From Parafannyhessea umbonata (GTDB lineage: Bacteria; Actinomycetota; Coriobacteriia; Coriobacteriales; Atopobiaceae), in assembly GCF_900105025.1 (NCBI RefSeq), contig NZ_LT629759.1, positions 558,001-622,000 on the forward strand: DNA of 64,000 nucleotides, in the 5' to 3' direction. The notes beneath the pieces were generated by a model. The model did no database searches, was not told the origin of the DNA, and was given only the letters and a program-made list of their open reading frames with translations. Within the stretch, counting starts at the first letter, position 1. Each line of letters starts with the position of its first letter. Below are positions 1-64,000 of this stretch, piece by piece. A program made the position numbers and the translations under genes.

Positions 1-2
1 GG

Positions 3-1166
3 GATGAGTTTGGGAAGCCTGATGGCCGCCTGCTTGCCGTGGTGGCGCCCGGGCGTACGGAGCTTGCGGGTAACCACACCGACCATGAGGGTGGGCAGGT
101 TATCGCGGGTGCGGTCAACCGTTACGTACGAGGCGTTTTCCATCCCAACGATAGCGGTCTCATACGCGTGATGAGCATTGGCTACGGGCTTGTCGAGGTG
201 GACTGCTCCGATTTAAAGCCCCGCGCGGACGAGAGGAACACGTCTGCCGCCATCGTTCGTGGGCTGCTTTCCGCGTTTCGAGAGATGGGCTTCGGTGGCG
301 ACCGACTGGGGTTCGATGCAGTCGTCACGAGTGAGGTTCCCTCTGGCTCTGGCCTCTCCAGTTCAGCTGCCTTCGAGCTAGAGATCGCCCAGGCAATGAA
401 CTGGCTGTGGGCGGACGGCAGCGTGTCCGCGATGAGACTCGCGCAGATGTCACAGTTTGCGGAGCGCGAGTACTTCGGAAAGCCGTGCGGACTGATGGAT
501 CAGGCCGCGGTCGCCGTCGGCGGAATCGCGCACATGGACTTTGAGGATGATGCCGCGCCAAAGGTGGAGCGGCTCGGCTTCGACTTCGTGGAGAACGGCT
601 TCGCGGTCTGTCTTGTCTCGGTTGGTGCGGACCATTCAGCGAACACGGCGGATTACGCTGCGGTTCCACGGGAGATGCAGGACGTTGCGCGTGAGTTTGG
701 ACATGAGCGCTTGCGCGAAGTGCGCGAGTCCGACGTCATAGGGAGCCTTCCCTCGCTTCGCGCGAATCTGGGGGATCGCGCGGTCTTGCGTGCGCTGCAC
801 TACTTCCGTGAGGAACGTTTCGTTCAGAACCGCGCGGACGCCCTTCGCGCCGGCGACATGGCCGCCTTCCTCGAGCTCACGCAGCGCTCGGGCGCCTCTA
901 GCGCAATGTACCTGCAGAACGTGTCGATCGGAGGCTCGCCCGAGCAACCAGCCATGATAGCGCTTGCCGTTGCTGAAGAGCTGCTTGGCGGTCGAGGGGC
1001 GGCGAGGATCCACGGCGGAGGTTTTGGGGGGACGATTCAAGCCTTCGTCCGGCTCGACGAGGCAGACGAGTTCTGTCGTGCGATGGACGAAGTCCTCGGA
1101 GGCAAGGTTTCCGCACGCTATGACATTGACCAAGAGGGGGCGAGAGCGCAGTGGCTGGAGAGCTAA
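3..1166 (+). CDS. galK: Galactokinase (GHMP family), 5' end outside window
   Basis: Phosphorylates galactose to galactose-1-phosphate in the Leloir pathway. The frame is open from base 3 of the window, so the true start lies upstream; the GTG at 39 sits inside the conserved N-terminal motif and cannot be the start. Visible motifs are the galactokinase signature APGRTELAGNHTDHEGG near the start, the GHMP phosphate-binding motif GSGLSSSAAFE, and a C-terminal GAARIHGGGFGGT. The variant signature (TELAGNH rather than VNLIGEH) is one I associate with a galactokinase-like subgroup of Gram-positives. The 3' end overlaps galT by 16 bp, so the two are translationally coupled. Identity is fairly secure; sugar specificity is inferred from the galT partner. 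Confidence 0.9.
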   Translation, partial: DEFGKPDGRLLAVVAPGRTELAGNHTDHEGGQVIAGAVNRYVRGVFHPNDSGLIRVMSIGYGLVEVDCSDLKPRADERNTSAAIVRGLLSAFREMGFGGDRLGFDAVVTSEVPSGSGLSSSAAFELEIAQAMNWLWADGSVSAMRLAQMSQFAEREYFGKPCGLMDQAAVAVGGIAHMDFEDDAAPKVERLGFDFVENGFAVCLVSVGADHSANTADYAAVPREMQDVAREFGHERLREVRESDVIGSLPSLRANLGDRAVLRALHYFREERFVQNRADALRAGDMAAFLELTQRSGASSAMYLQNVSIGGSPEQPAMIALAVAEELLGGRGAARIHGGGFGGTIQAFVRLDEADEFCRAMDEVLGGKVSARYDIDQEGARAQWLES

Positions 1167-2722
1167 CGGAGCAAGTTGGGGCGTCGTCGTCCAGGCTTGT
1201 GGCTTATGCCGTTACGCATCACATCATCGATTCGGGAGATGAGCGCTGGGCCTATAACCGCCTACTAGAGTGCTCGGGGCAGACGTCGCCTGGGCCCATA
1301 GACTCCCTGCAGGCGATGGAGCAGGTTCTTCTCGACGGGTATGACTTTGAGGACGATCTTGCCACTTTGGCGGAGGCGGCGGTACGCTGCGGCGCTACGC
1401 AGGACAGCGCAACGGGAAGGGACCGCGTCTGCATGCGACTCATGGGGTCGATTATGGCAAGGCCGTCCGAGGTGAGTAGACGCTTCTGGTCGATTGCGAG
1501 AGACGAGGGGACAGCTGCGGCAACCGATTGGTTCTATAGGTTGTGCTGCGATGTCGACTACGTCCGGCGGTCCGCCATCGCGAGGAACCTCAAATGGTCC
1601 TGTTCCACGCGCTGGGGCGACCTCGAGATCACCATAAACAAGTCGAAGCCCGAGAAGGACCCGCGTGACATCGCCGCTGCGGCGACGGCGGGCGTGGGCG
1701 AGAAGTACCCCGCATGCGCGCTCTGTCGTGAGAACGAGGGTTATGGTGGCAGGGCGGCATCGGATGCGGGGGGACATGCCGCTCGGCAGAACCTCCGCAT
1801 CGTCCCTATTGCGCTCGGAGGAGAGGAATGGGGGCTTCAGTACAGCCCCTACGCCTATTTCGAGGAGCACTGCATCGTGATGAGCGACAGACACAGGCCG
1901 ATGCACGTGGACCGTGAGTCTCTGGGATGTCTGCTTGACTTCGTGAGCCAGGTCCCGCACTACTTCGTGGGGTCGAACGCAGACCTTCCCATAGTCGGGG
2001 GATCGATCCTGTCTCACGACCACTTCCAGGGAGGCAGGCATGTGTTCGCGATGACCCGTGCGAACGTGGCGGAGTCCTTCGAGTTGGGCGGGCATCCCGA
2101 CGTGGGAGCCGGCATCCTTGCCTGGCCGCTCTCTGTCATACGCCTGCGGAGTGAAAACCGCGACGCGCTGCTGGATGCTGCGGTTCACGTGCTGGATGTC
2201 TGGCGCGATTGGAACGACGCCTCGGTGGGCATCGTGTCTCATGCGGCGGATGGGACGCGACACAACACGGTGACGCCCATATGCCGGATGAGGGATGGCC
2301 GCTTCGAGCTCGACCTCGCGCTGCGCTGCAACGTAACCACGGAGGAGCATCCGTTGGGCGTGTTCCATCCGCACGCGGACAAGTGGCACATCAAGAAGGA
2401 AAACATCGGCCTCATAGAGGTCATGGGTCTCGCAATCCTTCCGGCTCGCCTCGAGCGCGAGATTGGTGCGGTAGGGGAGCGCATCGTCACGGGCAGGCTT
2501 GACGGTATGGAAGATGATCCGCTCTGTGCTTCTCATGCGGATTGGGCGAGGGACGTCGCAAGGAGGAGACCGGAGCTCTTGGGAGCGGACGAGGACGTTG
2601 TGCGCGAGGCGATGCGTCAGGAGGTCGGCATGGTGTTCTGCCACGTGCTCGAGGATGCCGGCGTCTTCAAGTGGGACGCGGCAGGACGCGCCGCGTTTGG
2701 GAGGTTCCTCGCGGCGCTCTAG
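1151..2722 (+). CDS. galT: UDP-glucose--hexose-1-phosphate uridylyltransferase, class II
   Basis: Exchanges UMP between UDP-glucose and galactose-1-phosphate, the second Leloir step. The 523-residue length and the sequence match the class II (Firmicute-type) enzyme rather than the roughly 350-residue enterobacterial type. Seen are SHDHFQGG in the middle and HPHADKWHIKKENIGLIEVM in the C-terminal domain, both typical of the family. The ATG overlaps the galK end. The gene ends 25 bp before the convergent cyclophilin gene with no obvious hairpin between them. No epimerase (galE) is seen in the window. Confidence 0.93.
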   Translation: MAGELTEQVGASSSRLVAYAVTHHIIDSGDERWAYNRLLECSGQTSPGPIDSLQAMEQVLLDGYDFEDDLATLAEAAVRCGATQDSATGRDRVCMRLMGSIMARPSEVSRRFWSIARDEGTAAATDWFYRLCCDVDYVRRSAIARNLKWSCSTRWGDLEITINKSKPEKDPRDIAAAATAGVGEKYPACALCRENEGYGGRAASDAGGHAARQNLRIVPIALGGEEWGLQYSPYAYFEEHCIVMSDRHRPMHVDRESLGCLLDFVSQVPHYFVGSNADLPIVGGSILSHDHFQGGRHVFAMTRANVAESFELGGHPDVGAGILAWPLSVIRLRSENRDALLDAAVHVLDVWRDWNDASVGIVSHAADGTRHNTVTPICRMRDGRFELDLALRCNVTTEEHPLGVFHPHADKWHIKKENIGLIEVMGLAILPARLEREIGAVGERIVTGRLDGMEDDPLCASHADWARDVARRRPELLGADEDVVREAMRQEVGMVFCHVLEDAGVFKWDAAGRAAFGRFLAAL

Positions 2723-2747
2723 GGGGACGACAAGCGGACTTGGAGAA

Positions 2748-3428
2748 TCAGTCGGTCATTCGAATGCTTGTGATGACCGGCTGATGGTCCTTCTCGACCG
2801 TGCCATTGTTGTCCGTGACGGGGGTGTTGTCGCAGATGGAGTCCACGACCTCCATTCCCGAGGTCACCCTGCCGAACGCGGCGTACTGGCCGTCGAGGTT
2901 GCTCGAGTCCTCCTGCATGATGAAGAACTGCGAGCTGGCGGAGTTGTAGTCGTCGGAGCGCGCCATGCTGATGACGCCACGCTTGTGCTGGATGGCGTTC
3001 GTGACGCCGTTTGCGCTGAACTCGCCCTTGATGCGCTGGTCGGAACTGCCCGTGCCGTCGCCGTTGGGGTCGCCGCCCTGGATCATGAAACCCTTGATTA
3101 CGCGGTGGAACGTGAGGCCGTCGTAGAAGCCCGCGTTTGCCAGGCGTGCGAAGTTGCTGACCGTGATGGGCGTGTTGGTGGCATTGAGCTCGAGCTTTAT
3201 CGTGCCGATGCCCTTGACCTCGATCGTGGCGTGGTGGATGCCCGTGTCGTAGCCGTTATCAAGCGGCTTCGTGAGGATCTCCTTCGCCTCGGCCCCGGAA
3301 TCGCCCTCGTCCGAGGACGATGTTGACGTACCGGTGTTGGAGTCGAAGCACGACGCGAGCGCCAGAGCCGCACCTCCCGCGACGAAGGTGGCCAGGAAGC
3401 TGCGGCGGGTGATGTGGTCGTGGGTCAT
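2748..3428 (-). CDS. Cyclophilin-type peptidyl-prolyl isomerase, Tat-exported lipoprotein
   Basis: Catalyses cis-trans isomerisation of Xaa-Pro bonds, here outside the membrane. The N-terminus has a twin-arginine motif (TRRSFLA) followed by a hydrophobic stretch and a lipobox LASC, so the protein is predicted to be exported folded by Tat and lipid-anchored at about Cys27. A Ser/Thr/Asp-rich linker leads into a cyclophilin domain (residues about 65-226) with FHRVIKGFMIQGGDPNGDGTG and SSQFFI, which carry the active-site Arg, Phe, Met and Gln. Length 226. It stands alone, convergent with galT. Likely role is folding of secreted proteins. Confidence 0.9.
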   Translation of the reverse strand: MTHDHITRRSFLATFVAGGAALALASCFDSNTGTSTSSSDEGDSGAEAKEILTKPLDNGYDTGIHHATIEVKGIGTIKLELNATNTPITVSNFARLANAGFYDGLTFHRVIKGFMIQGGDPNGDGTGSSDQRIKGEFSANGVTNAIQHKRGVISMARSDDYNSASSQFFIMQEDSSNLDGQYAAFGRVTSGMEVVDSICDNTPVTDNNGTVEKDHQPVITSIRMTD

Positions 3429-3729
3429 GCTCTTCTCCTCAGAGCCATTGCGGCCAAGGCTCGACCGCGGCTCAAGTCATCGCAAAGTGGCAGTTTCATG
3501 AGTCAATACAGGCAATTTTACCAATAAACCTAATATGCTGCGAATTCGATGGGCGAACGGGCATTATTTGCTGCCGTCGGTGCCATATGCATGGCGTCTC
3601 GTACCATTTTGGATTGGGTCGGAAGTGTGAGAAGGGCACGCCGCACCGATTGATGCGACGTGCCCCGTGGAAGGTTCTTGTGCCTGGGAGCCATAGGGCG
3701 TCCCTGTAGGACGGATGTCCTGCCTTCAC
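3429..3729. other. Intergenic region with a weak terminator-like hairpin
   Basis: No gene is supported here. At 3634-3645 and 3654-3665 there is a 12-bp inverted repeat (GGGCACGCCGCA with one wobble) around an 8-nt loop. It lies about 65 bp past the stop of the minus-strand ABC operon. Read on the minus strand it is followed by TTCTC, a poor T-tract, so it is only a candidate terminator. The rest (3430-3600) is the upstream region of the cyclophilin gene; I see no convincing promoter boxes. Confidence 0.4.
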
Positions 3730-5709
3730 CTACTCCAGCTCGAAGGCTCCCGTGTAGAGCTGGTAGTACGTGCCGTGCTGGGCGATCAGCTCGTCGTGGG
3801 TGCCCTTCTCGATGATGCGGCCGTGGTCGAGCACGATGATCACGTTGGAGTTGCGCACCGTGGAGAGCCTGTGCGCAATCACGAACGTGGTGCGTCCGTA
3901 CATGAGGGCGTCCATGCCCTTCTGGACGATCTGCTCGGTGCGGGTGTCGATGGAGGAGGTTGCCTCGTCCAGGATCATGGCAGGGGGGTCGGCTACGGCC
4001 GCGCGTGCGATGGAGAGCAGCTGACGCTGGCCCTGTGAGAGCTGGGTGGCGTTGTCGGTGAGCATGGTCTGGTAGCCGTCGGGGAGGCGACGGATGAAGC
4101 TGTCCGCGCCGGCGAGCTTTGCCGCGCCGATGCACTCCTCGTCCGTGGCGTCCAGGCGCCCGTAGCGGATGTTGTCCATAACGGTGCCGGTGAACAGATT
4201 CACGTCCTGCAGCACGATGCCCAGGGAGCGGCGCAGGTCGCCCTTGCGGATCTTGTTGATGTTGATGCCGTCGTAGCGAATCTTGCCGTCGGCGATGTCA
4301 TAGAAGCGGTTGATGAGGTTTGTGATGGTGGTCTTTCCGGCACCCGTCGCGCCGACGAACGCGACCTTCTGGCCGGGCTTCGCAAAGAGCGAGATGTCGT
4401 GCAGGACGGTGTGGTCCGGCGTGTAGCCGAAGTCGACGTGCGAGAGGCGGATGTCGCCCGCGAGCGGCGTGTACGTGACGCTGCCGTCGTGGTGCGGGTG
4501 CTTCCACGCCCAGGTCTCGGTGCGCTCGACGCGCTCCTCGAGCTCGCCGGCCGCGTTCTTGCGCACGTTCACGAGGGTGACGTAGCCTTCGTCCTCCTCG
4601 GGCTTCTCGTCTATGAGCGAGAAGATCCGTTCCGCACCCGCGAGGCCCATGACCACGAAGTTGATCTGCTGAGACACCTGGCCGATGGAGCCGGCGAAGC
4701 GCTTCGTCATGTTGAGGAACGGCACGACGACGGCGATGGACAGGGCCATGCCGCTGATGGAGGGGTTGGGGAAGCCGGAGGTGAGGAAGGCGACGCCCGC
4801 GAGCGCGACGATGACGTAGGCGAGGTTGCCCATGTTCATGAGGACGGGCATGAGGGTGTTGCCGTAGGTGTTTGCGGTGCGCGACGCCTCGTACAGGGCG
4901 TCGTTCACGGCGTCGAACTCCTCGATGGTCTTGTCCTCGTGCGTGAAGACCTTGATGACCTTCTCGCCGTTCATGGCCTCCTCGGCGAATCCCTCGGTCT
5001 TCGCGAGCTGGATCTGTTGGTCGAGGAAGTAGTGGGCGCTCTTGCCGCCCAGGACGCGCGTTGCGTAGACCATGCAAGAGACCATGGCGAGCACGACGGC
5101 GGACAGCGGGATGGAGTACCACAGCATGATGGCGAGGACGGAGATCATGGCGAAGAGCATCGTGAGCAGGTTGGGCAGCGACTGGCCGATGAGCTGGCGC
5201 AGCGTGTCGACGTCGTTGGTGTAGTGGCTCATGATGTCGCCGTGCTTGTTGGTGTCGAAGTAGCGGATGGGCAGGCTCTCCATGTGGTCGAACATCTCGT
5301 TGCGCACGTGCATGAGCGTGCCCTGGCACACAATGGCGCCAAGCTGCGTGTAGGTGATGTTCGCGGCGAGCGCGACGACGTAGCACGTGATGAGGCCTGC
5401 GGCGACCTGGGCGATCTTGGGTGCGGCACCTGCCCAGTCTCCCGTGGGGAACGCGTGCTGCACGATGTCGATCGCTTGTTGCAGGAAGATGGACGGCACG
5501 GACGCGAGTACGGACGACGCGATGATGCAGGCGACCATGACCGTGGTGTGCACGGGGTAGTAGTGGAACACGGTGTGCAGGACGCGCTTGAACGTGGCGC
5601 CGGGCCGCTGGGAGCCGCGGTGCTCCGAGGCGGGCGTGCTTGCCTGCTGGGACTGCTGCTCGGGGTGCGTGGCCTCGTTCTTCTCGCGAGTCTTGGCGTC
5701 GCTACTCAT
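3730..5709 (-). CDS. ABC exporter half-transporter with catalytically competent ATPase
   Basis: One half of a heterodimeric multidrug/peptide-type exporter (LmrCD/TM287-288 class). A polar N-terminus of about 45 residues is followed by a six-helix membrane domain (about 50-350) and an ATPase domain. The Walker A is GATGAGKTT near residue 451, the signature is LSQGQ near 555, and Walker B is MILDEATSSID, keeping the catalytic Glu. An unusual insertion of about 40 charged residues separates the membrane and ATPase domains. The start overlaps the upstream partner gene by 8 bp. It is the third gene of a marR-ABC-ABC operon, so substrate-responsive control is likely; the substrate is unknown. Confidence 0.92.
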   Translation of the reverse strand: MSSDAKTREKNEATHPEQQSQQASTPASEHRGSQRPGATFKRVLHTVFHYYPVHTTVMVACIIASSVLASVPSIFLQQAIDIVQHAFPTGDWAGAAPKIAQVAAGLITCYVVALAANITYTQLGAIVCQGTLMHVRNEMFDHMESLPIRYFDTNKHGDIMSHYTNDVDTLRQLIGQSLPNLLTMLFAMISVLAIMLWYSIPLSAVVLAMVSCMVYATRVLGGKSAHYFLDQQIQLAKTEGFAEEAMNGEKVIKVFTHEDKTIEEFDAVNDALYEASRTANTYGNTLMPVLMNMGNLAYVIVALAGVAFLTSGFPNPSISGMALSIAVVVPFLNMTKRFAGSIGQVSQQINFVVMGLAGAERIFSLIDEKPEEDEGYVTLVNVRKNAAGELEERVERTETWAWKHPHHDGSVTYTPLAGDIRLSHVDFGYTPDHTVLHDISLFAKPGQKVAFVGATGAGKTTITNLINRFYDIADGKIRYDGININKIRKGDLRRSLGIVLQDVNLFTGTVMDNIRYGRLDATDEECIGAAKLAGADSFIRRLPDGYQTMLTDNATQLSQGQRQLLSIARAAVADPPAMILDEATSSIDTRTEQIVQKGMDALMYGRTTFVIAHRLSTVRNSNVIIVLDHGRIIEKGTHDELIAQHGTYYQLYTGAFELE

Positions 5710-7522
5710 GGTCTGCCTCCTTCTGGTCCTCGTCCATCTGGCTCATCTTCACGTCGTGGGACTGCTTGTTCTGCGTCGTGTACGTCTCGCGGTAGATGGC
5801 GTTGGTGCGCAGGAGTTCGTCGTGGGTGCCGATGGCGTCTATCTGGCCGTCGCGCATGACGATGATGCGGTCGCACGACTCGATGGAGCTGGTGCGCTGG
5901 GCGATGATGATCTTGGTGGTCTCGGGGATGTAGCTGCGGAATCCCTGCTGGATGAGCTTGTCGGTCTTGGTGTCGACCGCGGAGGTGGAGTCGTCCAGGA
6001 TGAGGACCTTCGGCTTCTTGAGGAGGGCGCGTGCGATGCACAGGCGCTGCTTCTGGCCGCCGGAGACATTGGTGCCGCCCTGCTCGATGTACGTGTCGTA
6101 CTTCTGGGGGAAGCGCTGGATGAACTCGTCAGCCTGGGCGAGCCTGCATGCCTCCACGAGCTCCTCGTCCGTGGCGTTCTGGTTGCCCCAGCGCAGGTTG
6201 TCCTTGATGGTGCCCGAGAAGAGCACGTTGCGCTGCAGGACGACGGCCACCTGGTTGCGCAGGGTGTCGAGGTCGTATTCGCGCACGTCGTGGCCTCCGA
6301 CGCGGACCGTGCCCGTTGTGGCATCGTACAGGCGGCTGATGAGCTGGATAAGCGTGGACTTGGAGGAGCCTGTGCCGCCGAGGATGCCGATCGTCTCGCC
6401 GCTTTTGATGTGGAGGTCGATGTCCTTGAGGGCCATGCGCTCGGCCTTCTTGGAGTACTCGAAGCTGACGTGGTCGAAGTCGACCGAGCCGTCGGGCACC
6501 GAGAGCAGGGGATCCTGCGGGTTGGTGATGTCGCTCTTCTCGACGAGGACCTCGCAGAGGCGGCGTGCGCCCTCCTCGGCCATAGTGACCATCACGAAGA
6601 CCATGGACAGCATCATGAGGCTCATGAGCATGCTGAAGCCGTAGGTGATGAGCGCGGACATCTGGCCGACGCCCATGAGATGGGCCTTCGAGCTGACGAT
6701 GGCGTACGAGCCGAAGTAGACGACGAAGAGGTAGATGAGGTCGATTGCGAGCGTCATGAGCGGGGACATCCACGCGAGGATGCGCTCGACGTGCACGAAG
6801 TCGTGGTAGAGCTCGCCGGACGCGGCGTTGAACTTGCTCTTCTCGTGCTCCTCGCGGACGAAGGACTTCACGACGCGGATGCCGGAGACGTTCTCCTCGA
6901 CGGAGTCGTTCAGGCGGTCGTACTTCTTGAAGATGCGCTTGAAGATGGGCATGACCGTGAGGGAGATCTTGAACACGGCGAAGCCGAGAAGGACGGAGAC
7001 AACCACGAACACCGCGGCCATGGGGCCGCCGGTGACGAACGCCATCACGATGGAGAACGTAATCATGAGCGGTGCACGCACGACGAGGCGGAGCAGCATC
7101 ATGTACGCCTGCTGGACGTTGTTGACGTCCGTCGTGAGCCTCGTGACGAGCGAGCTGGTGCTGAAGTGGTCGATGTTGCTGAACGAGAAGCGCTGGATCT
7201 GCGCGAACACGTCGTGGCGCAGGTTACGCGCGAAGCCGGTCGAGGCCTTGGCGCAGGTGATGCCCGCCATGGTGCCGCAGAAGAGCGAGACGAGCGCCAT
7301 GAGCACGAGCGTGACGGCGTAGGGGGCGATGTCTCCAAAGCCGCCGCCGAGCGAGATCTTGTCAATGAGGCCGGCCGTCTCGAACGGGATGAGGCACTCG
7401 ATGACGACCTCTCCCAGGACGAAGAGGGGAGTCACGAGCGAGCTTGCCTTGAACTCGCGCACGCTGGCGCCTAGCGTCTTTACTATCTGGCCGTATGTCA
7501 GGCCTTGCTGCTGTTTCGGCAT
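5702..7522 (-). CDS. ABC exporter half-transporter with degenerate ATP site
   Basis: Second half of the heterodimeric exporter, 606 residues from the chosen ATG. That ATG has GGAGGGGAG just upstream; an in-frame ATG 36 bp earlier lacks such a site. It has a six-helix membrane domain and an ATPase domain with Walker A GGTGSSKST near residue 382 (Ser in place of the usual Gly before Lys), signature SGGQKQR near 488 and Walker B ILDDSTSAVD. Asp in place of the catalytic Glu marks a degenerate nucleotide site, as known for heterodimeric exporters. The gene overlaps marR upstream by 25 bp and its partner downstream by 8 bp. Confidence 0.92.
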   Translation of the reverse strand: MPKQQQGLTYGQIVKTLGASVREFKASSLVTPLFVLGEVVIECLIPFETAGLIDKISLGGGFGDIAPYAVTLVLMALVSLFCGTMAGITCAKASTGFARNLRHDVFAQIQRFSFSNIDHFSTSSLVTRLTTDVNNVQQAYMMLLRLVVRAPLMITFSIVMAFVTGGPMAAVFVVVSVLLGFAVFKISLTVMPIFKRIFKKYDRLNDSVEENVSGIRVVKSFVREEHEKSKFNAASGELYHDFVHVERILAWMSPLMTLAIDLIYLFVVYFGSYAIVSSKAHLMGVGQMSALITYGFSMLMSLMMLSMVFVMVTMAEEGARRLCEVLVEKSDITNPQDPLLSVPDGSVDFDHVSFEYSKKAERMALKDIDLHIKSGETIGILGGTGSSKSTLIQLISRLYDATTGTVRVGGHDVREYDLDTLRNQVAVVLQRNVLFSGTIKDNLRWGNQNATDEELVEACRLAQADEFIQRFPQKYDTYIEQGGTNVSGGQKQRLCIARALLKKPKVLILDDSTSAVDTKTDKLIQQGFRSYIPETTKIIIAQRTSSIESCDRIIVMRDGQIDAIGTHDELLRTNAIYRETYTTQNKQSHDVKMSQMDEDQKEADHE

Positions 7523-7998
7523 GAGGTCTCCCCTCCGACGTAGCCTTGTCTTTCCCAATGGTCCCGCACGCGCTTGAGCAGCTCGCGGAGCTCGTGCTTC
7601 TCGTCCTCCGTCAGGACGGAGAGGCTATCCTTCTCGAACGCCTCCTTGCGGGCGAGCATCTGTCGTGCCGTTTGCGCGCCCTCGTCCGTGAGGACGATGT
7701 CGAGCTGCCTGCGGTCGGCCTCGGAGCGCGTGCGCGTGATGAGGCCCTCCGCCTCGAGCTTCGACAGCACTTCCGACAGCGCCGCCGAAGAGATGTGCGA
7801 GCGCTCGAGCAGCTCGCGCTGGGGCAGGCGCCCGTCATGCGCGAGCAGGCGCCCCAGAATGACGTTCTTGCCGCCGCGACCGCCCGCATGCCAGTAGAGG
7901 AAGTGCCCGAAGAATCCCATGTCGTGCAGGACCTCCGTCTCTGGCGTGGATGCGCGGTCACGGAGCTGACGGCTGGGGTCCGAGTCCCGTTTCGTCAA
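7498..7998 (-). CDS. MarR-family transcriptional regulator
   Basis: Winged-helix repressor, 166 residues. The core reads QRELLERSHISSAALSEVLSKL (recognition helix, split here only for description) followed by the wing LITRTRSEADRRQLDI, including the DRR motif of MarR proteins. The long charged C-terminus should form the dimer helices. It is the first gene of the operon with the two ABC exporter halves and overlaps the next one. A perfect 16-bp palindrome lies on its own promoter 38 bp upstream, so autorepression with release by an exported compound is the likely control. Confidence 0.9.
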   Translation of the reverse strand: MTKRDSDPSRQLRDRASTPETEVLHDMGFFGHFLYWHAGGRGGKNVILGRLLAHDGRLPQRELLERSHISSAALSEVLSKLEAEGLITRTRSEADRRQLDIVLTDEGAQTARQMLARKEAFEKDSLSVLTEDEKHELRELLKRVRDHWERQGYVGGETSCRNSSKA

Positions 7999-8034
7999 CC
8001 GTACCTCCCGTTCGTAGTTCCGTTGGACGAAAAA

Positions 8035-8063
8035 ATGCTAGGTGCCTAGCAAATCGGGGTCAA
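8035..8063 (-). promoter_or_regulatory. marR-ABC operon promoter with overlapping operator
   Basis: On the minus strand TTGACC (8058-8063) and TAGCAT (8035-8040) are separated by exactly 17 nt, a good housekeeping promoter. A perfect palindrome TGCTAGG-TG-CCTAGCA (8036-8051) covers the -10 box and part of the spacer, where a MarR dimer would block RNA polymerase. Boxes and symmetry are seen directly; binding is inferred. Confidence 0.75.
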
Positions 8064-8164
8064 TGCACTTTTGGGATTCGCAAGGCACCTTCATATATAT
8101 TCTTGTCGGCCCAACGTGACCCAAAGGATGCAAATGGCTGCATAATTTACGCCAGTAAAGCGAG

Positions 8165-8203
8165 TTTACCTGCGACCTTACAAACAACTTACGCTATGTT
8201 AAG
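8165..8203 (+). promoter_or_regulatory. Pho-box-like direct repeats upstream of pstS
   Basis: Four TTAC/TTAA units occur at 8166, 8178, 8189 and 8199, spaced 10-12 bp, i.e. on one face of the helix, as expected for tandem PhoB/PhoP dimers. They lie about 145-180 bp before pstS. The same operon encodes an OmpR-type regulator and histidine kinase, which would close the loop. The remaining part of the 350-bp gap (8204-8346) shows only the ribosome-binding site GGAAGG before the start. Confidence 0.55.
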
Positions 8204-8346
8204 CAACTGTAAAGGCCAGTCACGGTCCGGTAAGACAGGCCGGATGACGCCTTTGGGGGGTTCGGAGGGGCATAGCATCCAAGTCGAAACAAGCCACGCG
8301 GTCACAACCTTGCCGCCAAGGCTTAAGTCAAAGTGGAAGGATGCAT

Positions 8347-9297
8347 ATGTCTCATAGCATGTCTCGTCGCAAGTTCGTCACAATCTCTGGCGCATCTCTT
8401 GCCGCGACCCTTGGCCTGGGTCTCGCTGCTTGCGGCGGGAGCTCCGACTCTGATTCTGACGCGTCGAAGTCGGGCTCGTCCTCTGACAAGGGCAAGGAGG
8501 TCTCCGGCAACATCACGGCCGTCGGCTCCACCGCCCTTCAGCCGCTGGTCGAGGCTGCAGCGGAGCAGTATATGAACGAGAACCCCGGGGTGCAGATCAC
8601 CGTCCAGGGTGGCGGCTCCGGTCAGGGCATCACGCAGATCGCCCAGGGTGCCGTGCAGATCGGCAACTCCGACGTCTTCGCGGAGGAGAAGCTCGAGAAC
8701 AAGGACGACGCCAAGAAGTTGAAGGACAACAAGGTCGCCGTCGTGGGCATGGGCCCCGTTGTGCACCCGGACGTCAAGGTCGACGACCTCACCATCGACC
8801 AGCTCAAGGGCATCTTCACCGGCAAGGTGACCAACTGGAGGGAGGTCGGTGGCGGCGACAAGGAGATCGTTGTCATCAACCGCGCCGCCGGCTCTGGAAC
8901 CCGTGCCACGTTCGAGAACGCCGTCCTTGGCGGCGACAAGGTCCCCGAGGACTTCAGGCCGCAGGAGCAGGACTCCTCGGGCACCGTCGTCAAGATGGTC
9001 GCACAGACGCCTAACTCCATCAGCTACCTCGCGTTCTCCTACTTCAGCGACGACGTGAAGGCGCTTAAGGTCGGCGGCGTCGAGCCCAAGGACGAGAACG
9101 TCGAGACCAACGACTGGACCATCTGGGCCTACGAGCACATGTACACTGCCGCGAAGCCGGATGCCGCGACGGCCGATTTCATCAAGTACATGCTCTCCGA
9201 CGACGTTCAGGGCAGCCTCGTCAAGAAGACGGGCTACATCTCGACCAAGGGCATGAAGGTGGAGCGCGACGCAGACGGCAACGTCAAGAAGCTCTAA
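8347..9297 (+). CDS. pstS: Phosphate-binding lipoprotein PstS
   Basis: Extracellular substrate-binding protein of the high-affinity phosphate transporter. It begins with a twin-arginine motif (SRRKFVT), a hydrophobic segment and lipobox LAAC, so it is probably a Tat-exported lipoprotein. The mature part has the phosphate-loop motifs VGSTALQPL, GGGSGQGI and NRAAGSGTRATFE typical of PstS. I chose the ATG at 8347 because GGAAGG sits 6 nt upstream; the ATG at 8341 directly abuts that site. Length 316. First gene of the pst operon. Confidence 0.95.
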   Translation: MSHSMSRRKFVTISGASLAATLGLGLAACGGSSDSDSDASKSGSSSDKGKEVSGNITAVGSTALQPLVEAAAEQYMNENPGVQITVQGGGSGQGITQIAQGAVQIGNSDVFAEEKLENKDDAKKLKDNKVAVVGMGPVVHPDVKVDDLTIDQLKGIFTGKVTNWREVGGGDKEIVVINRAAGSGTRATFENAVLGGDKVPEDFRPQEQDSSGTVVKMVAQTPNSISYLAFSYFSDDVKALKVGGVEPKDENVETNDWTIWAYEHMYTAAKPDAATADFIKYMLSDDVQGSLVKKTGYISTKGMKVERDADGNVKKL

Positions 9298-9343
9298 GGT
9301 TCGCGCGTCTCGCCTAACAAGGCATTAGTCAAGGGAGAAGATC

Positions 9344-10279
9344 GTGTCATCACAGTCCAGACCATCCTCAGAGGTGGTTGGCGTCTCTCCCAAGCGACGG
9401 ATTGAGCGCAGGGGCCAGATCGTCACTGGCCTCTGCGTCATGCTTGTAGTCGTCTTGGTGTTGACGCTCATCTTCATGGTGTGTTCGAGGGGCATCTCTA
9501 CCTTCGCGAAGGACGGCATTCCGCTTGGGTCCTTCTTCGCTGGCACAACGTGGAACCCGCACCAGAACGGTGCCGACGGGGTCCCGCTCGTGGGCGCCCT
9601 GCCCATGATCGTCGGGTCCTTCTCGGTCACGCTGCTCTCGTGCCTGCTTGCGCTGCCGTTCGCACTTGGTGCCTCCATCTTCGTGGTCGAGGTCGCCCCC
9701 GGCTTCGGCAGCCGCGTGTTCCGGCCTCTGACGGAGGTGCTCGTCGGCATCCCGTCCGTCGTGTTCGGCCTCGTCGGCCTCGGCGTCGTCGTTCCGTGGA
9801 TGCGCGGAATCGTCGGCGGCACGGGTTACGGCATCCTTTCCGCCTCCATCGTGCTCGCCGTCATGATCCTACCGACGGTCACGTCGCTCTCGACCGATGC
9901 CCTCGCCGCCGTTCCCAATGCGTATCGCGACGGCTCGTACGGCCTGGGCTGCACGCGGTGGCAGACCGTCGTGGGCGTCGTGCTGCCGTCTGCCCTGCCC
10001 GACATCATGACTGCGGTCATCATGGGCATGAGCCGCGCGTTCGGCGAGGCGCTCGCCGTCCAGATGATCATCGGCAACGCGCCGCAGATGCCGGCCGGTC
10101 TGTTCACGCCTGCCTCCACGCTCACGTCCGTCCTCACCATGGGCATGGGCAACGAGGCCATGGGCACCGTTGCAAACGACGTTCTCTGGGCGCTCGCCAT
10201 GGTGCTTTTGGCGATGTCGCTCGTCTTCATCCTCATCGTCCACCTCATCGGAAGGAAGGGGGGCGTAAGGCATGACTAG
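9344..10279 (+). CDS. pstC: Phosphate ABC transporter permease PstC
   Basis: Integral membrane subunit of the Pst importer, 311 residues, GTG start after AAGGGAGAAG. About six membrane helices are apparent. The cytoplasmic coupling loop reads SRAFGEALAVQMIIGN, the EAA-like motif that contacts PstB. A large extracellular loop between helices 1 and 2 is normal for PstC. The end overlaps pstA by 8 bp. Confidence 0.94.
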   Translation: MSSQSRPSSEVVGVSPKRRIERRGQIVTGLCVMLVVVLVLTLIFMVCSRGISTFAKDGIPLGSFFAGTTWNPHQNGADGVPLVGALPMIVGSFSVTLLSCLLALPFALGASIFVVEVAPGFGSRVFRPLTEVLVGIPSVVFGLVGLGVVVPWMRGIVGGTGYGILSASIVLAVMILPTVTSLSTDALAAVPNAYRDGSYGLGCTRWQTVVGVVLPSALPDIMTAVIMGMSRAFGEALAVQMIIGNAPQMPAGLFTPASTLTSVLTMGMGNEAMGTVANDVLWALAMVLLAMSLVFILIVHLIGRKGGVRHD

Positions 10280-11252
10280 CAAAGGCGCCGCGGGCGAGAA
10301 GAGCGCCGCCGTCGCGGCGGCCAAGGGCCGGGCGGCAGCCCCCTCTGCCGACTACACTGCCACCGTCAGGCGCGCCCGCGTCCAGGACAAGGCCGCAACC
10401 GTCATCCTCACGGCCATAGTCGCGCTCATCATCGCGGGCCTCGCCGCCATCATCTGCTACATCCTGGTGTCTGGCGCAGGCAAGCTCGTCGACCCCGGCT
10501 TCCTCACGAAGAAGCCGGAGCAGTTCAGAGCCGGCGGCGGCATCGGCCCCGAGCTCTTCAACTCCTTCTACCTGCTCATCCTCACGCTGCTCATCTCGCT
10601 TCCCATCTCGCTTGGCGCGGCGATCTTCCTCACGCAGTACGCGCCGCAGGGCCGCGCCACCAACGTCGCGAAGACCGCGATCGAGACCCTGTCGAGCCTG
10701 CCCTCCATCGTCGTCGGCCTCTTCGGCATGCTGACGTTCGTGCTCACGTTCCACTGGGGCTTCTCCATACTCTCCGGCGCCCTCGCGCTCACGATGTTCA
10801 ATATCCCCATCCTCGTCCGCGTCATCCAGCAGGCGCTCGAGGCCGTCCCGCGCGACCAGCGCGACGCCGCGCTCGCGCTTGGGCTCACGCGCTGGGAGGC
10901 CACGGTTCACGTCCTGGTGCCGGCGGCCATGCCCGCAATCGTCACGGGCGTCATCCTGTCCGCCGGGCGCGTCTTCGGCGAGGCCGCGGCCCTCATCTAC
11001 ACGGCGGGACAGTCCGCCCCGGCACTCAGCTGGGCGGCCCCCATCACGAGCCTCTCCAACCCGCTGAACGTCTTCCGACCGGCAGAGACGCTTGCCGTCC
11101 ACATCTGGAAAATCAACTCCGAGGGCGTCGTCCCCGATCTCACGGCCGTCTCGGCCGGCACCGCGGCAGTCCTCATGGTCTGCATCCTCGCGTTCAACAT
11201 AATCGCCCGCATCGCGGGCCGCGCGCTCGAAAGGAGGCTGACGGCAGAATGA
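10272..11252 (+). CDS. pstA: Phosphate ABC transporter permease PstA
   Basis: Second membrane subunit, 326 residues. An Ala/Lys-rich N-terminal extension of about 35 residues (containing AAGEKS) precedes six predicted helices. The coupling loop is GRVFGEAAALIYTAG. It overlaps pstC by 8 bp and pstB1 by 4 bp, so the permease and ATPase genes are tightly coupled. Confidence 0.94.
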   Translation: MTSKGAAGEKSAAVAAAKGRAAAPSADYTATVRRARVQDKAATVILTAIVALIIAGLAAIICYILVSGAGKLVDPGFLTKKPEQFRAGGGIGPELFNSFYLLILTLLISLPISLGAAIFLTQYAPQGRATNVAKTAIETLSSLPSIVVGLFGMLTFVLTFHWGFSILSGALALTMFNIPILVRVIQQALEAVPRDQRDAALALGLTRWEATVHVLVPAAMPAIVTGVILSAGRVFGEAAALIYTAGQSAPALSWAAPITSLSNPLNVFRPAETLAVHIWKINSEGVVPDLTAVSAGTAAVLMVCILAFNIIARIAGRALERRLTAE

Positions 11253-12040
11253 CCGACGCAACGCCCATCCAGGCAAGGCCCATCGACCCCGTGCTCCACA
11301 CGCACGACGTCACGGTCGACTACTCGGGCAAGCGCGCACTTAACGAGACGAGCCTCTCGTTCGAGAGCGGAACCGTCACGGCCCTGATAGGGCCGTCCGG
11401 CTGCGGCAAGTCCACGTTCCTGCGCAGCATCAACCTCATGAACAGGGAGATTCCCGGCTGCGTCATCGGCGGCAAGGTCGTGTACCACGACATCAACGTC
11501 AACGCCCGCGGCATCGATACCCTGTGGCTGCGCAAGCGCGTCGGCATGGTGTTCCAGCAGCCAAACCCGTTCCGCAAGTCCATCTACGAGAACATCGCAT
11601 TCGCGCTCAAGAGCCACGGGATGACCAAGCGCTCCGACCTCGACGAGCGCGTCGAGAAGAGCCTGCGCGCCGCCGCCCTGTGGGACGAGGTGAAGGACAA
11701 GCTCCGCGATTCCGCCTATGCACTTTCGGGAGGCCAGCAGCAGCGCCTGTGCATCGCCCGGACGCTGGCGCTCGAGCCGGACGTCGTCCTCATGGACGAG
11801 CCCTGCTCCGCGCTTGACCCCATCGCGACGTTCGCCATCGAGGAGACCATCACCGACATGGCGAGCCGGGGCATCTGCGTCATCATCGTCACGCACAACA
11901 TGCAGCAGGCGAGCCGCGTGTCCAACCGCACGGCATTCTTCCTCATGGGAAGCATGGTAGAGTTCGGCGAAACGCCTCAGATCTTCGGCGCCCCGAAGGA
12001 CCAGCGCCTCAACGACTATCTCAACGGGAGGTTTGGCTAA
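11249..12040 (+). CDS. pstB: Phosphate import ATPase PstB, first copy
   Basis: ATP-hydrolysing subunit of the Pst importer, 263 residues. Walker [10 protein letters not shown], the PstB-typical FQQPNPF, signature LSGGQQQR and Walker [14 protein letters not shown] are all intact. The Cys in the Walker B region is unusual; most PstB, including the next gene, have Thr there. A second pstB follows with one shared base, so the two may form a heterodimer or be used alternately. Confidence 0.94.
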
Positions 12041-12792
12041 TGGCAGAGAGCATGTCAGTCCAGAACCTCAACCTCTGCTACGGCGACCACCAGGCTCTGA
12101 AGGACATCACGCTCGATATGCCCGCCGGCGAGGTCACCGCCTTCATCGGTCCGTCCGGATGCGGCAAGTCGACGCTCCTGCGTTGCCTCAACCGCATGAA
12201 CGACCGCATCGAGGGCTGTCGCGTGGAGGGCAAGGTGCTCCTGGGCAAGACGGACGTATACGAGAAATACGACGTGTACGAGCTGAGGCGTCGCGTGGGA
12301 ATGGTGTTCCAGAAGCCCAACCCGTTCCCGCTGTCCATCTATGACAACGTGACGTACGGCCCGAGGCACTACGGGCACCACGGCAAGGCGGAGCTCGATG
12401 AGATCGTCGAGACCACACTCAGGGGCGTCGGCCTGTGGGACGAGGTGAAGGACAAGCTCGACCACTCGGGCCTGTCGCTTTCTGGCGGCCAGGCGCAGCG
12501 TCTGTGCATCGCACGCGCCCTTGCCGTGAACCCAGAGGTGCTGCTCATGGACGAGCCCACCTCTGCCCTCGACCCCATCTCCACGGGTCTCGTCGAGGAG
12601 CTTGCCGTCAAGGTCTCCAAGGAGCACACCGTCATCATCGTCACGCACAACATGGAGCAGGCCACGAGAATCTCGTCCAAGTGCGCGTTCTTCTACCTGG
12701 GCGAGCTCGTCGAGGCTGCCCCGACGCCCATGCTATTCGCCATGCCCAAGGACAAGAGGACCGAGGACTACCTCACGGGAAGGTTTGGATAA
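12040..12792 (+). CDS. pstB: Phosphate import ATPase PstB, second copy
   Basis: Second ATPase of the operon, 250 residues, with [24 protein letters not shown] and [12 protein letters not shown] intact. It is clearly a paralog of the preceding gene but diverged along most of its length, so the duplication is not recent. The stop overlaps the phoU start by one base (TAATG). Tandem pstB genes occur in some Gram-positives; the functional split is not evident from sequence. Confidence 0.94.
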
Positions 12793-13460
12793 TGGTTACC
12801 ACCAGAAGCGCCTACATCAGGCAGATAGACCAGCTCGACGGCCACGTCTCCGTCATCGGTCAGGCCGTCGTCGAGGACATCCGCAACACCGCCCTTGCCA
12901 TCGGCCAGGGCAACAAGGCCGCGGCGCAAGAGGTCGCGGACGGCCACGACGCCTTCGAGCGCCTGCACCGCAACGTCGAGGACACCTGCATGAGCCTCAT
13001 GCTCCTGCAGCAGCCCATGGCAAGCGACCTCCGTCTGGTCACCGCCTCGTTCAGGGCGATCTCCGACCTCGCCCGCATCGACGAGATGGCCTACGAGACG
13101 GCGCTCCTCTCCATGGAGGTCGACCTCGGCACGCCGAAGGAGCTTGCCGACTTGCTGGTGGCCATGGCGAACAACGCGGCTAAAATGGTCCTGCAGGCCG
13201 TGGAGTCGTTCGGCAGCGGCGACGTCTCCGTTGCGGAGAACGTCTTCGTGGAGGACGACACGATGGACAGGCTCTACGAGAAGGTTCGCAAGAGCGTCGT
13301 CGACCTCCTCAAGGCGGGCGAGGAGCCTGCGAGCGTGGCTCCAGAGATCCTGTCCGTCGCGAAGTACTACGAGCGTATGGGCGACCACGCGCAGAGCGTT
13401 TCGGACTGGTCCATCTTCCGCGCTACGGGCTCGTACCGCGGACGCACGATGGGGGAATGA
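12792..13460 (+). CDS. phoU: Phosphate-signalling protein PhoU
   Basis: Links transporter activity to the PhoR-type kinase and represses the Pho response under phosphate excess. The protein has 222 residues and two helical repeats with the metal-binding acidic motifs FEARID-like segments (ISDLARIDEMAYE in the first repeat, AKYYERMGDHAQ in the second). It starts at ATG 12792, overlapping the pstB stop. Cytoplasmic, membrane-associated by function. Confidence 0.93.
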   Translation: MVTTRSAYIRQIDQLDGHVSVIGQAVVEDIRNTALAIGQGNKAAAQEVADGHDAFERLHRNVEDTCMSLMLLQQPMASDLRLVTASFRAISDLARIDEMAYETALLSMEVDLGTPKELADLLVAMANNAAKMVLQAVESFGSGDVSVAENVFVEDDTMDRLYEKVRKSVVDLLKAGEEPASVAPEILSVAKYYERMGDHAQSVSDWSIFRATGSYRGRTMGE

Positions 13461-13466
13461 CAGAAC

Positions 13467-14144
13467 GTGATTTACTACGTCGAGGATGACACCAATATCC
13501 GCGAGCTGACGATTTACGCCCTGAAGCAGGCGGGTATCGAGGCAGAGGGGTTCTCGGACGACACGGAGTTCCGCGTGGCGTGCGCAAAGCGCGTGCCCGA
13601 GGCGGTGCTGCTTGACATTATGCTGCCAGATACGGATGGCCTTCAGATTCTGAAGCGCATCCGTCGCACGCCCGGTCTCGAGAACGTTCCGGTCATGATG
13701 CTCACGGCCAAGGACACGGAGCTGGACACCGTCCGTGCGCTCGACAACGGCGCGGACGACTACCTGGCGAAGCCCTTTGGCATGATGGAGATGGTCAGCC
13801 GAGTGCGTGCCCTTCTCCGCCGTGCGGGAAGAAGTGCCACGGGCGAGAAGAACGAGGTCCTCTCGCTGGGGCCGCTCGCGCTGTGGCCAAAGCGCCGCGA
13901 GGTGACGCTCGAGGGCGCCGAGATGGCGCTCACCCAACGGGAGTTTGACCTGTTGGAGTTCCTGATGCGCTACCCCGGCGAGGTCTTTAGCCGCGAGGAG
14001 CTGCTCCAGCGGGTGTGGGGCTGGGACTTCGACGGTGGGTCGCGCACGGTCGACGTGCACGTGCAGCAGCTGCGCGCGAAGCTCGGCGACCATGCGGACC
14101 TCATAGAGACGGTGCGCGGCGTGGGGTATCGCGCGCGCGGATAG
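13467..14144 (+). CDS. OmpR/PhoB-family response regulator
   Basis: Two-component regulator, 225 residues, GTG start 6 bp after phoU. The receiver domain has the acidic pair EDD at 6-8, phosphoacceptor Asp50 in LLDIMLPD, Thr80 and Lys102 in LAKPF. The C-terminal winged helix (about 128-222) has LTQREFDLLEFL and the TVDVHVQQLRAKLG recognition helix. Its place after phoU makes it the likely PhoB/PhoP equivalent that binds the repeats upstream of pstS. Confidence 0.93.
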   Translation: MIYYVEDDTNIRELTIYALKQAGIEAEGFSDDTEFRVACAKRVPEAVLLDIMLPDTDGLQILKRIRRTPGLENVPVMMLTAKDTELDTVRALDNGADDYLAKPFGMMEMVSRVRALLRRAGRSATGEKNEVLSLGPLALWPKRREVTLEGAEMALTQREFDLLEFLMRYPGEVFSREELLQRVWGWDFDGGSRTVDVHVQQLRAKLGDHADLIETVRGVGYRARG

Positions 14145-14154
14145 CAGGCAAAGC

Positions 14155-14182
14155 CGCGGCCCTCGCACATGCGGGGGCCGCG
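14155..14182 (+). terminator. GC hairpin between regulator and kinase genes
   Basis: CGCGGCCCTCGCA and TGCGGGGGCCGCG form a 13-bp stem with one wobble and a minimal loop, followed by TTT. It starts 11 bp after the regulator stop and ends 18 bp before the kinase start. It could act as a partial terminator that lowers kinase relative to regulator, or as an RNA-stability barrier. Confidence 0.6.
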
Positions 14183-14200
14183 TTTGGATGGGCGGCGACC

Positions 14201-15640
14201 ATGGTGGAATTCAAGTTGGTACGGACTGCGCGCAAGGGCGGGGAGTCGCACGGCGGGGCCTCGCTCTCGCGTCGCATCTTCCTCGCGCTCGCAGGGGTGT
14301 GCGTGGCGGCGTGTCTGCTCGTCTCGCTTGCGTCCGCCTACATCTACCAGCGCTCCGTCGTGGAGGACGCCTCGGCGGGCCTCGGGCGCGAGTGCGAGGC
14401 TGTGAGCTCGACCCTCAACGAGACGGCGCGCTCCGGTCGAAGCGAGTCCGTCGTGCTGCGGGGGCTTGATTTGGGCGACGTGCGCGCGACGCTCGTCGCA
14501 AAGGATGGCACGGTGCTGTACGACTCGCTCGTATCCGCGGCGTCGCTTCCGAATCACCGCTCGCGCCCGGAGGTCGCCCAGGCGCTCAAGGGAGGCAGGG
14601 GTAGCTCGGAGCGCGACAGCGAGACCGTGGGCTACGTGAGCATCTACCAGGCGCAGCGCCTGGACTCCGGCAACGTGCTCAGGCTGTCTGAGGACCGCGA
14701 CGGCATCATGCGCGTCATCGCGAACGACCTGTGGTTCGTCATAGGCACGGTCGTCGTGGTGGTTGGCGTGTCATGGGTCGTGTCGCGTTCGATCGCGTGG
14801 CGCTTTGTGCAGCCAATACTGGCGATTGATACCGCCTCGGGAAACGCGGTCTCGCCGTACGAGGAGCTCGACCCGCTTGTGAGGCGCCTGAACGAGCAGC
14901 AGGTCGAGCTGAAGGCCCGGATGGACAGGATCATGGACGCCGACGTCATGCGACAGGAGTTCACGGCGAACGTGACCCATGAGCTGAAGACTCCCATCGC
15001 GTCGATCTCCGGCGCATCCGAGCTCCTGCGAGACGGCTTCGTGCGCTCGGAGGACGTGCGTGACTTTGCAAGCCGCATCTACGGTGACGCCCAGAGGCTG
15101 TCGAGCCTCGTGTCCGACATCCTCATGCTCTCGAAGATGGACGAGTCAGAGCGCGTGGGCGACCAGGCCCTCTTTGGCGAGCCGCAGGACGTGGACCTGC
15201 TGTCCGTGGCGCAAGACGTCGTGGACCGGCTTCAGGACAGAGCGTGCAAGGCAAACGTAACGCTGCGCGTGCAGGGCGCGAACGTCCGCGTAAGCGGCTA
15301 CCCCCGCCTTCTGGACGAGCTCGTCAAGAACCTGTGCGACAATGCCATCCGCTACAATCGCACGGGTGGTTCCGTGCATGTGTTCGTGCTGCCCGTGAAC
15401 GGCCATCCCACCCTCAGGGTGACGGACACCGGCGTCGGCATTGCGCCGGAGGATCAGCCAAAGGTGTTCGAGCGCTTCTATCGCGTGGACAAGAGCCGCT
15501 CGCGCGCAAGCGGCGGCACGGGCCTTGGCCTTGCCATCGTGAAGCACGCGGCCGCGCTGCACGGCGCCACGATCAACCTTTCCAGCGAGCTTGGCCGCGG
15601 CACCACGATTACGGTCACGTTCCCTTCGGAAGACAGGTAG
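14201..15640 (+). CDS. Sensor histidine kinase of the phosphate operon (PhoR-like)
   Basis: Membrane kinase partner of the preceding regulator, 479 residues from ATG 14201 (the first start after the hairpin that keeps the signal-anchor helix; its ribosome site is weak). Helix 1 spans about 24-46, an extracytoplasmic sensor of about 140 residues follows, then helix 2, a short HAMP-like link, the dimer/phosphoacceptor segment with His260 in VTHELKTPIAS, and the ATPase domain with NAIRYN, DTGVGI and GGTGLGLAIVKH. In PhoR proteins PhoU and PstB set kinase activity; here this is inferred from gene order. Confidence 0.9.
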   Translation: MVEFKLVRTARKGGESHGGASLSRRIFLALAGVCVAACLLVSLASAYIYQRSVVEDASAGLGRECEAVSSTLNETARSGRSESVVLRGLDLGDVRATLVAKDGTVLYDSLVSAASLPNHRSRPEVAQALKGGRGSSERDSETVGYVSIYQAQRLDSGNVLRLSEDRDGIMRVIANDLWFVIGTVVVVVGVSWVVSRSIAWRFVQPILAIDTASGNAVSPYEELDPLVRRLNEQQVELKARMDRIMDADVMRQEFTANVTHELKTPIASISGASELLRDGFVRSEDVRDFASRIYGDAQRLSSLVSDILMLSKMDESERVGDQALFGEPQDVDLLSVAQDVVDRLQDRACKANVTLRVQGANVRVSGYPRLLDELVKNLCDNAIRYNRTGGSVHVFVLPVNGHPTLRVTDTGVGIAPEDQPKVFERFYRVDKSRSRASGGTGLGLAIVKHAAALHGATINLSSELGRGTTITVTFPSEDR

Positions 15641-15668
15641 GCGGAACACCCCTTGCCATACCGTGCGG

Positions 15669-16019
15669 ATGGGCTGCGCAGATAACGTGGACAAGTGTTG
15701 GGTTACGCTCGAGGGCGGCGGGCGCGTCCTGCGGCAGATGCTATCCTGTCGTAAACGACCGGATGGGAGCATCTTGCGCAGGAACATCATCCCCATAGGC
15801 GACGTTATCGCCGTCAACCAGATGTTGGAGCGGCGGGGCAGCGCGCTTCGCGTCCACATGCACGACGCGTGCGGTGGCCAGTCCTTCTCGCTCCGCGCGG
15901 ACGACGGCACGTCCGCGGACGAGGCCAGTCGCCAGGCGGTGGGGGAGTTCTTCTCTGCCCGCGGACATGCGGTGGAGTTTTCTGCCGGTGGCGGCGACTT
16001 CTGGGCGGTACGCCCATGA
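15669..16019 (+). CDS. Small protein with HDACGGQ motif, unknown function
   Basis: About 116 residues from ATG 15669 (a GTG at 15663 is also possible; no good ribosome site is seen for either). No transmembrane helix or signal peptide. It has Cys at positions 3, 10, 27 and in the motif HMHDACGGQSF; a related RDAC-type family of small Coriobacteria/Clostridia proteins comes to mind, but I cannot confirm it. The last bases overlap the GtrA start (ATGA), so both are probably translated together, 28 bp after the sensor kinase. Confidence 0.55.
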   Translation: MGCADNVDKCWVTLEGGGRVLRQMLSCRKRPDGSILRRNIIPIGDVIAVNQMLERRGSALRVHMHDACGGQSFSLRADDGTSADEASRQAVGEFFSARGHAVEFSAGGGDFWAVRP

Positions 16020-16732
16020 GTGCCAACCAGAACGACAACGTGCAGGGGACGCGCGGCCAGGACGCCGCGGGCGAGAAGAGCCTGACCCAGAGGCTCCGCG
16101 GCATGCTCGGCGAGCGCTTCACGCGCTTCGTGGGGTCGTCCCTCATCAGCACCGCGCTCGACCAGATTCTGGCGTTCCTGCTGTTTGGCTGGCTGCGCGG
16201 GGTGTTCGTCTCGTCCGACTTCCTGCGCATCTTCACGGCGACGCTCGTTGCGCGCGTGTGCTCCGTGGCGCTGAACTACGCCATCAACATGAAGCGCGTC
16301 TTCAACGACGACAAGGCCGACCACGCAAAGATCGAGGAGGCGCACGCGGCGCAGCTCGCCGGCGCCGACGAGGTCGAGGACGTGGAGCTGGACGAGGACG
16401 ACGAGGCCGGCATCGACTTCGACGACATCGTGGAGGGGCCGGACGACGAGGTCCGCCTTGGCCAGGTCGAGGTCCGTCCCATGCGCGAGAGCCTGCCCCG
16501 GTTCATCGCGCTTGCAGCCTTCGTGCTGTTTCTTTCCAGCGTGGGCGTCTACATTGGCCATGTGATTCTGGGGTTCAACGAGAGCGCCTCGAAGATCGTG
16601 TGCGACATGCTGCTGTTCTTCGTGAACTACTACTTCCAGCGCACGTGGGTGTTCGCGCGCCGCAAGCGCAAGGCCCACAGGGTGCGCGTGCGTCGCAGGC
16701 ACCGCAGGGAGAGGGGCGAGCAGTCCTCCTAG
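16016..16732 (+). CDS. GtrA-like membrane protein with acidic loop insertion
   Basis: 238 residues, start at ATG 16016 overlapping the upstream stop. The pattern is four membrane helices in two pairs, as in the GtrA family (polyprenyl-phosphate-linked sugar translocation, cell-surface glycosylation): FVGSSLISTALDQI and VARVCSVALNYAINMKRVF in the first pair, FVNYYFQRTWVFARR at the end. Between helices 2 and 3 lies a roughly 60-residue, very acidic segment (about residues 100-160) that normal GtrA proteins of about 130-150 residues lack. A basic tail ends the protein. Substrate unknown. Confidence 0.8.
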   Translation: MSANQNDNVQGTRGQDAAGEKSLTQRLRGMLGERFTRFVGSSLISTALDQILAFLLFGWLRGVFVSSDFLRIFTATLVARVCSVALNYAINMKRVFNDDKADHAKIEEAHAAQLAGADEVEDVELDEDDEAGIDFDDIVEGPDDEVRLGQVEVRPMRESLPRFIALAAFVLFLSSVGVYIGHVILGFNESASKIVCDMLLFFVNYYFQRTWVFARRKRKAHRVRVRRRHRRERGEQSS

Positions 16733-16745
16733 AGACACGTTCGCA

Positions 16746-16776
16746 GGCGCGGTCGGGCTTCCGGCCGCGCCGTTTT
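16746..16776 (+). terminator. Intrinsic terminator after the GtrA gene
   Basis: GGCGCGGTCGG (16746-16756), loop GCTT, CCGGCCGCGCC (16761-16771), followed by GTTTTC. An 11-bp stem with one wobble plus a T-run. It ends the plus-strand pst-to-gtrA run just before the convergent hydrolase gene. Confidence 0.85.
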
Positions 16777-16779
16777 CTG

Positions 16780-17661
16780 TTACGCCATCGCGATGGTCGC
16801 GAGGGCCTCGCGTGCGACGTCCTCGGGGGCCTCCTTGGGAAGGACGTGTCCCGCTCCCGGTACGATGACGAGCCTGGAGCCGGGTATGGACACGTGGATG
16901 AGGTCCGTCTCCTCGCGCTTGATCTCGTCGAACTCGCCTGCCATGACCGTCGTGGGGCAGGTTATCTGCGAGAGGCCTGCCGGGTCGATCTGGGGATAGA
17001 CCACCATCATGTGCAGCAGCTCCGCCGTGGTGCGCGCCTCCTGGGGCGTGGGCCTTACGAGGCTGGGGTCCACGTCGCGACGGGAGCCGTCGCCCTTCTC
17101 CCAGAAGTCTGCCCATGCAAGGAGGCTCTGCGCGGCCTGCTCCATCTGGAACGAGTCGTCCACGCCGTCGGGCGAGAGGTTGGCGCCGATGGAGAGGAGC
17201 GAGAGCGCAAGCTCCGGATGGTCGCGCGCGATGAGGAGCGCCTCGATCGCGCCGTCCGAGAAGCCGAGCAGGTGCGCCTTGCCAAAGCCGAGCGTCGCAA
17301 GCGCGGCCAGGGCGTCGTCGGCCATGAGTTCGTAGGTGAGCTCTTCCGTGCCGCGCGTGGACTTGCCCTGCGCGCGCGAATCGACGGCCACGACCGGCCG
17401 ACCCGACGCGCAGACGGCGTCGATCACCTGGCCAAAGATGCCGTGCTCCTCTCCGTTGCCGTGGAGCATGAGCACCGGGTCCGGCATCTGGGCGGCGGCG
17501 TCGGCAAGGTCTGCGTCGGCCGCGCGGGCAAACGAGTCCGGCACGTACGCGAACGCGGCAATTTTTGCGCCGTCTGCCATGGGCACGAGGCGCGCCGCGG
17601 CAAGATGTGCCGTCGGCAGGAGGTAGGGACTGGGGAAGTGGAGCTGCGGACGCTCGGGCAT
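16780..17661 (-). CDS. Alpha/beta-hydrolase
   Basis: 293 residues. Shows the alpha/beta-hydrolase landmarks in order: PVLMLHGNGEEHGIF (oxyanion region), nucleophile elbow LLGFSDGA with Ser, acid in AGEFDEIKREE, and the catalytic His in GAGHVLP. No signal peptide, so cytoplasmic. The GNGEEHG oxyanion motif and lack of a large lid suggest a small-molecule esterase/hydrolase; substrate unknown. ATG preceded by GGAGG. Convergent with the GtrA gene, divergent from the surface protease. Confidence 0.85.
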   Translation of the reverse strand: MPERPQLHFPSPYLLPTAHLAAARLVPMADGAKIAAFAYVPDSFARAADADLADAAAQMPDPVLMLHGNGEEHGIFGQVIDAVCASGRPVVAVDSRAQGKSTRGTEELTYELMADDALAALATLGFGKAHLLGFSDGAIEALLIARDHPELALSLLSIGANLSPDGVDDSFQMEQAAQSLLAWADFWEKGDGSRRDVDPSLVRPTPQEARTTAELLHMMVVYPQIDPAGLSQITCPTTVMAGEFDEIKREETDLIHVSIPGSRLVIVPGAGHVLPKEAPEDVAREALATIAMA

Positions 17662-17741
17662 GGTGGCCTCCTTCGTGGACTTACACGATGGTAGCCCATG
17701 CGGCGTCGCGCGTCATGGCAGCCGTAGGGGGCTTCGGCAAC

Positions 17742-17808
17742 GCGGGCTGCGGCAAGTCGCGGTCCGCAGCCAACGGGGGAGGGCCGCCCGGCGACTCTGG
17801 CGCTTCTC
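17742..17808. repeat. 67-bp direct repeat, copy A
   Basis: Starts GCGGGCTGCGGC and ends CGGCGACTCTGGCGCTTCTC. It matches copy B (20847-20914) over its whole length with about nine differences. The 5' half holds a hairpin GGCTGCGG/CCGCAGCC; the differences in copy B keep pairing through wobbles. It lies upstream of divergent genes, so it is not a terminator of either. Confidence 0.8.
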
Positions 17809-18123
17809 ATCTATTTATTGAATGTGTATTTACGTAAAAATATATCCATAAGAGATAGCATGCATTGCAATACAAGATGAGGGCTATAGAGATTCAAGAA
17901 AGTTGGTCATCACAACGCGAGATAGCTCCATAAGTGATGCTAATTGCTGCTTAAATAGCAGCTTATCAACTTGATTATAAACTTCCTCCGTTTAGCGACA
18001 GCAACCTACCATTTAACAACTGATGTTAGAGATAGTTATCTGTAACAAAGCTGAAATACTAAGCTGTGACTCGTTGGCGTATCAATCTAATCATGCCTTG
18101 CATAGGTGTGGGAGAGGGGCTGC
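17809..18123. other. AT-rich upstream region of the surface protease
   Basis: About 300 bp of strikingly AT-rich DNA in a GC-rich genome (long runs such as TATTTACGTAAAAATATATCC near 17825). It contains a small hairpin GCTGCTTAAATAGCAGC near 17945-17962. No open reading frame is supported. It probably carries the protease promoter and regulator sites, and its composition hints at foreign origin. No exact promoter is claimed. Confidence 0.6.
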
Positions 18124-20835
18124 ATGATGCCTGAGTCAAGGGAGAGGAAGCTCGGTCTTTTGGTGTTGGATGCGCGCGCTGCGGTGCGTCGCTTCTCGAA
18201 GTGCAGGACGCTCTGCGCCCTTGCCGGCATTGCCGTTGCGGCAGCGCTTGTCTCCCCGGTGCAGGCGTATGCAACAGAGGCCGTTCCCACGGACGCTCCG
18301 CAGGGTGTGGCTGCGGAGCAGGTTGCTGCACCAGACGCATCGCTCCAGGTGACGGGGCAGGCGGACGTGACCGTCCAAGCTCCCAGCCAGGCAGAGGACC
18401 CCTCAGAGGCGGTTGCCGACTCCAGTGCGGAGGCCAGTGCGCCCGCAGAGCCTGCCGCGCCGCAGGCTGATGCGCCTTCGACAGAGGAGACGCCTGCATC
18501 TCAGGAGGCGGCACCGTCTGCGGAGGCTGGATCGGTGCAGCCGGACGCGGCCGTGCCGCAGGCAAACTTTGGGCCCGTTGCACATGATGAGACCATGGGC
18601 AACAAAGATGACGTTGCCGCGGCTGACGAGAAGCAGGCGGATGCCGGGACCGCGCAGGCCGGTGCAACGGATGCCCAGAATGCCGCGCTGCATGACGCGG
18701 CGATGAAGGCCCTCTCGAAGGCGATTCGCTTCGACAAGTCCGGCACCACGATCATTTTGGACTTCAACGGTGACGGCAAGACCGACGACACGGATTGGGC
18801 GGCCTACAAGGACTGGATCAAGACGTACCGCGTGTTCGACTTCAACGGTGACTTCTCGAGCGGCTACAACGGTGGCCTTCAGGTGACGGGCGGCACGCAG
18901 CTCGTCGCGAACGGCCACGACAAGGGCCCCGACGACCTCAACATCGGTATCGACGTCGACAAGATCAAGTCGTACTACCTCAACAACATCGGTCAGGCGA
19001 CCTCGGTCAAGAACCAGTCTCCCTTTGGCAGCTGCTGGGCGTTCGGCGCTACGTCCGCGCTCGAGAGCGCGATCCTCAAGGCGATGGCGGGCGAGAAGGG
19101 CATGGCATACGACCCGGCACTCCACCAGACGCCGAACCTCACCAACATCGAGGACGGGGTTGACCTCTCGGAGCTTGAGCTTGCATGGCTGTGCTACTCC
19201 CTCCAGCCGGACGGTGACTACATCAAGGACACGCTTCCCGGGGACACCGATTCTGACCGCCTGAGCTGTGGCGGCTGGGGTGCGATGGCCGAGACGATGT
19301 ATACCGCGTGGCAGGCCGTGGCCAACGAGGCGGACGACCCCTACTGGCCGCTCGGCGTGCCGAAGACGTACGAGAACTTCAGGAAGCTTGGCAAGTTCGT
19401 CTGGGGTCTGACCGAGGGTACCAAGACGGCGATCGCCCACGTCCAGGGAGTCAACTACCTGCCCGACCCCGCCATTCTTCAGCTGGACAAGCAGGAGCAC
19501 ATGGTCTACCAGGGCCTGAACCAGAACGCCATCAAGCTCATCAAGGAGGCGCTCGTCAAGTACGGCGCCGTCTCCATCGGCTACCAGGCTGACACCGCGC
19601 TTCCTGGCAAGCCGTCGGAGTCCGGCTACTTCAACTCCACGTACTGGGCACAGTACTGCGACGCAGTGGATGACATCACGGACACGCATGCGGTCTGCAT
19701 CGTCGGTTGGGATGACAACTTCGACCACAACAAGTTCAAGGCCGAGAAGAACGACGTATCGAACCTGAAGGACGGCGCCTGGCTCGTGAAGAACAGCTGG
19801 GGCTCCTACGACTGGCTGAAGAAGAACTTCCCGGACGCTGATCCCTCGAAGGCCGGTAAGGCAGCGAACTGGGGCATTACGGATGCAGAGGGCAACCATA
19901 CGGGATACTTCTGGCTCAGCTACTACGACCACTCCATCGTCACTCCGTCGTACTTCGAGGTTGACCTCGCCTCCGACGGCTTTGACTATGACAACAACTA
20001 CAGCTACGACTACCTCATCAACGAGTCGCAGATACCGTTTGTGCTTCGCACGAAGGATACCGGGACCGAGGTCGCAAACGTCTTTACCGCAAAGGGTAAC
20101 GAGGACCTGGCCGCAGTCTCCGTCCACACGTTCGTGGCGGACTCCACCGTCCATGTTCGCGTGTTCCTGGTGAACGACGATGACCTGAGGGACAACGACC
20201 CCACGAGTGGCAAATGCGTTGCGGACTTCACGAGCGACCAGCTGGTCTCCGGCTTCCATACCGTGAGGCTCCCCAAGGTCATTCGCCTTTCGAAGGGTCA
20301 GAAGTTTGCCGTTGTGGAAAACATCACGTCTGCCGACGCGAACGACGATGCTGGTGGTCGCGTTTCGTACATCGCGCTGGAGACGGGTCTGGCGAAGGAT
20401 GCCCAGACCGACGACAACATGGGCTATCTCTTCTCGCATGCGAACGCGGACGCGGGTACGACGTACGTGAGAATCCTGACGGAGGATGGCTATAGGTGGA
20501 TGACGCCGCAGGAGCTTGCTGACAACTACGACGGAGGCCAGATCTTCGAGTTTGGCAACGCCATGGTGAAGGCGTTCACCACGAACGCGCGGGAGGAGTC
20601 GGTGCCCGCCGGCGATGTCGCGACGCCCGGCCACGCGCTGCCCGCGACGTACAACGTGGTGACTCAGACCCAGGCGGGTGGCATGGCTGGTTACCAGGCA
20701 GCGGCGCGCGCGGCTGCCTCGGAAGCACTGCCTCGCACTGGCGACGCGAATGATGCCGCAACGGAGACGGCGCTCTTTGCAGCCGCCCTCGCCATCATTG
20801 GCGCGGGACTTGCGACTCGTCGCGCGAGGGACTAA
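18124..20835 (+). CDS. Secreted papain-like (C1) cysteine protease with LPxTG anchor
   Basis: 903 residues; ATG 18124 chosen because GGAGAGG lies 7-8 nt upstream. Layout: signal peptide (cleavage likely after VQAYA, about residue 55), Ala/Pro/Glu-rich low-complexity linker to about 190, a dockerin/EF-hand-like loop LDFNGDGKTDDTDW near 215-228, then the C1 peptidase with Cys304 in GSCWAFG, His522 in DTHAVCIVGW and Asn557 in LVKNSWG. A C-terminal beta-rich, lectin-like domain (about 640-790) follows, as in cell-wall C1 peptidases. It ends with LPRTG at 869-873, a hydrophobic helix and a basic tail, the sortase signal. Predicted to be wall-bound and to digest extracellular peptides or host proteins. 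Confidence 0.93.
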   Translation: MMPESRERKLGLLVLDARAAVRRFSKCRTLCALAGIAVAAALVSPVQAYATEAVPTDAPQGVAAEQVAAPDASLQVTGQADVTVQAPSQAEDPSEAVADSSAEASAPAEPAAPQADAPSTEETPASQEAAPSAEAGSVQPDAAVPQANFGPVAHDETMGNKDDVAAADEKQADAGTAQAGATDAQNAALHDAAMKALSKAIRFDKSGTTIILDFNGDGKTDDTDWAAYKDWIKTYRVFDFNGDFSSGYNGGLQVTGGTQLVANGHDKGPDDLNIGIDVDKIKSYYLNNIGQATSVKNQSPFGSCWAFGATSALESAILKAMAGEKGMAYDPALHQTPNLTNIEDGVDLSELELAWLCYSLQPDGDYIKDTLPGDTDSDRLSCGGWGAMAETMYTAWQAVANEADDPYWPLGVPKTYENFRKLGKFVWGLTEGTKTAIAHVQGVNYLPDPAILQLDKQEHMVYQGLNQNAIKLIKEALVKYGAVSIGYQADTALPGKPSESGYFNSTYWAQYCDAVDDITDTHAVCIVGWDDNFDHNKFKAEKNDVSNLKDGAWLVKNSWGSYDWLKKNFPDADPSKAGKAANWGITDAEGNHTGYFWLSYYDHSIVTPSYFEVDLASDGFDYDNNYSYDYLINESQIPFVLRTKDTGTEVANVFTAKGNEDLAAVSVHTFVADSTVHVRVFLVNDDDLRDNDPTSGKCVADFTSDQLVSGFHTVRLPKVIRLSKGQKFAVVENITSADANDDAGGRVSYIALETGLAKDAQTDDNMGYLFSHANADAGTTYVRILTEDGYRWMTPQELADNYDGGQIFEFGNAMVKAFTTNAREESVPAGDVATPGHALPATYNVVTQTQAGGMAGYQAAARAAASEALPRTGDANDAATETALFAAALAIIGAGLATRRARD

Positions 20836-20846
20836 CGACAGGGTAG

Positions 20847-20914
20847 GCGGGCTGCGGCAGGTCGTGGCCCGCGGCTAGCGGGGGAGGGGGCGCCCGGCGA
20901 CTCCGGCGCTTCTC
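20847..20914. repeat. 68-bp direct repeat, copy B
   Basis: Partner of copy A (17742-17808), starting 12 bp after the protease stop. Same order of blocks: GCGGGCTGCGG, GTCG, CGGGGGAGGG, GCCCGGCGACTC, GGCGCTTCTC. The hairpin arms read GGCTGCGG/CCGCGGCT, still paired through two G-U wobbles. Together the two copies bracket the AT-rich upstream region and the protease gene. Confidence 0.8.
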
Positions 20915-20924
20915 CCCAAAAGGA

Positions 20925-20958
20925 GGGCGTCCGTCGGATTGAGGTCCGGCGGGCGCCC
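20925..20958. terminator. Bidirectional terminator between protease and metG
   Basis: GGGCGTCCGTCGGA (20925-20938), loop TTGAGG, TCCGGCGGGCGCCC (20945-20958): a 14-bp stem with two wobbles. On the minus strand it is followed by TCCTTTT, so it serves metG better; on the plus strand it is followed by TTGTG. Confidence 0.8.
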
Positions 20959-20992
20959 TTGTGCGTCTGGAACAGGTGACGTTGTCTTGGGG

Positions 20993-23050
20993 CTACTTGC
21001 CCTTCTTCACCTGTGAGGGGTGCTTCTGGAAGAAGTCGAAGCGTGGCGGCAGCGCGACGATGGCGTGCTCGCCGGGCTCCTCGCCCAGCTTTTGCGCAAG
21101 CTGTCCCGGCGTCGCAAACGCGTTCTCCCAACTGAAGAACAGCTCGTGCTCAAAGCCCATGTGGTCGCAGATCTGCTCGCAGCCCGCGGGCACGGCCGGG
21201 TGCATCAGCAGCGTCACGCAGCGGAGCTCGGCAAAGGCGTCCGCAAGGGCCTGCTCGTAGGCGGCGTCGTCGCCGTTGGCGGCCTTGGAGGCGTCGCCCC
21301 AGCGCTTGTTGGCGGCGCGGCAGAAGTCCTCCGCCACGGCGAGCGCGCCGTGCGCGTCGAAGGCGTGCGCGCACTTCTCGAACTCGAGGGTCGCCTTGAC
21401 GCAGGCCTCGACGACCTCGGCGTGCGGGGCGACGGAAGGCAGGTGCGAGTCGCACACGTTTGCCGCGCCATAGAAGCAGCTTCGGGCAAGGCGGTTGAAG
21501 ATGTTGGTGAGGAAGGCGCTCTCCTTGAGGGCGGGGTCCACGACGCGCGGGTCGTCCTTTACCAGGACCTCCTCACCGGTCTTCTTGTCCTTGTGGCTCA
21601 CTGACGTGTCGAACGGCTTGGGCGAGAAGGACACGGCCTTCTGGTCGAGGCCTAGGCTCAGCCAGTGGGCGCGCAGCTGCTCGGGGGTGTAGTAGTCCAG
21701 CAGCTCCGCGGCCATGGGCGGCTTGATGGCGCCCGAGCTGGACGCCTTCTTGTTCATGAACAGGATGTGGTAGTTGGCGACGGGGATGTCCTGCGTGAGG
21801 CCCCAGTCGAGGGCCTCCCACAGCGCGGGCTGGACCACGCAGTAGAAGTAGATGTTGTCCTGCCCGATGAACTGGTACACCTTGGCGTCCTTCGAGCACC
21901 ACCAGTCGCGCCAGTCGTCCGTGGAGTAGCGGCCCGTACCGGCCTTCGCGTCCGCGTCGAGCACGGTCTGCGTGAAGCTGATGGGCGCCCAAAGGCTCTC
22001 GGGCCAGCACCACACCGTGAGGTCGTGCGTGCCCTCGAGGTTGGGCGCGGCGACGCCCCACTCGATGTTGCCGGTGATGCGGAACGGCAGGAGCGTCTTG
22101 CCCGTGCGGAAGCGGACGCCGGACGACTCGAGCACCTCGCGCGCGCTGTCGCGGTCCTCCCAGTTGGCAAAGCCCACGGAGAACGACGCCTGGCCCTTCT
22201 CGGCCTCGCGGACCGTGTGCTGGGGGAGCTTGGACTCCACGGCGTCAAACTGGTCACGGAACTTGCTCTGGATGTAGATGACCGGGTCTGCGAGGGACTC
22301 GCGCACCGTCTTCGTGACGATGGTGCGCACCTGCGGGTCCGCATCCCACTCGTCCATGAGGTCGTCGAGGACCTCATGGAAGCGCGGCAGGTCGAAGTAC
22401 CAGTTGTCAACGGGGCGCAGCTCGGGCGTGGTGCCCGTGAGCTGGCTCACCGGGTTGATGAGCTCCTCCGGGTCAAACTGGTGGCCGAGGTCGCACTCGT
22501 CAGCGTAGGCCTTCTCGCTCTTGCAGCCGCGCACGGGGCAGCGCCCCTGCACCTGGCGGCCGTTGAGGAAGGTCTGGGCCTTAACGTCAAAGAACTGGCG
22601 CGTGGTGCGCTTGACGAGGACGCCCTTCTCGTGCAGGCGGCGGATCAGCTTGTCGGACAGCGCCGCGTGGAAGGGCTTTGCGGGCTCGAGGCCGGAACCT
22701 GCGAAGATGTCGAGCGAGATCTGGTAGGCGTCGAGCGCCTCCTTCTGCAGGTCGTGGTTGTGGCGCACGTAGTCCTCGATCGTACCCGCGTAGCCCTCGC
22801 CCTCGACCTTCTTGCGGTAGCCCTCCATGATGGGGGAGCCAAAGCAGTCCGTGCCGCTGACGAAGACGACGTTCTGGGCGCCGATGCGGTCGCGCAGGAA
22901 GCGCGCGAAGAAGTCGGCGGGAACGAAGACGCCGCCGATGTGGCCAAAGTGCAGGTTCTTGTTTCCGTATGGCATGCCGCCCGTGATGATGGCACGCTTG
23001 GGGAAGGTTGGGCGCGCGGCCTCGGTCGCGCTGTCGAGCTCTGTTGCCAT
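20993..23050 (-). CDS. metG: Methionine--tRNA ligase
   Basis: Charges tRNA-Met. From ATG 23050 (AGAGG upstream) the protein has 685 residues. The HIGH motif is LHFGHIGG near the N-terminus, a zinc-knuckle region CPVRGCKSEKAYADEC follows, and the KMSKS loop is the divergent KKASSSG. A C-terminal helical anticodon domain is present, without an appended tRNA-binding (Trbp111-like) domain. The frame stays open further upstream but the sequence before ATG 23050 has no similarity to the family. Monocistronic. Confidence 0.93.
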   Translation of the reverse strand: MATELDSATEAARPTFPKRAIITGGMPYGNKNLHFGHIGGVFVPADFFARFLRDRIGAQNVVFVSGTDCFGSPIMEGYRKKVEGEGYAGTIEDYVRHNHDLQKEALDAYQISLDIFAGSGLEPAKPFHAALSDKLIRRLHEKGVLVKRTTRQFFDVKAQTFLNGRQVQGRCPVRGCKSEKAYADECDLGHQFDPEELINPVSQLTGTTPELRPVDNWYFDLPRFHEVLDDLMDEWDADPQVRTIVTKTVRESLADPVIYIQSKFRDQFDAVESKLPQHTVREAEKGQASFSVGFANWEDRDSAREVLESSGVRFRTGKTLLPFRITGNIEWGVAAPNLEGTHDLTVWCWPESLWAPISFTQTVLDADAKAGTGRYSTDDWRDWWCSKDAKVYQFIGQDNIYFYCVVQPALWEALDWGLTQDIPVANYHILFMNKKASSSGAIKPPMAAELLDYYTPEQLRAHWLSLGLDQKAVSFSPKPFDTSVSHKDKKTGEEVLVKDDPRVVDPALKESAFLTNIFNRLARSCFYGAANVCDSHLPSVAPHAEVVEACVKATLEFEKCAHAFDAHGALAVAEDFCRAANKRWGDASKAANGDDAAYEQALADAFAELRCVTLLMHPAVPAGCEQICDHMGFEHELFFSWENAFATPGQLAQKLGEEPGEHAIVALPPRFDFFQKHPSQVKKGK

Positions 23051-23266
23051 GGGGTTGAACCTCTGTCCTATCGCGTTGTTGCCGCCTGCGTGCGGCGGCA
23101 CTCGTAACTGCTCGATTATCGCACAAGGCTCGCGGCGGCGCAGGTCTCGCGGCGGCGCAGGTGGGTATGCTAGTGACCGGGGCGTGCGTGCGGTGCGCGC
23201 ACGCGGCGCATGGGCGAGAAGGGCGGCTGCCTTTGGGCGGGACGCCCGCCGGGAAGGAGGCCAGCC

Positions 23267-24076
23267 ATGGCGTACGGCGTGTTCACGGCGCAACCGCTTT
23301 TGCTGAGCTCCGGCGGCTTTCCGCTGCTTGGGACGGCGCACCTGGCGTGGCTCGTCGCGTGCGCCGGGGTCGTCGCCCTGGTGGAGCGCGCGCACGCGCG
23401 TGCGCGCCGGCCAAGGCTCGTGCTCCTTGCGGCATCGGTGGTGATGCTGTCACTTCTGGCCAGCGAGGACGCGCTCATGATCTTCTCGCACACCTTCACG
23501 AAGGCCTGGTGGCCGCTTCACTTCTGCAACTTTGCCGAGTACCTGTGCCTGGCTTACTCCATAAGGCCGAGCCACGCCTGCCGGGAGCTGCTGCTGACGC
23601 TGGGCCTCATGGGCGGCATGGCGGCGATGCTCTTTCCCGGCTGGCTGGCGTGCCCGCCCTACACGTGGCCCGTGGCCTGCGGGTTCATGGAGCACGCGCT
23701 GATATTTGCCGTCTCGTGGTGCGCCGTGCGCGAGGGCCGCGGCCGCTTCCGCCTTCGGGACGTGCGAGTGAGCCTCGCGTTCGTGGCGGCCTACGTGCTC
23801 TTCTTCAGGTGGTTCAACGCGCTCTTGGGCTCGAACTACGGCTTCGTGAGCGGACCGGCGTATGGCACGCCGATCGAGTGGTGGTACGACGCGCTGGGCG
23901 ATCCCCTGTATCTGCTGCCATACGCGCTCTGCTTCTGCGTGGCGGCGCTTGCGCTCAACCGGTGGGCAAGCTTGTGGTCTGCGGCCGCGCAAGGGGAGAA
24001 GGGCGGACAGCGCGAGAAGGGCCGCCGTCGGGGGCTTGCCCTGCCAAACCGAGGGGGCGGTCACCCATGCGCGTGA
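23267..24076 (+). CDS. YwaF-family integral membrane protein
   Basis: 269 residues from ATG 23267, with GGAAGGAGG 6 nt upstream. Six or seven membrane helices are apparent. The motif WWPLHFCNFAEYL and the later GSNYGF and DPLYLLPY match the YwaF (TIGR02206/TMEM164-like) family of unknown function as I recall it. The last 25 residues are basic and repeat EKG. The stop overlaps the next gene by 10 bp. A GGGCGAGAAGGGCGGC motif lies 40 bp upstream. Confidence 0.75.
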   Translation: MAYGVFTAQPLLLSSGGFPLLGTAHLAWLVACAGVVALVERAHARARRPRLVLLAASVVMLSLLASEDALMIFSHTFTKAWWPLHFCNFAEYLCLAYSIRPSHACRELLLTLGLMGGMAAMLFPGWLACPPYTWPVACGFMEHALIFAVSWCAVREGRGRFRLRDVRVSLAFVAAYVLFFRWFNALLGSNYGFVSGPAYGTPIEWWYDALGDPLYLLPYALCFCVAALALNRWASLWSAAAQGEKGGQREKGRRRGLALPNRGGGHPCA

Positions 24077-24618
24077 TTGGCACGGTCAACGTGCTGAAAG
24101 ACGCGGACGTACAGCATGCCATGGTCTCCGCGTCGTGGGCGATCATGGGCGCGGGTGCGGCAATCGCCCTCGTGCTGTGGCTCGTGTCACTCGCGTCTGG
24201 CAGGCACGTGCTTGAGCCTGTGGGCCCGGGCTGGGTGCTGGGCCTTGTGGTGGCGTCGGCCGTCGCGCTTCCCGTGCACGAGCTGGTGCATGCCGCGGCC
24301 TTCGTGATCCTGGGCTCGAGCGACGTCCACGTGAGCTTTGGCATCAAGGACTTCATGCTCTATACCTCTGCAAATGGCGCGGTGCTTCCCCGTGGGCGCT
24401 TCATGGCGGTGCTGCTTGCGCCATCCGTCGTGGTCACGGCGCTGTTCGTGCTGGCGGGATGCGTATGGCACGCCCCGCTGTTCGCGCTCCTGGGCGGCGC
24501 GTTCCACCTGGCGGGATGCACGGGAGACCTCGACATGGTGCGCATCATCGCCCTCACGCCGGCTGCGACCTTCGTGCGAGACTCTCCTGCGGGGGTAGAC
24601 CTGCTTTCGGAGGAGTAG
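24067..24618 (+). CDS. DUF3267-type membrane protein with HExxH motif
   Basis: 183 residues; ATG 24067 overlaps the YwaF-like gene. Four helices are predicted, the second carrying HELVHAAAF, which fits the HExxH zinc-protease motif, and a distal GCTGDLDMV that could hold a third metal ligand, as in the DUF3267 family of putative intramembrane metallopeptidases. Substrate unknown. Probably co-translated with the upstream membrane protein. Confidence 0.7.
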   Translation: MRVIGTVNVLKDADVQHAMVSASWAIMGAGAAIALVLWLVSLASGRHVLEPVGPGWVLGLVVASAVALPVHELVHAAAFVILGSSDVHVSFGIKDFMLYTSANGAVLPRGRFMAVLLAPSVVVTALFVLAGCVWHAPLFALLGGAFHLAGCTGDLDMVRIIALTPAATFVRDSPAGVDLLSEE

Positions 24619-24785
24619 CGGACCCCGGGGGAGTCGAGATGGCCCCGCCAGCGTTTGCACCTCGTAACGCGCGAGGCCGCCGCACTTCTCCTATGAGCAA
24701 TCTTTGCTAGCATGACCGCAAGCCCGCGTGGCGACCCATGATGCCGCGGCGGGCGCTCGGTCCAGGAGACCCTCAGGGAGGTTCC

Positions 24786-25610
24786 ATGCTCAGGTGCAAC
24801 TACCACACCCACACCTCGATGTGCGACGGATCGGATACGCCGGAGGACGTCGTGCGCGAGGCCATCGCCAAGGGCTTCGAGCATCTGGGCTTCTCCGGGC
24901 ACATGGATCCTGACATCCACATGGACTGGCCCGCCTACGTGGCGGAGGTCCGGCGTCTCCAGTCCGCGTATGCGGAGCGCATCGACATCCTCCTCGGCGT
25001 CGAGCTCGACAACGTCTACGATCCCGCGTGCTGTCCGGGCGCGGAGTACGTCATCGGCTCCACGCACTTCCTGGACGTCGACTCAGAGGTCCCACTCTCC
25101 GTTGACAGTAGCGTCCAGGACATGCGCCGCCTGTGCCACGAGTTCTTTGCGGATGACTACTACGCGCTCGCCCGCGCGTACTTTGACCTCGAGGCCAGGG
25201 TGTACGACCGCCTGCAATGCACGTGGGTCGGCCACTTCGATTTGGTGACGCGCTTCAACGACGAGGCGCACTTCTTGGACGAGTCTGACCCGCGCTACAC
25301 GGCGCCGGCACTCGAGGCCATGGAGTACCTGGTGGGAAAGGACGTTCCGTTCGAGATCAACTGCGGCGCCGTCAACCGCGGCCGCAAGGCGGAGCTCTAC
25401 CCGCGTCGCGAGCTGCTGCGCGCTCTTCACGACTTCGGTGGCCAGATCCTCATCAGCTCGGACGCGCACCAGAAGGAGCTCCTCGACGGCGGCTTCGACG
25501 TCGCGGTTCGCACGGCCATCGACTGCGGCTTCACGCACGTCAACTACCTTGCCCACGATGCCCAGGGCAAGGTCGAGGTGCGCCAGGTCGCGCTCGACGG
25601 CCTTTACTAG
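24786..25610 (+). CDS. PHP-family phosphatase (histidinol-phosphatase-like)
   Basis: 274 residues from ATG 24786 (GGGAGG 4 nt upstream). PHP metal ligands are visible in order: YHTHTSMCDG, FSGHMD, GVELD, GSTHFLD, VGHFDLV, and the C-terminal SSDAHQ. This layout fits HisK/YtvP-type histidinol-phosphatases, which dephosphorylate histidinol-phosphate. No other his gene is nearby, so a different phosphate ester is possible. A promoter-like TTCTCC-16-TAGCAT lies at about 24685-24713. Confidence 0.8.
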   Translation: MLRCNYHTHTSMCDGSDTPEDVVREAIAKGFEHLGFSGHMDPDIHMDWPAYVAEVRRLQSAYAERIDILLGVELDNVYDPACCPGAEYVIGSTHFLDVDSEVPLSVDSSVQDMRRLCHEFFADDYYALARAYFDLEARVYDRLQCTWVGHFDLVTRFNDEAHFLDESDPRYTAPALEAMEYLVGKDVPFEINCGAVNRGRKAELYPRRELLRALHDFGGQILISSDAHQKELLDGGFDVAVRTAIDCGFTHVNYLAHDAQGKVEVRQVALDGLY

Positions 25611-25749
25611 CGGCTGCATTTCGCGTGGGCGAGAAAAGCCGCGCGGCGTGCCCGCAACGTGCCCTCGAAGCTGTATATAAAGCCCTCGTTTGGGGTATTC
25701 CTCACTCACTTGCTGGCGGTGGTCGCCGGCACGAGTGAAAGGAACCGAC

Positions 25750-26757
25750 ATGGGTTTCATCGGCACCGTCATTCTGGTGGTTGTCATCGTGGCCATCGTG
25801 CTCTCCACGGGGTACGTCGTGCGGCAGCAGCACGTGGCCATCATCGAGCGCCTGGGGCGCTTTCACGGATTTGCTGGTCCCGGCTTTCACGTCAAGGTGC
25901 CCTTCATCGACGTGACGCACGACGTCAGCCTCATGACCGAGGACGAGCACATGACGTTTGACGCCAAGACCAGCGACAACGTCACGATCGAGCTCGACGT
26001 CTCCATCCAGTACCACGTGGACTCGCACGACATGGACGCCCGCCAGGAGTCCGGCGTCTACAAGAGCTTCTACACCCTGCAGGACCCGGTCGGCCAGATG
26101 CAGGACTACCTCGCGGACGCCCTGCGCTCGCAGATTCCCGCGCGCACGCTGGACGAGGTGTTCAGCGAGAAGGACGCCATCGCACACGCGATCGACGAGG
26201 TGGTGGCCGCCAAGATGCGCGACTACGGCTACGTGCTCGTGACGACGCTCATCACGCGGATCAAGCTCCCGGGCGAGGTCCAGGAGTCCATGAACCACAT
26301 CATCGCGTCCAAGAACAACCTGGAGTCCGCCAAGAACGACGCCGAGGCCGCGCGCGCCAAGACGGTCATCGCGGCTCAGGCAAAGGCGGAGGCCATGGCG
26401 GCGGAGGGCAAGGGCATCGCGGACCAGCGCATCGCCATCGCCCGCGGCATCAAGGAGTCCATCGACACCATCAAGGGTGCCGAGATGAACGAGGGCGAGG
26501 CCAACCGCCTGTTCGAGTTCACCCAGTGGATCGACATGATGAACCAGTACGCCGCAAAGGGTCCCTCGACCGTGGTGCTCCCCAGCGACTTCGGCCAGAC
26601 GTCGAGCATGTTCGACCAGGTCGTGGCCGCCCAGAACGCGCCGCGTCCCGCCGGCACCCCGCAGGCGCCTGTCGACCCGTACCGCAGGAGCGGCTCGGAG
26701 GGCTGGGGCGACGCCGGCAAGGGCGGCCACGCCGGCTCCGCAAAGTCTCACAGGTAG
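25750..26757 (+). CDS. SPFH/Band 7 membrane protein
   Basis: 335 residues. An N-terminal helix (about 3-23) anchors the protein, followed by an SPFH domain (RQQHVAIIERLGRFHGFAGPGF is the family-typical opening, split here as RQQHVAIIERLG and RFHGFAGPGF), then a coiled-coil region rich in Ala/Glu/Lys (about 190-260) and a Gly/Pro-rich tail. Such stomatin/prohibitin-like proteins organise membrane domains or protease complexes. ATG 25750 follows AAAGGAACC. No NfeD or FtsH partner is adjacent. Confidence 0.88.
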   Translation: MGFIGTVILVVVIVAIVLSTGYVVRQQHVAIIERLGRFHGFAGPGFHVKVPFIDVTHDVSLMTEDEHMTFDAKTSDNVTIELDVSIQYHVDSHDMDARQESGVYKSFYTLQDPVGQMQDYLADALRSQIPARTLDEVFSEKDAIAHAIDEVVAAKMRDYGYVLVTTLITRIKLPGEVQESMNHIIASKNNLESAKNDAEAARAKTVIAAQAKAEAMAAEGKGIADQRIAIARGIKESIDTIKGAEMNEGEANRLFEFTQWIDMMNQYAAKGPSTVVLPSDFGQTSSMFDQVVAAQNAPRPAGTPQAPVDPYRRSGSEGWGDAGKGGHAGSAKSHR

Positions 26758-26778
26758 CTGGCGCCGCACACATTAGTG

Positions 26779-26842
26779 GGTGCCATGGCCGCGCGCCATG
26801 GCACCGCGCCTCCGGGCGAGAAGGCCAGCCCTTCTCGCCCGG
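26779..26842. terminator. Two consecutive perfect hairpins between convergent genes
   Basis: First: GGTGCCATGGC (26779-26789), loop CGCGC, GCCATGGCACC (26795-26805). Second: CCGGGCGAGAAGG (26812-26824), loop CCAGC, CCTTCTCGCCCGG (26830-26842), followed by CCCTTT. Both stems are perfect (11 and 13 bp). They should stop transcription from both sides. The second is built from the recurrent GGGCGAGAAG motif in inverted pair. Confidence 0.85.
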
Positions 26843-26873
26843 CCCTTTCCGTGCGCGCGCTCCGTGCTTCGTG

Positions 26874-27401
26874 CTACGCCCGTGCGGGCAGGTTCGCCTC
26901 GGCCCACTCGATCACGTGGCCGCGCATCGCATGTACGAGCTCGTTTGCCCAGAAGCCCTCGCACAGATCGGGCATAACGTCCAGCGCAAAGACCCTCAGC
27001 GTGTACACGTGGTCCCTGTCAGGTGGCTGCGGGCCGTTGTATCGGCAGGTCAGCAGCGGGTCAGAGCTGCCCACGAGCCTGCTTGCGGATGAGTTTCTGC
27101 CTTGCACCATGCCAAACGACCCCAGGTTCGACGCGTCCTCCGGGAAGGAGAGCCGCCCGTCGCGCGCGAACGAGGCGTCGATTCCTGCCGCGACCCAGTG
27201 GATCCACGTGAAGCCGCACACGGGGATGGAGTCGTAGTCCGTGAACGCGATCGCAAGCGAGCGCGCCTGCTGCGGTATGCCCGCCACCTCGAAGGGAAAC
27301 GACGTCGTCGGCGTCTGAGCGTACAGGTGCGCTGCGTCCGCGTACTTCGCGTAGCGGTCCGGAACCATGCCGTTCTTGTCGAGCCCAACCCTGATGTCCA
27401 T
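26874..27401 (-). CDS. PEBP/YbhB family protein (Raf-kinase-inhibitor-like)
   Basis: 175 residues from the second ATG (27401), which has GGGAGG 5 nt upstream. Has the PEBP-fold pattern SLAIAFTDYD, FTWIHWVAAGI, the GSFGMVQGRNS loop, CRYNGPQPPDRDHVYTLRVF and ALD. Bacterial members are small cytoplasmic proteins of uncertain ligand. It is convergent with the SPFH gene and divergent from queH. Confidence 0.85.
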   Translation of the reverse strand: MDIRVGLDKNGMVPDRYAKYADAAHLYAQTPTTSFPFEVAGIPQQARSLAIAFTDYDSIPVCGFTWIHWVAAGIDASFARDGRLSFPEDASNLGSFGMVQGRNSSASRLVGSSDPLLTCRYNGPQPPDRDHVYTLRVFALDVMPDLCEGFWANELVHAMRGHVIEWAEANLPARA

Positions 27402-27452
27402 GCTGCCTCCCATCGTTGGCGTATGCTCTCATCTTACTAGCGTCAGGCGAGC

Positions 27453-28139
27453 ATGGGGGGCATGCGGATGGACGGACACTCTCGGGCGGCATCGGACGCG
27501 GCGGCCGGGCGCACGCCGCTCCTTCTGCACGCGTGCTGCGGACCGTGCTCGCTCGAGCCCGTCAAATACCTGCGACAGGAGGGCTTCGAGCCCACCATCT
27601 GCTGGTCTAACCCCAACATCCAGCCCATCCGCGAGCACGACCGGCGCCTCGCGGTGCTCGTGGCATGGGCGCGCGACGTCGCGCACGTGGACGTGATCGT
27701 CGCGGCGGACGACCGCGACGCATGGGAGAAGGGCGTCGCCCCCAAGGGCCTTGACCGCGAACGCAGGTGCAGGGCGTGCTATGCCGTGAGGCTGGCGGAA
27801 AGCTGCCGCGTCGCGCGCGAGCGGGGCTTCCGCTTTGTGTCTACGACGCTTGCCGTGTCGCCGTACCAGCTGTTCGACGCCTGTCACGACGAGCTCGTCT
27901 CGCTCGCGGCCGCGTACGGCATCACGCCGGTGTGGCGCGACTTCCGCCCGCATTACCCGGAGTCCGTGGACGACTCCCGGGCGCTTGGCATGTACCGGCA
28001 GAACTACTGCGGCTGCCGCTTCTCCGCTGCGGAGGCGGCCCTTGAGCGCCACGAGGCGCGCGACTGGCGCAAGGCCGCGAAGGCGGCCCGGCGAGAGGGC
28101 CGCGAGCTGCCTCCCAGGCCGGAGTACCTGCCCGGCTAG
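27453..28139 (+). CDS. queH: Epoxyqueuosine reductase QueH
   Basis: Last step of queuosine synthesis in tRNA (reduces epoxyqueuosine), the cobalamin-independent replacement for QueG. About 228 residues. Landmarks are LLHACCGPCSLEP, NPNIQP, RCRACYAVRL and MYRQNYCGC; the CC and C-x2-C cysteines carry the cofactors in QueH. ATG 27453 is taken, but ATG 27462 or 27471 are alternatives since the GGGGGG between them could be the ribosome site. queA follows 160 bp downstream, supporting the role. Confidence 0.9.
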   Translation: MGGMRMDGHSRAASDAAAGRTPLLLHACCGPCSLEPVKYLRQEGFEPTICWSNPNIQPIREHDRRLAVLVAWARDVAHVDVIVAADDRDAWEKGVAPKGLDRERRCRACYAVRLAESCRVARERGFRFVSTTLAVSPYQLFDACHDELVSLAAAYGITPVWRDFRPHYPESVDDSRALGMYRQNYCGCRFSAAEAALERHEARDWRKAAKAARREGRELPPRPEYLPG

Positions 28140-28300
28140 GGCGTGCTGCTGCCACGAGCGCCCGTCCTTCTCCGCTTTTGTGCTGAACGTTCGCCCGCGT
28201 CATGCGCGCCTGCGACATGGCGCGCTATCATGGGCGGCTGTTGGAACACGCGATGCGCGCGAGCTCGGAAAGGCCGCGCGCGAGGGATGCGGGGATACGC

Positions 28301-29464
28301 ATGCGCACAGACGACTTTGACTACGACCTTCCCGAGGAGCTCATCGCACAGGAGCCGGCAGAGCCGCGCGACTCGTGCAGGCTGCTCGTTCTGCACCGCG
28401 ACGACGGGTCCGTCGAGCACCGGCACTTCTACGACATCGTTGACTGCCTGGAGCCGGGCGACCTCATCGTCGCGAACAAGACGCGCGTCATGCCGGCGCG
28501 CCTGATGGGGCACAAGCGCGGCACGGGCGGCGTGAGCGAGACGCTGCTGCTGAAGCGCCGCGAGGACCTGGACGTGATGGGCCACGTGTGGGAGTGCCTG
28601 GTGAAGCCCGGCAAGCGCCTGAAGCAGGGCGCCGTCATCGAGTACCGCGAGGGCGGCATCCACGCGCCCATGAGCTGGCCCGTCGTCCTCACGGGCGAGG
28701 TCGTGGACTACGTGGACGAAAGCCGCGGCGGCCGCCTGGTGCGCTTCGAGCCGGCGGAGGGCCTCACGCTGGACGAGGCCATCCACAAGGCGGGACACGT
28801 GCCTCTGCCTCCCTACATCACGCAGTACGACGGCGACCCGGAGAAGTACCAGACGGTCTACGCCATGCACGAGGAGCACTCCGCGGCGGCGCCCACGGCG
28901 GGCCTGCACTTCACGCCGGAGCTCATCCGCAGGATCGAGGACATGGGCGTGCAGTGGAAGACCGTGGAGCTCGAGGTCGGTATCGACACGTTCCGCCTGG
29001 TGGAGGAGGACGACCCCACGAAGCACGTCATGCACACGGAGCGCTATCACGTGAGCCAGGACGTCGTGGACGCCGTGCACGCCACGAAGGCCGCGGGGCA
29101 CCGCGTCATCGCCATCGGTACCACGTCCGTCCGCTCGCTCGAGAGCGCGTTCGACGCAAATGTGCCCGCGTGGGAGCCCGCGTGCGTAGCGCGTCGCTTC
29201 GAGGATGCGCCTGACTCCGCGAGGAAGCTTGGCAGGGGAGACATCGTCGAGCGCCGCGACGCCACCACGAACCTCTACCTCATGCCTGGCTCCACCTACC
29301 ACGTGGTCGACGCCATGGTCACGAACTTCCACGTACCGCGCTCGACCCTCATGATGCTCGTCTCCGCGTTCGCCACGCGCGAGCAGATCATGGCCGCCTA
29401 CCAGGCGGCAATCGCCGAGAAGTACCGCTTCTTCAGCTTTGGCGACGCCATGCTCATGGTGTAG
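28301..29464 (+). CDS. queA: S-adenosylmethionine:tRNA ribosyltransferase-isomerase QueA
   Basis: Transfers the ribosyl part of SAM to preQ1 in tRNA to give epoxyqueuosine, the substrate of QueH. 387 residues from ATG 28301; this start gives the family N-terminus MRTDDFDYDLPEELIAQ. Conserved segments include NKTRVMPARL, AAPTAGLHFT and MVTNFHVPRSTLMMLVSAF. The frame is open upstream to 28202 without family similarity. A strong terminator follows. Confidence 0.95.
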   Translation: MRTDDFDYDLPEELIAQEPAEPRDSCRLLVLHRDDGSVEHRHFYDIVDCLEPGDLIVANKTRVMPARLMGHKRGTGGVSETLLLKRREDLDVMGHVWECLVKPGKRLKQGAVIEYREGGIHAPMSWPVVLTGEVVDYVDESRGGRLVRFEPAEGLTLDEAIHKAGHVPLPPYITQYDGDPEKYQTVYAMHEEHSAAAPTAGLHFTPELIRRIEDMGVQWKTVELEVGIDTFRLVEEDDPTKHVMHTERYHVSQDVVDAVHATKAAGHRVIAIGTTSVRSLESAFDANVPAWEPACVARRFEDAPDSARKLGRGDIVERRDATTNLYLMPGSTYHVVDAMVTNFHVPRSTLMMLVSAFATREQIMAAYQAAIAEKYRFFSFGDAMLMV

Positions 29465-29515
29465 CCGTCGTCGCGACCCCGGGACCTTCCGTCCCGCCTT
29501 CCCATGCCTAAGGAT

Positions 29516-29552
29516 GCGGGCCCCCATCACCTGCGATGGGGGCCCGCTTTTT
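29516..29552 (+). terminator. Intrinsic terminator of queA
   Basis: GCGGGCCCCCATC (29516-29528), loop ACCTGC, GATGGGGGCCCGC (29535-29547), then TTTTT. A perfect 13-bp stem with T-run, the textbook form, 52 bp after the stop. Confidence 0.95.
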
Positions 29553-29601
29553 CGTATCCAATGCTTTCGGAGTCGCGTTGTGCCACGTCGCGCGCATCCG
29601 C

Positions 29602-30915
29602 CTAGAGCGTCCTCATCACGAACGTCGCCACAAGTGCCACGAGGACCAACGCCAGCACGATCGCGCCTATGAACAGGAAGCGCTGCTTCCTCGTTGCCTC
29701 GCGCAGGTGCTTCTCCTCGTGGGCGAGCTTCTGGGCAGACTTCATACGCTCCTCGAGCTCCTGGCGACCCTGGGCGATCGTGTGCGCAAGCTCCGCGCTC
29801 ACCTCGGGCGTCGCGTGTATCTCCGTCGCCTCGTCCAGCAGCTTCTGCGCCTCGGCCTGGCGTGCGTCCGCATCCTGCTTTTCCTTGCCGGCGGATGCGA
29901 TGGCGCGGTCGCGCTTCGCGATTTCGTCGGACAGCTCCTTCTCGCTCGCGAGAGCGGCGTTGTACAGGCGCTCGTACTCCTCGCGGTGCTCGTCCGCCTC
30001 GCGCTTTGCCACGTCGGCCGCCGTCTCGGCGCTCTCGAGCGCACGTCTCTGCGCGGCGAGGTTCGCCTGCGCGCCGTCGACCAACTGCTTGCACTCGCTC
30101 GTGACGCGCTCCAGGTCCGCGCGCGCCGCGTCCAGGTGCGCGCGCTCGGCCACGATGTCGCTCTGCTTCTTCTGCACCACGGCGGGGGAGGCGTTCGAGT
30201 CCGCCTTCAGCGCGTCGAGCTCGCCCTCGGCCTTGCGCAGGCGCTCCTGCGAGTTGTCGACGGAGCGGTTAGCGGAGGCCATGCTCTGCTCGCGCCGCTT
30301 CGTTGCCTCTCCCAGCTGCTGGTCGGCCGCCTTCGCCTGGCGCTTCGCGTCTGCGAGCGTCTTCGCGGCGTCGTCCGCGCGTCCCTTCGTGGACTCCATC
30401 AGCTCGCGGTATGGTCTCAGCTGCTCCTCGTGCTCGGCCTTCATCTGGGCGAGCCGTCCCTCGAGGTCGGCCTTCTCGGCGGACTGCTGGTCGATCACGG
30501 CCTGGGCGCGTGCGGACGTCTGCCCCTGCACCAAAAGCGCCTCGTTCTGGGCGGCCACGATCTTCTCGTAGTCCGCCTCTATCTTGGTGCGGTGGTCCAG
30601 GACCTTCTGGCTCTCATCAAGCTCCGCCTTGAGCGATCTCACCTTGTCATGGGCCTCCGCGCGGCGCTTCGCCGCGGCACGCACCTGCCTGATGGCGCCA
30701 AAACCGCCCTTGAGGGGGTTCTCGGAGTCCGCGCCCGCCGCGTCGGAGCCCCCTTCCCTGCGAGACTTCGCACGCTGTCTGTCTAGGTCCTTGCCGCTTA
30801 TCACGTCCAGCTCGTCTGCCGCCACGGGCACCGCGCCGGGATACTCGAGCCCCTCGTCCTTCGGGGCCCTGCCCTCGGCGGACTTCGTGTCGGTGTGGTC
30901 GTGCGGCTTTGCCAT
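29602..30915 (-). CDS. Tail-anchored coiled-coil protein, unknown function
   Basis: 437 residues. The first 75 are polar and probably disordered; residues about 75-405 are almost continuous heptad-like coiled coil rich in Ala, Glu, Lys, Arg and Gln; the last 25 (FLFIGAIVLALVLVALVATF) form one membrane helix with a five-residue tail. There is no signal peptide, so the rod should lie in the cytoplasm, anchored by its C-terminus. I know no named family. Possible roles are a scaffold at the membrane or division/envelope organiser. It diverges from the HPr gene. Confidence 0.8.
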   Translation of the reverse strand: MAKPHDHTDTKSAEGRAPKDEGLEYPGAVPVAADELDVISGKDLDRQRAKSRREGGSDAAGADSENPLKGGFGAIRQVRAAAKRRAEAHDKVRSLKAELDESQKVLDHRTKIEADYEKIVAAQNEALLVQGQTSARAQAVIDQQSAEKADLEGRLAQMKAEHEEQLRPYRELMESTKGRADDAAKTLADAKRQAKAADQQLGEATKRREQSMASANRSVDNSQERLRKAEGELDALKADSNASPAVVQKKQSDIVAERAHLDAARADLERVTSECKQLVDGAQANLAAQRRALESAETAADVAKREADEHREEYERLYNAALASEKELSDEIAKRDRAIASAGKEKQDADARQAEAQKLLDEATEIHATPEVSAELAHTIAQGRQELEERMKSAQKLAHEEKHLREATRKQRFLFIGAIVLALVLVALVATFVMRTL

Positions 30916-30991
30916 GGGGTCTCTCCTTGCGTGAGCCGGCGTGCTCCTATGCCTCGCGCCGGTCTGTGGGTCTGTGGTGGCGATTCAGAAT

Positions 30992-31017
30992 ATTCTAGGG
31001 CTAAATTCTAGGTCTAA
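30992..31017. promoter_or_regulatory. Tandem 13-bp repeat between coiled-coil gene and HPr
   Basis: ATTCTAGGGCTAA is followed directly by ATTCTAGGTCTAA (one difference). On the minus strand each unit supplies TAGAAT, a good -10 hexamer, 75-90 bp before the coiled-coil gene. It may be an operator or duplicated promoter for that gene, or a site shared with HPr on the other side. Confidence 0.5.
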
Positions 31018-31096
31018 CCAGCGCAACGGGGTGCTTGCATGCGCGTACCGACACATTTTGGCATCCAATGACCATTCCAAATGTATTCTTTGTTAC

Positions 31097-31102
31097 TATA
31101 AT
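31097..31102 (+). promoter_or_regulatory. Probable -10 box of the HPr gene
   Basis: A perfect TATAAT in an AT-rich stretch, about 68 bp before the HPr start. No good -35 is seen at 16-18 bp, so an activator or another element may help. The leader contains a small hairpin GGGCTTCCAGCCC near 31130-31142. Confidence 0.5.
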
Positions 31103-31169
31103 CTTCAGGCAAGGCATCAATTGGACAGGGCTTCCAGCCCTTCCCCCGTCAGACCTAAAGGAGTGCGTT

Positions 31170-31448
31170 ATGGTTTCCAAGCAAGTTTCTATCGTCAGCC
31201 CCACCGGTCTCCACGCTCGTCCCGCTTCTCAGTTCGTGCAGGTTGCGAAGCAGTACCAGTGCGCCGTCACCATCAAGGATCTTGACAAGGGCTCCGCTCC
31301 CGTCAACGCCAAGTCCATCATGATGATTCTCGCCGCTGGCCTCGGCACCGGCACCAAGGTCGAGATCACCTGCGACGGTGCGGATGAGAACGAGGCGCTG
31401 GGCGCCCTCCTCGGCATCAAGGACGGCGACGCCAACCTCTTCGAGTAG
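31170..31448 (+). CDS. ptsH: Phosphocarrier protein HPr
   Basis: Small phosphate carrier of the PTS, 92 residues. The EI-phosphorylated histidine is His15 in SPTGLHARPA. The regulatory serine region NAKSIMMILAAG is conserved, with Ser49 aligned to Ser46 of Bacillus HPr (a three-residue insertion precedes it), so HPr-kinase control is possible. AAAGGAG lies 6 nt before the ATG. It stands alone without ptsI; it would feed the mannose-type PTS at 48-51 kb. Confidence 0.96.
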   Translation: MVSKQVSIVSPTGLHARPASQFVQVAKQYQCAVTIKDLDKGSAPVNAKSIMMILAAGLGTGTKVEITCDGADENEALGALLGIKDGDANLFE

Positions 31449-31490
31449 CGCCTGCGCTGCCCAAGGTCACACAACCTTCCGCATGATCGC

Positions 31491-31525
31491 GGGGCCTGGT
31501 CCGGATTCCTCCGACCGGGCCCCGT
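31491..31525 (+). terminator. Probable HPr terminator
   Basis: CGGGGCCTGGTC (31491-31502) pairs with GACCGGGCCCCG (31514-31525) with one wobble, loop of 11 nt, followed by TTCCC. Located 43 bp after the HPr stop. Confidence 0.65.
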
Positions 31526-31619
31526 TCCCTGTGCCGGATTTGGCCAAGGGCGGCAAGGCTGTCCAAAGGCGAGAAGGGCGGCTCCCAACCCCGTCGCCTT
31601 GCGGCTTAACGCATGGGCC

Positions 31620-32444
31620 TTACGCCACGAAGTCCTCCGGGCGCACACCCATCTTGCGCTGCAGCTCCAGGATCGTCTCGCAGAAGCGGTAGCCGTGCGG
31701 CGCGGACGTCCTCACCAGGCGGCCGTCGCGAAGCGCGATCAGGCGGTTCGCGGGCACGGGCTTCCATTCCTCCTCCTCGGCGTGGCCGCCAAGGCACGTC
31801 GTGCTCACGACGATGGCCCTTCCGCCCCTCTCGTCCGTAAACGAGTGATAGAACAGCGTGCACTTTGACGTGTTCGTGTGCACGTAGGTGTACTCGCCGT
31901 CGTCTAGGATGATGTTCACGCGGTTGCGGTTGGCCAGTTGCGTCACGGCGCCGGTCAGTGCCTCGAAGCGCGTGTCGAACGTGGGCTCGGCTCCGCGCAG
32001 CAATGCCTCGTCCAGCACGTCCGTCAGAAATGCCGCCATGCGCTCGCTGTCGGTCTCGCCCTCGGTGCGGCCCTCGTAGGGAAAGGTCAGGCCCTCGTTG
32101 AACAGGATGCCGTTGTGGATGAGCGTCCATTGGCGGCCGGACATGTCGACCGTCCTGAACGGATGGCAGTTGCGCTCGGCCATGTCAGTGCCCGTGGCAT
32201 AGCGTATGTGGGCGAGGACGTGGCTCTTCTCGATGGGGGAGCCCAGGATCTTCCAGTTGAGGTCAGAGTCTATGGCGCGCCTGCCCTCGCGCACGAGGGT
32301 GACGGACGCGTCGTCAAACGGGTCGCCGTCGCGCCAGGATATGCCCCAGCCATGGGGGTGGTTCACGCTGTGCGAGAAGAACTCGCGCAGGTAGGCGTTG
32401 GTATTGACGGGGCCCTCCGCGTTGAGGGCAAACAGCTCGCACAT
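31620..32444 (-). CDS. Class II glutamine amidotransferase (YafJ-like)
   Basis: 274 residues. The N-terminus MCELFALNAE puts the nucleophile at Cys2 after Met removal. Further class II features are HPHGWGIS, HIRYAT, NCHPF and HNGILFNEG. There is no synthetase or isomerase domain, as in YafJ/DUG3-type proteins that hydrolyse gamma-glutamyl compounds. An IS481-family copy is inserted 30 bp upstream of its start in the same direction, so its own promoter may be cut off and expression may depend on the IS. Confidence 0.88.
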   Translation of the reverse strand: MCELFALNAEGPVNTNAYLREFFSHSVNHPHGWGISWRDGDPFDDASVTLVREGRRAIDSDLNWKILGSPIEKSHVLAHIRYATGTDMAERNCHPFRTVDMSGRQWTLIHNGILFNEGLTFPYEGRTEGETDSERMAAFLTDVLDEALLRGAEPTFDTRFEALTGAVTQLANRNRVNIILDDGEYTYVHTNTSKCTLFYHSFTDERGGRAIVVSTTCLGGHAEEEEWKPVPANRLIALRDGRLVRTSAPHGYRFCETILELQRKMGVRPEDFVA

Positions 32445-32474
32445 GCTTGTGCTCCTTACGTTGGAAGTCGCGCG

Positions 32475-33557
32475 CCTAGGTGTTGTGTGCCATGACGTTG
32501 TTTACACCGACGATGCGTGACATCGGCGGGAGGCCGCCGCAGGCGCCGTGGGGCCTGGCCCAATTGTAGCGGTCGATGAAGGGTGAGAGGGCTGCCGCCC
32601 TCTCACCCTCGCTCGCGTAGGCGCGCGCGTACTGCCACTCCTGCGCGAGCGTCCTGTTCATTCGCTCCACTTTCCCGTTCTGCCAGGGGCTGTAGGGCCT
32701 GGTGTACCTGTGCTCGATGCCGGACGCCGCGAGCCACTCGTTGAACAGCCGAGAGCGGTACCCCGGCCCGTTGTCGGTCATCACGCGCTCGACCTCGACG
32801 CCGAGGCCGCGGTAGAAGTCCCGGGCGCGACCCATGAACGCGACGCAGGTCTCCTTGCGCTCGTCGCCGAGCAGCTCGGCGTAGGCCACCCTGCTCCTGT
32901 CGTCGACCGCCACGTGCAGGCAGGCGGTGCCCGCCCCAGAGTCGGCGTGGCGCAGGGCGTCGGCGCCGCGCGCCCTCCAGCCGCCGCCGTCGGGGACCCT
33001 CGCGACCTTCTTTACGTCCACGTGCACGAGCTCGCCGGGCCTCTCCCTCTCGTAGCGGCGCGGGGTCACGGGGCCGCGCCTCCTGGGCTCGCCGGTCACG
33101 CGGTCGACGTCGGCCAGGCGCGGCAGGCCGTTGCGCGCGACGATCCTGGCGCAGGTGCGTGCGGGCACCCCGGTCTCGGCGGCGAGGGCGAGCGGGGCGA
33201 GCAGGCGGGCGCGGCGGGCCCCCACGACCCTCGCCTCGACGTCGGGGGGCGTGAGCCTCGCGAGGCGCGAGGGGCGGCTGCGGCGGTCCGACAGCGGCTC
33301 GCCCGCCTCGGCCCTCGCGATCCACTTGTGGGCCGTCTGCCTGCTCACGCCCGCCTCCCGGGCGACGGCGGACACGCTCTCGCCGGCGCGGACGCGCTCG
33401 ACGAGCCTCTGCCGCCCGCGGGGCGTGAGCCGTGAGTTAGAATGCTGGAACAAGGGGGGGCTCCTCTCGCTGCAACCTTCGACAAGTCACAGCTTGGGGG
33501 AGTCCTCCCCTTTTGTCACGTCATGTGTCAACAACCTGTTGGCACACAACACCTAGG
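32475..33557 (-). mobile_element. IS481-family insertion sequence, copy 1
   Basis: Element 32481-33551 (1071 bp) flanked by a perfect 6-bp duplication CCTAGG (32475-32480 and 33552-33557). Terminal inverted repeats begin TGTTGTGTGCCA and continue with shared TTGTT, ACAC and ACG blocks for about 33 bp. The sequence appears identical to copy 2 at 56639-57709, in opposite orientation. NCTAGN is the target known for IS481 of Bordetella. Identity of copies and exact duplication indicate recent movement. Confidence 0.93.
32476..33453 (-). CDS. IS481-family transposase, copy 1
   Basis: 325 residues, TTG start with GAGAGGAG upstream. N-terminal helix-turn-helix (about 14-48, AREAGVSRQTAHKWIARAE), a linker, and a DDE catalytic core with Asp146 (LVHVDVKKV), Asp227 (VMTDNGPGYRS) and Glu263 (NGKVERMN). 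The catalytic triad is intact, so it should be active. The protein ends HNT and its TAG stop lies wholly in the target duplication, not in the element. Confidence 0.94.
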   Translation of the reverse strand: MFQHSNSRLTPRGRQRLVERVRAGESVSAVAREAGVSRQTAHKWIARAEAGEPLSDRRSRPSRLARLTPPDVEARVVGARRARLLAPLALAAETGVPARTCARIVARNGLPRLADVDRVTGEPRRRGPVTPRRYERERPGELVHVDVKKVARVPDGGGWRARGADALRHADSGAGTACLHVAVDDRSRVAYAELLGDERKETCVAFMGRARDFYRGLGVEVERVMTDNGPGYRSRLFNEWLAASGIEHRYTRPYSPWQNGKVERMNRTLAQEWQYARAYASEGERAAALSPFIDRYNWARPHGACGGLPPMSRIVGVNNVMAHNT

Positions 33558-33761
33558 CGCGCCGGGCGAGAAGGGCGGCGCGGCGACATGCGGCGTCGCT
33601 GCCGCTCGTGGTGCCATGGCACGTACACGTCATGTCCCTCTCCTTCCAACGAAATGTGGCGGGCCTACCCGCCGTTGCCTGCCGGCTATGTTACCCAATG
33701 CGGTTCCTTCGCGCGCAATGGTTTACAAAGTCCTCAAGTTGGCAAGCGTGGCGGCGTGAGA

Positions 33762-33810
33762 GAAAAAGGGCCCCTTGCGCACGCCTGGCATGGCAATGCG
33801 CAAGGGGCCC
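33762..33810 (-). terminator. Intrinsic terminator of pfkA
   Basis: GGGCCCCTTGCGCA (33768-33781) and TGCGCAAGGGGCCC (33797-33810) form a perfect 14-bp stem with a 15-nt loop. On the minus strand the stem is followed by TTTTTCTC (complement of 33760-33767). Confidence 0.92.
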
Positions 33811-33853
33811 TATGGGTTGCGTGTCCGGCGCGCGGTGCGCGCAGGGTCCTTTG

Positions 33854-34933
33854 CTACTCGTCTCCGAAGCTGATGCCGAGCATGCGGGCCTCGCGCACAA
33901 GGTCGCTCTTGGGGTCGACGTACTTCAGCTTGCCCGCGATGTCCTCAAGCGGCACGCGGCACATCTTGCCGCCAACCTTGGCGATCATGTAGCCAAACTT
34001 CCCCTCCAGGAAGCCGCGCGCCGCCTCGACGCCGCACTGCGTCGCAAAGATGCGGTCCTGGGCGTCCGGCTGGCCTCCGCGCTGGGTGTGCCCGGGAACG
34101 GCCACGCGCACCTCCTTGCCGGTGCGGCCCGCGACCTCCTCCGCGATGTCGTACGCGACGGAAGGCTTCACGCGCTGCGCGATCTTCGCCTTGTAGTCCT
34201 TCTTGCGCATGGCGGCCTCCTCCTGCGAGATGGCCCCCTCCGCGCACACGATGATCGAGAACCTGCCGCCGTTCTTCTCGCGCCGTTCGATCGCCTTGAC
34301 CACGTTGTCCATCTTGTAGGGAATCTCGGGGATGAGGATGACGTCCGCACCGCCCGCGACGCCGGCGTACAGGGGAATCCAGCCCACCTTGTGGCCCATG
34401 ATCTCGATCACGAACACGCGTCCGTGCGAGCTTGCCGTCGTGTGGATGTCGTCGATGCAGCGCGTCGCCACATCGATGGCGCTCGTGAAGCCAAACGTGA
34501 TGTCCGTGCCAAACGTGTCGTTATCGATCGTCTTTGGCAGGCAGATGACGTTCAGCCCTTCCTCGCGCAGACGGTTCGCCGTCTTCGTGGAGCCGTTGCC
34601 GCCCAGCACGAACAGGCAGTCCAGCTTGAGAGCCTTGTAGTTCTTCCTCATCGCGGGGACCTTTTCGACCCCGTCCGCCTCCGGCGTGTCGATGCGCTTG
34701 AACGGCGTGCGGCTCGTGCCCAGGATGGTGCCGCCCATCGTGAGGATGCCGCTGAAGTCGCCCCAGTCCATCTTGCGGTAGCGACCGTAGATGAGCCCCT
34801 GGTAGCCGTCCTTGAAGCCGTAGACCTCCACGTCCTCCTTCGTGTTGTTGTACACGGTCTTCACAATGGCGCGCATGGTCGCGTTCAGCGCCTGGCAGTC
34901 GCCGCCGCTCGTGAGCAGTCCGATCCTCAGCAT
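33854..34933 (-). CDS. pfkA: 6-phosphofructokinase
   Basis: Commits fructose-6-phosphate to glycolysis. 359 residues from the ATG at 34933 (AGGGGG upstream; an earlier in-frame ATG adds 18 unrelated residues). Motifs: GLLTSGGDCQALNA, GGNGSTKTANR at 111-121, PKTIDND at 133-139 and the substrate motif IEIMGHKVGW. Gly at the position of E. coli Gly104 predicts ATP use, while Lys at 124 is shared with PPi-dependent enzymes; actinobacterial group III PFKs have this combination. Asn replaces the Mg-binding Asp103. Monocistronic with a strong terminator. Confidence 0.92.
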   Translation of the reverse strand: MLRIGLLTSGGDCQALNATMRAIVKTVYNNTKEDVEVYGFKDGYQGLIYGRYRKMDWGDFSGILTMGGTILGTSRTPFKRIDTPEADGVEKVPAMRKNYKALKLDCLFVLGGNGSTKTANRLREEGLNVICLPKTIDNDTFGTDITFGFTSAIDVATRCIDDIHTTASSHGRVFVIEIMGHKVGWIPLYAGVAGGADVILIPEIPYKMDNVVKAIERREKNGGRFSIIVCAEGAISQEEAAMRKKDYKAKIAQRVKPSVAYDIAEEVAGRTGKEVRVAVPGHTQRGGQPDAQDRIFATQCGVEAARGFLEGKFGYMIAKVGGKMCRVPLEDIAGKLKYVDPKSDLVREARMLGISFGDE

Positions 34934-35215
34934 GGATTTCCCCCTTAGCCTGGTTGGGATGCGGCCCAAGTTGGGACGCGCTCCCAACTACCATTTGTCG
35001 GCGGTGCCGCGCAAAGGGTGCCCACAGCCCCAGCCACCCTAGATTTTGGCACGTCGCGGCCGCGTCGCGCGCCAGATTGCGCACTCGTTCACAAATGGTA
35101 GCCTTGCAGGTGTCTTTGCGCCGCATTACGGGTAGGCTTCACTTTGACAGTTGTCTGCGGGGTGCTTGGGCGAGAAGCGCCGCCCCCGCGCTCGCCCTGC
35201 ATTCGGAGGTGCACC

Positions 35216-35635
35216 ATGACATCGGACACAAGACTCGAGCGCGCCCGCGCCGCGGGCACACGCGCTCTCCAGAGTCTGGACGAGGCGGCGGACCAGCTTG
35301 ACAGCGCGCGCAACTGGGGCCTGCTCGACATCCTGGGCGGCGGCATCCTCACGAGCCTCGTGAAGCGCTCGCGCCTGGACGGTGCCTCAAAGGCGGTGGA
35401 GCGCGCGCAGCGCGACCTCGAGGCGTTTGCCCGCGAGCTGCGTGACTGCTCGGGCGTCACGGGGGTGGACCTCAGGCGAAGCGACATGCTCGAACTGTTC
35501 GACATCGTGTTCGACAACTCCATAACGGACCTCTTCGTACAGTCCCGCATCGAGGACGCCCGCGCGGACGTGAGGCGTGCCCGGGCGCGGGTCCAGGCCG
35601 TGCTCGCCGAGCTCGGCTCGGCCGGGAGGGCGTAG
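35216..35635 (+). CDS. Hypothetical cytoplasmic helical protein
   Basis: 139 residues; start ATG 35216 with CGGAGG 7 nt upstream. Predicted largely helical with Arg/Glu/Asp-rich faces and one Gly-rich turn, LLDILGGGILTSLVKRS, which recalls a family of small Firmicute/Actinobacterial proteins of unknown function. No membrane helix. It is followed within 1 bp by the CPBP protease gene, suggesting a joint role. Confidence 0.75.
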   Translation: MTSDTRLERARAAGTRALQSLDEAADQLDSARNWGLLDILGGGILTSLVKRSRLDGASKAVERAQRDLEAFARELRDCSGVTGVDLRRSDMLELFDIVFDNSITDLFVQSRIEDARADVRRARARVQAVLAELGSAGRA

Positions 35636-35636
35636 C

Positions 35637-36635
35637 GTGGCGGCCCGTGGCCGGCGCCGGCGTGGCAGGTTCGCGGCAGCCCTCGTGGTCGCCGCGTTTG
35701 CGCCTGTGTTCCAGGGGCTCGTCTACCTGCTCATATCGCGTCTGCACCTCGACGAGAACCTCTCGCTCGAGGTCGCGTCCGCCCTGTACATGGCCGTGGC
35801 CGTCTGCCTTCTGGGTGGCCGGCGCATGCTCGTCCCGTCGCGCGCGTCCTTCCAAAACGTCTGGCGGCTCGCGTGGCCCATCCTCGCCATAAGCCTTGCC
35901 CTCACCTGCACTCAGGTGGTGGGCTATGCGTCGGACACCGCGCGCTTCTCGCCCCATTGGGCGCAAAACGTGGCGTACTACGTGGTGTTCTGCCTGTGCA
36001 TAGGCATCTACGAGGAGTGCTACGTGCGCGGCGTGCTGCTTGGCGGCCTGCTGTCGCGCTTCGGACGCAGCCGCGGCGCCCTGTGGGCGTGCATAGCCGT
36101 CTCGTCCGTCTACTTCGGGGCGCTCCACATCGACTGGGCGGGGCTTAACTACGCAAGCCCGCTCGAGCTTGCCCAGGCCGCGCTCAAGGTGGCGCAGACC
36201 GGCATCTACGGTGCCGTGCTCTCCGCCGCGGTCGTGGAGGACGACAACCTCACGGGCGCCATCCTGTTCCACGCGCTCGACGACTTTTCGATCATGGTCA
36301 TCCCGTATGCGCTCTTCGGTGAGGGTCTCAGTACCAACTACGTGTCGTCCGGCCGCGAGGAGGCCATGAGCTCCATCGTGTTGTATGCGGTCCTCTGCGT
36401 GCTGTACCTGCCGTCCCTGTGGCAGGCCGTCCGTCGCACCAGGGCGCTTTCGCAGCCGCATCATGGCGGTTTCGTGATGAGCGACGCGGGCGGAAAGTGC
36501 GAGGGCGCGTGCGCGCGGCCGTGGGCAGACGAGCCTTTGCCGCCGCCCGCGGCAATGTCGCACGTACCTGCGCATATGAAGAAAACCGCAGCTCAGGAAC
36601 ATGATGTGGAGCCTGGTGGCGAAAGGGGGCGCTGA
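35637..36635 (+). CDS. CPBP-family intramembrane metalloprotease
   Basis: 332 residues from GTG 35637; GGGAGGG precedes it and the previous stop is 1 bp away. About eight helices. CPBP/Abi motifs are EECYVRG (Glu126, Glu127, Arg131), FGALHI (His164) and FHALDD. The family includes Rce1-like prenyl-protein endopeptidases and bacteriocin-immunity proteins. The last 60 residues are soluble, Pro/Glu-rich and atypical. Confidence 0.85.
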   Translation: MAARGRRRRGRFAAALVVAAFAPVFQGLVYLLISRLHLDENLSLEVASALYMAVAVCLLGGRRMLVPSRASFQNVWRLAWPILAISLALTCTQVVGYASDTARFSPHWAQNVAYYVVFCLCIGIYEECYVRGVLLGGLLSRFGRSRGALWACIAVSSVYFGALHIDWAGLNYASPLELAQAALKVAQTGIYGAVLSAAVVEDDNLTGAILFHALDDFSIMVIPYALFGEGLSTNYVSSGREEAMSSIVLYAVLCVLYLPSLWQAVRRTRALSQPHHGGFVMSDAGGKCEGACARPWADEPLPPPAAMSHVPAHMKKTAAQEHDVEPGGERGR

Positions 36636-36837
36636 GCTGCCTGCGCCCCTTGCGCCGCGCGCGACGCGCGCAAGAAAGATGCAAGACATGCGCGTGACGT
36701 GCCCACACCGCATTTTTAGGTCAGTGGCAGCTACATTTCATTACGTTCTGCTAACATGCAGCTTGCAATCTGGTTTCGCCCGTTGGAGCGAGTGCTCGTA
36801 GCGCTGCCGCGTGGCGTCGTGAAAGGCTACTGACAGC

Positions 36838-37461
36838 ATGAGTCGTGTAAGTCGCAAGGAAGACGCGTTCTTCCTCATGTTCCAGGAGTTCAGCAAGATG
36901 ACCTCCGAGGCCTCTGAGCTCTTCCTGGAGATCGTCGAGAACTACGATAAGCTCTCGTACCGCATTCCGGAGATTAAGGAGTTCGAGACCAGGGGAGACG
37001 AGATGGTCAGCAAGATCATCACCACCCTGAACTCCTCGTTCATCACGCCGTTCGACCGCGAGGACATCAGCGCGCTCGCGCTCAAGATGGACGACATCGT
37101 CGACGGGCTCGAGAACGTCTCTGCCCGCTTCAAGCTCTACGACATCGACGAGATGCGTCCCGAGGCCATCGAGATGGCGAAGCTCATCCTCGAGGCGACC
37201 CTCGACCTCGACCACGCGTTCGCGAAGTTCCCGGACTTCAAGAAGGACGAGTCCCTCCTGAAGGAGACGAAGGCCGCAAACGACGCCGAGGAGAGGGGAG
37301 ACGTCGTTTACCGCGACGGTCTTGCGGCCATCTTCCGCTCCGACCTCCACACCGTGGACATTCTCAAGTGGAAGAGCCTGCTGGACAAGATGGAGAACAC
37401 GCTGGACGCCTGCAAGAACGTGGCCAACGAGATTCAGAATGTCATTGTGAAAAATGGTTAG
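36838..37461 (+). CDS. DUF47 (PhoU-like) Pit accessory protein
   Basis: 207 residues of helical PhoU-like fold (KEDAFFLMFQEF start, FDREDISALALKMDDIVDGLE, DAEERGDVVYRDG). Genes of this family sit next to pit permeases and regulate or assist them. ATG 36838 follows GAAAGG at a longish spacing. The end overlaps the permease gene by 8 bp, so they are coupled. Confidence 0.9.
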   Translation: MSRVSRKEDAFFLMFQEFSKMTSEASELFLEIVENYDKLSYRIPEIKEFETRGDEMVSKIITTLNSSFITPFDREDISALALKMDDIVDGLENVSARFKLYDIDEMRPEAIEMAKLILEATLDLDHAFAKFPDFKKDESLLKETKAANDAEERGDVVYRDGLAAIFRSDLHTVDILKWKSLLDKMENTLDACKNVANEIQNVIVKNG

Positions 37462-38449
37462 CGCCCTTCTCGTCTGCGTGCTCGGGGCCGCCTTGGTCTT
37501 CGAGTTCATCAACGGCTTCCACGACACCGCGAACGCCATCGCGACGACGGTGTACACCAAGGCGCTTCCCCTGCGCGTCGCCATCCTCATGTCCGCCACC
37601 ATGAACTTCGTCGGCGCGTTCATGAGCGAGAAGGTCGCCATGACCATCGCGGCGGGCATCGTGGACATCAAGCTCGAGCTCTACGTGATTCTCGCGGCGC
37701 TTCTGGGCGCCATTCTGTGGGACCTCTTCACGTGGTGGCGCTCCATCCCAAGCTCGTCCTCGCACGCGCTCATCGGCAGCCTCATCGGCGCGACGATCGT
37801 GTTCACGCACTCCGTGCGCCACGTCAAGTGGGAGGGCGTGCTCGACAAGGTCGTCATCCCGCTGTTCACGTCCCCGCTCATCGGCATGGCCCTGGGCTAC
37901 GTGATCATGAAGCTCATGTTCGAGCTGTTTGCCAACTGGCACCCCATGAAGGCCAACTGGCTGTTCCACAGGATGCAGATTCTCTCTGCCGCGTTCATGG
38001 CGTACAGCCACGGCAACAACGACGCACAGAAGACCATGGGCATCATCACCCTGGCGCTCGTGACGGCCGGGCTCGCGAACCCCGCGGCCGGCATCCCCGT
38101 GTGGGTCAAGATCATGTGCGCGTGCACCATGGCCCTCGGCACCTCCATCGGCGGCGGCCGCATCATGCGCACCGTGGGCGACGGCGTGACGAAGCTGAAC
38201 CCCGTCATCGGCTTCGTGGCCGAGACGTCCTCCGCCATCGCGATCGAGACCATGACCGCGCTCGGCGCCCCCGTCTCCACGACGCAGGTCATCACCACGT
38301 CCATCATGGGCGCCGGCTCCGCCCGTCGTCGCAGCTCCGTGCGCTGGGGCGTCGCCCGCAAGATCATTGGCGCGTGGTTCGTGACGCTGCCCGCGACGAT
38401 CCTGCTCGGCGGCTGCTGCGCGTTCGTGATCGGCCTCATCCTCGCCTAG
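37454..38449 (+). CDS. Low-affinity inorganic phosphate transporter (Pit family)
   Basis: 331 residues, about ten helices in two inverted halves. The family signature appears twice: FINGFHDTANAIAT near residue 17 and YSHGNNDAQKTMGI near 190. It moves metal-phosphate by proton symport. Together with Pst at 8-13 kb the cell has both affinity classes. A GGGCGAGAAG motif and a hairpin follow. Confidence 0.93.
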   Translation: MVSALLVCVLGAALVFEFINGFHDTANAIATTVYTKALPLRVAILMSATMNFVGAFMSEKVAMTIAAGIVDIKLELYVILAALLGAILWDLFTWWRSIPSSSSHALIGSLIGATIVFTHSVRHVKWEGVLDKVVIPLFTSPLIGMALGYVIMKLMFELFANWHPMKANWLFHRMQILSAAFMAYSHGNNDAQKTMGIITLALVTAGLANPAAGIPVWVKIMCACTMALGTSIGGGRIMRTVGDGVTKLNPVIGFVAETSSAIAIETMTALGAPVSTTQVITTSIMGAGSARRRSSVRWGVARKIIGAWFVTLPATILLGGCCAFVIGLILA

Positions 38450-38521
38450 CCAAAAGGACACGCGCCGGGCGAGAAGCGCTTGCGCCCCGCTTGCCGCACA
38501 ATCAGAACCGAACGGTTTTCT

Positions 38522-38553
38522 CGCCCCGCGCGCCTGCCGCCCGCGGGGCGATT
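38522..38553 (+). terminator. Probable terminator of the DUF47-pit operon
   Basis: CGCCCCGCG (38522-38530), 11-nt loop, CGCGGGGCG (38542-38550), then ATTT. Perfect 9-bp stem 73 bp after the stop. Confidence 0.6.
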
Positions 38554-38652
38554 TGCGCATCCGGGCGTTGGTAACGGCATGGAAACCGGTTGCAGATACT
38601 ATGTTCCTGTTGGCTTGGCATCGATGGCGCAGAGCGCCGCAAGGGGTTGTTC

Positions 38653-39963
38653 ATGAGCACACAGGAAGACGTCCTCACGATGTCGCGCGATAGGATCGCG
38701 TCGACTCAGGTGGGGGGCATCCGGAAGACCGCGATCCACTGCTACGAGGACATTCCCTTTTTCCACAAGAGCTTTGACGAGGCGGGCTTTGACCCGTATG
38801 CCATCCGCGACCTGGACGACATAAGGCGCGCGCCGCTCGTGACGAAGCAGGATCTGCGCGACAACTACCCGTATGACATGGTCGGCGTGCCCAGGGGCGA
38901 CGTGAAGGAGATCCACATGTCCTCCGGCACGACGGGCGTCGCCACCGTGGCGGCGTACACCGAGGCGGACCTCAGGGCCTGGGCGGACTGCTTTTCTCGC
39001 GCGTTTCGCTTTGCGGGGCTGGGATCGGACGACGTGTGCCAGATCTGCTATGGCTACGGCCTGTTCACGGGTGGCCTGGGCGCGCACTACGGATCGCTTC
39101 ACTCCGGCGCGACCGTCATCCCCATAAGCGCCGGCAACACGGAGCGTCAGATTCGCGTGCTGCGCGAGATGGGCTCCACGGTGCTGGAGTGCACGCCCAG
39201 CTACGCCATGCACATCGCGGACACCGCGCTTGCCATGGGGATCGACCCCTCAAAGGAGTTCAGCCTGAAGGTGGGCATCCACGGCGCGGAGGCGTTCAGC
39301 GACAACTTCCGCCGCGAGCTTGAGCGCAAGCTGGACTACAAGGTGCTCGACATCTACGGCCTTACGGAGACCGGTGGCCCCGGCCTTGCCGTGGAGTGCC
39401 TTGAGCAGGACGGACTCCACATCGCTGAGGACCACTTCTTCTGCGAGGTCATCGACCCCGCGACCGGCGAGGTGCTGCCCGACGGCGAGTGGGGCGAGCT
39501 CGTGGTGACGACGCTCGACCGCGAGGCGAGCCCCGTCGTGCGCTACCGCACGCGCGACATCACGCGCATCCTGCCGGGCGCGTGCCCGTGCGGCTGCACG
39601 CACCGTCGCATCGACCGCCTGCAGGGCCGCACGGACGACATGCTCATCATTCGCGGCGTAAACGTGTTCCCCAGCCAGATAGAGAACGTGATGAAGACGT
39701 TCGAGCAGGTATCCTCGTGGTACCAGATCGAGCTTACCACGAAGAACTACCTGGACGTCGCGACCCTGAAGGTCGAGGCGAACCCGGACTTTGATATCGA
39801 CTCGACCGGCGCCATCGAGGAGCTGCAGCGCCAGATCCAGGGCGCGCTCAAGACGGCGCTGTCCGTTGGCATCCGCGTGCGCCTTGTGGAGCCCATGTCG
39901 ATATCGCGCTCCGAGGGCAAGGCAAAGCGCATCGTGGACCTGAGGGGGGAGAACCTGAAATGA
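38653..39963 (+). CDS. Phenylacetate-CoA ligase-family AMP-forming enzyme
   Basis: 436 residues; ATG 38653 after AAGGGG. Adenylate-forming motifs: MSSGTTGVATV (P-loop), IYGLTETGGPG, YRTRDITRI and DDMLIIRGVNVFPSQIE, the latter typical of PaaK. A CPCGC cluster near 310 is typical of this subgroup. It activates an aryl- or other carboxylate to CoA thioester. The next gene, an ACT protein, overlaps by 4 bp; in anaerobes this pair often accompanies indolepyruvate/aryl-acetate metabolism, but no such oxidoreductase is present here. Confidence 0.88.
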   Translation: MSTQEDVLTMSRDRIASTQVGGIRKTAIHCYEDIPFFHKSFDEAGFDPYAIRDLDDIRRAPLVTKQDLRDNYPYDMVGVPRGDVKEIHMSSGTTGVATVAAYTEADLRAWADCFSRAFRFAGLGSDDVCQICYGYGLFTGGLGAHYGSLHSGATVIPISAGNTERQIRVLREMGSTVLECTPSYAMHIADTALAMGIDPSKEFSLKVGIHGAEAFSDNFRRELERKLDYKVLDIYGLTETGGPGLAVECLEQDGLHIAEDHFFCEVIDPATGEVLPDGEWGELVVTTLDREASPVVRYRTRDITRILPGACPCGCTHRRIDRLQGRTDDMLIIRGVNVFPSQIENVMKTFEQVSSWYQIELTTKNYLDVATLKVEANPDFDIDSTGAIEELQRQIQGALKTALSVGIRVRLVEPMSISRSEGKAKRIVDLRGENLK

Positions 39964-40385
39964 TCGACCAGCTCACCGTCTTCCTGGAGAACTCCGAGGG
40001 CAGGCTCGCGAAGCTCTGCCGCGACATAGCGGCCGCGGGCATCGACATGTTGGCCCTCACCATAGCCGACACGCCCGAGTACGGCGTCGTGCGCATCGTG
40101 TGCGACGACGCGCAGCGTGCCCGCGACTATCTGGACGAGAAGGGCTATCGCGCCATGGTCACGAAGGTGGCCGCCATCGAGGTGCCCAACAGGCCCGGCG
40201 GCCTGGCGGAGCTTTTGGGCGTGTTGGACGATCTGGACATCCCCGTGGAGTACGGCTACTGCTTCAGCACGTCCGGCGACCGCGCCGTGGACATCCTGAA
40301 GATTCGCGTGCCGGCGGAGGCGTCGAAGGCCGTTTTCAAGCTGGAGGAGGCCGGCTTCAGGGTGCTGACCCAAGCCGAGCTGTAG
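39960..40385 (+). CDS. Tandem ACT-domain protein
   Basis: 141 residues with two ACT folds: about 1-65 (LTVFLENSEGRLAKLCRDIA) and 70-140 (AIEVPNRPGGLAELLGVLDD). Such stand-alone proteins bind amino acids and accompany PaaK-like ligases. Overlaps the ligase gene by 4 bp. Likely senses an aromatic amino acid or regulates its partner; inferred. Confidence 0.88.
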   Translation: MIDQLTVFLENSEGRLAKLCRDIAAAGIDMLALTIADTPEYGVVRIVCDDAQRARDYLDEKGYRAMVTKVAAIEVPNRPGGLAELLGVLDDLDIPVEYGYCFSTSGDRAVDILKIRVPAEASKAVFKLEEAGFRVLTQAEL

Positions 40386-40392
40386 GGAAGCG

Positions 40393-40436
40393 GCGGTGCG
40401 CGCCGCATGCGGCTGAGGGCCCGCGGCGCGCACCGC
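40393..40436. terminator. Long GC hairpin between convergent genes
   Basis: GCGGTGCGCGCCGC (40393-40406) pairs perfectly with GCGGCGCGCACCGC (40423-40436), loop 16 nt. No T-run on either side, but position 8 bp after the ACT stop and 45 bp before the convergent gene's stop points to a terminator for both. Confidence 0.65.
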
Positions 40437-40480
40437 GCGTGGCTAGGGGCGTGCGGACGCGCGGGCGTGCTGCGAGCGCG

Positions 40481-41920
40481 TTACGAGTGGACGTAGACGG
40501 TGTCGCCGGCCTTGACGAGGCCGTAGAGCTCGCGCGCCGCCTGCGGGGGAAGGTTCACGCAGCCGTGGCTTCCCGCGTAGGAGTAGATGGAGCCGCCGAA
40601 CGCGGAGCGCCAGTTGGCGTCGTGCAGACCGACGGCGTTGCCGACGAACGGCATCCAGTACGTGACGTGGCTCTTGTAGTCGGGCTCGCCGTCGCCGTCC
40701 TCGTCCGCGCCGATGAGCGTCTCGTTCGTACGCTTCGCGTTGATCTTGAACGTTCCCGTGGGGGTGCCGCGCCCCTCGGACGTGTTGCCGCTCACGAAGT
40801 ACGAGCGCCAGATGACCGAGCCGTCCTTGTCGTAGAAGCGCGCGTACTGGGTGGAGAGGTTCAGGTCTATGTGGCGCCCGCGACCCTCGTGGCCGGGCGT
40901 CTGCGCAGGGCGGGTGGCGGTGACGGTGAGGGGAACCTCGAGGGAGCCGTTCTTCTCGCCTTGGACGGCATCCGCGACGGATGCCGCGAGCGAGGCGGCG
41001 TCGATGGCGTAGTCATGCTCCTCGTCGGACTTTGCGACCTTCTTCGCGAGGGAGTCGTTCGCCCACTGGGCGATGGCGCCCTGGTCGAGGCTCACGGACA
41101 GGTCGTCGCCCACGCGCACCCAGGTGGCAACCGTCTTCTTGTCGAGCTTTGCGAGGGGCCTGCCGTCCTTCGTGAGCGTGACGGCGTGGTCGGCGTACGC
41201 GTTCGCCGTGTCAACGGCCTTCCGAAGGCCGGCGTCCCTGCTCGTGAGCTGCGGGCGAAGGAGCGCGTCGCGGTTGAGGGAGACCTTGGAGGCGAGGCGC
41301 ACGACGTCTTTCTCGACCTGCGCTTTTACGACGCTTGCGTCCAGCGCCGTGCCGAGGGCCTCTTGCGTGACCTCGAACGTGGACGTCTTCTTGTTAAGGG
41401 TGCACCAGGCGTTCTTGGGCGGCGTCGCGTTCTGGTTGTGCGCCTGGACGGCGGCGTCGACCAGGGCGTCGAGCTTCTCCTTGTTGTAGCTGACGGTCTT
41501 GGACACCGTGAGGTGCCTGGGGTGCGCGAGGTCGAGCGCCCACGAGGCGGCGTCGGTTTGGGACTTCGCATGGCGGGCGTAGTTGGCGGGGCTGACGTCC
41601 AGGTCGATGTCATCGGCGCCGATGGCGAGGGTGAGGCCCTGGCCGGCGACGGTCGTCTTCCAGGATGCGGCTTTTGCCGCGACCTGCTGCGCGAGCTGCG
41701 CCTCCGTCAGGTTGGACACGTCCTCGCCGTTTACGGTGGTGCCGGGCACGAAGTGCGAACCGTAGTAGCTTGCACCCGCGACCTGGCCCGCGACCAGGGC
41801 CGCTGCAACGCCGAGCGCGAGGAGTGGGATCGCCTTCCTGCGACTCGTGGCGGGCTTGGTGGTCGCGCTGGCTGCGGGTTTGGTCTTGCGCGCGTGCTTT
41901 GCGGACGTGGGTTGGGTCAA
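40481..41920 (-). CDS. L,D-transpeptidase (YkuD) with PG-binding domain
   Basis: Makes 3-3 cross-links or anchors proteins in peptidoglycan. 479 residues: a cytoplasmic Lys/Thr/Ala-rich head (1-30), one membrane helix (about 33-52), two peptidoglycan-binding-like repeats with LTEAQLAQQVAAKAASW, then the YkuD domain from about 340 with the catalytic Cys454 in SHGCVNLP and an upstream HDANW. The start follows GAGGAGTCGCC. It is preceded by the four-hairpin array, which isolates it from ldh. Confidence 0.92.
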   Translation of the reverse strand: MTQPTSAKHARKTKPAASATTKPATSRRKAIPLLALGVAAALVAGQVAGASYYGSHFVPGTTVNGEDVSNLTEAQLAQQVAAKAASWKTTVAGQGLTLAIGADDIDLDVSPANYARHAKSQTDAASWALDLAHPRHLTVSKTVSYNKEKLDALVDAAVQAHNQNATPPKNAWCTLNKKTSTFEVTQEALGTALDASVVKAQVEKDVVRLASKVSLNRDALLRPQLTSRDAGLRKAVDTANAYADHAVTLTKDGRPLAKLDKKTVATWVRVGDDLSVSLDQGAIAQWANDSLAKKVAKSDEEHDYAIDAASLAASVADAVQGEKNGSLEVPLTVTATRPAQTPGHEGRGRHIDLNLSTQYARFYDKDGSVIWRSYFVSGNTSEGRGTPTGTFKINAKRTNETLIGADEDGDGEPDYKSHVTYWMPFVGNAVGLHDANWRSAFGGSIYSYAGSHGCVNLPPQAARELYGLVKAGDTVYVHS

Positions 41921-42065
41921 GGCGACTCCTCGCGTGTTTGGGTGCGATGGGGGCTGGCGCGGCCGGGGGCCTCTGCCCTGCAGGTAGCTGGAAGAATTCT
42001 AGACGATGGGGCGCTTTCGTGCGCGCTGTGGGCAGAAAAGCGCTGCGCGCACACGACGGGGCACC

Positions 42066-42309
42066 CCACCATCTGACAGGTTCGGCTTCTGTCAGATGGT
42101 GGTGGGTTCGCACACGGCAAAGTGCCCCACTACCTGACAGGTTCGGCTTCTGTCAGGTAGTGGGGCGAATTTCGCATGCCGAGGGGGCTTTCTCGCGCCA
42201 AAATCCACCACTATCCGACAGATTTGGCTTCTGTCAGATAGTGGTGGATCTGGTCATATAAAAACCCGCCACTATCTGACAGGTTCGACTTCTGTCAGGT
42301 AGTGGCGGG
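42066..42309. repeat. Array of four tandem hairpin repeats
   Basis: Four palindromic units at 42066-42102, 42124-42166, 42203-42249 and 42265-42309, with centres 61, 81 and 61 bp apart. Each has arms of 14-19 bp around the core CTGACAG-GTTCGGCTT-CTGTCAG (9-nt loop, with one change in unit 4 and two in unit 3). Outer arm bases differ from unit to unit yet remain paired: CCACCAT/ATGGTGG, CCACTAC/GTAGTGG, CCACTAT/ATAGTGG. Unit 4 on the minus strand is followed by GTTTTTATATG and would terminate ldh; units 1-3 are extra. The 400-bp gap 41921-42327 holds no gene. Confidence 0.92.
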
Positions 42310-42327
42310 CGGGGGCGCGGGCCAGGG

Positions 42328-43275
42328 CTACTCGATGCTTGCAAACGCCTCGCGGATGACGTTGCAGGAGGAGTGCATGGCGTCCTTCTCGTCCTGCGAG
42401 AGCTCGAGCGGGAGGATCTCTTGGATGCCGTTGCGCCCGAGGATGCACGGCACGCCAACGGACACGTCCTTCTCGCCGTACTCGCCCTCGAGGTGGACGG
42501 AGAGCGGCGTCACGAGGCGCTCGTTGTGGAGGATGGACGCGATGAGCACGGCGACGACGGAGCCGATGCCGAACTCCGTGGAGCCCTTGCCGGCGACGAT
42601 GCGGCCGCCGGAGGTGTGGACGGTCTCCGTGAGCGTGGCGTAGTCGAGCTTGTCCGCGAGCTGCGGGTGGCTGCGGAGGTACTCCTCTATGCCGATGCCG
42701 CCGATGGAGACGTGCGTGCGCGGGATGAACGAGGAGTCGCCGTGCTCGCCCATGCAGAACGCCTCCACCTGGTCGCGGTCGACGTCCACGATGCTCGCGA
42801 TGTGGCGCCTGAGGCGGACGGTGTCGAGCGACGTTCCGGTGCTGAACACCCTGGCGCGTGGGAGGTCGAGCTTGCGGTAGAAGTACTCCGCCACGACGTC
42901 CGCGGGGTTGGACACGCAGATGAGGAAGCCGGAGAAGCCGGACTTCGCGATGGGCTCGACGATGCTGCCCAGGATCGAGAACGTGCTGGAGAGCATCTGG
43001 AGGCGCGTTTCTCCGGGGCGGCGGCTGCGGCCGGCCGTCATCACGATGAAGCTTGCGTCCGCGCAGTCGTCGTAGGTGCCCACGCGGATGTGCACGTGGC
43101 GCCTGGTGGCCGTGAGCATGTCCTTCAGGTCTTCCACCTGCGCGTTCGCCGTGGCATCGTTGATGTCCAGGAACACTATTTCGTCTGCGTACTGGCCGAC
43201 CATGAGGTTCATGGCCACGTGGCTTCCCACGTTTCCGGCTCCGATGATTACGACCTTTCGTGCTAGCTGCGTCAT
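42328..43275 (-). CDS. ldh: L-lactate dehydrogenase
   Basis: Reduces pyruvate to L-lactate, regenerating NAD. 315 residues: Rossmann motif VVIIGAGNVGSHVA, FLDIND (NADH-binding Asp), TAGRSRRPGETR in the active-site loop with the substrate Arg pair, STGTSLDTVRLR, and the catalytic GEHGDSSF. The active-site loop has R-R-x-G-E-T-R where Q or R at the first position decides lactate versus malate; Arg there leaves some doubt, since malate dehydrogenases have Arg at that place. Lactate dehydrogenase is favoured by overall sequence. Confidence 0.8.
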   Translation of the reverse strand: MTQLARKVVIIGAGNVGSHVAMNLMVGQYADEIVFLDINDATANAQVEDLKDMLTATRRHVHIRVGTYDDCADASFIVMTAGRSRRPGETRLQMLSSTFSILGSIVEPIAKSGFSGFLICVSNPADVVAEYFYRKLDLPRARVFSTGTSLDTVRLRRHIASIVDVDRDQVEAFCMGEHGDSSFIPRTHVSIGGIGIEEYLRSHPQLADKLDYATLTETVHTSGGRIVAGKGSTEFGIGSVVAVLIASILHNERLVTPLSVHLEGEYGEKDVSVGVPCILGRNGIQEILPLELSQDEKDAMHSSCNVIREAFASIE

Positions 43276-43508
43276 GGCTCCACCCCTCCCGAAGGTTGCT
43301 TTTTGTTCCTATTGTGAAGTTGGGTGGAGGAGCTGTGGGCGAGGAGTTCAAATTTGCCATTGGCGGATTGGGCCTGTCACCTCGTACGATTGTACTTGAC
43401 ACGTGCGCCTGAGGACGTCCGTTTTTCTCGCCTGCGCACCTATCCGCGACCGCGAATGTGCGACATGGGCGCACACGCGTTGGCTCCCGCCAGATGTTGT
43501 ATGCTTTG

Positions 43509-43527
43509 TAAGATTAAGTTAACTATC
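43509..43527 (+). promoter_or_regulatory. Candidate iron-regulator (DtxR/IdeR-type) box
   Basis: TAAGATTAAGTTAACTATC matches about 11 of 19 positions of the DtxR/IdeR consensus TTAGGTTAGSCTAACCTAA and contains the palindrome AGTTAACT. It lies 13-31 bp before the feoAB start, where binding would block transcription or initiation. Similarity is partial; binding is inferred from gene function. Confidence 0.4.
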
Positions 43528-43539
43528 GAAAGGCACATC

Positions 43540-45978
43540 ATGTCAGGCATCGGCATGTCAGATAGCGGATCTGCGCCCGCGCGCGCGGCCGGCGAGGCCC
43601 TGCGCGAGGAGGGCACGCTCGCCTCCGTGGAGATCGGCCAGACCGTCACCATATCCGTCGTGGGAGGGGAGGGCGCACTCCGCCAGCACTTCTTGGACAT
43701 GGGCGTCATCCCCGGCGCGCAGATCACTCTCGAGAAGTACGCGCCCATGGGCGACCCCATGGAGTTCAGCATCCACGGCTACCAGCTCACGCTGCGCATC
43801 GCGGACGCGCGCAAGATTCGCGTGACGACGGAGGCGTGCCCCGTGCCGGCCGGCGTCGCGAGCGGGCGGCACAAGAGCATCGGGCACCCGGGCCTTGGCG
43901 AGGACGGCCTGCCCGACAAGGTGGACGTGCGCACGAGCGACCACTCGCATCCGGTGCCTGAGGGAGAAGTGCTTCGCTTCGCGCTCGCGGGCAACCAGAA
44001 CTGCGGCAAGACCACGCTCTTCAACCAGCTCACGGGCTCGAACCAGCACGTGGGCAACTTCCCCGGCGTTACGGTGGACCGCAAGAGCGGCGCCATCAAG
44101 GGGCACCCCGACACGGACGTGACGGACCTGCCGGGCATCTACTCGCTCTCCCCGTACAGCCCGGAGGAGCTCGTGAGCCGCCAGTACATACTGGAGGAGC
44201 AGCCAAACGCCATCATCAACATCGTGGACGCCACGAACATCGAGCGCAACCTGTACCTGACGATGCAGCTGATGGAGCTTGACAAGCCCATGGTGCTCGC
44301 CCTCAACATGATGGACGAGGTCCAGGGCAACGGCGGCACGATCGACGTGAACCTGATGGAGGACATGCTGGGCATCCCCGTGGTGCCGATATCCGCCGTC
44401 AAGGGCGAGGGCGTGGACGAGCTCGTGCGCCACGCGATCCACGTGGCGCGCTACCAGGAGCTTCCCGGCCGGCAGGACTTCTGCGACCCCAGCGACCACG
44501 GCGGCGCCGTGCACCGCTGCCTGCACGCGATCATGCACCTGATAGAGGACCACGCCGTCCGCGCGAACATCCCCGTGCGCTTTGCGGCGTCGAAGCTGGT
44601 GGAGGGCGACGCCCACGTGAGGGAGGCCCTTGCGCTGGACAAGAACGAGCTCGACGCCGTGGAGCACATCGTGCACCAGATGGAGGAGGAGCGCGGCCTG
44701 GACCGTGCCGCCGCCATCGCGGACATGCGTTTCTCGTTTATCGAGAAGATCGTGTCCGCCGCGGTCGTGAAGCCGCATGCCTCGCGTGAGCTGGAGCGAA
44801 GCCGCAAGATCGACCGCGTGCTGACCGGAAAGTACACGGCCATCCCCATGTTCGTGCTCATCATGGGCGCCGTGTTCTTCCTCACGTTCAACGTCGTCGG
44901 CCTCGCGCTGCAGAACCTCGTCGCAGCGGGCGTCGACGCGCTCACGGCAGCGGCGGACGCGGGCCTCACGGCCGCCGGCGTGAACCCGGTGCTGCACTCC
45001 CTCGTGATCGGCGGCATCTTCAACGCCATCGGCACGGTGCTGCCCATCGCGCCGATCATCGTGACCATGTTCTTCTTCCTCTCGCTTCTGGAGGACACGG
45101 GCTACATGGCCCGCGTCGCGTTCTTCATGGACAAGCTGCTGCGCAAGATCGGCTTGTCCGGTCGCTCCATCGTGCCCATGCTCGTGGGATTTGGCTGCAC
45201 GGTGCCCGCCGTCATGTCCGCCCGCACGCTGCCGTCCGAGCGCGACCGCAAGCTCACCATCGCACTCACGCCGTTCATGAGCTGCACCACCAAGCTCACA
45301 ATCTACGGCTACTTCAGCGCGGCGTTCTTCCCGGGCAAGGGCGGCCTCGTGATGCTCTGCCTGTACCTCACGGGCATCGTCGTCGGCGTGCTCGTGGCGC
45401 TCATAACGCACAAGACCATCGACAAGGCCGAGGCCGTTCCGTTTGTGATGGAGCTTCCCAACTACCGTCTGCCCAGCGCGAAGTCCGTTCTCATGCTCAT
45501 GTGGGAGAAGACCAAGGACTTCCTGCACCGTGCGTTCACCGTGGTGTTCGCGGCAGCCGTCGTCGTGTGGTTCCTGCAGTACTTCACGCCGGCACTAACG
45601 GTCGCCAAGGACGCACACGAGTCTATCCTGGCGGCCATTGCAACCTGGATCGCCCCGATCTTCTCGCCCCTGGGCTTTGCCGACTGGCGCGTCACCACGG
45701 CACTCATCGCGGGCTTCATGGCAAAGGAGATCGTGGTCGCGACGCTGTCCGTCCTGTTTGGCTCCACCGCGCAGCTTCTGGCCGCGCTCACGCCGCTTTC
45801 CGTCGTGTCGCTTCTGGTGTTCTGCCTGCTGTACACCCCGTGCGTCGCGGCCATCGCGGCCATCAGGCACGAGCTGGGCGGCCGCTGGGCGCTGGGCATC
45901 GTCGCGTTCCAGTGCGGCATCGCCTACCTCGTGGCGCTTTTGGTGCACGTGGTCGGCGCCCTGTTGGGCTTCGCGTAG
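43540..45978 (+). CDS. feoB: Fused ferrous iron transporter FeoA-FeoB
   Basis: 812 residues. An N-terminal FeoA SH3-like domain (about 25-100, QHFLDMGVIPGAQI) is fused by a linker to FeoB: G-protein motifs LAGNQNCGKTT (150-159), GNFPGVTVDRKSG (switch I), DLPGIYSL (G3) and NMMD (G4), then eight or more helices with the gate motifs LVGFGCTVPAV and SCTTKL. Imports Fe(II) under anoxic conditions. ATG 43540 has GAAAGG 6 nt upstream; the frame is open further upstream but through a promoter-like region. Confidence 0.94.
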   Translation: MSGIGMSDSGSAPARAAGEALREEGTLASVEIGQTVTISVVGGEGALRQHFLDMGVIPGAQITLEKYAPMGDPMEFSIHGYQLTLRIADARKIRVTTEACPVPAGVASGRHKSIGHPGLGEDGLPDKVDVRTSDHSHPVPEGEVLRFALAGNQNCGKTTLFNQLTGSNQHVGNFPGVTVDRKSGAIKGHPDTDVTDLPGIYSLSPYSPEELVSRQYILEEQPNAIINIVDATNIERNLYLTMQLMELDKPMVLALNMMDEVQGNGGTIDVNLMEDMLGIPVVPISAVKGEGVDELVRHAIHVARYQELPGRQDFCDPSDHGGAVHRCLHAIMHLIEDHAVRANIPVRFAASKLVEGDAHVREALALDKNELDAVEHIVHQMEEERGLDRAAAIADMRFSFIEKIVSAAVVKPHASRELERSRKIDRVLTGKYTAIPMFVLIMGAVFFLTFNVVGLALQNLVAAGVDALTAAADAGLTAAGVNPVLHSLVIGGIFNAIGTVLPIAPIIVTMFFFLSLLEDTGYMARVAFFMDKLLRKIGLSGRSIVPMLVGFGCTVPAVMSARTLPSERDRKLTIALTPFMSCTTKLTIYGYFSAAFFPGKGGLVMLCLYLTGIVVGVLVALITHKTIDKAEAVPFVMELPNYRLPSAKSVLMLMWEKTKDFLHRAFTVVFAAAVVVWFLQYFTPALTVAKDAHESILAAIATWIAPIFSPLGFADWRVTTALIAGFMAKEIVVATLSVLFGSTAQLLAALTPLSVVSLLVFCLLYTPCVAAIAAIRHELGGRWALGIVAFQCGIAYLVALLVHVVGALLGFA

Positions 45979-46071
45979 GGGGTAGACCGTTCGCCGGAGG
46001 TGAAGGCGCATCCCGGTTTCCCATAGTATAGAATGTCGGAAAGTGAGAAATTCATACTCTTGGAGGCCGGG

Positions 46072-46335
46072 ATGCTCGCGACGCTTAAGGACAAAGGTCA
46101 GGTTACGATACCTAAGAAGTTAGTCAATCAGCTCGGGCTTGTCTCTGGCGACACTTTCGATGTCTACATCGAGGATGGGGAGATTCGCTTTGTCCCGGTA
46201 GTGATCTATCCCAAGAAGAAGATTGAGGAACTGGAGCGTCTTGCCAGTGAGGCAGAGGAGGGGTTGTCCAGCGGAGACCTTCCAGTTTTTGAAGATGTGG
46301 ATGATGCGATTGCAGATTTGCATCGGGCCGGCTGA
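46072..46335 (+). CDS. AbrB/MazE-type antitoxin
   Basis: 87 residues from ATG 46072, chosen because GGAGG lies 5 nt upstream and because TATAGAAT at 46026-46033, a likely -10 box, covers the earlier in-frame ATG. The N-terminal swapped-hairpin domain reads LKDKGQVTIPKKLVNQLGL, typical of SpoVT-AbrB antitoxins; the acidic C-terminus would cover the toxin. It overlaps the toxin gene by one base. GC content falls visibly here, suggesting transfer. Confidence 0.88.
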   Translation: MLATLKDKGQVTIPKKLVNQLGLVSGDTFDVYIEDGEIRFVPVVIYPKKKIEELERLASEAEEGLSSGDLPVFEDVDDAIADLHRAG

Positions 46336-46610
46336 TGCCATATAAGCTCGTGCTTGCGCCTTCGTTTAAGAAGGCGTATGCGAAGCTTGGAAAGAAGGAG
46401 CAGGCACAGGTCGAAAACAAGATTCGGCAGCTTGCTATTGACCCGTGGCACCCTTCCTTGCGCGTCAAGCATATACGCGCTTCACGTGAGTTTGAGTGCA
46501 GCGTGAACATGGACGTGAGAATAGCGTTTAAGTTCGAGGAGGGTCATCTCATCCTGTTGTTGGACGTGGACCATCATGATGCATTGCTCCGTCGGCGTAC
46601 AAGAAGATAG
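46335..46610 (+). CDS. RelE/ParE-superfamily toxin
   Basis: 91 residues. RelE-fold pattern: YKLVLAPSFKKAYAKLGKK, PWHPSLRVKHI, and the strand pair VRIAFKFEEGHLILLLDVDHHDA. A basic C-terminus (LLRRRTRR) fits an mRNA-interferase of the YafQ/RelE type. The start overlaps the antitoxin stop (TGATG). The pair AbrB-type antitoxin plus RelE-type toxin is a mixed module. Confidence 0.85.
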   Translation: MPYKLVLAPSFKKAYAKLGKKEQAQVENKIRQLAIDPWHPSLRVKHIRASREFECSVNMDVRIAFKFEEGHLILLLDVDHHDALLRRRTRR

Positions 46611-46647
46611 AAATCTTTGCTAACTGATTTGTAGGGAGTTGCAGCTC

Positions 46648-47235
46648 ATGGCAAGCCTGACAGACATGCTGGCCCAGCCCCGGGAAGACCAGCTGATTCT
46701 GGTCGATCTTCTGGATCGGCCCCAGGGCAGCATGGGAAAGCTCGCGTGTCACCGGCAGGCGCGCCTGCACAGGGCGTTCTCGCTCTTTCTGTATCGCGAA
46801 AGCGGTGGCACGCTCCGGCTTCTGCTGCAGCGCCGCGCACAGGGCAAATACCATTCCGGAGGCCTTCTGGCCAATTCGGTCTGCTCGCACCCGCGGGTGG
46901 GGGAGGCGCTTGCGGACGCCGTCCCGCGCAGGCTCACGCAGGAGCTGGGAGTGCCTGCGAGCAAGGCGACCAGCCTCGAGTACGTCGAGGTTGGCTCGTT
47001 CGTGTACCGAAGCTCCTTTGGCAACGGGCTTACGGAGTTCGAGTACGACCACGTCTTCGTGACGCCGTACGACGGTCCCCTGGCGCCCGACCCCAGCGAG
47101 GTCGCGGCGACTGCCTGGGTCGATGCGGAGGAGGCACTGGCAGACCTTCAGGCGCACCCCTCGCGCTACGCAAGCTGGTTCCTGACGGCCGCCCCCATGG
47201 CGTGCGCCTGGCTCGCGGCCCACGTTCGTCCCTAG
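46648..47235 (+). CDS. idi: Isopentenyl-diphosphate delta-isomerase, type I
   Basis: Interconverts IPP and DMAPP for isoprenoids. 195 residues from ATG 46648 (AGGGAG 9 nt upstream). Nudix-fold motifs of IDI-1: HRAFSLFLY, LLLQRRAQGKYHSGG, NSVCSHPR with the catalytic Cys, and EFEYDHVF with the catalytic Glu. The usual LTNSCCSHP is NSVCSHP here. It is a single gene just past the toxin module. Confidence 0.88.
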   Translation: MASLTDMLAQPREDQLILVDLLDRPQGSMGKLACHRQARLHRAFSLFLYRESGGTLRLLLQRRAQGKYHSGGLLANSVCSHPRVGEALADAVPRRLTQELGVPASKATSLEYVEVGSFVYRSSFGNGLTEFEYDHVFVTPYDGPLAPDPSEVAATAWVDAEEALADLQAHPSRYASWFLTAAPMACAWLAAHVRP

Positions 47236-47242
47236 TTCCGCG

Positions 47243-47968
47243 TCACAGGCTCACGCGCGCGACCTCCGTGTACACGAGCGCGCCGCCGTCCGGATGGTGA
47301 CTCCACATAAGCGACATCGCATCGATGCGCATCTTTGCGGCCCCCAACCGCCCCGCTGCCAGGTTACGTGCCGCAAGCTGCTCGTTCATCTGGGCGAGAA
47401 ACGCGTCCATTCCGGCCTCGCGCTCCTCCTTGCGCAGGCGGCAGCCGCGCGCCAGGGTCATGTGCGGGGAGAATGGGGGAAGCGGCTCTGGAATCGCGCC
47501 GCTTTCCAGCAGCCGCATGCCAAGGGTCGCCCTCAGTTCCGCGAGCCGTCGCATTCCGTCCCGCGACCCCTCGTGCTCCCGTCCTTCCGCGCCATCCTCG
47601 CGAAAGCCCTGCCACAGAATCGACCCGCGACGCTTCTGGAAGCATCCCACGGGCCCTAGCTCGACGGCGAACTCTTCCGTCCTTACGTTCTCGGCTGCCC
47701 GTCGCATCGCCTCGAGCGTTCGCGCCTCGCGCTCGCGGTCGAGCTCGCCGAGGAAGGCGAGGGTCAGGTGGAGGTTCCCGCGTGATGTTGGTCGAGCATG
47801 GTCAAGATGGGGGAGCGTCATGTTTTGCACGGCCACGAGCTCGTCTCGCACGCCCTCGTCTGGCAGTGCTGCCACAAAGAGTCTCCTGGTCACTGTCGAG
47901 TCCCCGCTCGAGTGAGCCATGGGCTCTGTGTCCTGCGTATCATCACCCAAGGGACCTCTCCTTTCCAT
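47243..47968 (-). CDS. thpR: 2H phosphoesterase, 2'-5' RNA ligase (ThpR) family
   Basis: 241 residues from ATG 47968, with GGGAGGAGG 7 nt upstream; an in-frame open stretch further upstream crosses a palindromic operator and is not coding. Two HxTx motifs, HLTLAFLG and HMTLARG, define the active site. Family members are RNA 2',3'-cyclic phosphodiesterases/ligases. An insertion (GREHEGSRDG region) between them is longer than usual. Convergent with idi. Confidence 0.85.
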   Translation of the reverse strand: MERRGPLGDDTQDTEPMAHSSGDSTVTRRLFVAALPDEGVRDELVAVQNMTLPHLDHARPTSRGNLHLTLAFLGELDREREARTLEAMRRAAENVRTEEFAVELGPVGCFQKRRGSILWQGFREDGAEGREHEGSRDGMRRLAELRATLGMRLLESGAIPEPLPPFSPHMTLARGCRLRKEEREAGMDAFLAQMNEQLAARNLAAGRLGAAKMRIDAMSLMWSHHPDGGALVYTEVARVSL

Positions 47969-48306
47969 TGCCGGGCCTCCTCCCGTCGACGGGCGCATGC
48001 CCGGCGAGGCCAGCGTCGCCTCGGCTTCGACATCTTGCGCTACCGGCAAGACGAAGTTCGCACATCTATTTGATTGCATGTATGCAATCAAAGGTTGCCC
48101 GCTCGCAATCTGTGCTTAACACGTGGAAATCGTTTTCGCAATCCCCTAAGACCACTATAACGTTTGCAGAGAAAAACGCATCATTCGCGTTTGTATCCGC
48201 TTTTCCCGATATTGTCGGGCGTATAAGAACTATGGTTTCGATTTCACCATTGAAGAAGCGACGCCGGCCGGACGCCAGCGCCCCAACGGGAGGCAGGCGA
48301 CATTCG
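47969..48306. other. Regulatory gap between thpR and the PTS operon
   Basis: A 338-bp divergent region, AT-rich between 48060 and 48235. It holds the 24-bp palindrome described separately, a second small inverted repeat CCCGATATTGTCGGG at about 48207-48221, and several weak -10-like hexamers (for example TATAAG near 48222). No gene is supported, though an ATG at 48232 could extend the EIIB protein by 25 residues. Confidence 0.55.
48069..48092. promoter_or_regulatory. Perfect 24-bp palindrome, probable operator
   Basis: TTTGATTGCAT-GT-ATGCAATCAAA, 11-bp arms with no mismatch and a 2-bp centre. It sits between divergent thpR and the PTS operon, about 215-240 bp before EIIB. The shape fits a dimeric regulator such as a GntR-type repressor of sugar uptake; no such regulator gene is adjacent. 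Confidence 0.65.
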
Positions 48307-48792
48307 TTGGCTACACCAGACATCGTCTTTGCAAGGATTGACAACAGGCTCGTGCACGGGCAGGTCGGCGCGGCGTGGGTAGGGTCCATTCCCAACTGCA
48401 ACCTCATCGTCGTCGCGAACGACGACGCCGCAGCAGACCCCATGCAGCAGTCCCTCATGAAGCTCACGGCGGACTCCGCGCGCGTTGGCATCAGGTTCTT
48501 CACCATCCAGAAGACGATCGACGTGATAGGCAAGGCAAGCGCCCGCCAGCACATCTTCATCGTCGCGAAGACCCCGGCGGACATGCGCAAGCTCGTGGAG
48601 GGCGGCGTCCCCATAAAAGAGGTCAACATCGGCAACATGCATGCCTCGGCGGACAAGCGCGTCTTCCACGACCAGCACGTCTATGTGGACGACCAGGACC
48701 TTGCCGACCTCAAGGCCATACAGGACCACGGCACCAAGGTCTACATTCAGCTCTTGCCCACGGGACGCAAGGTCGAGGACCTCGGTCTCTAG
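48307..48792 (+). CDS. PTS mannose-family EIIB
   Basis: Phosphoryl-transfer subunit, 161 residues from a TTG at 48307, which gives the usual EIIB N-terminus (ATPDIVFARIDNRLVHGQV) with phospho-His17. A GGGAGG lies 13 nt upstream, rather far. ATG 48232 would give a 25-residue basic extension not typical of the family. Conserved features include NLIVVANDDAA and VNIGNMH. First gene of an EIIB-EIIC-EIID-EIIA operon for a hexose, amino sugar or glycated amine. Confidence 0.88.
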   Translation: MATPDIVFARIDNRLVHGQVGAAWVGSIPNCNLIVVANDDAAADPMQQSLMKLTADSARVGIRFFTIQKTIDVIGKASARQHIFIVAKTPADMRKLVEGGVPIKEVNIGNMHASADKRVFHDQHVYVDDQDLADLKAIQDHGTKVYIQLLPTGRKVEDLGL

Positions 48793-48897
48793 TCTTGCGT
48801 GGGCGTCCGGCCCATACAACCTCATAGCTCGTACGAGCATCCATCGCTTGTTGGCGTTCTTCTCCTTAGGGGGAAGAGCTTGACATAGGGAGGAAGC

Positions 48898-49686
48898 ATG
48901 CAACTTACCCTTGTACAAGGCCTTCTGCTGTTCATAGTTGGCACCATATGCCAATTCGATCAGCAGACCGAGGCGTTCTACTGGTTCAGGCCCATGGTCG
49001 CCGCGTTCTTCACCGGCATCATCCTGGGCAACGTGGAGCTGGGCGTCACCTGTGGCGCCGTCACCGAGCTCGCATACCTCGGCATGACGAACGTCGGTGG
49101 GACCGTTCCTCCCGACCCGCTGTTCGCCGGCATCATGACCGTCGTGCTCGCCTACACGACGGGCCAGAGTGCCGAGACGGCGCTCGGGCTCTCGTACCCC
49201 TTCGCACTCCTCGCGCAGGGCATCGGCATCCTCTTCAAGACGGTCTACTCCTTCGTTCCCCACAAGCTCGACAAGTACGCGGCCGAGGCGGACGTGAAGC
49301 ACTTCAACGGCCTCATCTGGGGCGTCACCATCTTCGAGGCGGTGTTCTGCGGGTTCGTCATCTTCCTGTGCTCATACGCGCTGCAGGCGCCCATCCAGGC
49401 GTTCGTGAACTCGTTCCCGACTTGGGTCACGCACGGCCTCGAGGTCGCGGGAGGCATCCTTCCCGCCGTCGGCCTCGCCATGCTGCTGCTCACCACGCTG
49501 AAGCCCGAGACCTACCCGTACCTCTTCATCGGCTTCGTGATGGCCACGTTCCTCAAGATGCCCAACGTGCTGCCCGTCGCCATCATAGGTACGTCCCTTG
49601 CCGCGATCGACTACATGTACCAGAAGCGCTTTGACGAGCAGAAGGCCGAGGCAATCGACGACGGAGGCGACTCTGATGGCATCTAA
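48898..49686 (+). CDS. PTS mannose-family EIIC
   Basis: Membrane channel subunit, 262 residues, about seven or eight helices. Family marks: QQTEAFYWFRPMVAA, GIILGNVELGVTCGAVTELAYLG and the glycine-rich TNVGGTVPPDP. AGGGAGGAAGC precedes the ATG. It ends with an acidic tail and overlaps EIID by 11 bp. Confidence 0.92.
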   Translation: MQLTLVQGLLLFIVGTICQFDQQTEAFYWFRPMVAAFFTGIILGNVELGVTCGAVTELAYLGMTNVGGTVPPDPLFAGIMTVVLAYTTGQSAETALGLSYPFALLAQGIGILFKTVYSFVPHKLDKYAAEADVKHFNGLIWGVTIFEAVFCGFVIFLCSYALQAPIQAFVNSFPTWVTHGLEVAGGILPAVGLAMLLLTTLKPETYPYLFIGFVMATFLKMPNVLPVAIIGTSLAAIDYMYQKRFDEQKAEAIDDGGDSDGI

Positions 49687-50494
49687 TCCCACCAACAAGA
49701 AGGGCGAGCCCCTTCAGAAGCTCAGCAAGTCCGACATCACGAGGCTTGGCATCAACTCGCTCACCGAGCAGATCGCGTTCTCGTTCGAGCGCATGCAGGC
49801 GCCCGGCTGGACCATGAACATGATTCCCGGCTTCAAGAAGATCTACGGCGACTCCAAAGAGGACTTGAAGGAGTTCATGACCTACAACATGGAGTTCATG
49901 AACACCGAACCGCATATGGCGACGCTGCTCCAGGGCATGGTCCTCGCGATGGAGGAGAAGGGCACGGACCGCAAGCTCATCCAGGGCGTCCGCAACGGCC
50001 TCTTCGGCCCCATGGCCGGCATCGGCGACTCCATCTTCTGGTTCACCGTGCTGCCCATAACGGCGGGCATCGCCTGCTCGCTCGCCAAGTCCGGCTCCAT
50101 CCTTGGCCCGCTCGTATTCATCGGCATATACCTCGTCGTCGGCTTCTCGCGCATCTGGTTCGCGCGCCTCGGCTACAGCCTCGGCTCGAAGGCGGTCGAG
50201 AAGGTCGGCACGGCCACGAGGTACCTCACCGGCGCCGCGGGCATCCTTGGCACCACGGTCATCGGCGCGCTCATACCCAGCTACGTCTCCATAGCGTTCC
50301 AGAAGAAGCTCGTGTTCGGCGTCGGCTCTACCACGGTGCAATCGGTGTTCGACCAACTCCTTCCCAACGTCCTGCCTCTCGCCGTCGTGTTCCTCATCTA
50401 CTGGCTCTTCAAGAAGAAGCACGTCAACACCATTGCCGTCATCGGCTGCGTCATCCTGTTCGGCCTCTTGATGTCGCTGCTCAACTGGATGTAG
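49676..50494 (+). CDS. PTS mannose-family EIID
   Basis: Second membrane subunit, 272 residues from ATG 49676 (GGAGG upstream, overlapping the EIIC end). N-terminal cytoplasmic part with SFERMQAPGWTMNMIPGFKKIY, FMNTEPHMATLLQGM and GPMAGIGDSIFW, all family hallmarks, and a C-terminal hydrophobic region. EIIC and EIID form the sugar channel. Confidence 0.93.
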   Translation: MASNPTNKKGEPLQKLSKSDITRLGINSLTEQIAFSFERMQAPGWTMNMIPGFKKIYGDSKEDLKEFMTYNMEFMNTEPHMATLLQGMVLAMEEKGTDRKLIQGVRNGLFGPMAGIGDSIFWFTVLPITAGIACSLAKSGSILGPLVFIGIYLVVGFSRIWFARLGYSLGSKAVEKVGTATRYLTGAAGILGTTVIGALIPSYVSIAFQKKLVFGVGSTTVQSVFDQLLPNVLPLAVVFLIYWLFKKKHVNTIAVIGCVILFGLLMSLLNWM

Positions 50495-50535
50495 CGGCTG
50501 TGACGAAACTGCAGGTCACATGTAACGTCTGATGT

Positions 50536-50563
50536 GGCGGGACCTCGTGCGCGGGGTCCCGCC
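50536..50563 (+). other. Stem-loop inside the PTS operon
   Basis: GGCGGGACC (50536-50544) and GGTCCCGCC (50555-50563) around a 10-nt loop, between EIID and EIIA. No T-run follows. It may mark an RNA-processing or stability site that sets EIIA level apart from the membrane subunits. Confidence 0.5.
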
Positions 50564-50612
50564 CACGGTTCGGGGCCAGCCCTAAGGTCACTGCCCCGCA
50601 TGGGAGGGTCAT

Positions 50613-51056
50613 ATGGTCGGAATCATCGTCACGGGTCACGGCAACTTCGCCTCGGGAATCACGTCCGCGCTCGAGCTCATCGCCGGTCCCCAGGACGCCT
50701 ACGCCGCGCTGGACTTCACATCGCTCTCCGGCACGGAGGAGCTCGAGAAGGACATGGCCGCGGCGCTGGAATCGCTACGCTCGCGAGAGGACGTCGACGG
50801 GGTGCTCGTCCTCTGTGACCTCGTGGGTGGCACGCCGTTCAAGACGGCGGCGACGCTCGGAATCCCCCTGGGCGACGTGCGCGTTGTTGCGGGCGTGAAC
50901 CTGGGCGGTCTTGTCGAGTGCGCGACGCAGCGCGACGCCGTGTCTGGCCTCGACGAGCTCGCCCAGCTCGCGAAGGACTCCATGAGGTCATCCGTCGTGG
51001 AGTTCGAGCTTGCGCAGCCCGCCGAGGAGGACGACGACTTCTCAGACGGAATCTAG
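50613..51056 (+). CDS. PTS mannose-family EIIA
   Basis: Receives phosphate from HPr and passes it to EIIB. 147 residues; phospho-His9 in IIVTGHGNFASG and the conserved DLVGGTPFKTA. GGGAGGGTCAT precedes the ATG. The acidic C-terminus is slightly extended. Last gene of the operon. Confidence 0.93.
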   Translation: MVGIIVTGHGNFASGITSALELIAGPQDAYAALDFTSLSGTEELEKDMAAALESLRSREDVDGVLVLCDLVGGTPFKTAATLGIPLGDVRVVAGVNLGGLVECATQRDAVSGLDELAQLAKDSMRSSVVEFELAQPAEEDDDFSDGI

Positions 51057-51079
51057 TCGCACGCGCCAGGAGACAGATG

Positions 51080-51127
51080 CAAAGGCCTGCAGGCGACGTC
51101 CCATAGAGGACCACCCGCGGGCCTTTG
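51080..51127. terminator. Possible bidirectional terminator after EIIA
   Basis: CAAAGGCCTGC (51080-51090) and GCGGGCCTTTG (51117-51127) pair over 11 bp with one wobble; the loop is long (26 nt). It lies between convergent EIIA and SIS genes. Confidence 0.55.
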
Positions 51128-51147
51128 CCATGAATCTATCTTCCGCA

Positions 51148-52272
51148 CTACAGCAGCGGCATGACGTCCTTGATCTTTTCGGTCTTGCTTGGCGCGCAGT
51201 GCTTGTAGTCCCTCATCAGCGGGAAGTCATCCCACCTTCCGAGGGCGTCAGTCGCGTGATGGGCGATTATCTGGAAGAACGGCAGCAGGTAGAGCGGGGA
51301 GAGCGTCGGTTCTGAAACCTTGCCCACGTTTGCCACGAACGCATGGTCGTCCTTCTCGTATGCGTCGTCGCACGTTATCAGGTACGCATGGTCCGTGATG
51401 CACCGGCAGGCGTCGTACAGCTCGTGCGCGCGCCTCGAGCCAAGGTTCATATCGTCCACCACAAAGACGGTGCGACTGGGGTTTAGCTGCAGGTTCGGGC
51501 CGTGGTTGAACTCCTCCGCCTCGAAGGCGAACGAGGGCACCTTCATGGTCTCGCCAAACTTCAAAGCTCCCTCGCAAGCGATGCCGTACGCCTGGTCAAA
51601 GCCAATGACGTAGTTCGTCTCGATGGAGAGCATGTCCTTCAAGTGTGCGGAGTAGAACTCCTCCGTCTTCGCCTGGACCGTCCTGTGGCGTTCGGGAACG
51701 AGCTCGAGCTCGCCAACAACGTGGTCATACCCCTCGTCGGAGAGCCGCCCCGTGTCGTGCGACGCCTCGAGCGAGAAGAGCATGAGGAACAGGGCGAGCG
51801 TCGTCACGCCCTTCGTGACGTAGCCCACGTACTCGATGCCCACGCCATAGTCCACCACAAGATCCGCGTGGTCCCGGAAGTCGGAGTCAAGGTTGCCCGT
51901 GATGCCGACAGCCCTTCTGCCTGCGGAGCGCAGCCTGTCGAGCGCGGCGAGCGAGTTGGTGGAACAACCGGACTGCGACACCACGAAGCAGAGCGTGTCG
52001 TCCCCGGGAAGGAAGTCGGAAGTCAGAAACGCTCCGGGCGTCGTGACGACAACCGGGATCCCCAGGTACTTCCGCATGAACGGCGCGGCACACCGGCTCG
52101 CGTTCGCGCTCGATCCGCAGGCGATCACGAGCACGGAGCTGTAGCCTCCCCGTAAGAACTCGTTCACGAGCGGCGCAACGAGCTCCTTCCTGCGGTTGAC
52201 GTTCTTCTCGACCTGCCCGGGCGTCTCTCGCACGTAGGTCATCATCGTTACGTTCTCGAGATCCTTCTCCAT
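51148..52272 (-). CDS. SIS-domain sugar isomerase/deglycase (GlmS-isomerase-like)
   Basis: 374 residues from ATG 52272 (AAAGGGGACGGA upstream). Two SIS domains: the first with VLVIACGSSANAS and VVSQSGCSTNS (phosphosugar site), the second with GIACEGALKFGETM and FEAEEFNHGPNLQL, equivalent to the ELKYGE and FRHGP motifs of GlmS. There is no glutaminase domain, as in FrlB/GfrE-type deglycases. Facing the PTS operon, it may split a phosphorylated amino sugar or glycated amino acid imported by that PTS. Confidence 0.88.
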   Translation of the reverse strand: MEKDLENVTMMTYVRETPGQVEKNVNRRKELVAPLVNEFLRGGYSSVLVIACGSSANASRCAAPFMRKYLGIPVVVTTPGAFLTSDFLPGDDTLCFVVSQSGCSTNSLAALDRLRSAGRRAVGITGNLDSDFRDHADLVVDYGVGIEYVGYVTKGVTTLALFLMLFSLEASHDTGRLSDEGYDHVVGELELVPERHRTVQAKTEEFYSAHLKDMLSIETNYVIGFDQAYGIACEGALKFGETMKVPSFAFEAEEFNHGPNLQLNPSRTVFVVDDMNLGSRRAHELYDACRCITDHAYLITCDDAYEKDDHAFVANVGKVSEPTLSPLYLLPFFQIIAHHATDALGRWDDFPLMRDYKHCAPSKTEKIKDVMPLL

Positions 52273-52360
52273 TCCGTCCCCTTTCCTGCTCGCCGCGCCG
52301 GATTCGTGGCGCAAGTCTATGTAGATTGTCTGCCGTGTCAGGTTCCGTCTGGGGGAAGCG

Positions 52361-52843
52361 CTATCCGCGCTCGATGAGGCCCCTCAGCAGTTGCCAGACA
52401 CCAAAGAGTGCCACCGCCGCGGACGCGACGTAGTTCACCATGAGGGTGGTGCTCGCAAAACCCTGTGCCTGAGCGTTCGCGACCATAAGGCAGCTGCAGG
52501 CGATGCCGCCGAGGCCGTACACCAGGCCTTGCACAAGGCTCATGCGTCTGCGGGGAAGCGAGGCCCCGTCGTCGGGCGCGAGCTCAAGGCTTGTCAGGAA
52601 GCGGTAGTAGAAGAGGTAGCTCATCACCAGGATGATTGCGGACGGTATGGCCACCAGGGCGACGTAGCTCTTCGTGAGGACCCATGCGAGTGCGCCCGCT
52701 GCCACGCCCAGCACAAAGCGCGAGCGGTACATCGTGCACGTTCGTTGTTGCGCGCCGTCAACATAGAAGCTGCGCTTGAGCCATGCGTTCCTGTAGATGG
52801 TCCTTCCATCCTCGGACGCGCCGTACGTGGCCGCCTTACTCAT
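52361..52843 (-). CDS. Small membrane protein, unknown function
   Basis: 160 residues from ATG 52843 (GAGGAGG 8 nt upstream). A polar N-terminus (TYGASEDGRTIYRNAWLKRS) is followed by about four hydrophobic segments. No family recognised. It lies upstream of the SIS gene in the same direction with an 88-bp gap, so it may share its transcript. Confidence 0.7.
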   Translation of the reverse strand: MSKAATYGASEDGRTIYRNAWLKRSFYVDGAQQRTCTMYRSRFVLGVAAGALAWVLTKSYVALVAIPSAIILVMSYLFYYRFLTSLELAPDDGASLPRRRMSLVQGLVYGLGGIACSCLMVANAQAQGFASTTLMVNYVASAAVALFGVWQLLRGLIERG

Positions 52844-53226
52844 CCCAATGGCCTCCTCCGTGCCGTCTTGGTGGCACTTGTATATAACGTTACAGTACCA
52901 TTGTGTGACTTGCGCGTCCCCCGTGCGCAAGTCTTTTGTCATGGGTGCGTATAATTTCGCAAGCGGGAAACAATTTCTGCGCGGCATGTGGCCGGCGGCG
53001 TCTCCCAATAGTGCGATTATGGGTTAAACCATGCATGTTATACAAATATAAGCAACACTTTAAGACCTCCACATGCCGAACAAACACCAACGTCTACCTA
53101 GAAACGAAACAAAACAGAAACATAAGTTTTGATGGCAAAGTACCCTGTATTGCGTCATTAGCGGCGAGAAGCGCTGCATACGTAGGCTGTTCTTCTCGCA
53201 TGGGCGCAATCCAAGAGGGAGGAAGC
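52844..53226. other. Divergent, AT-rich upstream region of the M14 peptidase
   Basis: About 380 bp without a supported gene. The middle (53025-53145) is AT-rich with TTATACAAATATAAG near 53037, likely promoter sequence. Toward the M14 gene an inverted repeat GCGAGAAG (53164-53171) / CTTCTCGC (53192-53199) can form a leader stem-loop 20 bp before the ribosome site; it is another inverted pair of the recurrent GGGCGAGAAG motif. Confidence 0.55.
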
Positions 53227-56200
53227 ATGGTTTCCATTCGCAAGGCGGGCGGCGCAATCGTCGCTGGCCTCATGCTCACCGTGAGTCTGGGTCAGGTCGT
53301 GGCCCCCACGACGGCGATGGCGTCGACGTCCGCGCAGTCGCAGTCTGCCGGCCAGTCCACGGGCAAGGCGAAGCTCGAGCGCACGGACGCCGCGTACGAC
53401 GGCAGCTCCACGCCGATGATCTCCATGATCGAGGGACGCGAGTTCAGGCTTATCGCTCCGGTCGAGGGCAAGAGCGTAAGCGAGCTCGAGTCGCTCATCA
53501 AGGACGGCAAGGTCACGCTTACGCTGAGCCGCGCGAAGGGCCAGTTCAGCAAGAAGACCTACCCCAAGCAATGGCTTGGCGGCAAGTTGGGCGACTGGAA
53601 GACCGTCGCGACCCAGGATGGCGCCGCGGAGGGCGGAAACGGCAACACCGCGGACGAGAAAAACCGCAAGTCGCGCGACTTCTTCTATGACGTGGAGCTT
53701 TCCGCAAAGGAGGTCGACGGCACGCCGTCTGTCGTGGCGTCGTTCAAGAACCGCGAGCTCTACGAGGGAATCGACGGCATCGACGTCCGCTCGCGCGAGT
53801 TCGTCCGCTCGTCGCTGTACGACTACGTGGGCACGTACAGCCTCGCGTGCGACGTGGACGGCACGAAGGTTGCGTCCACGAAGGTCGACCTCAGGCCATA
53901 CGACGCGTTCGCCACGCAGGAGGACATCGACGCCCAGCTTCCGGAGCTCGCAAGGCAGGCCAAGGCAAACGGCCTCTACGCCGAGGTCCGCACGTTTGGC
54001 ACGTCCGCGCAGGGCCGTCCCATGCGCGCGCTGTTTGTGGCGAAGCAGAAGTCTGACCTCGACGACTACCAGGCCCTCAAGAAGCGCATGGAGAAGGACC
54101 CGGCATCCGTGCAGGCAGACCTTGCGGCGGGGAAGCTCAAGTACAAGGTGCCCGTCGTCTACAGCAACGTGCACGCCGACGAGATCGTTGCCTCCGACGC
54201 CGTGATGGAGTTCGCCCGCGACCTCGCGGCGAACAAGCCCATCGAGTACCGGCGCGCCACCGGCCTCACCGGCGAGGGCAAGGCGGAGCTCAAGACCGAG
54301 ATGGACCACGACCGCACCGTGTGGAGCGACCTCGTGAAGGACGACGTGACGGGCATCGGCTACGTCCGCGGCGACGGCGGCAAGGGGCACGGCATCAACT
54401 ACGACGGGGCCGACACGGACAACGCCTCGTCCGACCTGAGCGAGGAGGAGTTCGAGAAGTACTACGACTCCGACACGCAGACGTTCGACCCGTCCAAGTC
54501 GCTGGACGACGTGTTCTACATCCTCGTCCCGAGCGAGAACGTGGACGCCCGCGCCGTGAACGTCCGCACCAACGGCAACGGATTCGACCTCAACCGCGAC
54601 AACACGTACCAGACCCAGCCCGAGACCCAGGCCATGAGCGGCCTCATCACGCAGTGGGACCCGATATCGCTTCACGAGGTGCACGGCTACTACCAGCAGT
54701 ACCAGGTGGAGCCCTGCTCGCCCACGCACGACCCCAACAACGAGTACGACCTGTTCATCGACACGGCGCTCGCGCAGGGCGAGGCGTTCATGGGCGCCTC
54801 CATCGCCAACAACCCCACCATCAACTCCGTGCAGATGCCCATGCGCGACTACCTCAAGCTGCAGGACGACGGCACGCGCTTCTGGGAGGCGCCGTTCGAC
54901 GACATGTCCACCAGCTACACGCCGCAGTACGCCATGATGCACGGCACGAACGCGTTCACGGTCGAGGCGCCGTACGGCACGGCCGACGCCGTGGACGCGC
55001 TGCGCTACGGCTTCATCGGCAACGCCGACTTCGTTGTCGCGAACAAGGACCGCATGTTCAACAACCAGCTCGAGCGCTTCCGCCGCGGCGTCCAGAACAT
55101 AGACGCGGACTCCATCCGCCCGTACTACGTGAGTCAGAAGGACGAGAAGGGCGCGGAGGCCGACACGTTCCGTCCCCGTGACTCCAAGGACAGCTTCGGC
55201 AAGACGAACGACAACTTCTTCCCGGAGTACTACGTCATCCCGTTGGGCGCGGACCAGCAGAACAACCGCTCTGCGGCGGCAAAGACCGTCGACTTCCTCA
55301 TCCACAACGGCGTCGAGGTGAAGGAGACCACCAGGGACGTGAAGGTGGGCGACAAGACGTATCCGGCCGGCACCATGGTGGTTGACATGCACCAGGCAAA
55401 GCGCAACATGGCCAACTGCGCCCTGTACCCCAACCTCGTGATCGACGACTGGACCCAGTACTCGCTCTACAGCGAGCCCGTCACGAACTTCTCGGAGTTC
55501 CGTGGGTTCGACATGGACACCGTCCGCACCGCCGGGGCGTTTGCGGCGGACACTCTGAAGGACGTGAAGAAGGCCCCTGCGCAGAAGAGCGAGGTTGCGG
55601 GCAAGGGCGAGTACGCCGTGATCGACAACAACGGCCTCGACGCCGTGAGGGCCGTGAACGACCTGCTGGAGGACGGCAAGTCCGTCGGGCTGGTGAGCGA
55701 GGGCAAGGACGAGGGCGACTACGTGGTCGCCGCAAAGGACCTCGACGACGCCACGGAGGACTACGTGCTGGACGTGACGAAGGTGAGCTCCGCGCCCAAG
55801 GCAAAGCGCATCAGCGGCACGATCAAGGCGTACGTGCCAAAGGCGTACGAGAAGTTCCAGAAGGACGCGGCGGGCAACAAGGTAGGCATGGCCGACTACG
55901 AGAACCGTGCGAACACCAACGGCAACTGGGACGACTTCGCGCTCGCGAAGCAGATGGGCTTCGAGCTCACGGACGACCTGGACGAGGCGACCGTCATCGT
56001 GGGCAGCCAGTACCCGGCAAACGCGAAGGCCGTGGCCGCGAAGGTCAAGTCCGGCACGCCATACGTTGCCTACACGGCCGACGCGCTGCAGTTCGTGAAG
56101 GACTTCAAGCTCGCGGGCAACATCTCGTTCACGCCGAGCGACGGCGACTGGCTGGGCTACGACGCCCTTGGCACCGTCGAGTTCCCGAAGGACGACATCA

Positions 56201-56637
56201 TCACCGCCACGTACAAAAACGAGGGCGACTACCTCATGTACGGCTACGGAGGCGGCTACATCAAGAAGGCGCCCAAGGGCTCGAAGGTCCTGATCAAGAC
56301 CACGGACGACCCCCTGGTGGAAGGCTTCATGCCCAGCGACTACATAAAGGAGTACCAGGGCAAGATCCAGGCCGTCGACTACCAGAGGGACGGGCGCAAC
56401 GTCGCTCTCTTCGCGAACACGCTCACCAACAAGGCGCACCAGCAGGACGACTACCGCTACCTCACGGCGGCCGTCTACTCCAAGCAGCTTGACGGAGACT
56501 TCTCCGCGCCTGGCGCGCGTCAGGGCGCGAGCCCCGCGGTCGTCGTCGTGGGAGTGCTCGTCGTGGCGGGTGTCGCGTACCTCGTGGTGCGCAGCCGCAA
56601 GGCAAAGGGCGCCGCGGGCGAGAAGAGCGAGGACTAG
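53227..56637 (+). CDS. Large secreted, membrane-anchored M14 zinc carboxypeptidase
   Basis: 1136 residues; ATG 53227 follows GGGAGGAAGC. Signal peptide about 1-34 (cleavage after TAMA). M14 metal and substrate residues: NVHADE with His316 and Glu319, FDLNRDN with Arg457, SLHEVHG with His483/486, and the general base Glu580 in VEAPYGT. A long C-terminal extracellular part (about 650-1090) includes strings resembling NAD-independent beta domains I cannot name. One helix (about 1097-1120, VVVVGVLVVAGVAYLVV) and a basic tail anchor it. It should trim peptides or peptidoglycan stems outside. An IS481 copy is inserted exactly at its stop codon without changing the protein. Confidence 0.9.
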   Translation: MVSIRKAGGAIVAGLMLTVSLGQVVAPTTAMASTSAQSQSAGQSTGKAKLERTDAAYDGSSTPMISMIEGREFRLIAPVEGKSVSELESLIKDGKVTLTLSRAKGQFSKKTYPKQWLGGKLGDWKTVATQDGAAEGGNGNTADEKNRKSRDFFYDVELSAKEVDGTPSVVASFKNRELYEGIDGIDVRSREFVRSSLYDYVGTYSLACDVDGTKVASTKVDLRPYDAFATQEDIDAQLPELARQAKANGLYAEVRTFGTSAQGRPMRALFVAKQKSDLDDYQALKKRMEKDPASVQADLAAGKLKYKVPVVYSNVHADEIVASDAVMEFARDLAANKPIEYRRATGLTGEGKAELKTEMDHDRTVWSDLVKDDVTGIGYVRGDGGKGHGINYDGADTDNASSDLSEEEFEKYYDSDTQTFDPSKSLDDVFYILVPSENVDARAVNVRTNGNGFDLNRDNTYQTQPETQAMSGLITQWDPISLHEVHGYYQQYQVEPCSPTHDPNNEYDLFIDTALAQGEAFMGASIANNPTINSVQMPMRDYLKLQDDGTRFWEAPFDDMSTSYTPQYAMMHGTNAFTVEAPYGTADAVDALRYGFIGNADFVVANKDRMFNNQLERFRRGVQNIDADSIRPYYVSQKDEKGAEADTFRPRDSKDSFGKTNDNFFPEYYVIPLGADQQNNRSAAAKTVDFLIHNGVEVKETTRDVKVGDKTYPAGTMVVDMHQAKRNMANCALYPNLVIDDWTQYSLYSEPVTNFSEFRGFDMDTVRTAGAFAADTLKDVKKAPAQKSEVAGKGEYAVIDNNGLDAVRAVNDLLEDGKSVGLVSEGKDEGDYVVAAKDLDDATEDYVLDVTKVSSAPKAKRISGTIKAYVPKAYEKFQKDAAGNKVGMADYENRANTNGNWDDFALAKQMGFELTDDLDEATVIVGSQYPANAKAVAAKVKSGTPYVAYTADALQFVKDFKLAGNISFTPSDGDWLGYDALGTVEFPKDDIITATYKNEGDYLMYGYGGGYIKKAPKGSKVLIKTTDDPLVEGFMPSDYIKEYQGKIQAVDYQRDGRNVALFANTLTNKAHQQDDYRYLTAAVYSKQLDGDFSAPGARQGASPAVVVVGVLVVAGVAYLVVRSRKAKGAAGEKSED

Positions 56638-57715
56638 CTGTTGTGTGCCAACAGGTTGTTGACACATGACGTGACAAAAGGGGAGGACTCCCCCAAGCTG
56701 TGACTTGTCGAAGGTTGCAGCGAGAGGAGCCCCCCCTTGTTCCAGCATTCTAACTCACGGCTCACGCCCCGCGGGCGGCAGAGGCTCGTCGAGCGCGTCC
56801 GCGCCGGCGAGAGCGTGTCCGCCGTCGCCCGGGAGGCGGGCGTGAGCAGGCAGACGGCCCACAAGTGGATCGCGAGGGCCGAGGCGGGCGAGCCGCTGTC
56901 GGACCGCCGCAGCCGCCCCTCGCGCCTCGCGAGGCTCACGCCCCCCGACGTCGAGGCGAGGGTCGTGGGGGCCCGCCGCGCCCGCCTGCTCGCCCCGCTC
57001 GCCCTCGCCGCCGAGACCGGGGTGCCCGCACGCACCTGCGCCAGGATCGTCGCGCGCAACGGCCTGCCGCGCCTGGCCGACGTCGACCGCGTGACCGGCG
57101 AGCCCAGGAGGCGCGGCCCCGTGACCCCGCGCCGCTACGAGAGGGAGAGGCCCGGCGAGCTCGTGCACGTGGACGTAAAGAAGGTCGCGAGGGTCCCCGA
57201 CGGCGGCGGCTGGAGGGCGCGCGGCGCCGACGCCCTGCGCCACGCCGACTCTGGGGCGGGCACCGCCTGCCTGCACGTGGCGGTCGACGACAGGAGCAGG
57301 GTGGCCTACGCCGAGCTGCTCGGCGACGAGCGCAAGGAGACCTGCGTCGCGTTCATGGGTCGCGCCCGGGACTTCTACCGCGGCCTCGGCGTCGAGGTCG
57401 AGCGCGTGATGACCGACAACGGGCCGGGGTACCGCTCTCGGCTGTTCAACGAGTGGCTCGCGGCGTCCGGCATCGAGCACAGGTACACCAGGCCCTACAG
57501 CCCCTGGCAGAACGGGAAAGTGGAGCGAATGAACAGGACGCTCGCGCAGGAGTGGCAGTACGCGCGCGCCTACGCGAGCGAGGGTGAGAGGGCGGCAGCC
57601 CTCTCACCCTTCATCGACCGCTACAATTGGGCCAGGCCCCACGGCGCCTGCGGCGGCCTCCCGCCGATGTCACGCATCGTCGGTGTAAACAACGTCATGG
57701 CACACAACAGCTAGC
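56633..57715 (+). mobile_element. IS481-family insertion sequence, copy 2
   Basis: Element 56639-57709 (1071 bp), same sequence as copy 1 but inverted relative to it. Flanks are ACTAGC (56633-56638) and GCTAGC (57710-57715), an imperfect 6-bp target copy of the NCTAGN type. The left CTAG includes the TAG stop of the M14 gene. The M14 terminator now lies beyond the element at 57759-57800. Confidence 0.93.
56737..57714 (+). CDS. IS481-family transposase, copy 2
   Basis: 325 residues, identical to copy 1 except the last residue (HNS instead of HNT), because the final codon and the TAG stop are contributed by the flanking target bases. Intact Asp146, Asp227 and Glu263. TTG start. Between the left end and the start there is a hairpin GGGGAGGACTCCCC (near 56680) that may shield the start from read-through transcripts. 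Confidence 0.94.
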   Translation: MFQHSNSRLTPRGRQRLVERVRAGESVSAVAREAGVSRQTAHKWIARAEAGEPLSDRRSRPSRLARLTPPDVEARVVGARRARLLAPLALAAETGVPARTCARIVARNGLPRLADVDRVTGEPRRRGPVTPRRYERERPGELVHVDVKKVARVPDGGGWRARGADALRHADSGAGTACLHVAVDDRSRVAYAELLGDERKETCVAFMGRARDFYRGLGVEVERVMTDNGPGYRSRLFNEWLAASGIEHRYTRPYSPWQNGKVERMNRTLAQEWQYARAYASEGERAAALSPFIDRYNWARPHGACGGLPPMSRIVGVNNVMAHNS

Positions 57716-57758
57716 GGCAGGTACCGGGGCTAACGGGAAGCATCGGGACTAACGGGAA

Positions 57759-57800
57759 GGCCCGGGTTCCGCGGACGGAAGCGTCCGGCGGGCCCGGGCC
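57759..57800. terminator. Displaced terminator of the M14 gene
   Basis: GGCCCGGG (57759-57766) pairs with CCCGGGCC (57793-57800), with an inner stem CGGAC/GTCCG (57772-57776/57783-57787), followed by CTCTTTC. Without the IS it would lie about 45 bp after the M14 stop. It can also serve the convergent DUF1846 gene. Just before it, CGGGRCTAACGGGAAG occurs twice with a 19-bp period (57725 and 57744). Confidence 0.65.
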
Positions 57801-57895
57801 CTCTTTCGCGCGTGGCGCCGACGCCTTCCGCGGGGCGTCTGGCTTGCGGCTCTTGCGCCCCGCTGCGCCTTGGCCCTCTAGCCGCGCCTTGGCAC

Positions 57896-59377
57896 CTAGC
57901 CGTGGTAGTAGGTTCCGCGCTCGAACTTGGGCTCGCAGCACACGTTGATGCCGAGCTTCTTGTAGACGGCCTCGTCGGTGCGCGAGATGATGACCGAGAA
58001 GTACGCCGTGCAGCCCCTGAGCGCGCTCGTGGCCGCAATCACCTGCTCTGCCAGCGGGTTCGTTGCGGAGCTGATGGAAAGCGCTATGAGCGTCTCGTCC
58101 GAGTGCAGGCGGTGGTTGCGGCTGTGCAGGTGCTCGGTCTTCAGGCGGCCAATGGGGACCAGGGCCTCGTCCGAGACCACGAAGACCTCGTCCGGCACGC
58201 CGGCCACTCGTTTGAGCGCGTTCAGCAGAAGCGAGGATGCCGCGCCCAGGAGCCGGGACGTCTTGCCGGTGATGACAGATCCGTCGGGCAGCACCATCGC
58301 GCCGGCGGGGAGCCCGGTGACCTCCTCCTTCACGAGTGCCGCAGCGTGCGCGGGGTTGTAGTTCTCGTCCACGCCGACCTCCTTCATGAGAAGGGCGATG
58401 CGTGCGAGCTCTGCCTCGCCCTGCCCCGTGCGCTCCAGGCGCTCGGCCTCCCAGAAGTAGCGGCGCACGATTTCGTTTCGCGCCGCCTCCTGGCACACGC
58501 CGTCGTCGCAGATGCAGTTGCCCACCATGTTGACGCCCATGTCGGTGGGGGAGAGGTACGGGCTCTTCCCCATGATCTTCTCCATGATCGCCTTGAGCAC
58601 GGGAAAGGTCTCGACGTCGCGGTTGTAGTTCACGGTAACCTTGCCGTAGGCGTCCAGGTGGTACGGGTCGATGATGTTGCTGTCGTCCAGGTCCGCGGTC
58701 GCGGCCTCGTACGCCACGTTCACGGGGTGCTTCAGGGGCAGGTTCCACACGGGGAACGTCTCGAACTTGGCGTAGCCGGCGTCGATGCCGCGCTCGTGCT
58801 CGTTGTACAGCTGCGAGAGGCACACGGCGAGCTTGCCGGAGCCGGGGCCGGGCGCCGTGACCACCACGAGGGGCTTGGTGGTCTTGACGTACTCGTTCTT
58901 GCCGAAGCCGTCGCCGGACACGATGAGGTTCACGTTCGTGGGGTAGCCCGCGATGGGGTAGTGGCGGTACACCGAGACGCCCATCTGCTCCAGGCGCGTC
59001 TGGTAGGCCTCGGCTTTCGGCTGCCCGGAGAAGCGCGTGATCACGACGCCGCCGATGGCGAGGCCCATGCCGCGGAACACATCCATCAGGCGCAGGACGT
59101 CGTCGCCGTAGCTGATACCGATGTCACTCCGGCGCTTGCCCTGCTCGATGTCGTTCGCGTTCAGGGCGAACACGACCTCCGCGTCGTCTGCCAGCTGCCT
59201 GAGCATGCGCGCCTTCGAATCTGGCTCGAAGCCCGGGAGAACGCGGCTCGCATGGTAGTCGTCGAACAACTTGCCGCCGAACTCCAGGTAGAGCTTGCCG
59301 CCGAACTGCGCGATGCGCTCGCGTATGCGCGCTGCCTGCGTGTCGATGTACTTCTGGTTGTCAAAGCCCGTCTGCAT
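57896..59377 (-). CDS. DUF1846 family protein
   Basis: 493 residues from ATG 59377 (AAGGACG upstream; a GTG 57 bp earlier would add a His/Ala-rich leader). Typical segments: GFDNQKYIDTQAARIRERI, LYLEFGGKLFDDYHASRVLPG, VTAPGPGSGKLAVCLSQ (a P-loop-like motif) and PTDMGVNMVGNCI. The family is common in Gram-positives and has no settled function; a nucleotide-linked role is suggested by the GPGSGK loop. Confidence 0.9.
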   Translation of the reverse strand: MQTGFDNQKYIDTQAARIRERIAQFGGKLYLEFGGKLFDDYHASRVLPGFEPDSKARMLRQLADDAEVVFALNANDIEQGKRRSDIGISYGDDVLRLMDVFRGMGLAIGGVVITRFSGQPKAEAYQTRLEQMGVSVYRHYPIAGYPTNVNLIVSGDGFGKNEYVKTTKPLVVVTAPGPGSGKLAVCLSQLYNEHERGIDAGYAKFETFPVWNLPLKHPVNVAYEAATADLDDSNIIDPYHLDAYGKVTVNYNRDVETFPVLKAIMEKIMGKSPYLSPTDMGVNMVGNCICDDGVCQEAARNEIVRRYFWEAERLERTGQGEAELARIALLMKEVGVDENYNPAHAAALVKEEVTGLPAGAMVLPDGSVITGKTSRLLGAASSLLLNALKRVAGVPDEVFVVSDEALVPIGRLKTEHLHSRNHRLHSDETLIALSISSATNPLAEQVIAATSALRGCTAYFSVIISRTDEAVYKKLGINVCCEPKFERGTYYHG

Positions 59378-59597
59378 GGGTGCGTCCTTCGTCTTGGGGT
59401 GCGCCTGGTGCGCCGAGTGTGATGCGGTCGCCACTAGCCTACACCATGGCCGGGTGGGTCACGGTTACGTTAAGGGGCTGCACCGGACACCTACGGACGT
59501 CAGTGCCCGCACGTACGTGCATCTGTGCCGTTTGCGGACGAAGTTGTGCCGCTCACGCAAAGGACCACCTATCTGTGTACATTTGCCTGAGGTTGGG

Positions 59598-59603
59598 TAA
59601 TAC
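59598..59603 (+). promoter_or_regulatory. Probable -10 box of the structured RNA
   Basis: TAATAC, with a weak TGTACA 16 nt upstream (59576-59581). Transcription would begin near 59610. The preceding 59435-59575 contains no gene; a 12-bp palindrome GCACGTACGTGC lies at 59509-59520. Confidence 0.45.
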
Positions 59604-59609
59604 TTGCAG

Positions 59610-59975
59610 TGAAAAGAAAAAGCCGCGCGGAAACCTATCGGCGGCCGGACAGGGAGGTGATGCCAGTGAACAGTGAAGAGTGTTTTACCGGGTCCTTCGC
59701 GAACGGCATCGCGCGTCCCGTCTTAGCCTAGCGGCCGGCAGTATCGGCCAACGTCAGCGGATCGGATTCGCAAAGTCCTAACAGAGACAGACGGCAGAAC
59801 CGGCCGTTCGCGAAAGTGACCAGAACGCCACCCGATGAGGCGTTGCGAGTCACCGCACGTTCCCTAGTACGAGGGCATTGCCCAGCAGGGCGTGCCCGAG
59901 CCAAGGGGGAGAGTCCAAAGTACCAGCAAGAGTAGTTACCCCTCGGGAGGACGGCCGAAAGGCCGTCCTCCTTTT
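59610..59975 (+). ncRNA. Large structured non-coding RNA with intrinsic terminator
   Basis: About 365 nt in an 880-bp gap without genes. Structure seen directly: TTCGCGAACGGC (59696-59707) pairs perfectly with GCCGTTCGCGAA (59803-59814); local hairpins GGCCG/CGGCC (about 59733-59748), ACGCC/GGCGT (59825-59843), and GGGCA..TGCCC with inner GCCC-AGCA-GGGC (59873-59897); and a perfect 11-bp GAAA-loop terminator with TTTT at the end. Near the 5' end GGAGGTGAT matches the 16S anti-Shine-Dalgarno. It does not fit RNase P, tmRNA or SRP RNA. The raiA RNA motif of Firmicutes and Actinobacteria is the best guess for a family, held with low confidence. Confidence 0.75.
59946..59975 (+). terminator. Terminator of the structured RNA
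   Basis: GGAGGACGGCC (59946-59956), tetraloop GAAA, GGCCGTCCTCC (59961-59971), then TTTT. Perfect 11-bp stem with a GNRA loop. Confidence 0.93.
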
Positions 59976-60130
59976 ACGTCAGGCGGTGCCCATGCCCTCG
60001 TTCGCCTGTACATGGGCACATGGATTCAGCTATCTGTTCACCACATGGGTGGTCATTCGAATATTGATAGAACTGCCCGATGATGGTAACGTTTTGACCC
60101 TTGTGGGGCGTTCTGCCTGCGGAAAAGTTC

Positions 60131-60163
60131 GTACCGCTCGGGCAGTTAGTCGTACCGCTCGGG
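60131..60163 (+). promoter_or_regulatory. Two direct repeats upstream of the acetyltransferase
   Basis: GTACCGCTCGGG at 60131-60142 and again at 60152-60163, offset 21 bp (two helical turns). They are followed by AT-rich GATAATTATG. A plausible activator or repressor site for the GNAT gene 92 bp downstream. A further 9-bp hairpin GTGCCCATG/CATGGGCAC lies at 59986-60019. Confidence 0.5.
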
Positions 60164-60255
60164 ATAATTATGCGTCATTATGGTAGGGAAGTTCGACTTC
60201 ACTCTGCAGGACGAATTTTCCATGCGATAGATGACATGAGAGAAGCTGCGAGGCT

Positions 60256-60909
60256 ATGGACATCGATACGAACGAGAGGCCCGAGATCACCTATCGGCCT
60301 TTCACCGAGGCGGACTTCGATGCGGTCGCAAAGGTCTGCGCTCGCACATGGGCGTCCGACGTCGAGGGCGTGTACGACCGCATAACGTTCGGAAGGGTAC
60401 TGACGGCGGGCTCGCTCAAGCGCTCGCAGTTCTCGTTCGTGGCACAGCAGGGCATCAAGGTCGTAGGGGCCTGCTTCGGAGGCTTCACGACAGATGGCGC
60501 CATCATCGTGAACGAGCACTGGGAGCAGCGCTTCAAGGAGCTCATGGTGCCCGCGCGCAAGCGTGCGAAGATCGGCGGTCCGTCCGTGGAGGAGCTGCTG
60601 TTTAGCCGCCTGCGCATGTACACTACGGCGGACGTGTTCATTTCCCGCGGGTACAGCAACGCGGACGCGGAGCTGAACCTCTGCGTCGTGGACCCCGCCG
60701 CGCGCAACCAGGGCATAGGCTCGGCCATGCTGGAGGAGGCGGTCATGCGCTTCTGCGAGCACGGCGCCCGCGGGTTCTTCACGATGCTCACGAAGAACTC
60801 CGACTGCCAGTTCTCTGAGCGTGCGGGTCTGAAGCTCATCCAAGAGAAGCGTGGCGTGTACGGGGACCCGAACGCGGGCGTAATCTACCTGTACGGCAGG
60901 CGCCTGTAG
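60256..60909 (+). CDS. GNAT-family N-acetyltransferase
   Basis: 217 residues. The acetyl-CoA motif is DPAARNQGIGSAMLEEAV near residue 150, preceded by ELNLCVV and followed by FFTMLTKNSDCQFSERAGL, the usual motif B region. Substrate unknown. ATG 60256 is preceded by GAAGCTGCGAGG. Followed by a minus-oriented GGGCGAGAAGGGC motif and the nucleoid-associated protein gene. Confidence 0.88.
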   Translation: MDIDTNERPEITYRPFTEADFDAVAKVCARTWASDVEGVYDRITFGRVLTAGSLKRSQFSFVAQQGIKVVGACFGGFTTDGAIIVNEHWEQRFKELMVPARKRAKIGGPSVEELLFSRLRMYTTADVFISRGYSNADAELNLCVVDPAARNQGIGSAMLEEAVMRFCEHGARGFFTMLTKNSDCQFSERAGLKLIQEKRGVYGDPNAGVIYLYGRRL

Positions 60910-61022
60910 CCACGGGCCGCGAACGCCGTCGCCGCGCCCTTCTCGCCCGCGGTGGTATGCTGTCTCGGCACACAGGCCGCGCGAAGCGGCAGGCCAAGAC
61001 ACTACCCAGACGGTGATAGAAC

Positions 61023-62120
61023 ATGATGCACATAGCCCACGCCATCCTGCACGCCTTCGACTTCGAGTCGGGCAGCACGTCCTTCTCGCAGCGCGAGCTT
61101 GACCTGGACGCGCGCGCCGTGAAGTCGTACGTGCAGCGCCACATGCGCAAGATCAGCTCCAGTGCGGAGAACAGGCACGGCGAGTTTTCCGCGGAGAGCG
61201 GGTTTGCGGACGCGTTGCGCGGCTATGCGCAGGGGCAGATTGGCTTCACGGAGATTTCCCAGCAGGTTGCGCAGTACCTGTGGGAGGAGCTCAGGCGCTG
61301 CGACGACCTGGAGGAGTGCGACCTTCTGGTGTGCGACTTCACGGACACGCAGGACATGAAGGCGCGAGCGGATGCGGCCGGCGACGGCGAGGCGGCGCAG
61401 GCGTTTGCCGAGGCGGCCGAGCAGGCGGACGTGGAGGACCTGAGCCGGCGCTACTTCGCGGCGGTGCTGCTGCCCAGGAAGCAGGCGTTCATCCACGACC
61501 TTGGCGCGGACGCGACGGGCGCGCCGCAAAACCAGATCCTGCGGCAGGACTCCACGCTGCCGAGCCCCACGCAGAAGGTGGAGAGCTACGTGCTGGTTGA
61601 CCTGGGCGACTTCTCGATCGACTTCCACGACAAGGTGCGCACCGTGGGCACACAGGAGCGCCAGATCATTCCCGAGGGGCTGCTGCAGTGCTCCGTTCAG
61701 GCCTCGAGCCGCGAGGTGGTGGAGGCGGTCGAGAAGATCGTGGCGGACGTGGCCGAGGAGGCCGGCGTGAACGTGACGGAGGCCGTGGCCCACGCGAAGG
61801 CGGTGGTGCAGTCGAGCGCGGAGGTGGACGAGGCGTTTGCCCCCGAGGAGGTGGGTCGGCGCGTGTTCGAGGACGAGCCGGAGCTCCAGGAGCGCTACGA
61901 GCGCGTGACGCGCGAGAAGGAGCTGCCGGAGGAGGTGCCCGTAAAGCGCGGCGTCGCGAACCGGCTGGCGAAGAACCACAAGATAAAGACCGACACCGGC
62001 ATAGAGATCACGTTTCCCTCGCAGTACGCCGCGGACTCTAACTACATCGAGTTCACGACGGACTCGGAGGGATTCGTGTCCATCCTCATCAAGAACGTGG
62101 GGAAGATAGAGAACAAGTAG
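61023..62120 (+). CDS. Nucleoid-associated protein, NdpA/YejK (37K) family
   Basis: 365 residues. N-terminus MMHIAHAILHAFDFESG and the C-terminal KTDTGIEITFPSQYAADSNY with SILIKNVGKIENK match the PF04245 family that associates with DNA. A very acidic, Ala-rich middle (about 110-145) is visible. An adjacent second ATG (61026) could also be used. Followed by the SixA-like gene at 58 bp. Confidence 0.85.
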   Translation: MMHIAHAILHAFDFESGSTSFSQRELDLDARAVKSYVQRHMRKISSSAENRHGEFSAESGFADALRGYAQGQIGFTEISQQVAQYLWEELRRCDDLEECDLLVCDFTDTQDMKARADAAGDGEAAQAFAEAAEQADVEDLSRRYFAAVLLPRKQAFIHDLGADATGAPQNQILRQDSTLPSPTQKVESYVLVDLGDFSIDFHDKVRTVGTQERQIIPEGLLQCSVQASSREVVEAVEKIVADVAEEAGVNVTEAVAHAKAVVQSSAEVDEAFAPEEVGRRVFEDEPELQERYERVTREKELPEEVPVKRGVANRLAKNHKIKTDTGIEITFPSQYAADSNYIEFTTDSEGFVSILIKNVGKIENK

Positions 62121-62178
62121 CCGCCGCGCAGGGCGGGGCGGTGCCGGGGCGCCCGGCATGGCGAGAGCGGGAGGAACC

Positions 62179-62649
62179 ATGGTCGACCTGTTGGTGCTGG
62201 TGAGGCATGGCAAGGCGGAGCCGAAGGGGCCCGAGGGCGACCTGGCCCGCGAGCTGACGCCGGACGGCGTGGCTGCGCTGGAGGAGGCCTACCCTCGCAT
62301 CTTTGCGACGCTCGAGCCGGTCGGCGAGCTGGAGCTGTGGTCGAGCCCGGCGGCGCGCGCGGAGCGCACGGCAGAGGTGGCGGCGGACGCGCTGGGCGTG
62401 GACCCCATGGACATCGTGGTGCACGACAGCCTGTACGAGCAGGACGAGGACGGCTTTGTGATCGAGCTTTCGTGCGTGGACGGCGGCACGGTGGTGGCTG
62501 TGGGGCACGTGCCGTTCATGCGGAACATGGTGGAGCGCCTGTGCGGCGAGGACGTGCCGTTTGGCAAGGGCACCGTCGCCGCGATCGACTTCCCGACGGG
62601 AAGGCTGGCCGCGGGCCAGGCGCGCCTGCTGTGGCTGCGGGAGGCCTAG
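62179..62649 (+). CDS. SixA-like histidine phosphatase
   Basis: 156 residues from ATG 62179 (GGGAGGAACC upstream). Catalytic LVLVRHGKAE at the N-terminus, WSSPAARAERTAE in the middle and VGHVPFM with the second His near the end, the histidine-phosphatase layout with the short length of SixA. May dephosphorylate phospho-histidine proteins, e.g. of the PTS; inferred. Confidence 0.88.
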   Translation: MVDLLVLVRHGKAEPKGPEGDLARELTPDGVAALEEAYPRIFATLEPVGELELWSSPAARAERTAEVAADALGVDPMDIVVHDSLYEQDEDGFVIELSCVDGGTVVAVGHVPFMRNMVERLCGEDVPFGKGTVAAIDFPTGRLAAGQARLLWLREA

Positions 62650-62729
62650 GCGCGGGCCTGGCTGCAAAGCCCACCGCCGCGGCAGTGGCTTTGCATCTGG
62701 CGGCGGGCTGGGCCACTGCCGCTAGGCCC
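62643..62729. terminator. Nested, competing hairpins between convergent genes
   Basis: The 72-bp gap and its borders can form GGCCTAG/CTAGGCC (62643-62649/62722-62728 approximately) as an outer stem and, inside, either TGCAAAGCC/GGCTTTGCA (about 62663-62694) or GCGGCAGTGGC/GCCACTGCCGC (about 62679-62722). The inner stems share bases and exclude each other. It probably ends both convergent transcripts. Confidence 0.55.
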
Positions 62730-63594
62730 TTGGCGTTTTGGCATCCGGCGCGCCGAGGGCCTCGTTCATGGAGCCGGAGCGGAAGCCCGCGAGGTCGCAG
62801 CTGACGTACAGGAAGCCCAGCTCGCGCAGGCGCGTCGCGACTTGCGTTCGCACGGGGTCCGCGCACAGGCGCGCGATGTCTGCGGCGGGCACCTCGATGC
62901 GCGCGAGCTGTCCGTCCGCGCCGTGCACGCGCACGCGGAGCTGGCCAAAGCCCAGGGAGTGGAGAAACACCTCCGCCTTGGCCGTGCGCTCCAGCTTCTG
63001 GGCGTCGATCTTCTCGCCGTACGCGAAGCGGGACGACAGGCACGCCGCGCTGGGCTTGTCCCAGGTGGGGAGGCCCATCTGGCGCGAGAGCTCGCGGATT
63101 TCGGCCTTGGTGAGGTGGGCGTGGCGCAGCGGGCTCTTGATGCCGAGCTCGCCGAGGGCGCGCAGGCCCGGTCGGTAGTCGCCGAGGTCGTCCTCGTTGG
63201 AGCCATCGGCCACGAAGCGCAGGTCGTGCGCCGCCGCGACGAGCTTCAGCTCCGAGAAGAGCGCGTGCTTGCAGGTGTAGCAGCGATCGGGGTGGTTGTC
63301 CGCGAAGCCCGGGACCTTGAGCTCGTCGAAGTCGACGGCTGCGTGGGGGATGCCCCGCGTCTGGCAGAGCTCTTGCGCCTCGAGGAAGTCTGACTGTCCC
63401 ATGCCGCGGATGTGTGCCGTGAGGGCGAGCATGTGGTCGCCGAGCACGTCGTGCGCGACCGTCGCGAGGAGGGTGGAGTCGACGCCGCCGGAGTAGGCGA
63501 CGGCGACGCCGCCGAGCTCGCGCAGGTATGCGCGGAGGTCTTCGAGCTTGCGTGCGAGGTCTTGCTGCTGTGCCGTCGGCTGTTCTGGATCCAT
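62722..63594 (-). CDS. larE: ATP-dependent sacrificial sulfur transferase LarE
   Basis: 290 residues. PP-loop VAYSGGVDSTLLATVA, then CYTCKHALF and KPSAACLSSRFAYGE with the Cys that donates sulfur in LarE. It converts a pyridinium dinucleotide precursor into the thio form of the nickel-pincer cofactor used by lactate racemase (LarA) and related racemases. larB, larC and larA are not in the window. ATG preceded by AGGGGGATAGGA. Confidence 0.9.
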   Translation of the reverse strand: MDPEQPTAQQQDLARKLEDLRAYLRELGGVAVAYSGGVDSTLLATVAHDVLGDHMLALTAHIRGMGQSDFLEAQELCQTRGIPHAAVDFDELKVPGFADNHPDRCYTCKHALFSELKLVAAAHDLRFVADGSNEDDLGDYRPGLRALGELGIKSPLRHAHLTKAEIRELSRQMGLPTWDKPSAACLSSRFAYGEKIDAQKLERTAKAEVFLHSLGFGQLRVRVHGADGQLARIEVPAADIARLCADPVRTQVATRLRELGFLYVSCDLAGFRSGSMNEALGAPDAKTPRA

Positions 63595-63761
63595 TCCTAT
63601 CCCCCTGTTTCTTGCGTCTAGCTGCGGCTGCGACGCGGTTTTTGCGATTGTATCGCGCTTGTCTTTCGCGCGGGCGCGTGTAGCAGTGATTTAACCGTTT
63701 TGCGTGCATCTGATGGCGCGTGCGGGCGCGTAGAATCGGGACACCCGGGGGAGGGAGGCCG

Positions 63762-64000
63762 ATGGTGCGTTTGGGACTTGGTGCGTGCGTGGCGTGGGCG
63801 CTTGCGGGTGCGGCGACCGGCGCGCTTGTGGGGACGTGGGCGCTGCGCGCCGCGTGGGATGCGCGGGGGTGTGACGCGGATGCGGGGCGTCGGCGGCCGG
63901 CGTGCGCGGGCATGGCGCTCGCAGGGGGCCTTGCGCTGGGGGCGCAGGCGTGGGCGCTTGCGGGAGGCGGGATGCCCGGCATGGGGGCCGTGGCGCGTGG
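63762..64000 (+). CDS. Membrane protein, 3' end outside window
   Basis: Open frame from ATG 63762 (GAGGGAGG just upstream) to the window end, 79 codons seen. Begins MVRLGLGACVAWALAGAATG, a hydrophobic helix, then a short polar stretch with Cys and Arg, then a second hydrophobic helix. Family cannot be told from this fragment. It diverges from larE; 63595-63761 is their shared upstream region. Confidence 0.6.
   Translation, partial: MVRLGLGACVAWALAGAATGALVGTWALRAAWDARGCDADAGRRRPACAGMALAGGLALGAQAWALAGGGMPGMGAVAR

Follow-up and report, generated by a model that had tools for sequence, protein, structure and literature searches.

A structured RNA family of Coriobacteriales with a conserved mini-ORF and a candidate translation-gated switch

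The structured RNA at positions 59610-59975 of the window (the whole 64,000-nt stretch of Parafannyhessea umbonata DNA analysed here) is best read as a bistable, ORF-bearing regulatory RNA gated by translation, a reading to which we assign a probability of about one half. It is an apparently free-standing RNA gene of ∼360 nt, and its family, which we divide into type I (that of the window) and type II, spans two bacterial families of one order and is absent from Rfam 15. Comparison of homologues shows the family, its helices, the conservation of a short ORF, and the lack of a fixed neighbour. The family and the ORF are well supported at the level of sequence, from which we infer expression, translation, switching, and any target in trans. 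At least 124 genomes of the order carry this RNA (52 with type I and 72 with type II copies, weak matches excluded), which makes it a test case for folding coupled to the translation of a tiny ORF outside any operon, with competing helices that are short, defined, and directly mutable.

Layout of the RNA gene and comparison with Rfam

A structured RNA gene lies at about 59610-59975 on the plus strand, as are all features below unless stated, and the observation of a large structured RNA here by an earlier note on this DNA holds. Its predicted fold energy is −149.3 kcal/mol (z = −3.44), a value that none of 100 dinucleotide shuffles reaches, and its helices carry double changes in homologues. 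The opposite strand also folds well (z = −2.88, 1 of 100 shuffles as low), so the strand is not set by energy alone; the ORF, the promoter-like element, and the terminator set it as plus. Transcription of 59610-59975 is presumed from the sequence. The promoter-like TAATAC of the earlier note is indeed present at 59598-59603 as a −10-like element, and by eye TATAGT/TATNAT-like hexamers occupy the same place in many homologues; a sigma-70 consensus scan of the window returned no promoter at the RNA locus and did not pick up TAATAC. A 5′ hairpin, P1 (GCCGC...GCGGC, 59622-59645), was recognised by eye, and at its position many homologues appear by eye to have hairpins with other stem sequences, e.g., GTCGC..GCGAC.

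At the 3′ end, the GAAA-loop terminator that had been called perfect is exact at 59946-59975 (GGAGGACGGCC-GAAA-GGCCGTCCTCC-TTTT). A consensus terminator scan, which requires at least five T in eight, found none at the locus; a GC-rich stem with a T run lies 3′ of 50 of the 54 scored type I copies, compared with 3/54 when shuffled. Upstream of the terminator is a 3′ box, GAGTCCAAAG (59911-59920), identified by motif counts in copies of both subtypes. The motif is present in 28/54 scored type I copies (1/54 shuffled) and in 32/37 type II copies (0 shuffled), and it is absent or altered in 26 type I copies.

The gap that holds the RNA is bounded by a DUF1846 gene on the minus strand, named by Pfam on a near-identical homologue, and by a GNAT-like gene, named from sequence, that starts at 60256. 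Its description as gene-free was not exact, as a 21-codon ORF lies inside it. Elsewhere in the window, 56737-57714 (+) holds a 325-aa ORF that we take to be IS481-type integrase/transposase-like. Over the −35 region of the RNA lies a dyad, GACCAC-N6-GTGTACATTTG (59563-59585), a possible regulator site that matches exactly GWCCACN6GTGKWCATTYG, a pattern drawn from these same promoters. Of 56 type I copies, 25 have the half-site KWCATTT upstream (mean of 1.0 and maximum of 5 in 200 shuffles), the best dyad spacer is 6 nt in 24 of these 25, and 15 of the 56 copies reach 7 of 10 matched. Because the half-site and spacer recur, a specific regulator may control some of the type I copies. The window's own genome has 12 operator matches at ≤2 mismatches (both strands counted, some at the same site) and 3 for the reversed pattern. 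One match with 1 mismatch besides the RNA's own, at G000:C1:1664717-1664739 (L142), lies just upstream of a frame that presumably encodes a DHH/CBS-type pyrophosphatase-like protein. Some g9 genomes have a similar frame (cluster c12) at a distance of 2-5 kb from the RNA.

In size and density of structure, the RNA resembles raiA, RNase P, tmRNA, 6S RNA, and other Rfam families, and it might simply be one of them; we regard this as almost certainly wrong. All 4227 families of Rfam 15 were scanned, and none matches at gathering score anywhere in the window; in a relaxed scan at E ≤ 10, four chance-like matches fell in the gap, raiA was not one of them, and there was no credible match over the RNA. 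The earlier note had put raiA first among the families to consider, a suggestion that falls with the direct test of its covariance model (RF03072), which excludes raiA by finding no match at gathering score at the locus. The genome's one raiA match lies elsewhere (C1:1609208-1609456, 156 bits), and raiA is carried by 94 of 100 genomes searched, its own genome included. The note's dismissal of RNase P RNA, tmRNA, and SRP RNA agrees with the lack of any Rfam match at gathering score. RNase P A (RF00010) has no model match at the locus and matches at C1:705624-705977 (280 bits); tmRNA (RF00023) gives neither a covariance model match nor an ARAGORN call at the locus, and the genome's tmRNA is at C1:2289678-2290041. 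Likewise, 6S RNA (RF00013) has no model match at the locus and a sub-threshold one elsewhere, at C1:1157798-1157964 (31 bits). OLE, ROOL, GOLLD, and SRP RNA are also among Rfam's families, and in the same scan none of their covariance models matches at the locus. No earlier description of the RNA appears among the titles and abstract openings of the literature matches listed, a scope that lies mostly outside subscription papers.

The mini-ORF and the competing helices

The RNA had been taken as non-coding, and its most conserved block proves to be the ribosome-binding site and start codon of a short ORF. The block reads GGRGGYGRUGCC, with the start codon one base later. In the window, the Shine-Dalgarno (SD) block GGAGGTGATGCC occupies 59653-59664 and the ORF, MNSEECFTGSFANGIARPVLA, runs for 21 codons from a GTG start to a TAG stop (59666-59731). 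The pairing counts are based on A3, a simple MAFFT alignment with one row for each of 52 type I copies, and across these rows 8 of the 12 positions of the block do not vary. Across copies the ORF is usually 18-26 codons long, and the 54 scored copies start with GTG (30), ATG (19), TTG (3), or others (2), with no CTG. A stop falls at core position 70-100 (∼30 nt) in 52 of 55 copies in frame vs 15 and 14 in frames +1 and +2. Codon 3 is S or T in 43/54 copies and codon 4 is E or D in 49/54, the serine codons of the ORF start alternate between AGY and TCA, and pN/pS over codons 2-7 is 0.53 in frame vs 0.89 and 0.93 in the other frames, for pairs that are not independent. The exceptions are L028 and the copy at L067:11688, which stop early, L080, which is without an SD, L081, in which the start is shifted by a base, and L085, which reads ATC at the start. 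Judged by its start/stop conservation and pN/pS, the ORF is real and probably translated. By eye, the C-terminal half lies in another frame in 12 type I copies, 10 of which belong to genus g28, with the nucleotides alike and the extent kept. We conclude that the type I ORF is conserved more strictly in its extent than in its C-terminal sequence.

The perfect 12-bp helix between 59696-59707 and 59803-59814 in the earlier note is exact (TTCGCGAACGGC/GCCGTTCGCGAA), and, tested on 52 aligned homologues, it covaries among related genomes as proposed. In this helix, helix A, the five central pairs, which form its lower part, are 96.5% paired with 27 double-change cells in A3, and the upper part is 86.9% paired with 19; in the window row of A3, the upper part is not formed as in the consensus. 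A mutual-information scan of 56 copies, using an aligning model without helix A, placed helix A among the strongest stems. Helix H2 joins 59718-59723 to 59789-59794 (92.3% of cells paired, 12 double-change cells), hairpin H4 (59757-59771) has 94.2% of cells paired and 18 double-change cells, and hairpin H5 (59824-59844), absent or gapped in 8-14 of 52 rows, has six pairs, five of which account for 33 double-change cells. The consensus structure as a whole is 91.8% paired, compared with 85.2% in column shuffles, a kind of control that sequence kinship inflates, and 22-41% with slid partners. Helices that covary and a 3′ box that lies beyond the ORF, together with the terminator and the lack of a fixed neighbour, would suit a trans-acting base-pairing or protein-binding sRNA in which the ORF only protects or matures the RNA and the body is the effector. 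We find this alternative improbable, given that conservation of the start and stop is far stronger in the ORF frame than in either other frame.

The reading as a translation-gated switch draws on a third pairing, helix H1, in which the SD strand 59657-59664 pairs with 59705-59712. This shared segment, GGCATCGC, covers codons 14-16 and serves either as the 3′ strand in H1 or as part of helix A; it has two conserved partners that are mutually exclusive. When a 7-nt stretch of it was slid along the alignment, the SD came first (98.4% paired) and the helix A strand second (86.9%, 19 double-change cells). H1 is paired in 409 of 416 cells (98.3%) in the 52 copies, and covariation support for it is thin because the variation is almost only G-U, with one double-change cell in its eight pairs. 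Its conservation is also partly explained in another way, the 5′ strand being held by ribosome binding as well. However, the GCC at 59662-59664 is invariant in 52/52 rows of A3 and lies outside the sequence complementary to the 16S tail. The signal in single sequences is weak: the best SD complement beats shuffles (p ≤ 0.05) in 22/52 type I and 10/37 type II copies; the shared segment is that complement in 30/52 copies of type I, and the window's own is GGCATTGCC at 59874-59882, not the shared segment.

Predicted folds of the window RNA move between the two helices with its ends. A transcript ending at 59720 has H1 at 0.95, whereas for 59610-59975 the values are 0.91 for helix A and 0.05 for H1; 59610-59964 returns to H1 (0.94, with helix A at 0.02), and 59604-59975 gives helix A at 0.76. 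Forced folds of 59610-59975 reach −147.4 kcal/mol with H1 and −149.3 kcal/mol with helix A, 1.9 apart, and across ends the gap is 0.4-5.1 kcal/mol, with a sign that changes with a few nucleotides. We read this balance as near-degeneracy, and it could instead reflect error in the folding model. Over 52 copies, H1 exceeds 0.5 in 38 early transcripts and in 22 at the longest length, and the parts of helix A exceeding 0.5 rise from 0 to 17 and 18 at the longest length; as modelled, such per-copy folding is not decisive evidence for a switch.

Proposed mechanism and known systems

In the proposed mechanism, H1 would form first in the nascent RNA, pairing codons 14-16 of the ORF with the SD in front of it and holding off translation. 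Once the downstream strand is made, segment 59705-59712 could join helix A instead and so free the SD; it is the order of synthesis that suggests H1 first and helix A later. Ribosomes crossing the ORF would melt H1 and helix A and end at the stop just past them, so the fold would report translation of the mini-ORF. The most likely role would then be that of a regulatory RNA whose fold, in terms of activity, stability, or the state of the 3′ part, reports this translation, with an output that is possibly the 3′ box and 3′ domain and possibly the peptide. Tentatively, we extend this to a translation-sensing class of RNA that is new in the order, in which the ORF would be conserved as a place for ribosomes to start and stop and not for its peptide, and ribosome traffic would toggle the RNA between the SD-locked and the long-range folds, with a separate output in trans.

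SR1 encodes SR1P, a peptide of 39 aa, and rnTrpL comes from the trp attenuator. As far as the available parts of the sources describe SR1/SR1P (PMC8501984) and VcdRP (PMC8672173, in which VcdP has 29 aa), they share with the window RNA a small RNA gene that combines a short ORF with an RNA body having its own role; unlike in these systems as described there, the C-terminal half of the type I ORF is not frame-conserved and the SD can pair with its own ORF. From the available part of its source (PMC7298713), rnTrpL/peTrpL is likewise similar in its short leader-like ORF, alternative folds, and action in trans, but the window RNA has no constant downstream gene. Like the raiA motif RNA, or ModT (RF03072), in the accessible portion of its description (PMC11706538), the RNA is structured, occurs in the same genomes, and has a similar length; it differs in having a separate locus, no visible sequence likeness, and no shared model match. 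As to the traits of a dual-function sRNA, the promoter-like element, the terminator, and the changing neighbours speak for a putative independent transcription unit, and comparison between copies suggests a conserved ORF that may be translated.

Distribution, neighbouring genes, and the type II subtype

A blastn search matched 15 of 100 genomes, the window's own included; the matches in G040 and G031 (L010, L014) are short stretches only, have no R1 model match, and are not the RNA. R1, a covariance model of the core 59650-59844 built from 11 sequences, matches 52 of the 140 genomes of the window's family, in 12 of its 35 genera, and, across the order, 52 of 395 genomes, all within that family; these counts take one genome per species, the filters can lose weak matches, and the model E-values are rough by the tool's own note. 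R2, a second model built from 52 sequences, finds type I in 53/140 genomes of the family, the extra genome being weak, and its two matches in G006 (22.6 bits) may be chance. Type I is present as a single copy in most matched genomes and as two or three copies in a few. Scanning named genomes with a pattern returned 30 contigs, 29 of them labelled Atopobiaceae, Coriobacteri*, Olsenella, Atopobium, Parafannyhessea, or “uncultured actinobacterium”; the 30th (L132) is a chance match. A phage, plasmid, or viral origin was rejected, as blastn against phages and plasmids gave no match and viral contigs contained no exact match to the pattern. One locus, L067 (G109:C1:2019000-2038000), has three type I copies within 11 kb on its minus strand (5016-5204, 11688-11829, and 15748-15948); the middle copy is shortened and is preceded by a tandem array of a short CCCCAACAAAGGGAGCCT-like unit that resembles the family's 5′ hairpin region.

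In home-made gene calls, flanking genes are mostly common within a genus and different between genera, so the RNA looks like a free-standing gene and not a leader. In genus g28 it is usually divergent from a RelA_SpoT small alarmone synthetase (loci with this type of neighbour and others: L068, L070-L073, L092-L094, and L098-L103). In other genera, the divergent neighbour is an ABC-F protein that we take to be EttA-like, a UvrD-like helicase for which “HelD-like” is our own label, or DUF1846; the RelA_SpoT, helicase, and DUF1846 neighbours were identified by Pfam. Several divergent neighbours concern translation or transcription stress, and we draw no function from them because none is constant. 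The combination of SD sequestration, a short leader-like ORF, and a terminator provides the usual parts of an attenuator, and a cis-acting leader (attenuator or riboswitch) for a downstream gene is thus a rival to consider, albeit a very unlikely one. A leader-peptide attenuator controls a co-transcribed downstream gene, and no constant co-directional gene lies downstream; genera differ in the gene that comes next, which often lies on the opposite strand, and the GNAT gene of the window begins 280 bp beyond the terminator.

Type II was found because two weak R2 matches outside the window's family, L138 and L140, held up; two others, L137 and L139, proved to be the starts of ordinary genes, with frames of 235 and 455 codons behind a strong SD. 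In f10, a second family of the order, the two weak R2 matches contain ORFs of 19 codons, MGSEEISAFGPADGAVEAE and MYNDEIANFGPAVRETEAE, in the same setting. When 65 f10 genomes were searched at the DNA level, 34 gave a match at E ≤ 0.01, many of them over short stretches alone, and the SD-ORF layout was seen in 17 of the loci from this search. Type II repeats the plan of type I with other sequences and consists of a 5′ hairpin, an SD, and an ORF that begins mostly M-x-[STI]-E-[ED], with a helix from the ORF codons to a strand ∼100 nt downstream that shows differing sequences and double changes; 14 of 34 predicted pairs are double-changed somewhere in 14 rows. A GATTCCAAAG-like box and a terminator are each found in 32/37 type II copies. 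R3, a model from 14 type II loci, matches 77 of 395 genomes of the order, 40 in f10 and 37 in the window's family; the latter comprise 30 in genus g4 and 2 in g17, two genera without a type I match, and five weak matches below 31 bits (G107, G115, G044, G060, and G162) that may be chance. In 20/37 type II copies, the best SD complement is found 84-90 nt further along, within the hairpin that follows the stop, and in the rest it is elsewhere; the SD-locking partner is not universal in this subtype. Collinsella-1 (RF01700) has no match in 23 distinct type II loci (12 at gathering score, 12 at E ≤ 1), and the same scans gave type II no other Rfam match at gathering score and none credible at the relaxed E.

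The two subtypes together bear on a further rival, an mRNA for a functional micropeptide (M-x-[ST]-[ED]-[ED]-I...) whose structured coding and 3′ regions set the translation level, loosely as in the Downstream-peptide/yfr6 arrangement. In the available part of its source (PMC2864571), that cyanobacterial RNA of ∼250 nt, once predicted to be non-coding, has a short ORF by a structured element; the ORF is supported by synonymous changes, and the structured motif is a 5′ UTR and conserved there only. In the window RNA, unlike in Downstream-peptide/yfr6, the conserved structure overlaps the ORF and also extends beyond its 3′ end, and there is no Rfam match. The SD, the start, and the N-terminal residues are alike in both subtypes, and the movement of serine codons between AGY and TCA also favours a functional peptide. 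So do the type II peptides, which are alike along most of their length, and the in-frame pN/pS, which for type II codons 2-10 is 0.62, beside the type I value given above, vs 0.87-1.35 in the other frames of both subtypes (pairs not independent). Against this stand the type I C-terminal halves in another frame with the nucleotides alike, and a type II Pro-to-Leu change (CCC to CUC, 4/14 rows) that keeps helix A paired, by a compensating change in 2 rows and by G-U in 2. Five of the peptides were searched against Pfam and NCBIfam with no match. On balance we consider the micropeptide explanation somewhat unlikely.

Two observations concern individual type II loci. In L197, a T-box-like match of 40 bits, below the gathering score of 93, lies on the minus strand at 65-293, near the type II copy. 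In L162, L164, and L166, ACG stands where the ORF would start, the context being conserved otherwise, and an in-frame GTG lies inside the SD block of all three; a non-standard start is possible.
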